From Pseudomonadota bacterium (GTDB lineage: Bacteria > Pseudomonadota > Gammaproteobacteria > Burkholderiales > Thiobacillaceae), in the NCBI GenBank assembly GCA_030684775.1, contig JAUXXW010000062.1:1-38820 (forward strand): a stretch of 38,820 bases of DNA, in the 5' to 3' direction. Of the stretch, positions 1 through 38,820 are shown in pieces (within the stretch, counting starts at the first letter, position 1; the number at the start of each line of letters is the position of its first letter). A program made the position numbers and the translations under genes. The notes below the pieces were generated by a model. It ran no database searches, was not told where the DNA came from, and saw nothing but the letters and a program-made list of their open reading frames with translations.

Positions 1-2
1 AA

Positions 3-50
3 GTGGCCACGCTGGTGTTGCAACACCTGAAGAAGCACAAACGGGTCTGA
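3..50 (+). CDS. C-terminal end of an unidentified protein (cut by window edge)
   Basis: An open frame enters from the left edge and ends with TGA after about 15 codons (VATLVLQHLKKHKRV). It is too short to identify. It converges on hemE, and the hairpins at 92-145 lie between the two stop codons, which fits a shared terminator zone. Only the open frame and the convergent layout support it. Confidence 0.35.
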   Translation: MATLVLQHLKKHKRV

Positions 51-91
51 CCCGCAGCGCGGGCCAAGCCCGGTAGGCTTTGCTCAGAGCG

Positions 92-121
92 AAAAAAAGC
101 CGGCTGGAAGCCGGCGCTACA
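92..121 (-). terminator. REP-type hairpin serving as hemE terminator
   Basis: Read on the minus strand, the stem GCCGGC-TTCCA-GCCGGC (99-115) is followed at once by seven T residues (98-92), a classic intrinsic terminator just past the hemE stop. A second hairpin, GCGGGCG-TTC-CGCCCGC (129-145), precedes it. The 99-121 sequence is also one arm of the repeat at 23677-23735, so a dispersed repeat appears to have been adopted as a terminator. Confidence 0.7.
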
Positions 122-149
122 GGGAGTCGCGGGCGTTCCGCCCGCAAAC

Positions 150-1214
150 TCAGATGTGGTACTGGCGGCTGTCTTCCCGCACCGTGTCGACCAGCACCCG
201 CACGTTGTCCGGTGGGGTGAACTGGGAAATGCCGTGGCCGAGATTGAAGACATGGCCGGAGCCCTGGCCATAGCTGGCGAGGACGCGGCGCGCCTCATTG
301 GCGACGGCCTCAGGCGGGGCGAACAACACGTTGGGGTCGAGGTTGCCCTGCAAGGCCACCTTGTCGCCGACACGGCGACGGGCGTCGCCGATGTCGATGC
401 TCCAATCCAGGCCGACGGCATCGGCGCCGCACTGGGCGATCTGCTCCAGCCACAATCCGCCGCCCTTGGTGAAGACGATGCGCGGCACCACGCGACCTTC
501 ACGCTCCCGGGTGAGGCCGGCCATGATGCGGGCCATGTAGGGCAGGGAGAATTCCAGGTAAGCCGCCTGCGACAGCATGCCGCCCCAGGAGTCGAACACC
601 ATCACCGCCTGGGCGCCGGCTTCGATCTGGGCGTTGAGGTAGTCGATGACGGCTTTGGTGGTCACGTCCAGGATGTGGTGCATCAGGTCCGGGCGCGAGT
701 ACATGAGGGTTTTCACCTCCTTGTAGGTGTCGCTGCCGGAGCCTTCCACCATGTAACAGGCCAGGGTGAAGGGGCTGCCGGAGAAGCCGATCAGCGGCAC
801 GCTGCCGTCCAGGGCGCGGCGAATTTCCGATACTGCGTCGATCACATAGCGCAGCTGGCCGTGCGGGTCCGGCGCTTGCAGGTTGCGGATGGCCCATTCC
901 TCGCGCAGCGGACGCTCAAATTTCGGCCCCTCGCCCTCGGCAAAATACAGTCCCAGGCCCATCGCGTCGGGCACGGTGAGGATGTCGGAGAACAGGATGG
1001 CGGCATCGAGGTTGTAGCGCGCCAGCGGTTGCAGGGTGACTTCCGTGGCCAGGCTGGGGGTCTTGCACAGATCCAGGAAGCTCCCGGCGCGCTTGCGCGT
1101 GGCGCAGTACTCCGGCAGATAGCGGCCGGCCTGGCGCATCAGCCAGGTGGGCGTGTAGTCGGTGGGTTGCCGCAGCAGGGCGCGCAGAAAGGTGTCGTTC
1201 TTGAGAGCGGTCAT
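150..1214 (-). CDS. hemE: Uroporphyrinogen decarboxylase
   Basis: HemE decarboxylates the four acetate side chains of uroporphyrinogen III to give coproporphyrinogen III, a cytoplasmic step of heme synthesis. The chosen ATG at 1214 gives 354 residues, the usual length of the family (the E. coli enzyme is 354). The N-terminal family signature [13 protein letters not shown] follows residue 20 and the second signature, around [17 protein letters not shown], is intact. Ten more codons are open upstream (to 1244) but do not look like HemE. The gene is the last of a minus-strand series (lnt, selD, TPR gene, hemE) and is followed by a good hairpin terminator. A composite repeat lies just upstream at 1279-1408. 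Identification is secure. Confidence 0.97.
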
Positions 1215-1278
1215 GATCGGGCCTGGGAGATAAACGCCGGGCATTCTAACCTCTCAAGCCCGCCTGCCGCCGCAGCCC

Positions 1279-1408
1279 GTAGGTTGGGCAGCGGAGTCGT
1301 TGTCCGCTTTAGCGGCTTACGAATCCGGCGTCCCCCTTGCGGGGGCAAAGCGCGGCGTGCCCAACATCGTGCCGGTTTGTTGGGCACGCTGCGCTTTGCC
1401 CAACCTAC
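1279..1408. repeat. Palindromic repeat family A, composite copy with nested module
   Basis: The outer arms are GTAGGTTGGGC and GCCCAACCTAC. The inner half reads CGTGCCCAACATCG...GTTGGGCACGCTGCGCTTTGCCC, as in the other copies (17386, 21129, 30449, 31672). A 58-base segment (1289-1346, starting CAGCGGAGTCGTTG and ending CTTGCGGGGGC) sits inside the left arm; the same segment occurs alone at 18909-18964 and nested at 21178-21233. The right end supplies the stop codon of the TPR gene. Confidence 0.9.
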
Positions 1409-2028
1409 AATTCCTGCCGCCGCCTGGCTTCCGCCGCGGCCTGATGAAAGCGGCTGGCATCACCAAGCTGGCCGGCGGCGTCGAGCGCTTGCGCTTTCAG
1501 CTCCAGCAGGCGCGCCTCCAGGTAGTGCAGGCCGAAGCGGGCGAACAGGTCGAGGGCGTGGTCGAGATGCGGCAGCGCGTAGAGCGGTTGCCGGCTGAAT
1601 GCCGCTTCGGCATGGATGGCGGTGCCGCGCGCCTCCTCACACGGTGCCAGGCGGCGCAACGTGGCGAGGGCGGCCTGGGCGGCGGCTTCGTCCAGGCGCT
1701 CGCCGAGGCGGGTTTGCGCCCAGTAGCGCAGCAATTCGGCGCGCGCCATCGCGACCGGGTCGGTGCTGGTCTCGATTTGGCGCAAACAGGCTTCCGGGTC
1801 GTCGAGAAAGAAATGCAGCAGGGCGTTCTGCGGCAGGGCCAGGGCGGCCTCGCGTTCACCCCGCAAGGCCAGGGTCCAGCCCAGGCAAGTTTGTCCCTCG
1901 GCGGAGGGAGGCAGCCATTTGCGCGCGTCGTTGAAGCGGCCCCGCCAGAACAGTGTGCTGCCGACCGCCCAGGCCGCCTGCTGCCGGGCCACCTCGCCGG
2001 CGCTCTTGGCCAAGTCCGGCAGTTTCAT
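1405..2028 (-). CDS. TPR-like protein of unknown function
   Basis: About 207 residues, alpha-helical and alanine/leucine-rich, with TPR-like helix pairs: a segment near residues 20-45 containing GSTLFWRGRFNDARKWL, and another near the C-terminus containing LLELKAQALDAAGQLGDASR. It is probably a soluble scaffold or regulator, but no precise family is recognised. The start is uncertain. ATG at 2028 is used; protein-like sequence (FAAAFADWRAREAQ) continues upstream towards the selD stop at 2103 with no ATG, GTG or TTG, and the next ATG in frame is at 2274 inside selD. The stop codon TAG belongs to the arm of repeat A (GTAGGTTGGGC), so the original C-terminus may have been changed. It follows selD directly on the same strand. 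Confidence 0.65.
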   Translation of the reverse strand: MKLPDLAKSAGEVARQQAAWAVGSTLFWRGRFNDARKWLPPSAEGQTCLGWTLALRGEREAALALPQNALLHFFLDDPEACLRQIETSTDPVAMARAELLRYWAQTRLGERLDEAAAQAALATLRRLAPCEEARGTAIHAEAAFSRQPLYALPHLDHALDLFARFGLHYLEARLLELKAQALDAAGQLGDASRFHQAAAEARRRQEL

Positions 2029-2102
2029 GGCCGCGCGATAAACGTGAACCGGACCCGATTGCGCCTCCCGCGCCCGCCAGTCGGCGAAGGCGGCGGCAAA
2101 AC

Positions 2103-3161
2103 TCAGACAGACACCACGGCTTTCGCCGTGCCCACTTCCAGGCGGCCGATGACGCAGGCTTGCGGGAAGCCGTGCTTCTGGAATATCGCCAGCACCGCGT
2201 CCACCGACGCCGCCGCGCAGGACACCAGCAGGCCGCCACTGGTCTGCGGGTCGCTGAGGATGGCGCGTTGCCAATCCGTGCAGTCACCGGCCAGTTCCAC
2301 TTCGTCGCCATAGCTCGCCCAGTTGCGGGTGCTGGCACCGGTGGTGTGGCCGGCCTGTGCCAGTTCGGGCACGCCGGGCAGCAACGGCAGGAGGCCGTAT
2401 TCGAGGTGGCTGGTGAGGCCGGAGCCGCGCGCCAGTTCCAGGCCGTGGCCGAGCAGGCCGAAGCCGGTGACATCGGTCATGGCGTGGACGCCGTCGAGTT
2501 CGGCGAGATCGGGGCCGGGCGTGTTGAGTTGGGTGGTGGCGGCGATCATCGCGGCATAGCCGGCCTCATCCAGCGCGCCTTTTTTGAGCGCGGCGGAATA
2601 GATGCCCACACCCAGCGGCTTGCCCAGGATCAACACATCGCCGGCCTGGCCGCCGCTGTTCTTCTTCACCCGCGCCGGATCGACCACGCCGATGCCGACC
2701 AGGCCGTAGATGGGTTCCGGCGCGTCGATGGAATGGCCGCCGGCGATGGGAATGCCGGCGGCTTTCGCCACCGCCTCGCCGCCCGCCAGGATTTCCCGGA
2801 TCACCTCATGCGCCAGCTTGTCCACCGGCATGCCGACGATGGCCAGGGCGAACAGCGGCCGCCCGCCCATGGCGTAGACGTCCGACAAGGCATTGGTGGC
2901 GGCGATACGGCCGAAGTCGAAGGGGTCGTCGACGATGGGCATGAAGAAATCGGTGGTCGCCACCACCGCCTGGCGTTCGTTGAGCTTGTACACGGCGGCA
3001 TCGTCACCGTGCTCGATGCCCACCAACAGGTCAGGGAAAGCCGCCGCCACATGCGAGGCAAAGGGGGTGCCGGCGAGGATTTTTTCCAGCACATTGGGGG
3101 CGATCTTGCAGCCGCAGCCGCCGCCGTGGGAGAACTGGGTGAGTCGGATGGGAGTCGTCAT
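2103..3161 (-). CDS. selD: Selenide, water dikinase (selenophosphate synthetase)
   Basis: SelD makes selenophosphate from selenide and ATP, the selenium donor for selenocysteine tRNA and for 2-selenouridine in tRNA. The protein has 352 residues (E. coli about 347). The N-terminal loop SHGGGCGCK carries the catalytic pair Cys16 and Lys19, with Cys where some organisms have selenocysteine. ATP and metal motifs follow, for example DDAAVYKLN and TTDFFMPIVDDPFDFG, which contain the expected aspartates. No selA, selB, selC or selU is visible in the window, so which use of selenophosphate applies cannot be decided. It follows lnt on the minus strand with repeat B (3191-3251) in the gap. Confidence 0.96.
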   Translation of the reverse strand: MTTPIRLTQFSHGGGCGCKIAPNVLEKILAGTPFASHVAAAFPDLLVGIEHGDDAAVYKLNERQAVVATTDFFMPIVDDPFDFGRIAATNALSDVYAMGGRPLFALAIVGMPVDKLAHEVIREILAGGEAVAKAAGIPIAGGHSIDAPEPIYGLVGIGVVDPARVKKNSGGQAGDVLILGKPLGVGIYSAALKKGALDEAGYAAMIAATTQLNTPGPDLAELDGVHAMTDVTGFGLLGHGLELARGSGLTSHLEYGLLPLLPGVPELAQAGHTTGASTRNWASYGDEVELAGDCTDWQRAILSDPQTSGGLLVSCAAASVDAVLAIFQKHGFPQACVIGRLEVGTAKAVVSV

Positions 3162-3190
3162 GGGCTCAGAGGGATGGGGGATTGGGAAGC

Positions 3191-3251
3191 GTAGGAGCGG
3201 ACCGTGTCCGCGATTGCGGCCGTGATTATCGCGGACACGGTTCGCCCTTAC
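3191..3251. repeat. Palindromic repeat family B (GTAGGAGCGG)
   Basis: The left arm GTAGGAGCGGACCGTGTCCG pairs with the right arm CGGACACGGTTCGCCCTTAC around a short loop. On the minus strand the right arm reads GTAAGGGCG and its TAA is the stop codon of lnt. Other copies are at 6251, 12012 and 32308. Confidence 0.9.
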
Positions 3252-4711
3252 ATAGACCGGGGATTCCGACGCCAGGCCAGGCCCAGCAGCAGCAACATCG
3301 CGGCCAGAGCCGGCCAGTTGCCCCAGAGTAGATACGGCGTAGCGCCCACTCGGCCCTGCGCCATCCCTTCCAGGCGTCCCTGGATGAAGGGTTCCAGGCG
3401 GGCGCGAACCTGGCCGCTTTGGTCGAGGATGGCGGTGATGCCGGTATTGTTGGCGCGCAATTGCCAGCGGCCCGCTTCCAGCGAGCGCATGGCGCCGATC
3501 TGCAGGTGTTGTTCCGGAGCCAGGCTGGCGCCGAACCAGGCGTCGTTGCTGACGTTCACCAACAGCGTGGAGGCGCGCGCGGCGGCGATGCGTTCCTCGC
3601 CGAATACATCCTCATAGCAGATGTTCACCGCCAGCTTCTGGCCGGCGGCGGCGATAGGCGGTTGGTCCACGGCGCCACGCGAGAAATCGGACATGGGAAT
3701 GGACAGCACCCGCAACACCCAGCCGAAACCCCAGGGCAGGAACTCGCCGAAAGGCACCAGATGCGCCTTGCGGTAGCGCCCCTCGGGCGAGGTGCCGACG
3801 CTGATCACGCTGTTGTAATAGCGTTCGCCGGTTTCGTCTTCCGGCACTCCCAGCACCACATCGCCGCCGTTGCGGCGGCCATGGTCGGCGAGCATGGTCA
3901 GGTAATCCGGCGACAACTGCGAGCGCAGCACCGGCACGGCGGTTTCCGGCAGCACGATGAGGCGGGCCTGGCTCGCCAGCGCCGCGCGGGCATAGTCGAG
4001 CAGCGTGCCTTGCAGTTTTTCCGGGCGGAACTTCATTTCCTGCGGCACATTTCCCTGCAACAAGGCGACGCTGACCGGGACGCCGACGGGGTGTGTCCAT
4101 TGCACTTGTTGCAAGCCCCAGCCGGCAAGCCAGATGGCCAGGACGGCAAGCAGTGCAGCGCGCCGCGCCGACGCCAGCAAGCCGGCGCTGACCGCCGCCA
4201 GCAGGCTGACGCCATACACCCCGAACAGCGCCGCGTAACCCGCCAGAGGACTATCCGGTACTTGCGAGTACCCCAGGGCCAGCCAGGGAAAACCGGTGAA
4301 CAGCCAGCCGCGCGTCCATTCCAGCAAGGCCCAGGCGGCGGGCAGGGCGAACGCCAGACGCATCCATCCCGGCGCGCTCAGCCGAATACCCAGCCAGATT
4401 CCGGCGGCGGGGAGCAGGGCGACAAAGGCGCAGAACGACAGCGTGGCGAGCAACGCCAGCGGCATCGGCATGCCGCCGTAGGTGGACAGGCTGACATAGA
4501 TCCACGAGACCCCCGCGAGGAACAGGCCGAGGCCATAGGCCCAGCCACCGGCGAACGCGGCACGCGGGCCGGCATCGCGCAACAGCCGGAACAGCAGCGC
4601 CAGACTGAGTATGGGCAGGGGGAACCAGGCGAGCGGGGCATAACCCGGCACCGCCAGAGCGCCAAGCAGGAATGCCGCCAGGAGGCGAGCGGGATCGAAT
4701 CTCGGCAACAC
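3248..4711 (-). CDS. lnt: Apolipoprotein N-acyltransferase
   Basis: Lnt adds the third acyl chain to the N-terminal cysteine of lipoproteins in the inner membrane before Lol sorting. The protein has 487 residues. The N-terminal half (about 1-200) is a set of hydrophobic segments. The C-terminal half is a nitrilase-like domain with the triad Glu256 (VLPETAVP), Lys315 (YRKAHLVPFGE) and Cys365 (NICYEDVF), corresponding to E267, K335 and C387 of E. coli. The start is GTG at 4711, two bases after the stop of the MoaD-like gene, so translation is probably coupled. The stop codon TAA lies inside repeat B. The usual partner corC is not adjacent here. The lipoproteins MsrAB and ApbE in this window are potential clients. 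Confidence 0.96.
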   Translation of the reverse strand: MLPRFDPARLLAAFLLGALAVPGYAPLAWFPLPILSLALLFRLLRDAGPRAAFAGGWAYGLGLFLAGVSWIYVSLSTYGGMPMPLALLATLSFCAFVALLPAAGIWLGIRLSAPGWMRLAFALPAAWALLEWTRGWLFTGFPWLALGYSQVPDSPLAGYAALFGVYGVSLLAAVSAGLLASARRAALLAVLAIWLAGWGLQQVQWTHPVGVPVSVALLQGNVPQEMKFRPEKLQGTLLDYARAALASQARLIVLPETAVPVLRSQLSPDYLTMLADHGRRNGGDVVLGVPEDETGERYYNSVISVGTSPEGRYRKAHLVPFGEFLPWGFGWVLRVLSIPMSDFSRGAVDQPPIAAAGQKLAVNICYEDVFGEERIAAARASTLLVNVSNDAWFGASLAPEQHLQIGAMRSLEAGRWQLRANNTGITAILDQSGQVRARLEPFIQGRLEGMAQGRVGATPYLLWGNWPALAAMLLLLGLAWRRNPRSM

Positions 4712-4713
4712 GT

Positions 4714-4980
4714 TCAGGCCATGCTGAAGGCCACGAAGGCGATTTCGTCACCGCTCTTGATCGGGGTGTCGATTTCCGCGAACTGCTTGTTGATGGTGAT
4801 CTTGAGGCTGGGCGGCGGGTTGCCGAAGATGGTTTGCCAATGCTCGCCGCGCCGCGCCAGGTGATTCATCAGTGACTGGATGTCTTTCACCGTCAGCGGC
4901 AGGAACAGGTATTCGCTTTCGCGGCCGAGCATCTCCACGAGATGGCCGAAGTAGAGCAGGTTGATTTGTTGCGAGGACAT
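4714..4980 (-). CDS. MoaD/ThiS-like ubiquitin-fold protein lacking the C-terminal Gly-Gly
   Basis: 88 residues beginning MSSQQINLLYFGHLVEMLGRE. The pattern (INLLYFG at the start, ITINKQF..IDTPIKSGDEIAFV at the end) is that of the MoaD/ThiS beta-grasp family, whose members carry sulfur on a C-terminal Gly-Gly thiocarboxylate. Here the protein ends DEIAFVAFSMA and has no Gly-Gly, so it should not act as a normal sulfur carrier unless it is altered. ATG at 4980 is preferred because the family similarity begins there. It is tightly packed between the ygfX-like gene (31 bases upstream) and lnt (2 bases downstream). No moaE, moeB or thiG is nearby. The family assignment is good; the function is open. 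Confidence 0.8.
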   Translation of the reverse strand: MSSQQINLLYFGHLVEMLGRESEYLFLPLTVKDIQSLMNHLARRGEHWQTIFGNPPPSLKITINKQFAEIDTPIKSGDEIAFVAFSMA

Positions 4981-5011
4981 GAGGAACTCCAGATTGCGAA
5001 ACCAGCGGATT

Positions 5012-5422
5012 CTAAAGGAGCGCGGCCGCCTTCCAGCGTAGCCACACCCGCAGGCGTCGGTGATCGTCACCGGGCAGGGCGTCAGGCGGCAGCGCCAGGC
5101 TGTGGCGGCGTCCATCTTCGCGCCAGCGCAACACGATCAGCCCGGCCAGCACCACGCTGTCGGGCCGCAATTCCAGCGGTTTCCAGGCGGAATCACGCCA
5201 GCATTCCAATTTCCCATCGGCCTTGCCGCGCAGGCGTAAGGCGACAGGCCGCCTCCAGTCCTTCCACAGGCTGGCACCCAGCAGCGCGATCCCCCCCAGA
5301 TGCAACGACGTAGGCAGCGATGCGAGGAGCAAGGCGGCCAGGGCGGCAAGGTGCAAGGCGATCAGCAGACCTTTGGCCGTCACCGACGCCTGCGTCTCGA
5401 TCACCAGGGGCAGAGGCGTCAA
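5012..5422 (-). CDS. YgfX-like membrane protein
   Basis: 136 residues with a hydrophobic hairpin near the N-terminus (about residues 18-48: GLLIALHLAALAALLLASLP, then LHLGGIALLGASLW) and a basic C-terminal part ending RRLRVWLRWKAAALL. This layout, with the DGRRHSL..LPPDAL..DDHRRLRVWLRW ending, matches the YgfX/CptA family. E. coli YgfX was reported as a toxin-like protein acting on the cytoskeleton and partnered with SdhE; no sdhE is present here. The ATG overlaps the stop of the protease gene (ATGA at 5422-5419), indicating one operon. The function in this organism is inferred only from weak family likeness. Confidence 0.65.
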   Translation of the reverse strand: MTPLPLVIETQASVTAKGLLIALHLAALAALLLASLPTSLHLGGIALLGASLWKDWRRPVALRLRGKADGKLECWRDSAWKPLELRPDSVVLAGLIVLRWREDGRRHSLALPPDALPGDDHRRLRVWLRWKAAALL

Positions 5423-6183
5423 GGCCGCAGTCCCGCGCTTTCCAGCAACTCACGCACATAGTTCACCGGAATCGCATAGCTGATACCGCTGGGGTCCTTG
5501 AGCACGCTCTCCTTGCTGCCCTTGACGAACACGGCGTTGATGACCGCCATGACTTCGCCGGTTTCCGCGTCATACATCGGGCTGCCACTGTTGCCGGGGT
5601 AAGCGGTGGCATCGAGTTGAAAAATCAGGAACGGTTTTTTTGCCTGGCGGATCAGCCGGGGCGTGAGGCTGCGGACCGAAGCGACCGGACTGTAGATCGG
5701 CGCCACGGCGGCAAGGCCGGCGCGATGGGTGGCCGGATACAAGCCGAGCACGGCGCCAATCGGATAGCCGGTGAAATAGAACTGCTGCCCCTCCTTTGCC
5801 AGATCGGAGTTGCCCAGTTTCAGCGCGGGCAAGGGGTCGCCCTCGATCTTGAGCAGCAACAGGTCATGCTCCGGGGCGCTCAACACCTTCTCGGCGCGGC
5901 GCACCTCCACCCCATCGGCGGCACGCAGCAGCACGGCCAGCGTTTCGCCTTTTTCCGTATCCAGCAGAGTGGGCTGCACATGCGCGTTGGTCACCACATG
6001 GCGTCCGTCCGCCACCACGAAACCGGTTCCGCTCAAGCGGGTACGCGGACTGCGCAAGGGGTGCTGGCTCCCCACGCCGACGATGGCCGGCTTGATGCGC
6101 GGCAACAGTTCGACGATGTCGGCCTGGGCAACGGGGACGAGAAACAGTGCCGCGAGCAGGCACGCAATATTCCATCGGATCAT
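5419..6183 (-). CDS. Periplasmic trypsin-like (S1C) serine protease without PDZ domain
   Basis: 254 residues from ATG 6183, chosen because GGAGGG lies 8 bases upstream and a signal peptide follows at once (MIRWNIACLLAALFLVPVAQA, cleavage after residue 21). The frame is open further upstream to 6378 but runs through repeat B. The protease domain shows the triad His68 (VVTNAHV), Asp107 (PEHDLLLLK) and Ser199 (YPGNSGSPMYD). The chain ends soon after ISYAIPVNYVRELLE, so there is no PDZ domain, unlike DegP/DegQ. It is expected to act in the periplasm, but its substrate is unknown. It heads the minus-strand series ygfX-like, MoaD-like, lnt. Confidence 0.88.
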   Translation of the reverse strand: MIRWNIACLLAALFLVPVAQADIVELLPRIKPAIVGVGSQHPLRSPRTRLSGTGFVVADGRHVVTNAHVQPTLLDTEKGETLAVLLRAADGVEVRRAEKVLSAPEHDLLLLKIEGDPLPALKLGNSDLAKEGQQFYFTGYPIGAVLGLYPATHRAGLAAVAPIYSPVASVRSLTPRLIRQAKKPFLIFQLDATAYPGNSGSPMYDAETGEVMAVINAVFVKGSKESVLKDPSGISYAIPVNYVRELLESAGLRP

Positions 6184-6226
6184 CGGGAGACCCTCCATGT
6201 CGGCATGATGCCACGCACAATCGCCA

Positions 6227-6243
6227 TTAACGCGAAACAACCG
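6227..6243. repeat. 17-base tag (TTAACGYGAAACAACCG), copy 1
   Basis: TTAACGCGAAACAACCG lies next to repeat B (6251-6366). Copies differing at one position occur at 12133-12149 (inverted, also next to a B repeat) and 14913-14929 (next to repeat C). The two later copies are identical to each other. A looser relative is at 27179-27193. Confidence 0.75.
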
Positions 6244-6250
6244 CCCTGCC

Positions 6251-6366
6251 GTAGGAGCGGCTTTAGCCGCGATGCGGGCGGCAGCCCGCAAAGGTGAAAC
6301 GGTGTGGCCTTGGCGAGCGTTTGCCCTTTGCGCCTCACGGCGCATCGCGGCTAAAGCCGTTCCTAC
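6251..6366. repeat. Palindromic repeat family B, long copy
   Basis: The arms GTAGGAGCGGCTTTAGCCGCGATGCG and CGCATCGCGGCTAAAGCCGTTCCTAC enclose a centre with GCAGCCCGCAAAGG and CCCTTTGCGCCTCACGGC. It fills most of the gap between the divergent protease gene and tviB, so it lies in both 5' regions. Confidence 0.9.
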
Positions 6367-6472
6367 GGCGGGTTTCATTTTCCGGGGCGGGCATGGCCGA
6401 TACGCTCATCTTGCGTGGTGGCCGTGCCGCCATGCCCGTTAGAATGCGCGGGTTAATTTCTGAGGAGTCGTC

Positions 6473-7756
<1,284 letters not shown>

Positions 7757-7831
7757 GCCAGGAATCAGAACGTCAATGTCCGCACCGCCGGCCGCCAGTC
7801 ACGGGTCGGCGGGGTTCGAGGAGGAACGACC

Positions 7832-8059
7832 GTGCTACAGAGCTATGAAGCGATCTATGACCACGGGCAGATAAGATGGCTGACGGACAAGCCGCCTGTT
7901 GAAGAAGCGCATGTCATCGTCACCATGCTTCCCGCCCAGACGAGTGCCGCATCGCAAACTCGTCGGGCACCCTCGGCCCGTATTGCAGGAAAGGGAACGA
8001 TCCTCGGCGATATCGTCGCGCCAGTCGTGCCGGAAGGCGATTGGGATGCGCTCAAGTGA
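7832..8059 (+). CDS. VapB-like antitoxin (AF2212/Phd-like)
   Basis: 75 residues from GTG at 7832, which has a strong site GAGGAGGAA in front. The N-terminal part (YEAIYDHGQIRWL) resembles the DUF104/AF2212 type of antitoxin, and the C-terminal tail [17 protein letters not shown] resembles toxin-binding tails of antitoxins paired with PIN toxins. Its stop overlaps the toxin start (GTGA, 8056-8059), the usual coupling. It should bind and neutralise the PIN toxin and repress its own promoter. The pair lies between tviB and tviC and is slightly less GC-rich than both, suggesting insertion into a sugar operon. Confidence 0.8.
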   Translation: MLQSYEAIYDHGQIRWLTDKPPVEEAHVIVTMLPAQTSAASQTRRAPSARIAGKGTILGDIVAPVVPEGDWDALK

Positions 8060-8451
8060 TTGTTCTTGATACTCACATCTGGGTGAACTGGATTCTTATC
8101 GGAGAATCCGGCTTGACCCGGCCCATCCTGGCCGCGATGAATTCGCGGGCATCGATGGCCGTTTCGGCCATCTCCTGCTTTGAGGTGTCGATCCTGGTCA
8201 AGCAGCACAAGTTGGAATTGCCGTTGCCGGTAGGCGAATGGCTACAAGAAGCGCTGTTTGGATCGGGTGTCGAGTGCCTGCCGGTTACCTGCGAGATTTC
8301 GCGCTTGTCCGTCGCACTCCAGGACATCCACAAAGACCCGGCGGATCGCATCATCATCGCCACCGCCCTCGCTCACGATGCCCAACTGGCCAGTGTCGAT
8401 TCTGTTTTTCCGGCGTACCCGGAACTCGCCGGGCGTCTGATCGCCCGCTGA
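8056..8451 (+). CDS. PIN-domain toxin (VapC-like ribonuclease)
   Basis: 131 residues starting at GTG 8056, which overlaps the antitoxin stop. The acidic residues of the PIN active site are visible: Asp in [12 protein letters not shown], Glu in [10 protein letters not shown], Asp in [12 protein letters not shown], and a C-terminal [12 protein letters not shown] where the last acidic position is expected. VapC enzymes cut tRNA or rRNA when freed from the antitoxin. The length is normal (about 130). The RNA target cannot be read from the sequence. It ends 25 bases before tviC, so the TA pair is probably co-transcribed with the sugar genes. Confidence 0.87.
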
Positions 8452-8476
8452 TTCATCGAACCTGCCCCCTCCCGAA

Positions 8477-9511
8477 ATGACCGCCTACGCCCAACTCCGC
8501 TCACGCCTCCCCTCCGCCCCGAAAACCTGGCTCATCACCGGTGTCGCCGGCTTCATCGGCTGCAACCTGCTGGAAACGCTGCTCAAGCTGGACCAGAACG
8601 TGGTCGGCCTGGACAACTTCGCCACCGGCCACCGCCATAACCTGAAACAGGTTTGCGACGCGGTGACCCCGGAACAATGGGCGCGCTTCAAGTTCAACGA
8701 GGGCGACATCCGCGTCCAGATGGATTGCCACGAAGCCTGCAAGGGGGTCGATTACGTCCTGCATCAGGCCGCCCTCGGCTCGGTGCCGCGTTCGCTGGAA
8801 GACCCCATCACCACCAACGGCGCCAACATCGACGGCTTCCTCAACATGCTGGTGGCGGCGCGCGCGGCCGAAGTGGCGCGCTTCGTCTACGCGGCGTCCA
8901 GCTCCACCTACGGCGACCATCCCGGCCTGCCCAAGGTCGAGGACGTGATCGGCAAGCCCTTGTCGCCCTACGCCGTGACCAAACTGGTCAACGAGCAATA
9001 CGCCGAGGTGTTCGCCCGCGCCTACGGCTTCAAAACAATAGGCCTGCGCTACTTCAACATTTTCGGCGCCCACCAGGACCCGGAAGGCGCCTATGCCGCC
9101 GTGGTGCCGAAATGGACGGCGGCGATGGTCAACAACGAGCCGGTATTCATCAACGGCGACGGCGAGACCAGCCGCGACTTCTGCTACATCGCCAACACCG
9201 TGCAGGCCAACCTGCTGGCCGCCACCGCCGAACATCCGGACGCGGCGAACCAGGTCTACAACGTCGCGGTGGGTGATCGCACCACCCTGAACGACCTGTT
9301 CGAGGCCATCCGCGCCACCCTGGAGCCGCGCTTCCCGCATCTGAAAGACTTCAAGCCCAGCTATCGCGACTTCCGTGCCGGCGACGTGCGCCATTCACTC
9401 GCCGACATCACCAAGGCCAAAACCCTGCTCGGTTACGAGCCCAGCCATCGCATCAAGGAAGGCCTGGTAGAGGCGATGGACTGGTACGTCAACGACCTCG
9501 CCGAGCGTTGA
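8477..9511 (+). CDS. tviC: UDP-N-acetylglucosamine 4-epimerase (TviC/WbpP type)
   Basis: 344 residues of the extended short-chain dehydrogenase family. NAD is bound by TGVAGFIG (residues 21-28), the catalytic Ser lies in [10 protein letters not shown] and the Tyr-Lys pair in [11 protein letters not shown]. WbpP/TviC enzymes interconvert UDP-GlcNAc and UDP-GalNAc or their uronic acids, and form a pair with the dehydrogenase at 6473. The start at ATG 8477 agrees with the N-terminal extension typical of WbpP before the nucleotide fold. The downstream neighbour, parC, is unrelated. Confidence 0.92.
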
Positions 9512-9559
9512 TGCCGGCATAGGGGAGGCCGCGCGCGTGGCCTCCCTATAACGGCAACC

Positions 9560-11959
<2,400 letters not shown>

Positions 11960-12011
11960 GCTGGGAGCATTTCGCATGGTCGGATCGCCACCCCCAAAAA
12001 TGAAACCCGCC

Positions 12012-12125
12012 GTAGGAGCGGCTTCAGCCGCGATGCGCCGGCAGGCGCAAAGGCGAGACGTGTAGGCTAGGCGAGCGTCGGTTTTTTGCGCCTGCCGGCG
12101 CATCGCGGACACGGTCCGCTCCTAC
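12012..12125. repeat. Palindromic repeat family B, long copy before the restriction gene
   Basis: The arms GTAGGAGCGGCTTCAGCCGCGATGCG and CGCATCGCGGACACGGTCCGCTCCTAC enclose GCCGGCAGGCGCAAAGG and TTTTTTGCGCCTGCCGGC. It fills half of the gap between parC and the restriction helicase. With the 17-base tag at 12133 it matches the order seen at 6227-6366, inverted. Confidence 0.9.
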
Positions 12126-12132
12126 GGCATGG

Positions 12133-12149
12133 CGGTTGTTTCACGTTAA
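12133..12149. repeat. 17-base tag, copy 2 (inverted)
   Basis: CGGTTGTTTCACGTTAA is the exact reverse complement of 14913-14929. The two copies therefore flank the restriction helicase as perfect inverted repeats. Confidence 0.8.
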
Positions 12150-12197
12150 TGGACACAATTTCGGTTGAACGATAGAAACGCGACCACTGAGCCACCC

Positions 12198-14921
12198 ATG
12201 CCCCACCTGTTTCAAGCCCTGGCCCAGCGGGTAGACGATTGGCGAGCAGCCAATTACCCCTGCGCTGACTACCCCGCTATCCGCGAAATCCTCGAATACG
12301 CGCTGGAAGACGGCGCCGGCGGCCAGCTCCGCTATCTCCGCAAAGCGCAGTTCAGAGCCGTCGAAACCTACTGGTATCTGCGCCTGGTTCTCGGCACCCC
12401 CGAGATGCCCAGGCTCTATGAAACGCTCTTCCCGTCACATCGGGAGCGCCGCGAGGCGATGGGCCTGACTTCACCCGAGATCGTCGGCCTGATCGCCGAT
12501 GAAGGCTTCGATGCCTTGTTGGCGCGCATGCAGACCGATGCCGCCTTCGTCAGAAAGCATGGCCTCGAATCCCTGCGCGAAACCTTCGCCCTCGGCTACC
12601 CCAGCTACATCCTGGCGCTCGCCATGGGCGCGGGAAAAACCATCCTCATGGGCGCCATCGTCGCCACGGAATTCGCCCTGGCGCTGGAATATCCCGACGG
12701 CCCGTTCGTCCAGAACGCGCTGATCTTCGCGCCCGGCAAGACCATACTCGGCGCCCTGCGCGAGCTGGCCGACGTGCCATACGGCCAGCTCCTGCCGCCG
12801 CGCCTGCACAAACCTTTCGCCGCCAGCTTCAAACTCACCTTCACCCGCGACGGTGACAAAACCATCCCCATCACCTGGGGCAGTCGTTTCAACGTCATCG
12901 TCACCAACACCGAGAAAATCCGCATCCAGAAGCCCAACGCGCGCAATGCCACGCACCGCCTGTTCGCCGCCGGCAAGGAAGAAGAAGCCGGCGAACTCGC
13001 CAACCTGCGCCTGCAAGCCATCGGCTCTCTGCCGCATCTCGCCGTGTTTTCCGACGAAGCCCACCACACCTACGGCCAGAAACTGCTGGGCAAGTGGGAG
13101 AAGGACCGCGACACCGGCGAAGCCGTATTCAAGGACGACGGCATCAAGAAAGTCCGCCGCACCATCGACTACCTGGCGCGGGAAACCAACCTCGTCGTCG
13201 TCGTCAACGCCACCGGCACCCCCTACTTCCAGCGCCAACCCCTGCGTGACGTGGTGATCTGGTACGGCCTCGGCGAAGGCATCAAGGACGGCGTGCTGAA
13301 GGAACTGGCCGGCAGCATCAAGGTGTTCGATCTGGAGGACGGCCAGTCCGAACAACTGGTGTCCCAGGTGGTGGACGACTTTTTCCATGCCTATGGCGGC
13401 GTCAGCCTGCCCAACGGCGCCCCGGCACGGCTGGCGCTGTACTTTCCCAATCTGGAAACCCGCGACGAACTGCGCCCCGCCGTCGAATCCGCCCTCGCCC
13501 TGCGCGGTATCGGCACGGATGTCGTGCTCGCGGTGGACAACAAATCCACTGACGCCACCCGCCGCGCCTTCGAGGCCGTGGCGCGCGACCCCACCGCCCC
13601 GCATCGCGTGCTATTGCTGGTGAACATGGGCACCGAAGGCTGGAACTGCCCCAGCCTGTTCGCCTGCGCCCTGGTGCGCAAACTCGCCAGCAGCAACAAC
13701 TTCGTCTTGCAGGCCGCCACTCGCTGCCTCCGTCAGGTGCCTGGCAACACCCACCCGGCACGGGTCTATCTCACCCATACCAACAAGAAAACCCTGGAAA
13801 GCCAACTCAGCGAAACCTATGGCACCAGCATCAAGGAACTCAACGCCCAGCACAGCGAGCGGGTGGAAAAAGAAATCGTCCTGCATCGGCCCGAGTTGCC
13901 GCCGCTGCTGATCCGGAAACGCGTGCTGCGCATCCAGCCCAAGCCCGCCGCCGAACTGCCGCCGCTGGCCTTCAGCGTGCCCGACATTCCCGCGCCGGAA
14001 GCGCCCAGCGTGCAAACCTGGTCGGTCATCGAAACCGCAGCCGGCGATACCCGCTTTCAACGCCTGGATGCGGGCGAAACCCTCGCCGGCTACGCCGCTG
14101 AAGCGCTCACCACCTACAGCACCGCCGCCGAACTCGCCGCCAACTACCATCTGGCCACAGCGGAAGTCCTGGCCGCCCTGCGCGCGGCCTATGGCGACGA
14201 CCCCATCCCCGCCCACCACATGAATGCCCTGGGTGGGCAAATCGAGGCACTACGCTCGCATTACGAAGCGCATTACGAAGAAATCGACGTCGCCGTGGCC
14301 CTGGTCCGCGCCGCAGGCTTCATCCGCCACGAGGGCGAAAGCGGCCCCGTCTACACCGCCCGCATCAGCTTCGCCAAAGACCGCGAATCGCTCTATCTCA
14401 CCGCCCAGGAAACCCCCGACCCCGCGCAAGCCCTGGCCGCCAGCTTCCATTACGAGGGCTACAACTTCGATTCCCAGCCCGAGCGGGAATTTCTCGAATG
14501 GGCGCTGGCCCTGTTGCGCGATCACCCGCACCACATCGAAGGCCTCTGGTTTACCGGTGGCCTCAGCGACCCCGCCAAGACCGACCTGTACGCCGACTAC
14601 CTGGGCGAGGACGGCCGCTGGCACCGCTACACGCCCGATTTCGTGATCCGCCGCGGCGATGGCAAGCATCTGGTGATCGAGGTAAAGAAAGACACGTTCA
14701 GCCCCGACATCACCGCCGATTTGCGCCGCCTGGAAGCCGGCGAACCACCGCAAACCCTGGAAGGCCGCAAGGCCGTCGCCCTCAAACGCTGGGAACAGCT
14801 CAACCCGGACCGCCTCAGCTACCGCGTGCTGTTCGCCGACGACACCCTGCACGACAGCGGCAAACAGGCCGTGCGCGACTTCCTGCTGGCGGATTTGGCA
14901 AACACCGCGCCCTTAACGTGA
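12198..14921 (+). CDS. Type III-like restriction subunit: DEAH helicase with C-terminal PD-(D/E)xK nuclease
   Basis: 907 residues from ATG 12198 (a TTG at 12165 would add 11). A superfamily 2 helicase core shows Walker A MGAGKT (about 143-148), the DEAH box at 286-289 (FSDEAHHTY), a motif III-like VNATGTPYF, and a C-terminal helicase lobe with a motif VI-like FVLQAATRCLRQVPG. Near the end, Pro813-Asp814 ... Glu828-Val-Lys830 (TPDFVIRRGDGKHLVIEVKK) is a good PD-(D/E)xK nuclease site. With the methyltransferase downstream it should cut foreign DNA after ATP-driven movement along DNA. Unlike the usual type III order, the restriction gene comes first. The stop TGA lies within the 17-base tag. Confidence 0.9.
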   Translation: MPHLFQALAQRVDDWRAANYPCADYPAIREILEYALEDGAGGQLRYLRKAQFRAVETYWYLRLVLGTPEMPRLYETLFPSHRERREAMGLTSPEIVGLIADEGFDALLARMQTDAAFVRKHGLESLRETFALGYPSYILALAMGAGKTILMGAIVATEFALALEYPDGPFVQNALIFAPGKTILGALRELADVPYGQLLPPRLHKPFAASFKLTFTRDGDKTIPITWGSRFNVIVTNTEKIRIQKPNARNATHRLFAAGKEEEAGELANLRLQAIGSLPHLAVFSDEAHHTYGQKLLGKWEKDRDTGEAVFKDDGIKKVRRTIDYLARETNLVVVVNATGTPYFQRQPLRDVVIWYGLGEGIKDGVLKELAGSIKVFDLEDGQSEQLVSQVVDDFFHAYGGVSLPNGAPARLALYFPNLETRDELRPAVESALALRGIGTDVVLAVDNKSTDATRRAFEAVARDPTAPHRVLLLVNMGTEGWNCPSLFACALVRKLASSNNFVLQAATRCLRQVPGNTHPARVYLTHTNKKTLESQLSETYGTSIKELNAQHSERVEKEIVLHRPELPPLLIRKRVLRIQPKPAAELPPLAFSVPDIPAPEAPSVQTWSVIETAAGDTRFQRLDAGETLAGYAAEALTTYSTAAELAANYHLATAEVLAALRAAYGDDPIPAHHMNALGGQIEALRSHYEAHYEEIDVAVALVRAAGFIRHEGESGPVYTARISFAKDRESLYLTAQETPDPAQALAASFHYEGYNFDSQPEREFLEWALALLRDHPHHIEGLWFTGGLSDPAKTDLYADYLGEDGRWHRYTPDFVIRRGDGKHLVIEVKKDTFSPDITADLRRLEAGEPPQTLEGRKAVALKRWEQLNPDRLSYRVLFADDTLHDSGKQAVRDFLLADLANTAPLT

Positions 14922-14929
14922 AACAACCG
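14913..14929. repeat. 17-base tag, copy 3
   Basis: TTAACGTGAAACAACCG; its internal TGA (14919-14921) is the stop codon of the restriction helicase. It is followed 20 bases later by repeat C rather than repeat B. Confidence 0.8.
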
Positions 14930-14949
14930 TATTCGTTTGACATGCCACC

Positions 14950-15050
14950 TCCCCCCTTTCTCAAAGGGGGGCCGGGGGGGGATTTCTACAAGGGCCGCAC
15001 GGCTGCAACCGTCGCTAAATCCCCCCTGCCCCCCTTCGAGAAAGGGGGGG
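14950..15050. repeat. Palindromic repeat family C between res and mod
   Basis: CCCCCCTTTCTCAAAGGGGGG opens, and its near-inverse around CCCCCCTTCGAGAAAGGGGGG closes, with GGGGGATTT and AAATCCCCCC as inner arms. A full copy lies inside gshB (29573-29671) and a half copy at 34319-34356. Confidence 0.88.
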
Positions 15051-15104
15051 AACGTCTCACCCGCTTCATCCTCACGGGGCCATCCGGCCATCCCTGTTCG
15101 TCGC

Positions 15105-15136
15105 GTTGGGCACGCCTGCGGCTTTGCCCAACCTAC
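15105..15136. repeat. Half copy of repeat family A
   Basis: GTTGGGCACGCCTGCGGCTTTGCCCAACCTAC corresponds to the right half of family A; the left arm is missing. It ends 24 bases before the methyltransferase start. Confidence 0.75.
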
Positions 15137-15160
15137 GTTCCTGCGTCCCATTCAACCACC

Positions 15161-17374
15161 ATGCCAGCCATGACCGACACCGCCCAACCCCAGCCCGCGC
15201 CGAAGAAAACCACGGAGGTCGGCATCGCCAAGGCCAAAGGCCGGCCCATGCTCACCTGGGTGGGAAAGAAACCGCTCGGCCGGGTCACCGCCTACCCCGC
15301 GCAGCACATCGAGCGCTTCCTTCTCCCCTCCCCCGCCGGGGGAGGGGCCGGGGCAGCCAGAGACTTGGCCGACGTTGTTGGGCGGCCTAGTCGGTTGGCT
15401 GGTAGTTCCATCAGAGAGGGAGCAACGCCGGCCAATACCGCCGCCTGGTCCGCCTGGCCCGCCGCCTACGAACACGGCGGCCTGCTGTTCCACGGCGACA
15501 ACAAGGACGTGCTGGCGCACCTGCTGGCCAACGGCTTTCGCGGCCAGATCAAGCTGATCTACATCGACCCGCCCTTCGACAGCGGCGCCGACTACGTGCG
15601 CCGCGTGCAACTGCGCGGCCCCAAGGGCACGCTGAAGATCGACGGCGAGGACTACGCCCTGGGCGAACAGGTGCAGTACACCGACATCTGGTCCAACGAC
15701 ACCTATTTGCAGTTCATGTATGAGCGGTTGTTGATGGCCAAGGAGCTTCTTGTCGAGGATGGGATGTTTGTCTTGCACTGCGATCCGGCCAGAGGGCACT
15801 ACTTGAAGTGCATCCTCGATGAAGTGTTTGGCCCCGACTCGTTTATCAATCAAGTGGTCTGGAAACGTTCAGATGCCCATAGCGATGCCGGCCAAGGTGC
15901 CCAGCACTTTGGCACGGTACACGACATGATTTATTTCTATGGGAAATCAACCACCTACACATGGAACACCCTTTACACAGCGCTACCGAAATCGACCATC
16001 GAGCATTGGTATCGCAACGTCGAACCTGAAACGGGGCGCCGCTACAACAAAGCCGACGTGACAGGCCCCGGTGGTGCCGTAAAAGGCAATCCGGTGTACG
16101 AGTGGAAAGGAATTACGCGGGCTTGGCGTTACAGCAAAGAGCGCATGGCAGACATGGACGCTCAAGGCCTACTTGTCTACACGGCGAGCGGTATGCCGTA
16201 CCAGAAGCGGTATCTGGACGAAAGTAAGGGTGTACCAATCCAGGATTGGTGGGACGACATCCAGATGGTTCGCGGCATTCAACGTCGCGGGGAATCTCAT
16301 TACCCAACCGAAAAACCAGAGGCAGCGTTGGCGCGCATATTGTCAGTGACTACTAACCCCGGCGACCTCGTCCTCGACTGCTTCATCGGTTCCGGCACCA
16401 CCGCCGCCGTCGCCCAGAAACTCGGCCGCCGCTGGATCGGTTGCGACATCAACAAGGGCGCCATCCAGACCACGGCGAAACGCCTGCAAGGTGTCATGCG
16501 CGAGCAGGCCGCTCAGCTTGCGGACGCCCGGCAGGGGGAACTGGACATTAACCCCTCCCCCGCCGGGGGAGGGGTTGGGGAGAGGGAACCCGGTTCGCTA
16601 GACGCCACCGTTGCGCCCTCACCCCGCCCTCTCCCGGGGGGAGAGGGAGAAAAACAGCCTTGCCAACTGTCTTTCGGCACCTGGCGGGTCAACGATTACG
16701 ACCTGCAAATCCAGCACAACGAGGCGGTGGAACTGGTCGGCGAACACCTGGGCATCAGCCGCACCCGCACCGACCCGTTTTTCGACGGCACGCGCGGCAG
16801 CCAGTTGGTCAAGATCGTGCCGCTCAACCATCCGCTCTCCCCCCTGGATTGCGAGGCGCTGCGCCTGGAACTGAAGAACCGGCCCGAGGAAGAGCGCGAC
16901 ATTCTGCTGGTCTGTCTCGGCATCGAGCACGCCGCGCGCGACTGGATCGAGTTGCACAACCGCAACCACCCGATCAACAAGCTCCATGTCGTGGAACTGC
17001 GCACCGACCGCAAGGCCGGCGGCGTCATCCGCCATGAGCCACTCTCCGCGCAAGTCAGCCTGCGGCGCGAAGACGACAAGCTGGTGGTGGAAATCCAGGA
17101 CGTGCTGTCACCGTCCATCCTGCAACGCCTGCATCTGCAAGAAGGCCTGTTCCGCGCCGAAGTCGCCGACTGGCGCGCCGTGGTCGATTGCGTGCTGATC
17201 GACACCGCCTACACCGGTGAAGTCTTCAACGTGGCCCTGGCCGACGTGCCCGAGCGCAAACAAGACCTGGTGCAAGGCCGCTACGAACTGCCGGTGCCGC
17301 CGATTGGCGCGACCGTGGCGGTGAAGATCATCGACATGCTGGGCGAGGAACTGCTGATTCAACAGGCATTTTGA
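15161..17374 (+). CDS. Type III-like DNA methyltransferase (beta class, N4/N6 amino)
   Basis: 737 residues from ATG 15161 (ATG 15170 is also possible). Motif IV DPPF (Asp136, IYIDPPFDSGADY) precedes motif I (FIGSGTT, residue 408), the order of beta-class adenine/cytosine-N4 methyltransferases such as type III Mod. Between them, about 15700-16360, codon use and base composition change abruptly to a more AT-rich style; this is where the target recognition domain lies in the class. A separate C-terminal domain (about 500-737) has no clear family. Two repeat-D blocks are read in frame: residues about 54-89 and 463-497, the second being the linker between the catalytic and C-terminal domains. It protects host DNA against the adjoining restriction subunit. 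Confidence 0.9.
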   Translation: MPAMTDTAQPQPAPKKTTEVGIAKAKGRPMLTWVGKKPLGRVTAYPAQHIERFLLPSPAGGGAGAARDLADVVGRPSRLAGSSIREGATPANTAAWSAWPAAYEHGGLLFHGDNKDVLAHLLANGFRGQIKLIYIDPPFDSGADYVRRVQLRGPKGTLKIDGEDYALGEQVQYTDIWSNDTYLQFMYERLLMAKELLVEDGMFVLHCDPARGHYLKCILDEVFGPDSFINQVVWKRSDAHSDAGQGAQHFGTVHDMIYFYGKSTTYTWNTLYTALPKSTIEHWYRNVEPETGRRYNKADVTGPGGAVKGNPVYEWKGITRAWRYSKERMADMDAQGLLVYTASGMPYQKRYLDESKGVPIQDWWDDIQMVRGIQRRGESHYPTEKPEAALARILSVTTNPGDLVLDCFIGSGTTAAVAQKLGRRWIGCDINKGAIQTTAKRLQGVMREQAAQLADARQGELDINPSPAGGGVGEREPGSLDATVAPSPRPLPGGEGEKQPCQLSFGTWRVNDYDLQIQHNEAVELVGEHLGISRTRTDPFFDGTRGSQLVKIVPLNHPLSPLDCEALRLELKNRPEEERDILLVCLGIEHAARDWIELHNRNHPINKLHVVELRTDRKAGGVIRHEPLSAQVSLRREDDKLVVEIQDVLSPSILQRLHLQEGLFRAEVADWRAVVDCVLIDTAYTGEVFNVALADVPERKQDLVQGRYELPVPPIGATVAVKIIDMLGEELLIQQAF
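15322..15425. repeat. Repeat family D block inside mod (N-terminal)
   Basis: CTCCCCTCCCCCGCCGGGGGAGGGGCCGGGG, then a segment with GACGTTGTTGGGCGGC and TCGGTTGGCTGG, then TCAGAGAGGGAG. It is translated in frame (LPSPAGGGAG... SSIREGA) and separates residues QHIERF from the conserved AYEHGGLLFHGDN. Confidence 0.7.
16548..16651. repeat. Pair of inverted family D repeats inside mod (linker)
   Basis: CCCCTCCCCCGCCGGGGGAGGGGTTGGGGAGAGGG is followed by CCCTCACCCCGCCCTCTCCCGGGGGGAGAGGG, head to head. Translated in frame as NPSPAGGGVGEREP and PSPRPLPGGEGE, it forms a flexible Pro/Gly linker before the C-terminal domain. Confidence 0.85.
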
Positions 17375-17720
17375 GTTCCGTAGCCGTAGGTTGGGCAAAG
17401 CGCAGCGTGCCCAACATCGCGGCGGTTCGTTGGGCACGCTACGCTTTGCCCAACCTACGAACGGGTAACCGATTCACTCGCACAGCATCCCGCCATCCAC
17501 CCATTCCCGCGCCTGCCGGGCGAACTCGGCGGCTCGTAGGATGTGGTTACCGAAGGGTATAAGCAGGGACTTGGCCGCCGTCTTTTGGCGGCTTAGTCCT
17601 TCGCTTAGGGGCTTTATCAGGGGATTCATCGGAGCATGGCGAACCGCATCGGCCACGGTTGCGTTGTGTGGTGCGGTTCGTCCCTCACCACACCCTACGG
17701 CACTTCCGCGAGACGGCGCT
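17375..17720. other. Gene-free stretch with repeats and a possible gene remnant
   Basis: After mod there is repeat A (17386-17458), then about 200 bases in which a minus-strand frame (17656-17474, about 60 codons, with SLLIPFGNHILRAAEFARQ) looks protein-like but has no recognised family and no ribosome site. The segment GGTTGCGTTGTGTGGTGCGG...CACCACACCCTACGG (17659-17701) is an imperfect hairpin resembling the short repeat at 25389. I see no convincing functional gene. Confidence 0.5.
17386..17458. repeat. Palindromic repeat family A, simple copy
   Basis: GTAGGTTGGGCAAAGCGCAGCGTGCCCAAC, a short loop, then GTTGGGCACGCTACGCTTTGCCCAACCTAC. It is an almost perfect 30-base-arm hairpin 12 bases after the mod stop and may act as a transcript end. 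Confidence 0.93.
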
Positions 17721-18569
17721 TCAGCCCGTCCGCGCGATGGCTGCTTCCACCAATTCCAGGAAATCCGCCTGATTCTTCACCTGCGCGACTTCCTGTGAGG
17801 TGACGGTGTAGCCGTGCGGGCCGGCGATGGCTTCGTAGCGCGGCACGCGGGAGTGGAACAGGCGCGGGAACACCCAGCGGGTGAAGTCGTTGGGCTCGAC
17901 CTGGGCGACGAATTCCAGGCCTTTTTCCGCCATGTACACGGGCAGGTTTTCCGCCAGGAATGCGGGCCGGTAATAGAGCGGCTTGGGGTCGGACTGGGCG
18001 CGGCGAATCAGGGTGTCTTCCTCGTCCTTGGTCGTCACCTTGATGTAGAGAATCAGGGTGTGTTCGGCCAGCAGGTCGATGACGGAGTCGTCTTCCAGCT
18101 CGCACAGGCTGCCGCCGACGTCGTTGACGAAATGGTCGTAGCCGTAGATTTCCTGTGCCTTGCGGATGAACTCCGGCACGTCCTTCATGGCGGCGATTTC
18201 GCCTTCGCGGTACAGCGCCTGGCGGCGGCTGAATTCGGGCAGTGACAGGCCAGCGAAGTCCGGGTTGCCGAGCTTGCCGACGAAGGACAACACCGGGCCG
18301 AGGTCCTGAATCTTGATGTTGTTGCGGATGTCGATCCAGTCGTTGCGCAACAGCTCGCGCAGGAAAGGCACCTGCATCGCCTGCTGCTTGATTAGGTCGA
18401 GGATGGGTTCGTCCAGGTAGCGCGTGCCGATGCGGTAATCGCCGGAGAAATGGAACCAGTCATGGCGGCGCAGCAGGGCGGAGATATAGGTCTTGCCGAC
18501 GCCGGACATGCCCAGCAGGGTGACCTTCTTGTGCTCCCAGGCACGGAAGGATTCGGGAGTGAATTTCAT
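17721..18569 (-). CDS. P-loop ATPase of unknown function
   Basis: 282 residues. Walker A is seen as LLGMSGVGKT at about residues 18-27, followed by a kinase-like start (YISALLRRHDWFHFSGDYRIGTRYL). The middle contains VNDVGGSLCELEDDSVIDLL, then TLILYIKVTTKDEE, which would fit the core strands of a P-loop fold. No membrane segment or signal peptide is present. It resembles conserved proteobacterial proteins annotated only as ATPases. It is transcribed away from hemP, sharing the 123-base gap that holds the Fur-like tandem, so iron control of both directions is possible. No substrate can be named. Confidence 0.75.
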   Translation of the reverse strand: MKFTPESFRAWEHKKVTLLGMSGVGKTYISALLRRHDWFHFSGDYRIGTRYLDEPILDLIKQQAMQVPFLRELLRNDWIDIRNNIKIQDLGPVLSFVGKLGNPDFAGLSLPEFSRRQALYREGEIAAMKDVPEFIRKAQEIYGYDHFVNDVGGSLCELEDDSVIDLLAEHTLILYIKVTTKDEEDTLIRRAQSDPKPLYYRPAFLAENLPVYMAEKGLEFVAQVEPNDFTRWVFPRLFHSRVPRYEAIAGPHGYTVTSQEVAQVKNQADFLELVEAAIARTG

Positions 18570-18644
18570 CGGATAGGCGGTTCAAGTGCGGGAAGGCCGC
18601 CAGTGTGCCTTAGCGCGCGCTTTCGGTGAACGGCAACATTCCAA

Positions 18645-18678
18645 ATGAGAACCGCTTGCATATGAGAATGGCTCGCAT
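18645..18678 (+). promoter_or_regulatory. Tandem 17-base Fur-like operator
   Basis: ATGAGAACCGCTTGCAT (18645-18661) is followed without a gap by ATGAGAATGGCTCGCAT (18662-18678), 14 of 17 positions identical. TGAGAAT-type halves are typical of Fur boxes, and the gene directly downstream is hemP, a classic Fur target. The site ends 14 bases before the hemP ATG, so binding would block transcription or the start site. Confidence 0.65.
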
Positions 18679-18692
18679 ATAAGATTCGCCAC

Positions 18693-18860
18693 ATGAACGC
18701 AGCCACTCGAAACCAAGCCGTGAAACCTCCGCCGACCCTGCCGGAAGTGGTGAGCGCAACGATGCTGATGCGCGGCCAGCCGGTTCTGCGGATCGAGCAT
18801 GGCGGCGAGCGTTATCAATTGCGCCTGACTAAGAACGGCAAGTTGATCCTGACGAAATAA
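18693..18860 (+). CDS. hemP: Hemin uptake protein HemP
   Basis: 55 residues, short and basic at the end. The C-terminal half (LMRGQPVLRIEHGGERYQLRLTKNGKLILTK, described here in parts) has the HemP hallmark IEHGGERYxLRLTxNGKLILTK. HemP is linked to heme or iron uptake and in some beta-proteobacteria works as an activator of the heme-uptake operon. The start at ATG 18693 gives the family length. A tandem Fur-like site lies directly upstream. The usual TonB-dependent heme receptor is not next to it; instead a P19-type iron protein and a porin follow, with a repeat module (18909-18964) in the gap. Confidence 0.9.
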   Translation: MNAATRNQAVKPPPTLPEVVSATMLMRGQPVLRIEHGGERYQLRLTKNGKLILTK

Positions 18861-18908
18861 CCCGGTCGCCTCGGCGACGAACGCAGCCAGCCAAAGGACT
18901 TCTTCGCA

Positions 18909-18964
18909 GCCCCCGCAAGGGGGACGCCGGATTCGTAAGCGCTAAAGCGCCAACGACTCCGCTG
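18909..18964. repeat. Stand-alone copy of the module nested in family A
   Basis: Reverse-complemented it reads CAGCGGAGTCGTTGGCGCTT...TACGAATCCGGCGTCCCCCTTGCGGGGGC, the segment found inside repeat A at 1289-1346 and 21178-21233. It lies between hemP and the P19 gene. Confidence 0.85.
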
Positions 18965-19014
18965 TCCCAGTAGCCAGCCAGAAATGACTGATTACTCGAT
19001 GACTGGAGAAGTCC

Positions 19015-19569
19015 ATGCAGCCCTCGCTCGTCCTTTCCGCCCTGGTGCTTGCCGCCGGCCTGTCGACCGCCGCACAGGCGGTGGAATACCCCATTGGTTC
19101 GCCGCAGAACCGCAACGGCATGGAGATTGGCGCGGTCTACCTGCAACCGGTGGAGATGGAGTCGGTCATGGGTCACGCCATGCTGCCGGCCAACAAGGCC
19201 GACGTGCATCTGGAGGCCGACATCCATGCCCTGGGCAACAACCCTAACGGGTTCGCGGAGGGTGCCTGGATTCCCTATCTGCTGGTGAAGTACGAGGTGT
19301 GCAAGCAAGGCGGCGAGTGCCTCAAGGGTGATTTCCTGCCCATGGTGGCCAGCGACGGCCCGCACTATGGCGACAACATCAAACTGATGGGGCCGGGCAG
19401 GTACACGCTGAAGTTCACCATCCTGCCGCCCAACGACCTGGACAACCACGCCGGCCACCACTTTCACCGCCATACCGACCGTTTGACTGGCGTGCGGCCG
19501 TGGTTCAAGCCGTTCACGACGGAATACGACTTTGTTTACGCCGGCATCGGCAAGAAGGGCGGGTACTGA
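19015..19569 (+). CDS. Periplasmic iron-transport protein, P19/FetP/Tp34 family
   Basis: 184 residues. Signal peptide MQPSLVLSALVLAAGLSTAAQA. The mature part shows the family pattern of metal ligands: PQNRNGMEIGAVYL (Met/Glu), a Met-rich EMESVMGHAML, EADIHAL (His), DGPHYGD (His) and a His cluster NHAGHHFHRH near the end. P19 proteins bind copper and ferrous or ferric iron in the periplasm and feed an FTR1-type or other permease. CTGGAGAAG before ATG 19015 is a fair ribosome site. It is separated by a single base from the porin gene downstream, so the two are surely one operon, probably with hemP. No FTR1 permease gene is present in the window. Confidence 0.9.
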   Translation: MQPSLVLSALVLAAGLSTAAQAVEYPIGSPQNRNGMEIGAVYLQPVEMESVMGHAMLPANKADVHLEADIHALGNNPNGFAEGAWIPYLLVKYEVCKQGGECLKGDFLPMVASDGPHYGDNIKLMGPGRYTLKFTILPPNDLDNHAGHHFHRHTDRLTGVRPWFKPFTTEYDFVYAGIGKKGGY

Positions 19570-19570
19570 G

Positions 19571-21070
19571 ATGGCGAAAAGAACCGTCATCGCCCTGGCT
19601 GTGGCCCTGCTGGCCGGCGGCCCCGCCGGCGCGGCTGAAATGCCTTCGGAAATGCTGGAAGCCCTGAAGCATCTGCAAGACCGCCTGGCCCGGCTGGAGG
19701 CACGCAACATCGAACTTGAACGGCAACTGGTCGGCCAGACAGCCGGCGCGGTGCTGGAAGCGCGCGTGCGACAACTGGAGAGCGCCAAAGCCAGGATGGA
19801 GGAGGCCCTGGCCAGTGAGCGTCTGTCGCAGAACGAGCCGGAGATCGCCACCCGTCTCAAGGCGATGGAGTTCCAGGCCCTGGGCATGCAGAAACAGGCG
19901 CGCATGGTGGAGGCGCTGGAAGGCATCGCGGCGGGGGTGTCGTTCACCACCGTGGCGCAGCACGCCAACGGCAAAGCGGAAACCCAGTTGTCCTGGCGCG
20001 GCGATGCCCAGGTGAGCCTGCCCGGCGGCCACATCGGGCTGAACGAGGGCGCCCTGTTCTTCCATTTCCGCACCGGCCAGGGCAACGGCCTGGCCGGGCT
20101 CAATCCGACTTTCTCGGCGACCAATGCCAGCGCCTTTCAGTTGGGCGGCGCCGGCCAGGCGGACGATGCCTCGCCGATCTTGGCGCAGGCCTGGTACCAG
20201 TTGCAGGTGCCGCTTGACGAAAAACCTTTAAGTGCGAGCCGGCGGCACATGGAAGTGACCTTCGGCAAGATCGACCCCTTCCTGTTTTTCGACCAGAACA
20301 CGGCGGCGGACGACGAGACGACCCGCTTCATGAACCTGGCCTTCGTCCACAACCCGCTGCTGGATACGGGCGGCGGCGCCGGGCTGGATGCCTACGGTTT
20401 CACCCCGGGCTTGCGTTTGGCTTACCAGAACGACCAGTTCAAACCCACCGGCTGGGGCGTGTCCATGGGCATGTTCGGCTCCGGCGGTGGCGCGGCATTC
20501 AACGACAGCTTGAAACGGCCTTTCGTCATCGCGCAGGCGGAGACGCGGCAACGGTTTTTCGAAGGACTCAACGGCAATTACCGCGCCTACCTCTGGCACA
20601 ACGGCCGCGCCACCCCGTTCAACAATGCCGCCGAATCCAACACGGAAGCTCAGGCCGGCTGGGGCGTCTCAGTGGATCAGCGGGTAAGCGAGAACCTCGC
20701 GCTGTGGGGCCGCTACGGCCAGTCCAGCAAAGGCCAGGTGCAGTTCGACCGGGCACTGACGCTGGGTGCAGAAGTGACCGGCAATGCCTGGGGACGCGGC
20801 GCCGACAGCCTCGGTCTGGCCGTCGGCTGGCTGCGCGCCTCGGACGAGTTCAAGACGCAATCCGCGACGCTGGATGCCGACGGCGCGGGCGGCCCCGACT
20901 TCGGCTGGAGCGCTTCCGGCGAAGAGCAATTGGCCGAGTTGTATTACCGCTGGCGGGTGAACCCGCAGTTCGAGCTCAGTCCGGACTACCAGTTCATCCG
21001 CCATTCCGGCGCCAATGGCGCGGCAGGTGCGGCCCACATCCTGGGCTTGCGTGCCCAGATCACGTTCTGA
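19571..21070 (+). CDS. OprB-like outer-membrane porin with N-terminal coiled coil
   Basis: 499 residues. Signal peptide MAKRTVIALAVALLAGGPAGAA, then a helical coiled-coil stretch (about 25-100, containing LQDRLARLEARNIELERQL), then a beta-rich region to the final residues GLRAQITF; the terminal Phe is usual for outer-membrane barrels. The barrel resembles carbohydrate-selective porins (OprB), and the coiled coil resembles porins that bind peptidoglycan through an SLH-like or helical segment. ATG 19571 is one base after the P19 stop. In this context it may carry iron complexes across the outer membrane rather than sugars; that is an inference from the operon. The ATG at 19571 is preferred over an upstream in-frame start at 19532, which overlaps the P19 gene. 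Confidence 0.85.
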   Translation: MAKRTVIALAVALLAGGPAGAAEMPSEMLEALKHLQDRLARLEARNIELERQLVGQTAGAVLEARVRQLESAKARMEEALASERLSQNEPEIATRLKAMEFQALGMQKQARMVEALEGIAAGVSFTTVAQHANGKAETQLSWRGDAQVSLPGGHIGLNEGALFFHFRTGQGNGLAGLNPTFSATNASAFQLGGAGQADDASPILAQAWYQLQVPLDEKPLSASRRHMEVTFGKIDPFLFFDQNTAADDETTRFMNLAFVHNPLLDTGGGAGLDAYGFTPGLRLAYQNDQFKPTGWGVSMGMFGSGGGAAFNDSLKRPFVIAQAETRQRFFEGLNGNYRAYLWHNGRATPFNNAAESNTEAQAGWGVSVDQRVSENLALWGRYGQSSKGQVQFDRALTLGAEVTGNAWGRGADSLGLAVGWLRASDEFKTQSATLDADGAGGPDFGWSASGEEQLAELYYRWRVNPQFELSPDYQFIRHSGANGAAGAAHILGLRAQITF

Positions 21071-21128
21071 CCGTAACGGCCGAACCGTGTTCATCGAATT
21101 AACACACTCACCCAGTACCGGCAGTGAC

Positions 21129-21256
21129 GTAGGTTGGGCAAAGCGCAGCGTGCCCAACATAGCGACGGTTCGTTGGGCAGCGGAGTCGTTGGCGCTACAG
21201 CGCCTACGAATCCGGCGTCCTCCTTGCGGGGGCACGCTTCGCTTTGCCCAACCTAC
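21129..21256. repeat. Palindromic repeat family A, composite copy with nested module
   Basis: GTAGGTTGGGCAAAGCGCAGCGTGCCCAACATAGCG, then GTTGGG, then the nested module 21178-21233, then CACGCTTCGCTTTGCCCAACCTAC. Here the module interrupts the right arm (GTTGGG/CACGC), whereas at 1279 it interrupts the left arm. Confidence 0.9.
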
Positions 21257-21270
21257 GGCGCTACCCGGAG

Positions 21271-21432
21271 GTGAACGATGCCTTCACCTGGCTGGATGGC
21301 GGTGTATTGCTGGCCTACATTGGCGCCGAAGCCTTGTTGCTGGGCGGCTGGATCTGGCTCTGCCTGAGGCTGGCCGACCGGGTGACGGGCCTCGCCTGGG
21401 CGCGGACTGGAAACGTGACGATCTGGGCGTGA
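21271..21432 (+). CDS. Possible small membrane peptide or gene fragment
   Basis: A 53-codon frame from GTG 21271 with one strong hydrophobic segment (LLAYIGAEALLLGGWIWLCL) and an ending that reads through the out-of-frame DUF1223 remnant. CGGAG touches the GTG, too close for a normal ribosome site. Either a relic of a membrane protein or a chance frame. Low confidence. Confidence 0.25.
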   Translation: MNDAFTWLDGGVLLAYIGAEALLLGGWIWLCLRLADRVTGLAWARTGNVTIWA

Positions 21433-21515
21433 GCGCCTTCATCCAGAATGTGGACACGGGCGAGGTCTATCAGGCGCTGCAACGCCCCGTGTGCGGCGGG
21501 AGCGGTGGAGGGTGA
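21405..21515 (+). pseudogene. C-terminal remnant of a DUF1223-like secreted thioredoxin-fold protein
   Basis: The frame reads DWKRDDLGVSAFIQNVDTGEV followed by YQALQRPVC. This matches the closing strand of DUF1223 proteins (DLGVVAFVQ...GEVLQAL..P.C). The rest of the family domain (about 200 residues) is absent upstream, where repeat A and unrelated sequence occur. Interpreted as the end of a deleted gene. The family assignment comes from memory of the motif only. Confidence 0.5.
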
Positions 21516-21524
21516 TGGCGTCGG

Positions 21525-21974
21525 CTACGGTGCCCAGAGCAGCCATTTCGCCACCCAGCCATCATTGAAGACTTCGTCCCGCACCTTCACCCAATCGCCT
21601 TTCGATTCGATGATCTTGAAGGAATAGTATTTGCCCACGGGGCTCAGCGGAGATTTTGCAAAACTGGTTCCCGGCCCGCTACGCACGTTGGCGTTGTCTA
21701 CCTTCACCACGGCGCATTGCATGGCATCCGTCACCAGTCGGCTGTATATCCAGTGGGTGTCGCCGTCCACATCCTCCACCTGGAACCACTTTTCCTGCTG
21801 CCCGATCTTCTTGAACGGCATGTACTTGAACACTTCCCAGCTTTTCTCATGCTGGATTCCGGGGCCCTGGCGCAGGTTCGCCTCGGGAACCTTGACGCAT
21901 AGAGCGGACGCCGTGCCGGGAATGAACAGCGTGGCGCAAAACAGCGCGATGGGGGTGATGATTTTCTTGGTCAT
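21525..21974 (-). CDS. Secreted protein with two bacterial SH3 domains
   Basis: 149 residues. Signal peptide MTKKIITPIALFCATLFIPGTASA. Two SH3b repeats follow, the first around LCVKVPEANLRQGPGI and WFQVEDVDGDTHWIYSRLV, the second around VKVDNANVRSGPGTSF and WVKVRDEVFNDGWVAKWLL. The NLRxGPG/NVRxGPG pattern is the SH3b hallmark. Such domains bind cell wall peptides or proteins in the periplasm; no enzymatic domain is attached. CTGGAG lies 8 bases before the ATG. It is less GC-rich than its neighbours, which could mean later acquisition. No partner is evident. Confidence 0.88.
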   Translation of the reverse strand: MTKKIITPIALFCATLFIPGTASALCVKVPEANLRQGPGIQHEKSWEVFKYMPFKKIGQQEKWFQVEDVDGDTHWIYSRLVTDAMQCAVVKVDNANVRSGPGTSFAKSPLSPVGKYYSFKIIESKGDWVKVRDEVFNDGWVAKWLLWAP

Positions 21975-22100
21975 GCATGGACTCCAGGAATGGAAAAAGC
22001 GGGGTGCGGTTTGTCCGCATACATACGTGTCTTACAGCGTATGCCACCTCCGGACAAGCCCTCCCACAGAACGGGAGGCCCCCTGGTTGCGGAAAGTTCC

Positions 22101-22180
22101 GATTATCCGAGATTGTCCATTGGCCAAAGTAGGCCTGTAGCGCGGGCGTCCGGCCAATGGACAACCCGGGATTTTTTATC
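22101..22180. repeat. Long imperfect palindrome with 13-base perfect core
   Basis: TTGTCCATTGGCC (22113-22125) and GGCCAATGGACAA (22152-22164) are perfect inverse arms around a 26-base loop. The pairing continues imperfectly outward (GATTATCCGAGA / CCCGGGATTTTTTATC). The right arm is followed by a T-run (22172-22177). It lies in the 296-base gap between the SH3 gene start and the msrAB end and has no coding content. Confidence 0.7.
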
Positions 22181-22270
22181 CTGCGCGCGGGCGGCCCGTT
22201 TTCCATGTGTGGTGTCGTGGCTTTCCTGAAAAGCAACGGTTGTTTTTTCGGTGTTCAACGCAGCCACGCC

Positions 22271-23599
22271 TCAGCGCGCTTCGGCGGGCACGAATTTCAG
22301 CACGTTGCCGTTGATGCAGTAGCGCTTGTGGGTCGGTGGCGGGCCGTCGTCGAAGACGTGGCCGAGGTGAATGCCGGAACTGGCGCTACGCACTTCCACC
22401 CGCTTCATCCCGAGCTTCACGTCTTCATGCAGGGTGAGGGCGCCGGCGACCGGGTTGAAAAAGCTGGGCCAGCCGGTGCCGCTGTCGAATTTGGCGTCGC
22501 TGCGGAACAAGGCTGCGCCGGTGATCGGGTCGACGAAGGTGCCGGGGCGTTTTTCATCGAGATGCGAGCCGGTGCCGGGCCGCTCGGTGCCCTCCTCGAA
22601 GGCGATCCGCTGCTGTTCCGGGGTGAGCAGATGGAAGCCCAGCCACTTCCAGAAGCGCGTTTTTTCGCCGTTGTAGCCGGTGTAGCGCGAGATTTCCTTG
22701 CCCTTTTCGAACAGCACGATGGTGGGGGTGGCGAACAAGGCTTTTTCCAGTTTCCAGTCGCCCGGCGCCTTCGGGTTCAGGGTCGTGGCCACGGCGACCG
22801 GGGATTGCCAGTGGTCGAGCACCTCGGCCTTGAACAGTTTGCAAAAGGCGCAGTCCTCGGCCTCGAAAACGATCAATTGACGATTGAAATCGAGCGCCTT
22901 GACGTCCAGTTTCGGCTGCATCGCGCTTTTCGCGGTTGCCTGCGCGCCCGGGTAGTTCACGCCGGTGCCGCCGAGGCCGCAATAGCCGTTGGGGTTCTTC
23001 TTCAGGTAGTCCTGATGATCGTCCTCGGCGACGTAATAGGCCTTCAGCGGCGCGATGTCGGTGGTGATGGCGCCGAATCCGGCTTTCAACAACGCGGGTT
23101 GATAGGCATCGCGGGTTTTCAGGGCGATGGCCTGTTGCGCGTCGCTGTTCGTATAGATGGCGCTGCGGTAGTTGCTGCCGATGTCGTTGCCCTGGCGGTC
23201 GCCCTGGGTCGGATCATGGCTTTGCCAGAACTTGATCAGCACGGTTTCCAGCGTGGTGAGCGCGGGATCGAAGCGCACCTTCACCACTTCCGCGTGGTTG
23301 CGCTTGCTCGTCGCGCCGCGCCGCGCCGCGCGCTCGTGGGCGAGCACCGCCTGGTAGGTGCCGGCGATATCGCCATTGGCATAGCCGCTTTCGACATCGA
23401 CCACGCCCGGGATTTCCGCCATGCGCTTTTCCGCGCCCCAGAAACAGCCCATGCCGAGCACGATGCTGTCGAGCCGGGCATCGTTCGGTGTCGCCGCCTT
23501 CGCTGCCGGGGGGGCGGATTCACTCTTGGCGCAGGCGCCGACCAGAACGCCCAGGCCAAGGGTCAGCAAGAGGGTTTTCAATATTCGTATGGCGCGCAT
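22271..23599 (-). CDS. msrAB: Lipoprotein MsrA - thioredoxin-like - MsrB fusion (methionine sulfoxide reductase)
   Basis: 442 residues. A lipoprotein signal ends LVGAC with Cys23 as the lipid site, so the enzyme is anchored outside the cytoplasm. MsrA domain (about 45-207) with catalytic Cys52 in GMGCFWG. Middle thioredoxin-like domain (about 230-322) with CAFC, Cys250-Cys253. MsrB domain (about 325-440) with catalytic Cys428 in HKRYCIN; the zinc Cys pairs of some MsrB are absent. It repairs both epimers of oxidised methionine, with the middle domain a likely internal reductant. The order differs from neisserial PilB/MsrAB (thioredoxin first). AAGGA precedes ATG 23599. MsrA has a longer than usual loop near residues 85-102 (HERAARRGATSKRNHAEV). 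Confidence 0.92.
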   Translation of the reverse strand: MRAIRILKTLLLTLGLGVLVGACAKSESAPPAAKAATPNDARLDSIVLGMGCFWGAEKRMAEIPGVVDVESGYANGDIAGTYQAVLAHERAARRGATSKRNHAEVVKVRFDPALTTLETVLIKFWQSHDPTQGDRQGNDIGSNYRSAIYTNSDAQQAIALKTRDAYQPALLKAGFGAITTDIAPLKAYYVAEDDHQDYLKKNPNGYCGLGGTGVNYPGAQATAKSAMQPKLDVKALDFNRQLIVFEAEDCAFCKLFKAEVLDHWQSPVAVATTLNPKAPGDWKLEKALFATPTIVLFEKGKEISRYTGYNGEKTRFWKWLGFHLLTPEQQRIAFEEGTERPGTGSHLDEKRPGTFVDPITGAALFRSDAKFDSGTGWPSFFNPVAGALTLHEDVKLGMKRVEVRSASSGIHLGHVFDDGPPPTHKRYCINGNVLKFVPAEAR

Positions 23600-23676
23600 C
23601 GTCGTGTCCTTTTGTTGGTTCGGTATGGATTGGTCGCGCCGCGAATAAATTCCTTACAAATATTGTGGGGGCCTTT

Positions 23677-23735
23677 GTAGCGCCGGCATCCTTGCCGGCG
23701 TCTTTTAACAACAGCCGGCTGGAAGCCGGCGCTAC
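23677..23735. repeat. Palindromic repeat family E (GTAGCGCCGGC)
   Basis: GTAGCGCCGGCATCCTTGCCGGCG and, after TCTTTTAACAACA, GCCGGCTGGAAGCCGGCGCTAC. Two hairpins and outer inverse arms; the right half is the same as 99-121. It is placed eight bases after the katA stop, so it probably ends the katA transcript. Confidence 0.88.
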
Positions 23736-23742
23736 ATCAGGT

Positions 23743-25194
23743 TTACGCGGGCACTTCTTCGAGCGGAATCCCCAGCGCGGCGGCCACGCCCTTGCCGTAG
23801 GCCGGGTCCGCCTTCAGGCAGTTGCCGATGTGACGGATTTTCACCTCGCGCGGCGCATCACCCATGCCACGACCGGTGTTCGCGAACAGCACTTGTTGCT
23901 GCGCCGGCGTCATCAGGCGGAACAGGTTGCCGGGCTGCGAGTAGTAGTCGGTGTCCTCGCGCTGATTCCAGTGGTCGGCCGCGCCTTCCAGGCTCAGCGG
24001 CGGTTCGGCGTAATCCGGCTGCTCGGCCCATTCGCCGGCGCTGTTCGGCTCATAGCCCAGGGTGGAGCCGTGGTTGCCATCGACCCGCATGGCGCCATCG
24101 CGATGGTAGTTGTGGAAGGGGCAGCGCGGCGCGTTGACCGGGATCTGCTGGTGATTGACGCCGAGACGGTAACGCTGCGCGTCGCCATAGGAGAACAGCC
24201 GCCCCTGCAACATCTTGTCCGGCGAGAAGCCGATGCCGGGCGGCACGTTGGCCGGGTTGAAGGCGGCCTGTTCGACCTCGGCGAAGTAGTTCTCCGGGTT
24301 GCGGTTGAGTTCCAGGACGCCGACCTCGATCAGCGGATAGTCCTTGTGCGGCCAGATCTTGGTCAGGTCGAAGGGGTGATAGGGCACTTTCGCCGCGTCG
24401 GCTTCCGGCATCACCTGCACCGCGAACTTCCATTTCGGGAAATCGCCGCGCTCGATGGCGTCGTAGAGGTCGCGCTGGTGGCTCTCGCGATCCTTGCCGA
24501 TGATCGCCTCCGCCTCGGCGTCGGTCAGATTCTTGATGCCCTGCATCGACTTGAAGTGGAATTTCACCCAGAAACGTTCGTTTTTGGCGTTGATGAAGCT
24601 GAAGGTGTGGCTGCCGAAGCCGTGCATGTGGCGATAGGTCGCCGGCAGGCCGCGATCACTCATCAGAATGGTGATCTGGTGCAGCGCCTCGGGCAGCAGC
24701 GTCCAGAAGTCCCAGTTGTTCTTCGCGCTGCGCAGATTGGTGCGCGGGTCACGCTTCACGGCGTGGTTCAGGTCGGGAAACTTGAGCGGGTCGCGCAGGA
24801 AGAACACCGGCGTGTTGTTGCCGACCATGTCCCAGTTGCCTTCTTCCGTATAGAACTTGACCGCGAAGCCGCGGATGTCGCGCTCGGCGTCCGCCGCGCC
24901 GCGCTCGCCGGCCACCGTCGAGAAGCGCGCGAATACTTCGGTCTGCTTGCCGATCTCGGAAAACAGTTTGGCGCGGGTGTAGCGGCTGATGTCGTGGGTG
25001 ACGGTGAAGGTGCCGTGGGCGCCGGAACCCTTTGCGTGCATGCGCCGCTCGGGAATCACCTCGCGGTCGAAGTGGGCCAGCTTTTCCAGGAACCACACGT
25101 CCTGCAAGAGCATGGGGCCGCGTCGGCCCGCGGTCAGCACGTTCTGGTTATCGGGTACCGGCGCGCCGGCGTTGGTGGTGAGTTTCTTGCTCAT
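23743..25194 (-). CDS. katA: Monofunctional heme catalase (small-subunit type)
   Basis: 483 residues, the size of small-subunit (clade 3) catalases. Active-site His in [14 protein letters not shown] (about residue 53), Asn in VGNNTPVFF, and heme-ligand Tyr in [12 protein letters not shown]. It dismutates hydrogen peroxide in the cytoplasm (no signal peptide). A strong ribosome site AGAGGAGA precedes ATG 25194. A 13-base palindrome (25268-25280) lies 74 bases upstream and may be an operator; no clear OxyR site was seen. It neighbours msrAB, which also counters oxidative damage. Ends EEVPA. Confidence 0.97.
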
Positions 25195-25267
25195 GGTGAT
25201 CTCCTCTGTGGGTTCACGAACCTGCGGTGTGAACAGGTGCGTCCATTACAGACCTTGGTAGGAGGTT

Positions 25268-25280
25268 TATCCAATGGATA
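25268..25280 (-). promoter_or_regulatory. Palindrome upstream of katA, possible operator
   Basis: TATCCA-A-TGGATA, six-base perfect arms around one base, 74 bases before the katA ATG. The regulator is unknown; the position is compatible with an operator near the promoter. Confidence 0.3.
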
Positions 25281-25388
25281 TTCCCGAAGTTCGCGATTCG
25301 TTGCGTAGATTGATTTGCCGGGCTTGCGGCAAGCGCGTGGCGTTTGCGCTTGGTCGCGAAGTAATCGGCTCGCGGAAAAGAAACCCAT

Positions 25389-25443
25389 GTAGGGTGCGCC
25401 GCGCGCACCGATCCACTTCAACGGTGCGCACGGCGCACCCTAC
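25389..25443. repeat. Palindromic repeat family F (GTAGGGTGCGC)
   Basis: GTAGGGTGCGCCGCGCGCACCG...CGGTGCGCACGGCGCACCCTAC, near-perfect hairpin in the gap between katA and the chemoreceptor. A loosely similar hairpin lies at 17659-17701. Confidence 0.8.
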
Positions 25444-25497
25444 GGAATCAATGGGTTGTGGGGCGTTTCTTGACCGCAGCTCGGGCCGGAGCGGCTA

Positions 25498-27108
25498 TCA
25501 GCGCAAACGAAATTGCCCAACCAGCTCGTTCATCCGCCGCGCCAGACTGACCAGTTCTTCGCTGACGCCACGGGTTTCCACCGCTTCATTGGCGGTGCGC
25601 CGGGCGATCTGGCCGATGCTGGCCATGCGCTGATCGACCGCGTCGGTCAGCTCACCCTGGGTGCGCACCGACTTCGCCATGTGGGCGTTGAGTTCGCGGA
25701 TGTCGGCGACCCGGGTGGCGATACGGTCGAGCCCCGCCACCGAGTCTTCCAGTTGCCGGCTGTGGCCGGCGGCGCTGGTTTGCGCGGCGGCCATCACCTG
25801 CACCGCCTGCCGCGCTTCCTGGCGGAGTTGCGTGACGATGTCTTCGATGTCGCGGGTGGATTGGTGCGACAGATTCGCCAGTTTGCGCACTTCGTCCGCC
25901 ACCACCGCGAAGCCGCGTCCCATCTCACCGGCGCGGGCGGCTTCGATGGCGGCGTTGAGCGCCAGCAGATTGGTCTGTTCGGCGATGCCCTTGATGACTT
26001 CCAGCACATGGCTGACCTCCTGGCTGCGCTGGTCCAGGGCTTCGATCACTGTGCCGGCCCGGCCGATTTCCTGTACCAGGCCGAGGATGCCGGAGATGGC
26101 TTCACGCGTCATCTGGGTGCTGTTGCCGGCCTCCTGGTCGGCGGCCACGGAGGCTTCGGCGGTTTTCGCGGCGTCCACTTCCGCCTCGGCGGCGATGCTC
26201 TTGAGGTGGCCGATGGAGTGGCTGGTTTCCTCCGCCGCGTGCAGTTGCTGGCTGGCCGCCTCGGCGGTGAGCAGGGAAACGGAGGAAACCCGATCGGCCG
26301 CGCCGGACAGGTGTCCCGAGGTTTCGGCGACCAGCCCCAGGCTGGCGCCGAACTTGTCGAGCATGCTGTTGATGGCCTGCGCCAGGGCGCCCACTTCGTC
26401 GCCGGAAGTGGCCGTGAGACGGCGGCCCAGGTCGGCGTTCCGCTCGATGTCTTGCATGGTATTGCGCATGGCGAGCAGGGGTTTGATGACGATGCCGCGC
26501 AACAGGACGATCACCAGGGCGATGCCGAGCAGGGAGAGCAGCAGATTGAGCCCGGCCACCAATAGCAGGTTATGGCGCGAGGCGGCATCCAGCTCGTTCA
26601 GGGAATAAGTGACGCGCACGGCGCCGAGCACGGTATTGGGCGCCACCTGGTGGCAACTCAGGCAGTTGGTGCCGAGATGGTTCTCGCTCGCTGGCAAGGG
26701 CGCCAGGTAGGTGACGAAACGCCCTTTGGCATCCGCGCCGATCTCGACGATCTGCTCACCCTTGATGGCGCGCCGTTCCAGGTCGTCACGCGGTGGCGCT
26801 TGGCGGGGGCTGACGCCGTCGAGCACGCCGGGTGCGTGCACGATGCCGATGTCGCGCACGCCGGGCATGGCCAGATATTTGCCGCGCAGGCTTTCCTGCT
26901 GCGCCATGCTGCCGGTCAGCATCAGCGTGTTGACGCCGTCGAAATAGGAAAGGGCGGCATCTCTCGCTTTTTCCTGGCCGATCTGCAAGGCCCAGGCGCG
27001 TTCGTTGTTTCCGATCAGTAGCGTGGCGGTGGCGAGAACGGCGATAAAGATCAGCGCGATGGCGACGACGATTTTTGCCTGCACGGACAGCGTGGCGAGT
27101 CGGCTCAT
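25498..27108 (-). CDS. Methyl-accepting chemotaxis protein with periplasmic c-type heme motif
   Basis: 536 residues. TM1 about 10-32, a periplasmic part to about 180, TM2 about 181-204, HAMP, then the signalling domain with the conserved hairpin tip [19 protein letters not shown] (about 385). The periplasmic part holds Cys149-Leu-Ser-Cys152-His153, a CxxCH site for covalent heme attachment, in [12 protein letters not shown]. It should sense redox state, oxygen, nitric oxide or another heme ligand outside the cytoplasmic membrane and control the flagellar motor or another output. The C-terminus lacks a NWETF-type CheR pentapeptide. No che genes lie nearby. It diverges from gshA with 134 bases between the starts. 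Confidence 0.9.
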
Positions 27109-27242
27109 GGCGAGTTTCCCGGGGATTGTTGGAATGCCTGTTTATCGGCGGATTCACCGAGGACTTTAGCCATGGCAGCTTGTTTCACGCCAACCCGGCC
27201 GACACACTAAACTGGCGGCACCTCGGTATACCCGCCTCGAAC

Positions 27243-28556
27243 ATGGTTCCCCACCTCACCACCGCACTGACCGGCCCCTTGCTGGAACTGGAACGCCAGT
27301 TCATCGAAGCGCAGGGCGATATCGAACACTGGCTGCGCCTGCGGTGGCTGGCGCATCCCGCGCCGTTTTACAGTTCGGTGGATTTGCGCAACGCCGGCTT
27401 CAAACTGGCACCGGTGGATACCAATCTGTTCCCCGGCGGCTTCAACAACCTGAACCCCGATTTCCTGCCGCTGGCGGTGCAGGCGGCGCAGGTGGCGGTG
27501 GAAAAGATGTGCGCCGACGCGCGCAGCTTTCTCATCATTCCCGAGAATCACACGCGCAATCTGTATTACCTGCAGAACGTCGCGGCGCTGGCCGACATCA
27601 TCACCAAGACCGGTCTGACGGTGCGTATCGGCAGCCTGATTCCGGATCTGGTGGAACCCCTGGTGCTGGACCTGCCGGACGGTGGCCGGCTCACCCTGGA
27701 ACCGGTTCGGCGCGAGGGCAACCGCTTAAGACTGGGTCCCGGATCGGAGTCCGGGACAAGCTTCGACCCCTGCTCGATCCTGCTCAACAACGACCTGACT
27801 TCCGGCGCGCCCGCCATCCTGCAAGGACTCGACCCCAGCCAGACCATGCTGCCGCCGCTTCATGCCGGCTGGGCGACACGCAGCAAATCCAAGCACTTCG
27901 CCGCCTATGACGGGGTGGCGCACGACTTCGCCGGCCTCATCGGCATCGACCCCTGGTTGATTAACCCCTACCACGCGCTGTGCGGCGAGGTGAATTTCCA
28001 GGTGCGCGAGGGCGAGGAATGCCTGGCCGACCATGTCGCCGCGATGCTGGAAAAAATCCGCGTGAAATACCGCGAGCACGGCATAGACCGCGACCCCTTC
28101 GTCATCGTCAAGGCCGATGCCGGCACCTACGGCATGGGCATCATGACCGTGAAATCGCCGGACGACGTGCGCGACCTCAACCGCAAACAACGCAACAAGA
28201 TGGGGGTGGTGAAGGAGGGCTTGTCGGTCACCCAGGTGCTGGTGCAGGAAGGCGTGCCGACTTATGAAAGCCTCAACGAAGCCGTCGCCGAACCGGTGGT
28301 CTACATGATCGACCACTTCGTCATCGGCGGTTTCTACCGCGTCCACACCGGCCGCCGCGTCGATGAAAACCTCAACGCCCCCGGTATGCACTTCGTCCCG
28401 CTGGCCTTCGACCAGAGCGGCAGCTTCTGCGACTGCGGCGCCCGCCCCGATGCCCCGATGAACCGTTTCTACACCTACGGCGTCCTCGCCCGCCTGGCCG
28501 CGCTGGCGGCGGCGATCGAGTTGGAGAAAACGGACCCGGAACAGAGCGCCGGATGA
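27243..28556 (+). CDS. gshA: Glutamate-cysteine ligase (ATP-grasp-like, Thiobacillus/Nitrosomonas type)
   Basis: 437 residues from ATG 27243, first step of glutathione synthesis: Glu + Cys + ATP. It belongs to the gshA family found in beta-proteobacteria and Acidithiobacillus, not the E. coli family; recognisable parts are VDLRNAGFKLAPVDTNLFPGGFNNL (read in parts), IPENHTRN, LLNNDLTSG and KADAGTYGMGIM. The upstream frame is open to 27075 but has no family likeness. A hairpin (27736-27757, GTCCCGGA/TCCGGGAC) is read in frame as LGPGSESGT before FDPCSILLNNDL and may be a repeat insertion. gshB lies downstream but is separated by a TA pair. No good ribosome site is visible. Confidence 0.93.
   Translation: MVPHLTTALTGPLLELERQFIEAQGDIEHWLRLRWLAHPAPFYSSVDLRNAGFKLAPVDTNLFPGGFNNLNPDFLPLAVQAAQVAVEKMCADARSFLIIPENHTRNLYYLQNVAALADIITKTGLTVRIGSLIPDLVEPLVLDLPDGGRLTLEPVRREGNRLRLGPGSESGTSFDPCSILLNNDLTSGAPAILQGLDPSQTMLPPLHAGWATRSKSKHFAAYDGVAHDFAGLIGIDPWLINPYHALCGEVNFQVREGEECLADHVAAMLEKIRVKYREHGIDRDPFVIVKADAGTYGMGIMTVKSPDDVRDLNRKQRNKMGVVKEGLSVTQVLVQEGVPTYESLNEAVAEPVVYMIDHFVIGGFYRVHTGRRVDENLNAPGMHFVPLAFDQSGSFCDCGARPDAPMNRFYTYGVLARLAALAAAIELEKTDPEQSAG
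27736..27757. repeat. Small in-frame hairpin in gshA
   Basis: GTCCCGGATCGGAGTCCGGGAC has eight-base perfect arms and resembles other short dispersed hairpins. It is translated as part of GPGSESGT inside gshA. No second copy was found in the window. Confidence 0.4.
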
Positions 28557-28559
28557 GGT

Positions 28560-28578
28560 GTATGTCATATTGACGTAC
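28560..28578 (+). promoter_or_regulatory. Palindrome before the TacA-like antitoxin, possible autoregulation site
   Basis: GTATGTCATATTGACGTAC reads the same on both strands at 14 of 19 positions (core GTCA-TAT-TGAC). Ribbon-helix-helix antitoxins of this kind repress their own genes through such sites. It lies directly after the gshA stop and 20 bases before the antitoxin start. Confidence 0.5.
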
Positions 28579-28597
28579 AATTTCGCGGCTTTTCCAC

Positions 28598-28873
28598 ATG
28601 AGACATGTCATGCCCACCGCCACCACCGATTCCGCCCGCATCAACCTGCGCACCAGCCCAGAAGCCAAGGCACTGATCGAACGCGCCGCCGCGCTGATGG
28701 GCACCACGGTGTCCGGCTTCATGCTGCAAAACGCCTATGAAGCCGCGCGCCGAGTGGTCGCGGACAACGACACGCTGGTACTTTCCCAGCGCGATTTCGA
28801 CGCTTTCATCGCCACCTGCGAAAACCCGCCACAACCCAATGAAGCCCTACAGAAGCTCATGTCGCGGCGCTGA
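28598..28873 (+). CDS. TacA-like antitoxin (DUF1778, ribbon-helix-helix)
   Basis: 91 residues from ATG 28598; ATG 28610 is equally likely and gives 87. The N-terminal SARINLRTSPEAKALIERAAALMG is the DNA-binding segment of DUF1778 antitoxins, and the C-terminal LSQRDFDAFIATCENPPQPNEAL wraps the toxin. The partner is the GNAT toxin two bases downstream. It should repress the pair through the palindrome at 28560-28578. The pair sits between gshA and gshB and interrupts the glutathione genes. Confidence 0.88.
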   Translation: MRHVMPTATTDSARINLRTSPEAKALIERAAALMGTTVSGFMLQNAYEAARRVVADNDTLVLSQRDFDAFIATCENPPQPNEALQKLMSRR

Positions 28874-28875
28874 AC

Positions 28876-29382
28876 ATGGTGCGCATCGAGTTGCTGAACG
28901 CGCGGCACTGCCGCGATGGCTTCGATTGCGGCGAGCCCGCGCTCAACGATTTCCTGCTGCGCCAGGCCGGACAACAACAGCGTCGCGGCTTCGGCAAAAC
29001 CTATGTGGCGGTGAGCGAGGTGGGTGCGTCCGTGCTGGGTTTCGTCACAGTCAGCGCCGGCCAGGTGGCGACCAACAAGCTGCCCGCGCACCTGAAGCTA
29101 CCTCGCTACCCGGTGCCCATGCTGCGCATCGGCCGCCTGGCGGTGAGTCGGACACATCAAGGGCAAGGCATCGGCCAGGATTTGCTCGCTTTCGCGCTCA
29201 ATCTGGCGCTGGAGTTTTCTCACCGTGTCGGGTTGTACGCGGTGGTGGTGGATGCCAAGAACGAGAAAGCCGGCGCGTTTTATGCGGGGCTGGGTTTCCA
29301 GGCCTGCGAGGACAATCCCTTATGTTTGTATATGCCGGTTGCCGTTTTGGAACGCGCAACCAGACCGAATTCCACTGGCTGA
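28876..29382 (+). CDS. TacT-like GNAT acetyltransferase toxin
   Basis: 168 residues. GNAT fold with the acetyl-CoA loop RTHQGQGIGQDLL and the toxin-family start FDCGEPALNDFLLRQAGQQQRRG. TacT-type toxins acetylate the amino group of charged tRNAs and stop translation. The C-terminal Tyr-containing VVVDAKNEKAGAFYAGLGFQ is the catalytic end of the fold. ATG 28876 follows the antitoxin stop by two bases. The stop TGA is seven bases before gshB, so gshB probably relies on transcription through the TA pair. Confidence 0.9.
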   Translation: MVRIELLNARHCRDGFDCGEPALNDFLLRQAGQQQRRGFGKTYVAVSEVGASVLGFVTVSAGQVATNKLPAHLKLPRYPVPMLRIGRLAVSRTHQGQGIGQDLLAFALNLALEFSHRVGLYAVVVDAKNEKAGAFYAGLGFQACEDNPLCLYMPVAVLERATRPNSTG

Positions 29383-29388
29383 CAAAAA

Positions 29389-30444
29389 ATGACCACGCCT
29401 CTTAACCTCCTCTTCATCGCCGACCCCTTGGAAACCTTCAAGACCTACAAGGATTCCACCTACGCCATGATGGTCGAGGCGGCCCGGCGCGGCCACGCAA
29501 TCAACGCGATGCTGGCGAGCGACCTGGTGTGGAAGGCGGAGTGGGTGGTGGGGCGCACGCACCGGGTTTCTCTCCCCCCTTTTCCAAAGGGGGGCAGGGG
29601 GGATTTGCATGCGCGCAGCGGCGGCGGAACCTCCGAAAATCCCCCCCAGCCCCCCTTTGAAAAAGGGGGGAGCACGCGCACGACGCCCTGGTTCGAGCGC
29701 GGTGAGGCGGAGTGGCACGATCTGGCTTCATTCGACGCGGTCATCATGCGCACCGATCCGCCCTTCGATCAGGCCTATCTCTACGCCACTTGGTTGCTGG
29801 AAATGGCCGAGCGGCAGGGCGCGCGGGTGTTCAACTCGCCGCGCGCCTTGCGTGACTACAACGAGAAACTGGCGATCGCGCGCTATCCGCGCTACATCGC
29901 GCCTACGCTGGTGACTTGCCACGCCGATCTGATCCGCGAGTTTCTCGCCGAGCAGGGCGACATCGTGGTGAAGCCGCTGAATGCGATGGGCGGCGCCATG
30001 GTGTTCCGACTGCGCCCGGATGATGCCAACCTGGGCGCGATACTGGAAACCATCACCCAATACGGACGCGAGACCGTGATGGCGCAACGCTACCTGCCGG
30101 AGATCAAGGCGGGTGACAAGCGCATCCTGGTGATCGCCGGGCAACCGGTGCCGTACAGCCTGGCGCGCATTCCCGCCGAGGGTGAAACGCGCGGCAACCT
30201 GGCGGCCGGTGGCACCGGCGTCGCGCAACCCCTTTCGGAACGCGACTGGGAAATCGCCCGCGCCCTGGGGCCGGAGCTGAAGGACGCCGGTCTTCTGCTG
30301 GTCGGCCTGGATGTGATTGGTGATTGCCTGACCGAGGTGAATGTCACCAGCCCCACCTGCTTCCAGGAAATCACCCAGCAGACCGGCTTCAATGTGGCGG
30401 GGATGTTCATGGATGCGCTGGAACGAGAGGTAAGAGGTGAGTGA
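29389..30444 (+). CDS. gshB: Glutathione synthetase with repeat-encoded insertion
   Basis: 351 residues, about 36 more than E. coli GshB (315). The enzyme joins glycine to gamma-glutamylcysteine. Conserved parts are the N-terminal LLFIADPLETFKTYKDSTYAMM, then MRTDPPFDQAYLYAT, the ATP-grasp lid VKPLNAMGGAMVFRL, and the C-terminal DVIGDCLTEVNVTSPT. The extra length lies at residues about 58-100 (from [12 protein letters not shown] to PPQPPFEKGGST) and equals repeat C (29573-29671) read in frame. The segment falls where the E. coli protein has a short link before WFE-like residues, so it could loop out at the surface. The reading frame is intact. It overlaps apbE by 8 bases. Confidence 0.95.
   Translation: MTTPLNLLFIADPLETFKTYKDSTYAMMVEAARRGHAINAMLASDLVWKAEWVVGRTHRVSLPPFPKGGRGDLHARSGGGTSENPPQPPFEKGGSTRTTPWFERGEAEWHDLASFDAVIMRTDPPFDQAYLYATWLLEMAERQGARVFNSPRALRDYNEKLAIARYPRYIAPTLVTCHADLIREFLAEQGDIVVKPLNAMGGAMVFRLRPDDANLGAILETITQYGRETVMAQRYLPEIKAGDKRILVIAGQPVPYSLARIPAEGETRGNLAAGGTGVAQPLSERDWEIARALGPELKDAGLLLVGLDVIGDCLTEVNVTSPTCFQEITQQTGFNVAGMFMDALEREVRGE
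29573..29671. repeat. Palindromic repeat family C inside gshB
   Basis: TCCCCCCTTTTCCAAAGGGGGG and CCCCCCTTTGAAAAAGGGGGGA at the ends, with GGGGGATTT and AAATCCCCCC as inner arms. It is closely related to 14950-15050. In frame it gives [19 protein letters not shown] and SENPPQPPFEKGG. Confidence 0.92.
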
Positions 30445-31561
30445 TCTAGTAGCTTGGGCAAAGCGCAGCGTGCCCAACAAGCACACGGGATGTTGGGCAC
30501 GCTGCGCTTTGCCCAACCTACGCCTCATCCTGGTGGCGCTCTGCGCGGGCGTGTTCCTCACCGGCTGCGGTGAGCGCATCCACAAGCAGCAGTCATATGT
30601 ATTCGGCACCCTGGTGGAAATCACCATATACGGCGAGGAGCGGGACAAGGCGCGGCGGGTCACCGATCAGGTGCTGCGCGATTTCGACGAAATGCACCAG
30701 ACCCTGCATGCCTGGCAGCCGGGCTCGCTGGAACGTCTCAACGGTTTGTTTGCCCTGGCGACGCAGCAGGCACCCATCCGTATCGCGCTGCCGCCCGGCC
30801 TGATTCCGATCCTGACGGATGCCGCGCGTTTGTCGGAGGCGTCCGAGGGACTGTTCAATCCGGCCATCGGCAATCTGGTGCGGCTGTGGGGGTTTCATTC
30901 CGGTAGTTTCGAGCCGCGCCTGCCAGACCCGAAAGAAGTCGCGCGCCTGGTACAGGGCAACCCGCGCATGTCCGAGCTCAAGATCACCGGCGTCATGCTG
31001 GAGGCCGGTAATCCGGCGCTGCGCCTGGACTTGGGCGGTTATGCCAAGGGCTATGCGCTGGATCTGGCGGCGGCCTATCTGAAAAGCCAGGGGGTGAACA
31101 ATGCGCTGATCAACATCGGCGGCAACATCCTGGCGCTGGGGAAGAAAGGGAGCCAGGCGTGGAAGGTGGGCATCCAGCATCCCCGCCGTGCCGGCGCCCT
31201 GGCGATGCTGGAATTGCATGACGGCGAAGCCATCGGCACTTCCGGCGACTATCAGCGTTTCTTCGAAGTGAACGGCAAACGTTATTGCCATCTGATCGAC
31301 CCGCGCAGCGGCTGGCCGGCGGACCAGACTCAGGCCGTGACGGTGATCGCGCGGGGCGCGCACGCCGGCACGTTGTCGGACGTTGCCAGCAAGCCCCTGT
31401 TCATCGCCGGGCCGGACGACTGGCGGCGGCTGGCGGGAAAAATGGGCATCGGCGAAGTCTTGTTCATCGCCGCCGACGGCGGTGTCAGCGCCACCCGCGC
31501 GCTGAGTGGCCGCCTGATCTGGGAGAAACCGGCGCCCGCCGTGAAGGTGGTCGAAGAATGA
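30437..31561 (+). CDS. apbE: FAD:protein FMN transferase, lipoprotein with repeat-encoded N-terminus
   Basis: 374 residues. ApbE attaches FMN to a threonine of partner proteins such as NqrC/RnfG in the periplasm. Conserved parts are FDEMHQTLHAWQPGSLERLN, GLFNPAIG, DLGGYAKGYALD, NIGGNI and TSGDYQRFF...HLIDPRSGWP. The start is GTG 30437 (GAGAGG upstream), overlapping gshB. Residues 5-29 (with AKRSVPN and CALPNLR) are encoded by repeat A (30449-30521); they precede the hydrophobic LILVALCAGVFLTGC, with Cys44 as lipid site. The repeat thus supplies the charged front of the signal peptide. No flavinylated partner is in the window. A shorter true N-terminus cannot be excluded. Confidence 0.92.
   Translation: MSDLVAWAKRSVPNKHTGCWARCALPNLRLILVALCAGVFLTGCGERIHKQQSYVFGTLVEITIYGEERDKARRVTDQVLRDFDEMHQTLHAWQPGSLERLNGLFALATQQAPIRIALPPGLIPILTDAARLSEASEGLFNPAIGNLVRLWGFHSGSFEPRLPDPKEVARLVQGNPRMSELKITGVMLEAGNPALRLDLGGYAKGYALDLAAAYLKSQGVNNALINIGGNILALGKKGSQAWKVGIQHPRRAGALAMLELHDGEAIGTSGDYQRFFEVNGKRYCHLIDPRSGWPADQTQAVTVIARGAHAGTLSDVASKPLFIAGPDDWRRLAGKMGIGEVLFIAADGGVSATRALSGRLIWEKPAPAVKVVEE
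30449..30521. repeat. Palindromic repeat family A in the apbE signal peptide
   Basis: GTAGCTTGGGCAAAGCGCAGCGTGCCCAAC, loop, GTTGGGCACGCTGCGCTTTGCCCAACCTAC. It is read in frame through the whole unit without a stop. The left end is GTAGC where other copies have GTAGG. Confidence 0.92.
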
Positions 31562-31671
31562 AGGCCATCCAGCCGCCGGCGATGCCACCGCAGCTATAGT
31601 TCGCCCCGTGCTTATCGGGTTGTCACACACACCCACTAGATATAGTGCTCGTGATTTCGCGGCATGGCGCC

Positions 31672-31744
31672 GTAGGTTGGGCAAAGCGAAGCGTGCCCAA
31701 CGAACCGCCGCGATGTTGGGCACGCTTCGCTTTGCCCAACCTAC
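31672..31744. repeat. Palindromic repeat family A between apbE and dinB-like gene
   Basis: GTAGGTTGGGCAAAGCGAAGCGTGCCCAAC, loop ending GATGTTGGGCACGCTTCGC, TTTGCCCAACCTAC. Otherwise the 233-base gap (31562-31794) has no gene-like content. An in-frame extension of the next gene runs through it, but the family likeness begins only at 31795. Confidence 0.92.
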
Positions 31745-31794
31745 GTCGCTGCGTCGCTATAGTTCGTCCCATCCGGAACAAAAAAGAGACCGCC

Positions 31795-32334
31795 ATGTAT
31801 TCCTGGAAATCGCATTTCACCGTACTCGCCGACTACCAGCACTGGGCCAACGAGGTGCTGTTCAGTTCCCTGGACCATATGCAAGAAGAGGTCATCGACA
31901 GCGATCAGGGGCTGTATTTCAAAAGCATCCACCACACGGTCGATCATCTGCTGCTGGTCAGCCAGGTCTGGTTGGCGCGGATGCGGGGCGAGAACCTGGA
32001 AGTGAACTATCGGCTGATCCACCATCCCGATTTTCGTGAGTTGAAACAGTCCCTGCGACGCGAGACGCGCAAGTTGCAAACCTGGCTGGATGAACAGCCG
32101 GAGGCGTTTTTCGAGGCGGAAATGAGTTTTTCCGGCAGCGACGGCAAACCGCGCGGTATGTGGGTGCGGGACGCGTTGACTCACCTGTATACCCACTACG
32201 CCCACCATCGCGGCCAGATTTCGGCCGTCATCACCCGACTCGGCGGCCCCTGCCCGGAAATGGATTTCGTCTATTTCCGGCGTGAGATGGACAAGCTGCT
32301 CAGCGAGGTAGGAGCGGACCCCGTCCGCGAATAG
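31795..32334 (+). CDS. DinB-family metal-binding four-helix protein
   Basis: 179 residues from ATG 31795; the sequence MYSWKSHFTVLADYQHWANEVLF is the typical DinB start. Metal ligands are probably His in SIHHTVDHLLL and the His cluster HLYTHYAHHRGQ near residues 135-145. DinB proteins are damage-induced in some bacteria or act as thiol-dependent enzymes (mycothiol or bacillithiol transfer); with glutathione genes just upstream a thiol role is thinkable, but is not shown. The final residues (VGADPVRE and the TAG stop) come from repeat B (32308-32372), so the original end may be lost. The upstream frame extends to 31645 through repeat A; it is not taken. Confidence 0.88.
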   Translation: MYSWKSHFTVLADYQHWANEVLFSSLDHMQEEVIDSDQGLYFKSIHHTVDHLLLVSQVWLARMRGENLEVNYRLIHHPDFRELKQSLRRETRKLQTWLDEQPEAFFEAEMSFSGSDGKPRGMWVRDALTHLYTHYAHHRGQISAVITRLGGPCPEMDFVYFRREMDKLLSEVGADPVRE

Positions 32335-32372
32335 GGCTCTCTCGGACTATCGCGGACTCGGTCCGCTCCTAC
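32308..32372. repeat. Palindromic repeat family B between dinB-like gene and tlpA
   Basis: GTAGGAGCGGACCCCGTCCGCGA and TCGCGGACTCGGTCCGCTCCTAC around GGGCTCTCTCGGAC. Both convergent genes end inside it: dinB at 32332-32334 and tlpA at 32369-32371 (the TAG of GTAGG on the minus strand). It probably terminates both transcripts. Confidence 0.93.
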
Positions 32373-32884
32373 CGCTGCAACAACGGCTCGATCAGTTTTT
32401 CCAGCCGCCCCCTGTGTACCTGGCCGGCGATGCGATGCCGGATCATGCCGTCGCGGTCCACCACGAAGGACAGCGGCACTCGATCCACCCCGCCGAAGGC
32501 CTCCATGATCTGTGTGGTCGCCAATGGCGCGGGGAAGGTATAACCCTCCGTTCGCATGTAGGCATCCACCTCGGCCTGGGTTTTATCCAGGCTGTAGGCG
32601 ACAATCTCGAACCCGCGCGACTGGTTGGCCTCGTAGAACGCCTGCATGGCCGGCATTTCGTGGCGGCAGTAGGGGCACCAGGTGCCCCAGAAATTCACCA
32701 ACAGCACCTTGCCATGCAGATCGGAGAGGTATTTGCCCGCCTGTACCGGCACTTCCGGCACCGGTTGGTTTTGTTCCGTCACCCAGGCCGGGGGGCGAAA
32801 CCACAGGTATACGATCAGCCCGATCAGGATCATGGTCACCGGGCTGGGCTTCAGTTTTTTGAGGAATTCTTCCCTTGTCATCAT
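32369..32884 (-). CDS. tlpA: TlpA/ResA-like thioredoxin, membrane-anchored
   Basis: About 171 residues from ATG 32884 (ATG 32881 is also possible, with GGAG 7 bases before it). An N-terminal anchor VTMILIGLIVYLWF (about 16-30) exposes a thioredoxin domain to the periplasm, with active site WGTWCPYCRHEMP. It is expected to reduce disulfides of partner proteins, for example apocytochrome c or oxidised surface thiols; the heme-binding chemoreceptor in this window would need such maturation. The stop TAG is part of repeat B. The first ATG overlaps the divergent rlmL start by 10 bases. Confidence 0.9.
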   Translation of the reverse strand: MMTREEFLKKLKPSPVTMILIGLIVYLWFRPPAWVTEQNQPVPEVPVQAGKYLSDLHGKVLLVNFWGTWCPYCRHEMPAMQAFYEANQSRGFEIVAYSLDKTQAEVDAYMRTEGYTFPAPLATTQIMEAFGGVDRVPLSFVVDRDGMIRHRIAGQVHRGRLEKLIEPLLQR

Positions 32885-34308
32885 CCAACTCCGATCGTCC
32901 AAAAATTGCGCTGAAGCGCCCTGTCGAGGCTACCAAAGAGTCAGCCACGCCATCCAAGTTCCGCCCCAAGCTGGGCGACCGGCGTGCCGGCAACAAACCG
33001 CGCCCGCCTGAACCTGACGCGAACACGGGGCAGCAGGATAGGCCGGCCGCGAAGCCGCGCAAGCCGAGGCCGGAGGGAAAGTTCGCCTCCCCTGACTCCA
33101 GGCCACGCGCCCAGACGGAGAGAAACGCGCCCCCTCCCCCCCGGCCCCTCCCCCGGGGGGGGAGGGGAGAGCGGCATCGCTTCTTCGTCTCCTGCCCGCG
33201 CGGCCTGGAAGATGAGCTGGCGCGCGAGTTGGCGGATATTGGCGCCGGTGACCAGATGCCGGCGCGCGGCGGGGTGATCTTCCTGGGAGACATGACGTTG
33301 GCCTGGAAGGTCAACCTGTGGAGCCGCCTGGCGATTCGCGTCCTCTGGCAGGTGGCCGATGGCCACTATCGCAACGAGGACGATCTCTATGAAGTCGCCA
33401 TGTCGCTCGACTGGCCCGGCCTGTTCGACGTCTCGCGCACGATCGCCGTCACCACCGTGGGCAAGTCCAGCCCGCTGAAAAGCCTCAACTTCGTCACCCT
33501 GCGGATCAAGGATGCGGTGTGCGACCGCTTCCGCGCCGCCATCGGCGAACGTCCCAGTGTGGAAACCCGCGACCCGCAGGTGCCCATCACCCTGTTCCTG
33601 TCCGAAGAGAAATTCACCCTCTATCTCGACCTCTCCGGCAGCCCGCTCAACCGGCGCGGCTACCGGGTCGAAGCCGCTCCCGCGCCGCTCAACGAAAACC
33701 TCGCGGCCGGGCTGCTGAAACTGTCCGGCTGGACCCCGGACATCCCGCTCTACGACCCCATGATGGGCGGCGGCACCATCCTCCTGGAAGCGGCGCTGAT
33801 CGCGCTCAACATCGCGCCCGGCATCAATCGCCACTTCTCCTTCGAGAACCTGGCCAATTTCGACATGGTCGAGTGGCAACGTCTGCGCAAGACTGCCCAG
33901 GCGGAAGCGCGGGAACCCGAGCCGCTGGCGATCTTCGGCTCCGACATCGACCCCATGATGGTGCGCGCCGCCGGCCTCAACCTCAAAGCCGCCGGCGTGT
34001 TTGACTGCGTGCGTCTGATGGAAGCCGACTTCCTCAACGTCGACCCGCCGGTGCCGGAAGGCATGATCGTCAGCAACCCGCCCTACGGCGTGCGCCTCGG
34101 CAGCGAAGACGACCTGGTCGCCTTCTACCACGCGGTCGGCGACAACCTGAAACAACACTTCCCCGGCTGGACCGCCTGCATGATTTCCGGTGACCCCGAT
34201 TTTCCCAAGTCCATCGGCCTCAGCGCCAACCGCCGCACGCCGCTGTTCAACGGCCCGCTGGAATGCCGGCTGTACGAATACCGGCTGGTGTCGGGAAGCA
34301 ATCGCTGA
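32875..34308 (+). CDS. rlmL: THUMP-domain 23S rRNA guanine-N2 methyltransferase (RlmL N-terminal type)
   Basis: 477 residues. The core starts at RFFVSCPRGLEDELARELADI (about residue 102): THUMP domain to about 260, then a Rossmann methyltransferase with the NPPY motif (IVSNPPYGVRL) and DIDPMM as ligand loop. It methylates N2 of a guanine in 23S rRNA (G2445 in E. coli RlmL; only the N-terminal module is present here, without the RlmK half). Upstream is a charged Pro/Lys-rich tail of about 100 residues. The only ATG/GTG/TTG start is TTG 32875, which overlaps the tlpA start. Repeat D (33130-33171) forms part of the tail (PPPPRPLPRGGRGE). Confidence 0.88.
   Translation: MSSSNSDRPKIALKRPVEATKESATPSKFRPKLGDRRAGNKPRPPEPDANTGQQDRPAAKPRKPRPEGKFASPDSRPRAQTERNAPPPPRPLPRGGRGERHRFFVSCPRGLEDELARELADIGAGDQMPARGGVIFLGDMTLAWKVNLWSRLAIRVLWQVADGHYRNEDDLYEVAMSLDWPGLFDVSRTIAVTTVGKSSPLKSLNFVTLRIKDAVCDRFRAAIGERPSVETRDPQVPITLFLSEEKFTLYLDLSGSPLNRRGYRVEAAPAPLNENLAAGLLKLSGWTPDIPLYDPMMGGGTILLEAALIALNIAPGINRHFSFENLANFDMVEWQRLRKTAQAEAREPEPLAIFGSDIDPMMVRAAGLNLKAAGVFDCVRLMEADFLNVDPPVPEGMIVSNPPYGVRLGSEDDLVAFYHAVGDNLKQHFPGWTACMISGDPDFPKSIGLSANRRTPLFNGPLECRLYEYRLVSGSNR
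33130..33171. repeat. Palindromic repeat family D inside rlmL tail
   Basis: CCCCCTCCCCCCCGGCCCCTCCCCCGGGGGGGGAGGGGAGAG, in frame as PPPPRPLPRGGRGE. Same unit as in parC and mod. Confidence 0.85.
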
Positions 34309-34318
34309 CCTGTCTCCG

Positions 34319-34356
34319 CTCCCCCCTTTCCCAAAGGGGGGCTGGGGGGGATTTCT
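34319..34356. repeat. Half copy of repeat family C
   Basis: CTCCCCCCTTTCCCAAAGGGGGGCTGGGGGGGATTTCTCC, equal to the left half of the copies at 14950 and 29573. It lies 11 bases after the rlmL stop. Confidence 0.82.
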
Positions 34357-34420
34357 CCGCCAATCAAGGTGCATGCCCGCGCGGCGGGAAAACCAGGTGA
34401 AGGCGGAACCATTCGGCCGA

Positions 34421-34449
34421 TTCTGGCCGCCGTCGGGCAGGGTTACAAT
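34421..34449 (+). promoter_or_regulatory. Sigma70-like promoter before yqgE
   Basis: -35 TTCTGG (34421-34426), 17-base spacer, -10 TACAAT (34444-34449), 24 bases before the yqgE ATG. The -10 is good, the -35 weak. It would drive yqgE-ruvX-pyrR-pyrB. Confidence 0.5.
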
Positions 34450-34473
34450 CGCCGCTCAACCCGGATACCCCAC

Positions 34474-35034
34474 ATGGACAACGCCAATTTCACCGACCAT
34501 TTTCTGATCGCCATGCCCAAGATGATGGACCCCAACTTCTCCGGCACGCTGACCTATATCTGCGATCACGGCGAACAGGGGGCGCTTGGCGTGGTGGTGA
34601 ACCGCCCTATCGAGCTCAACCTGGAGAGCCTGTTCAGCCAGATCGGCCTTGATCTGACCGACGAACACCTGAAGCAGGCGTCGGTCTACTACGGCGGCCC
34701 GGTGCAGGTAGAGCGCGGCTTCGTGCTGCACCGGCCGGTGGGCACCTGGAGTTCCACGTTGTCGGTAAATGATCGCGTCGGGCTGACCACGTCCAAGGAC
34801 ATCCTGGAAGCCACCGCTCGCTGCGAAGGCCCTGCCGAGATTCTGGTGACCCTGGGTTATGCCGGCTGGGGGCCGGGGCAACTGGAGGACGAGATCAAGC
34901 AGAACGCCTGGCTGTCTGTGCCCGCCGACCCGCAAGTGATCTTCGGCTACCCCGCCGCCGCGCGCCTGAACGCGGCCATGCAGTTGCTGGGCATCGACCT
35001 GTCCATGCTTTCGGACGAAGCCGGGCACGCATGA
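34474..35034 (+). CDS. yqgE: YqgE/AlgH family protein (UPF0301)
   Basis: 186 residues. The conserved parts are [41 protein letters not shown] (read in parts), [15 protein letters not shown] and [15 protein letters not shown]. The exact role is unknown; in Pseudomonas the AlgH name refers to alginate regulation, and the gene commonly precedes ruvX. ATG 34474 is preceded by a sigma70-like -10 box. It overlaps ruvX by ATGA (35031-35034). It forms the start of the yqgE-ruvX-pyrR-pyrB block. Confidence 0.95.
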
Positions 35035-35474
35035 ACCGGGGCACCGTCCTGGCCTTCGATTTCGGCACCACCAAGATCGGTGTCGCCGTGGGCGACTGGG
35101 AAACCCGGATGGCGCACGCGCTGGAAGTGATTCGCGGCGAAGCCAACGACCCGCGTTTCGCGCGCATTGCCGCGCTCATCGACGAGTGGCGCCCGAGCCA
35201 GTTGGTGGCCGGCCTGCCGCTGTCGCTGGACGGCGAGGAACACGATCTGACCCGGCGCGCGCGCCGTTTCGCCAACCAGCTCAATGGCCGTTTCAATCTG
35301 CCCGTCACCCTGGTCGACGAGCGCCTCACCTCCGTGGAAGCCGATGCCCGCCTGCGCGAGGCCGGCGTCAACGCGGCCGGGCGCAAACGGGTGGAAGACA
35401 GCGTAGCGGCCCAACAAATCCTGCAGGACCATTTCGATCATGTCGCCAACGACCATGCCACTGCCCACGCCTGA
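35031..35474 (+). CDS. ruvX: YqgF/RuvX family RNase H-like nuclease (16S rRNA maturation)
   Basis: 147 residues. The N-terminal [17 protein letters not shown] carries the first Asp of the RNase H fold, [11 protein letters not shown] the Glu, and [13 protein letters not shown] the last Asp region. YqgF is reported as an exonuclease for the 5' end of 16S rRNA and was formerly called a Holliday junction resolvase. The start ATG overlaps the yqgE stop. Its end overlaps the start of pyrR by 35 bases (or 20 for the second pyrR start). Confidence 0.95.
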
Positions 35475-35952
35475 ACAACTCATCGCCCGCCTGGCGGACC
35501 AGCTTTCTCCCACACTGGGGCCGGACCTGGCCCTGGTCGGCATCCACACCGGAGGTGTCTGGGTGATGGACGCCCTGGCCGAACGCCTCGGGCGTGACCT
35601 GCCGCGCGGTGTGCTCGACATCTCCTTCTACCGCGACGACTTCTCCCGCATCGGCCTGCATCCACAGGTGAAGCCCTCGGACATTCCGTTCGACATGGAA
35701 GATCGCCGCGTCCTGCTCATCGACGATGTATTGCATACCGGCCGCACCATCCGCGCGGCCATGAACATCCTGTTCGATTACGGCCGTCCGGCGTCGATTC
35801 GCCTGGCGGTGCTGGTGGACCGGGGCGGCCGGGAAATGCCGATCTGCCCGGACTTCGTCGGTGCCCATCTGGAACTGGCGGAACACGAGAACATCGCCCT
35901 CATCCGCGCCGAGGATGGCGCACTGGACTTCAAGATCAATCAACGCGCATGA
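35440..35952 (+). CDS. pyrR: PyrR bifunctional regulator / uracil phosphoribosyltransferase
   Basis: 170 residues from ATG 35440; ATG 35455 (MPLPTPEQL) is equally plausible. The PRPP loop [17 protein letters not shown] is characteristic, as are [11 protein letters not shown] and [17 protein letters not shown]. PyrR in Bacillus binds pyr mRNA; in proteobacteria the enzyme activity is clear but the control role is less so. It overlaps pyrB by ATGA (35949-35952), so it belongs to the pyrimidine synthesis operon. No attenuator-like hairpin is visible in front of pyrB because the genes overlap. Confidence 0.96.
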
Positions 35953-36899
35953 AAAACAATCTGCAACTGACCGAGGATGGCCGCCTCAAGCACCTGTTGA
36001 GCCTGGACGGCCTGCCCGCGCGCATCCTCACGCAAATCCTGGATACCGCCGCCTCCTTCGTCGCGGTGGGCGAGCGCGAAGTGAAGTCGGTGCCGCTGCT
36101 GCGCGGCAAGGCGGTGTTCAACATCTTCTTCGAGAACTCCACGCGTACCCGCACCACCTTCGAGATCGCCGCCAAGCGGCTGTCGGCGGATGTGGTCAAC
36201 CTCAACATCAACGCCTCCTCGCAGAGCAAGGGCGAGACCCTGCTCGATACCGTGGCCAACCTCTCGGCCATGCACGCCGACATGTTCGTGGTGCGCCACG
36301 CCGCCGCCGGCGCCGCCCACCTGATCGCCCGCCATGTGGCGCCGCACATCAGCGTGGTGAATGCCGGCGACGGCCGCTGCGCCCACCCCACCCAGGGCCT
36401 GCTCGACATGTTCACCATCCGCCACTTCAAGGGCGACTTCCACAATCTGCGCGTAGCCATCGTCGGCGACGTGCTGCACTCGCGTGTGGCGCGTTCGCAG
36501 ATCCACGGACTCACCACCCTGGGCTGCCCGGAAGTGCGCGTGATCGCACCGAAAACCCTGCTGCCGCGCGACGTCGGCAATCTCGGCGTGCACGTCCATC
36601 ACAACATGGAACAGGGCCTGAAGGATGTCGACGTGGTGATGATGCTGCGCCTGCAGAACGAACGTATGCAGGGCGCCCGCCTGCCCTCCGCCGGCGAGTT
36701 CTACAAACACTGGGGCCTCACCACCGAGAAACTGCGCCACGCCAAACCCGACGCCATCGTCATGCACCCCGGCCCGATGAACCGGGGCGTGGAAATCGAC
36801 TCCGAAGTCGCCGACGGCCCGCAGTCGGTGATCCTGGCGCAAGTCACTTTCGGTATCGCCGTGCGCATGGCGGTAATGAGCATATTGGCGGGGAATTGA
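35949..36899 (+). CDS. pyrB: Aspartate carbamoyltransferase catalytic subunit
   Basis: 316 residues. Carbamoyl phosphate + aspartate to carbamoyl aspartate, the first committed step of pyrimidine synthesis. Carbamoyl phosphate binding loop [13 protein letters not shown], the [12 protein letters not shown] segment, and [13 protein letters not shown] near the end. The size is normal. Related bacteria place pyrC or a pyrC-like gene directly downstream; here the next coding region is the AT-richer ATPase gene at 37055, after a 155-base gap without gene-like content. The N-terminal ATG overlaps pyrR. Confidence 0.97.
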
Positions 36900-37054
36900 T
36901 GGAATGACCCGCCACATGATCGAGAACTACATTTCGCGGCAAGATTGGCGGAATTTGTCACTGGCCTGTGTGAATTTGCATTTATTTTATTCCATGCGAC
37001 TCCGACGGTCCCTCGAAGGCCAAGTCATCCGAAACCAATCAAAGTGATCTCCTC

Positions 37055-38161
37055 ATGTTGCAACGTTTATATATTCACAATTTCAAGTGCTTTCAGAACT
37101 TTGAACTGAAGCCCGAAGGCAAGCACTCGTCTCTTCTGATTGGAAAGAACGGAGCGGGCAAGACGTCCATAGCCAAGGCATTACTGGTATTCCAAGGAAT
37201 TGGGCGTGGAATAAATCGTGTCGGCCATCTTATCGATCTAAGAGATTTTTTATCGGCGCAGACTGGATTGCCAATGCGGTTTGAGCTGGAAGTACTGATA
37301 CAAGAAAAAAAATACCATTACTCGTTGGCCCTGGAGTTGCCTGAGAAATTTAAAGAGTTAAGGGTGGTGGAAGAATGGCTGGAAGTTGAGGGCGAGCCTG
37401 TGTACGTGCGTGAACTGGCGCAGGTGTCGCTGCGGAAGGTGAATGGTACGTCGGGGGACGCACGTTTCTTGATGGACTGGCATCTTATTTCATTACCGCT
37501 GATTCAAGTGCAATCCGAGAACGACCCTGTACACATCTTCAAGACTTGGTTGGCGCAAATGGTTGTTCTCGCCCCGATTCCTCAACTCATGCTCGGGGAG
37601 TCCACAGAGGAGTCTCTATGGCCGACGACGAGGGGAGGCAATGTGGTGGATTGGTTGGCGGGCTTGCTTGGGCAATACCCGGCGGCATATACCGCAATTA
37701 CCTCCTATCTCTCCGAGGTAATGCCTGATTTGAAATATTTTAGATACGAACCTTTGGGTAAAGAAAGCAAGCGTCTTGTTGTTCACTATGCAGAGGAAGC
37801 TGGAAGCTTGTCATTGAACTTTGATGAGTTGTCAGATGGTGAGAAATGTTTCTTCCTGTGTTCAATCATCGTCGCGGCAAATCAGACTTACGGCCCTATT
37901 TTTTGCTTCTGGGATGAACCTGATAATTACCTCTCGCTCGCGGAGGTTGGGCATTTTATTCTGCATTTGCGCCGGGCTTTCGAACAGAATGGTCAGATCA
38001 TCATGACGACGCACAATGAAGAAGCGATTCGCAAGTTTTCAAACGAAAATACATGGGTGTTGAGTCGAAGAAGCCACATGGAACCCGCTCAACTTCGGCC
38101 GCTAACCGAGCTAGCCCTGAACTCTGATGTAATACAGTCGTTGTTGTGTGGCGAGTTATAA
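37055..38161 (+). CDS. ABC-type (AAA15/OLD-like) ATPase, probable sensor of a defence system
   Basis: 368 residues. N-terminal LYIHNFKCFQNFEL, Walker A LIGKNGAGKTS (residues about 29-38), a helical middle part, ABC signature LSDGEK (259-264), Walker B FCFWDEPDNYLS with Asp287-Glu288, and the H-loop MTTHNEEA with His320. This is the layout of OLD, RecF, PARIS AriA and RloA-type ATPases with no nuclease domain of its own. The nucleotide composition is much AT-richer than the rest of the window, a sign of transfer. The downstream 164-residue TOPRIM-like gene starts two bases after its stop. It probably detects phage or DNA ends and frees or activates the partner. No close named family is recognised. 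Confidence 0.88.
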   Translation: MLQRLYIHNFKCFQNFELKPEGKHSSLLIGKNGAGKTSIAKALLVFQGIGRGINRVGHLIDLRDFLSAQTGLPMRFELEVLIQEKKYHYSLALELPEKFKELRVVEEWLEVEGEPVYVRELAQVSLRKVNGTSGDARFLMDWHLISLPLIQVQSENDPVHIFKTWLAQMVVLAPIPQLMLGESTEESLWPTTRGGNVVDWLAGLLGQYPAAYTAITSYLSEVMPDLKYFRYEPLGKESKRLVVHYAEEAGSLSLNFDELSDGEKCFFLCSIIVAANQTYGPIFCFWDEPDNYLSLAEVGHFILHLRRAFEQNGQIIMTTHNEEAIRKFSNENTWVLSRRSHMEPAQLRPLTELALNSDVIQSLLCGEL

Positions 38162-38163
38162 CT

Positions 38164-38658
38164 ATGGGTATCAATGCCTATAAGCCACATGTGCTTGTGC
38201 TAGTCGAGGACAACGCAAATCGTGATATTGCCAACGGTTTTTTACTCGACCCCAATGTGAAAGCGCGCAATATTCAGGTCTTGAGTTCGTCGGGAGGATG
38301 GTCAAAAGTACGGGAAGATTTTCTCAAGACTCACGTTGATGGCCTTCGAAAATACCAAAATCGCTATCTCGTGTTGCTCATCGATTTTGATGGAAAGGTC
38401 ACAGACAGGATGGCGTATTTCCGCCAGGGCATTCCGGATGATGTCCAGGATCGGGTTTATCTGTTGGGAACGAGGAACGAACCAGAACCGCTCAAGAAGC
38501 AATATGGAGATTCGCTTGAGAATATCGGAAAAGCTCTGGCGGCAGAATGTTTTCGCGACGAAACAAAACTCTGGGCCCACGATCTATTGGCACATAACGA
38601 GAACGAACGAAAGCGCTTGAACGAACGGGTGAAGTCCATTCTGTTTTCATGTGCCTGA
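38164..38658 (+). CDS. Compact TOPRIM-like protein, probable effector of the ATPase
   Basis: 164 residues from ATG 38164. A strand pattern HVLVLVEDNANRDIANGFL with Glu15, then Gly-containing SSSGGWSKV, then YLVLLIDFDGKVTD with Asp74 and Asp76 follows the TOPRIM order (E ... G ... DxD) used by OLD nucleases, topoisomerases and primases. Then RVYLLGTRNEPEPLKK and a helical C-terminus (AHDLLAHNENERKRLNERVKSILF). It is about half as long as AriB of PARIS, and no DUF4435-like part is obvious. With the ATPase upstream it forms a two-gene unit likely to act as an abortive-infection nuclease. AT-rich like its partner. The effector role is inferred. Confidence 0.75.
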   Translation: MGINAYKPHVLVLVEDNANRDIANGFLLDPNVKARNIQVLSSSGGWSKVREDFLKTHVDGLRKYQNRYLVLLIDFDGKVTDRMAYFRQGIPDDVQDRVYLLGTRNEPEPLKKQYGDSLENIGKALAAECFRDETKLWAHDLLAHNENERKRLNERVKSILFSCA

Positions 38659-38697
38659 CATTTATTGCGTGGCATCTATCTGTTGCATCCCGTGTGA

Positions 38698-38820
38698 TTA
38701 TGTCCCCGTCCGCAGCTGGCCGCTGTTCCGAGCCCGAGACCTGATGCAGCAACTGATTGAGTCGTTTACACCCTCTGGTGAGGCAACAAACGCCAGCCCC
38801 GTAGCCGGGTCAAGGGCAGG
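38698..38820 (-). CDS. C-terminal end of a possible gene at the right edge
   Basis: On the minus strand a frame is open from the window edge to TAA at 38698-38700 (40 codons, with ALDPATGLAFVASPEG and a basic ending SRARNSGQLRTGT). It could be the tail of a mobile-element gene or chance. There is nothing to identify it. The GC content is higher again here, so the AT-rich island ends near 38690. Confidence 0.2.
   Translation of the reverse strand, partial: PALDPATGLAFVASPEGVNDSISCCIRSRARNSGQLRTGT

Follow-up and report, generated by a model that had tools for sequence, protein, structure and literature searches.

The last two genes of the window, by which we mean the whole stretch of 38,820 nucleotides that was analyzed, encode an ABC-type ATPase and a small protein, both intact and both on the + strand downstream of pyrB (Table 1). 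The pair is a real conserved module whose small partner is unnamed in Pfam, NCBIfam, PADLOC and PHROGs. In our judgement, the pair is probably a compact two-gene phage-defence module, in which the ATPase would guard a minimal TOPRIM nuclease that is triggered by infection and harms the cell. The pairing of an ATPase with a TOPRIM protein is already known; the new element is the family of the small partner.

Table 1. Features of the gene pair and of its left flank, in window coordinates.
Feature	Position	Strand	Remarks
pyrB (aspartate carbamoyltransferase), left flank of the insertion site	35949..36899	+	71-99% identity, best match in each of 30 relatives
ABC-type ATPase gene, 368 aa and stop	37055..38161	+	AAA_21, SMC_N and AAA_15 Pfam matches, all exceeding cut-offs; model pLDDT 83
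Walker A GKNGAGKT, residues 30-37 (G30-T37)	37142..37165	+	G30, N32, G33, G35 and K36 invariant, 59 rows
ABC signature LSDGEK, residues 259-264	37829..37846	+	L259, G262, E263 and K264 invariant, 59 rows
Walker B Asp287-Glu288	37913..37918	+	invariant, 59 rows
Switch His320	38012..38014	+	invariant, 59 rows
Small TOPRIM-like protein gene, 164 aa and stop	38164..38658	+	directly 3' of the ATPase in 76/80 loci; model pLDDT 93.3
Glu15, predicted catalytic, right after strand 9-14	38206..38208	+	68/68 rows
Asp74-Phe75-Asp76, predicted metal ligands, end of strand 67-74	38383..38391	+	D74 68/68, D76 67/68

Composition and insertion site of the gene pair

The initial annotation of this DNA had placed the ATPase after pyrB and a 164-residue protein two bases behind the ATPase, and had described both genes as AT-richer than their neighbours. 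The coordinates agreed with this arrangement, with two bases between the ATPase stop and the ATG of the small protein, and the contig (and the window with it) ended 162 bases past the pair. The G+C content of the pair was 0.478, compared with a mean of 0.641 (sd 0.019, minimum 0.603) for 177 overlapping 1.6-kb stretches from the rest of the window. The third-position G+C fell from 0.88 in pyrB to 0.54 in the ATPase gene and 0.51 in the small-protein gene. The base composition of the pair is foreign. A promoter and terminator scan found nothing above chance.

We compared the region 3' of pyrB in 18 congeners (other species of the window's genus). In 13 of them pyrC was located 3' of pyrB within 2 to 468 bases, and in 12 of 12 same-order relatives pyrC followed pyrB at -1 to 61 bases. 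Four congeners (G793, G785, G794 and G782) had different AT-rich genes in the slot after pyrB, and in G787 the contig was cut inside pyrB. In G793 and G785, genes for a methyltransferase and a restriction enzyme preceded pyrC, while a methyltransferase in G794 and a different restriction enzyme in G782 were each followed by the contig end. PADLOC matched the G785 methyltransferase at 9.6e-86, by similarity to which the G793 and G794 methyltransferases were assigned, and matched the type II enzymes of G785, G793 and G782 at 1.1e-96, 3e-97 and 8.1e-38, respectively. The pyrB-pyrC junction (window 36900-37054 and congener loci L230, L231, L232 and L233) is an insertion slot in the genus, occupied in different species by two different type II restriction cassettes and, in one species, by the pair. 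That the slot is common to type II restriction-modification genes favours a defence role of the pair.

A further small insert was seen in G788, where pyrB and pyrC are 468 bases apart and an 85-aa reading frame lies between them (L235:4525-4782). In the window's own genome, pyrC starts at base 164 of contig C66, and immediately 5' of it, at the start of that contig (L236:1-154), is the end of an IS481-family transposase. This transposase probably explains why the contig breaks off after the pair. The likely order in the genome, with the contig join inferred, is pyrB, ATPase, small protein, insertion element and pyrC.

Sequence and predicted fold of the two proteins

The ATPase motifs named in the initial annotation were all present, and K36, D287, E288 and H320 showed no variation across 59 aligned ATPases (the window ATPase and 58 of the best 80 loci described below). 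At E 1, the window ATPase matched 124 PADLOC models, of which AbiLi was the best (4.6e-23), with HEC-01A (1e-20), mad3 (1.2e-18) and AriA (1.5e-17) among the further matches listed. The PDB fold matches of the ATPase model were PtuA, Rad50 and SMC heads, and the one PDB sequence match was PtuA, which was also a top fold match.

The small protein of the window had no match in NCBIfam or PADLOC at E 1 or in PHROGs at 0.1, and no accepted match in Pfam, in which one irrelevant match appeared at 0.053; its best PDB sequence match had an E of 0.45. We aligned 68 small proteins, from 66 of the best 80 loci, the window and Kovacikia, with 14 loci excluded as broken, cut, masked, absent or near-identical. 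In a PADLOC scan of the 68 members, HEC-01B models weakly matched 7, 6, 2 and 1 members (best E 4.3e-4) and RT-Toprim models weakly matched 2 and 1, against a background of unrelated models at 0.004 and above. In the Pfam scan, one of the 68 weakly matched DUF3226 (0.053). The earlier opinion that the system fits no nameable family held for the small protein in all four libraries, with some members weakly tied to HEC-01.

The proposed TOPRIM-like residues Glu15, Asp74 and Asp76 were found and were almost without exception conserved (Table 1). All 68 rows keep L13, E15, D16, F26, G45, W46, D74, F75, R82, E108, G122, L125, C129, W137, N145 and R151. A strongly conserved C-terminal stretch (window 38569-38646, consensus LWGHxLLKHNxxELxRMIxSVKPFLF) is distant in sequence from the predicted site, and may serve for docking on the ATPase or for substrate binding.

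In the TOPRIM arrangement, strands alternate with helices, a Glu follows strand 1 and a DxD follows strand 3. The model of the small protein (pTM 0.87) also alternates strands and helices, in the predicted order E9-14, H17-26, E37-39, H46-63, E67-74, H79-89 and E98-103, with Glu15 after strand 1 and the DxD closing the third strand. Model and alignment together give the TOPRIM order of site and secondary structure. A fold search of the PDB returned no match at E 0.001, generic alpha-beta folds being at the top and topoisomerase II at rank 30. In a fold search of viral models, 16 of the first 50 matches had primase, TOPRIM, topoisomerase or RloB-like names, and the TOPRIM-type matches included ranks 1, 2, 4, 7 and 11-14, all at E 0.0088 or worse.

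Profile comparison of the small-protein family with 15 HEC-01B-type, 8 RloB and 11 OLD TOPRIM sequences gave probabilities below 1%, whereas the top scorer among 100 unrelated control proteins reached 7.2%. A direct profile search of the ORFs of HEC-01B, RloB and OLD loci gave as its best match an RloB fragment at E 0.062 over residues 8-85. The small protein is predicted to have a TOPRIM-like fold because the model, the site residues and the viral fold list combine in its favour, and no single score suffices. The TOPRIM-like character suggested at the outset therefore stands as a structural prediction from strand order, site and viral fold list, whereas a sequence tie to the HEC-01B, RloB or OLD TOPRIM sets did not emerge.

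Recurrence, decay and neighbours of the pair

An alignment search of genome contigs with the ATPase found 194 relatives, of which the best 80 were retained. By their record titles, these 80 represented 53 Cyanobacteriota, 10 Pseudomonadota, 8 Thermodesulfobacteriota, 6 Chlorobiota, 1 Calditrichota, 1 Acidobacteriota and 1 unassigned, six phyla in all. A small-protein match was found 3' of the ATPase on the same strand in 76 of these best 80 of 194. Single-sequence scans of viral and genome contigs with the small protein gave no matches. Among 69 of 83 loci scored for spacing (5 had no partner match and 9 were omitted for broken or unclear starts), the two genes overlapped by 4 bases in 61, were 2 bases apart in 4 and overlapped by 10 or 14 bases in 4. 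The distances among the ATPases and among the small proteins were correlated over 52 loci (r 0.79), and none of 999 permutations was as high, the highest reaching 0.38. Since the gene order recurs in 76 of the best 80 and the distances correlate, the pairing is not due to chance. A quick tree of the 59 ATPase rows showed partial grouping by phylum, with ten label changes against a minimum of five; few deep branches were well supported, and transfer of the pair between phyla is therefore suggested only.

The small protein was missing from four of the 80 loci, at a contig end in L069, in a masked stretch in L075 and as true absences in L063 and L082, whose genomes had no copy elsewhere in a search of 22 genomes, 20 of which matched. 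Damage among the 76 pair loci comprised a nonsense mutation (L013), a frameshift (L048), a missing N-terminus (L084) and breakage of both genes (L042), in addition to ATPase stops in L068 and L070, masked sequence in L050, a frame lost near a contig end in L072 and a cut by the contig end in L080. In L042 (9107-9700), from a Hormoscilla relative, unrelated sequence interrupts the small gene after residue 29. The ATPases of L070 (8001-9149) and L068 (5074-6195) have in-frame stops, one with an inserted stretch, next to intact small genes; barring assembly errors, this argues against survival strictly depending on the ATPase. The small gene alone was lost or broken in 7 cases (L004, L013, L048, L063, L082, L084 and L118) and the ATPase alone in 3 (L068, L070 and L116), a tally that leaves out L072 and whose asymmetry carries no weight because ATPase-based locus finding favours intact ATPases.

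A profile of 67 small proteins was searched against 388 genomes from the class of an Anabaena. It matched 34 genomes including the centre, 6 of them only as pieces. Copies covering most of the model numbered 28, and ATPase sequence adjoined 28 of 28, in a search made without the ATPase. Within these 28, the contig cuts the ATPase in L107 and L109, the ATPase of L116 is without its first 163 residues, and L097 is the same match as L070, with its ATPase stop. Two partial copies were L117, at a contig edge without the ATPase, and L118, in which an intact ATPase adjoins only the final third of the small gene. The four remaining matches were fragmentary: two retained remnants of both genes, one lay at the end of a contig and one lacked the ATPase. 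Co-occurrence of homologues, on which the initial annotation had made its proposal depend, was thus seen from the side of either gene.

Elsewhere the family was sporadic. It was found in 1 of 23 genomes of the window's genus and, by single-sequence search, in 1 of 369 genomes of its class, in both cases the window's own, and in 1 of 395 genomes of the phylum of Desulfamplus, namely the centre genome itself. Neither 50,697 phage records nor two viral-contig scans gave a match. The ATPase matched 2 of 72,556 plasmid records at E 1e-5; plasmid pA of Kovacikia minuta carries the pair (50% and 55% identity), and a Dolichospermum plasmid, typed as conjugative, carries an ATPase copy with the small gene lost. 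The same two genes lie upstream of the pair in eight genomes of Microcoleus and Tychonema type, which looks like vertical inheritance there.

We also compared 138 ORFs near the pair at 20 loci (17 cyanobacterial) with controls from 20 distant stretches of the same contigs, where 112 of 114 ORFs were kept after two giant ones had been dropped. At E 1e-12, the largest membership of any single PADLOC family was 4 of 138 ORFs near the pair and 6 of 112 controls. In total, 177 PADLOC models were matched near the pair against 54 in the controls, a difference that is weak because the models are redundant (dozens per ATPase; 25 families listed) and two PtuA-like neighbours supply many of them. Two of the 138 neighbours match PtuA models, and ABC-type ATPase genes upstream of the pair at L053:5818-7161 and L038:5630-6718 are candidates for them. 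Nine large or adjacent neighbours, scanned singly at E 1e-12, gave only mad3/mad8 (L081) and PycC (L053). The commonest Pfam families near the pair at the 20 loci were glycosyltransferases, AAA and GTPase types. For the proposed recurrence in defence islands, PADLOC and Pfam gave no clear excess of defence families over the same-contig controls, in a test that is weak both ways.

Proposed function and comparison with known systems

The defence reading starts from the direct results, which are the pair and its conservation, the operon overlap, the residues of the site, the fold prediction and the restriction-modification slot; complex formation, the trigger, nuclease activity, the substrate and the abortive outcome are the steps that we infer. 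The ATPase, with its OLD/PtuA/Rad50-type head, would be co-produced with the small protein and bind it. It would sense infection and, on this trigger, would release or activate the small protein, in which Glu15 and Asp74/Asp76 would hold metal ions for the cutting of nucleic acid. Because the domain stands alone, we would guess by analogy that RNA, perhaps tRNA, is a slightly likelier substrate than DNA. Phage growth would be halted through harm to the cell. That the ATPase may hold or build the nuclease complex and free it upon infection is suggested by analogy with PARIS, as described in PMC12409363.

The patchy spread of the pair (34/388, 1/23 and 1/369 genomes) counts for the defence reading, while the stable upstream genes in the eight Microcoleus-type genomes and the lack of phage and viral matches count against it. 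The compact two-gene defence system first proposed gained from the shared restriction-modification slot and lost from the lack of a clear defence-gene excess near the 20 loci. We propose more tentatively, with slightly more doubt than confidence, that the small protein could be a new stand-alone family of TOPRIM nucleases, one of the smallest known to be linked to an ABC ATPase, and that the pair could be an unreported phage defence that has its centre in Cyanobacteriota and has been passed on to other phyla, the ATPase restraining the nuclease until infection. If this is true, the pair would offer a minimal system for studying guard control, with 164 residues in the nuclease and 368 in its guard. 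A family unnamed in four libraries and present in about one in eleven sampled cyanobacterial genomes would also fill an annotation gap.

Alternatively, the pair may be an addiction or stress module that retains itself in the genome with no dedicated phage sensing, the ATPase acting like an antitoxin to keep the small nuclease in check. We consider this unlikely. The tightly overlapping genes and the plasmid copies from Dolichospermum and Kovacikia would suit it, as would the 7 against 3 cases of damage to the small gene alone, counted mostly at ATPase-found loci that favour intact ATPases. However, the plasmid matches to the ATPase are only 2 in 72,556, intact small genes persist beside the stop-bearing ATPases of L068 and L070, and PMC12409363 and PMC12839542 describe such ABC heads as defence-system sensors.

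Somewhat less likely still is a non-defence role in nucleic-acid maintenance, as a miniature Rad50/SbcCD-type repair or RNA-processing complex in mainly cyanobacterial use. The fold matches of the ATPase to Rad50 and SMC heads, the ordinary commonest neighbours such as glycosyltransferases and the stable upstream genes of the eight Microcoleus-type genomes are consistent with such a role, but the patchy presence in the cyanobacterial class and sporadic presence elsewhere (1/23 in the genus, 1/395 in the Desulfamplus phylum), the decay repeated across loci and the foreign composition and restriction-modification slot in the window argue against it. It is improbable that the small protein is a Rossmann-like regulator or ligand-binding subunit with other uses for its acidic residues, since the generic alpha-beta folds that lead the PDB search and the lack of a detectable sequence tie to TOPRIM families have to be set against a conserved Glu and DxD placed where a TOPRIM site would have them, a viral fold list rich in TOPRIM proteins, and the weak HEC-01B and RT-Toprim matches in a scan in which unrelated models reach 0.004.

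The literature searched held no description of this ATPase/small-protein pair. Krishnan and colleagues reportedly made an earlier classification of ABC ATPases, which may already list such a pair. Systems of this kind are already known, since OLD ABC ATPases linked to TOPRIM had previously been listed as conflict systems (PMC12839542). PMC12409363 describes AriA of PARIS as the sensor and AriB as a two-metal TOPRIM nuclease that cleaves tRNA, with AbiL (TOPRIM with ABC ATPase) and MADS as further pairings of this sort. According to PMC10568477, both domains share one protein in OLD classes 1-3, and PARIS is the split case.

The pair resembles PARIS in its adjacent genes for an ABC ATPase and a TOPRIM-type protein and in its acidic TOPRIM site, but its AriA match ranks below AbiLi, HEC-01A and mad3 and is no better than that to several other defence ATPases. 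PADLOC, which we take to contain an AriB model, gave no AriB-named family at E 1 for the window's small protein or among the 68 members, and the small protein here has only 164 aa. PARIS is further characterized by activation through a phage anti-restriction protein and by the cleavage of tRNA.

HEC-01, a candidate system in PADLOC, is similar in that HEC-01A matches the ATPase over residues 2-339, with no curated cut-off and with AbiLi scoring better, and in that two HEC-01B models weakly match 7 and 6 of the 68 small proteins, the window's own not being among them. When the family ATPase profile was ranked on the ORFs of 44 loci around HEC-01B, RloB and OLD matches, it scored best on ATPases of about 400 aa beside weak HEC-01B matches (3e-13 and down), while OLD ATPases reached 7e-10 at best and those beside full RloB matches 1e-6 at best. 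However, these best-scoring ATPases adjoin weak HEC-01B genes (about 1e-11 to 1e-5) and not the four strong ones, and the 15 HEC-01B-type proteins (181-210 aa) have no profile similarity to the small-protein family.

The likeness to AbiL and RloAB lies in the AbiLi match, the best of the 124, which aligns query residues 1-355 with profile positions 49-266 with long gaps. In contrast, the window's small protein has no Pfam RloB (PF13707) match and no PADLOC match at E 1, RloB is absent among the 25 listed of 30 Pfam families for the 68 members, and the 8 RloB proteins were negative by profile. The nucleases of OLD, Gabija (GajA) and retron-Eco8 share the ABC head and TOPRIM chemistry, but here the two parts are separate chains, in the window and in 76 of the best 80 of 194 relatives. 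PtuA of Septu and of the retron PtuA-PtuB systems matches the ATPase by PDB sequence and fold. PtuB is an HNH nuclease, as PDB match titles also state, whereas the partner here is TOPRIM-like in the model and has no HNH match at E 1. The best reading, by analogy, is that the pair would work like PARIS or AbiL and is to be placed in neither.
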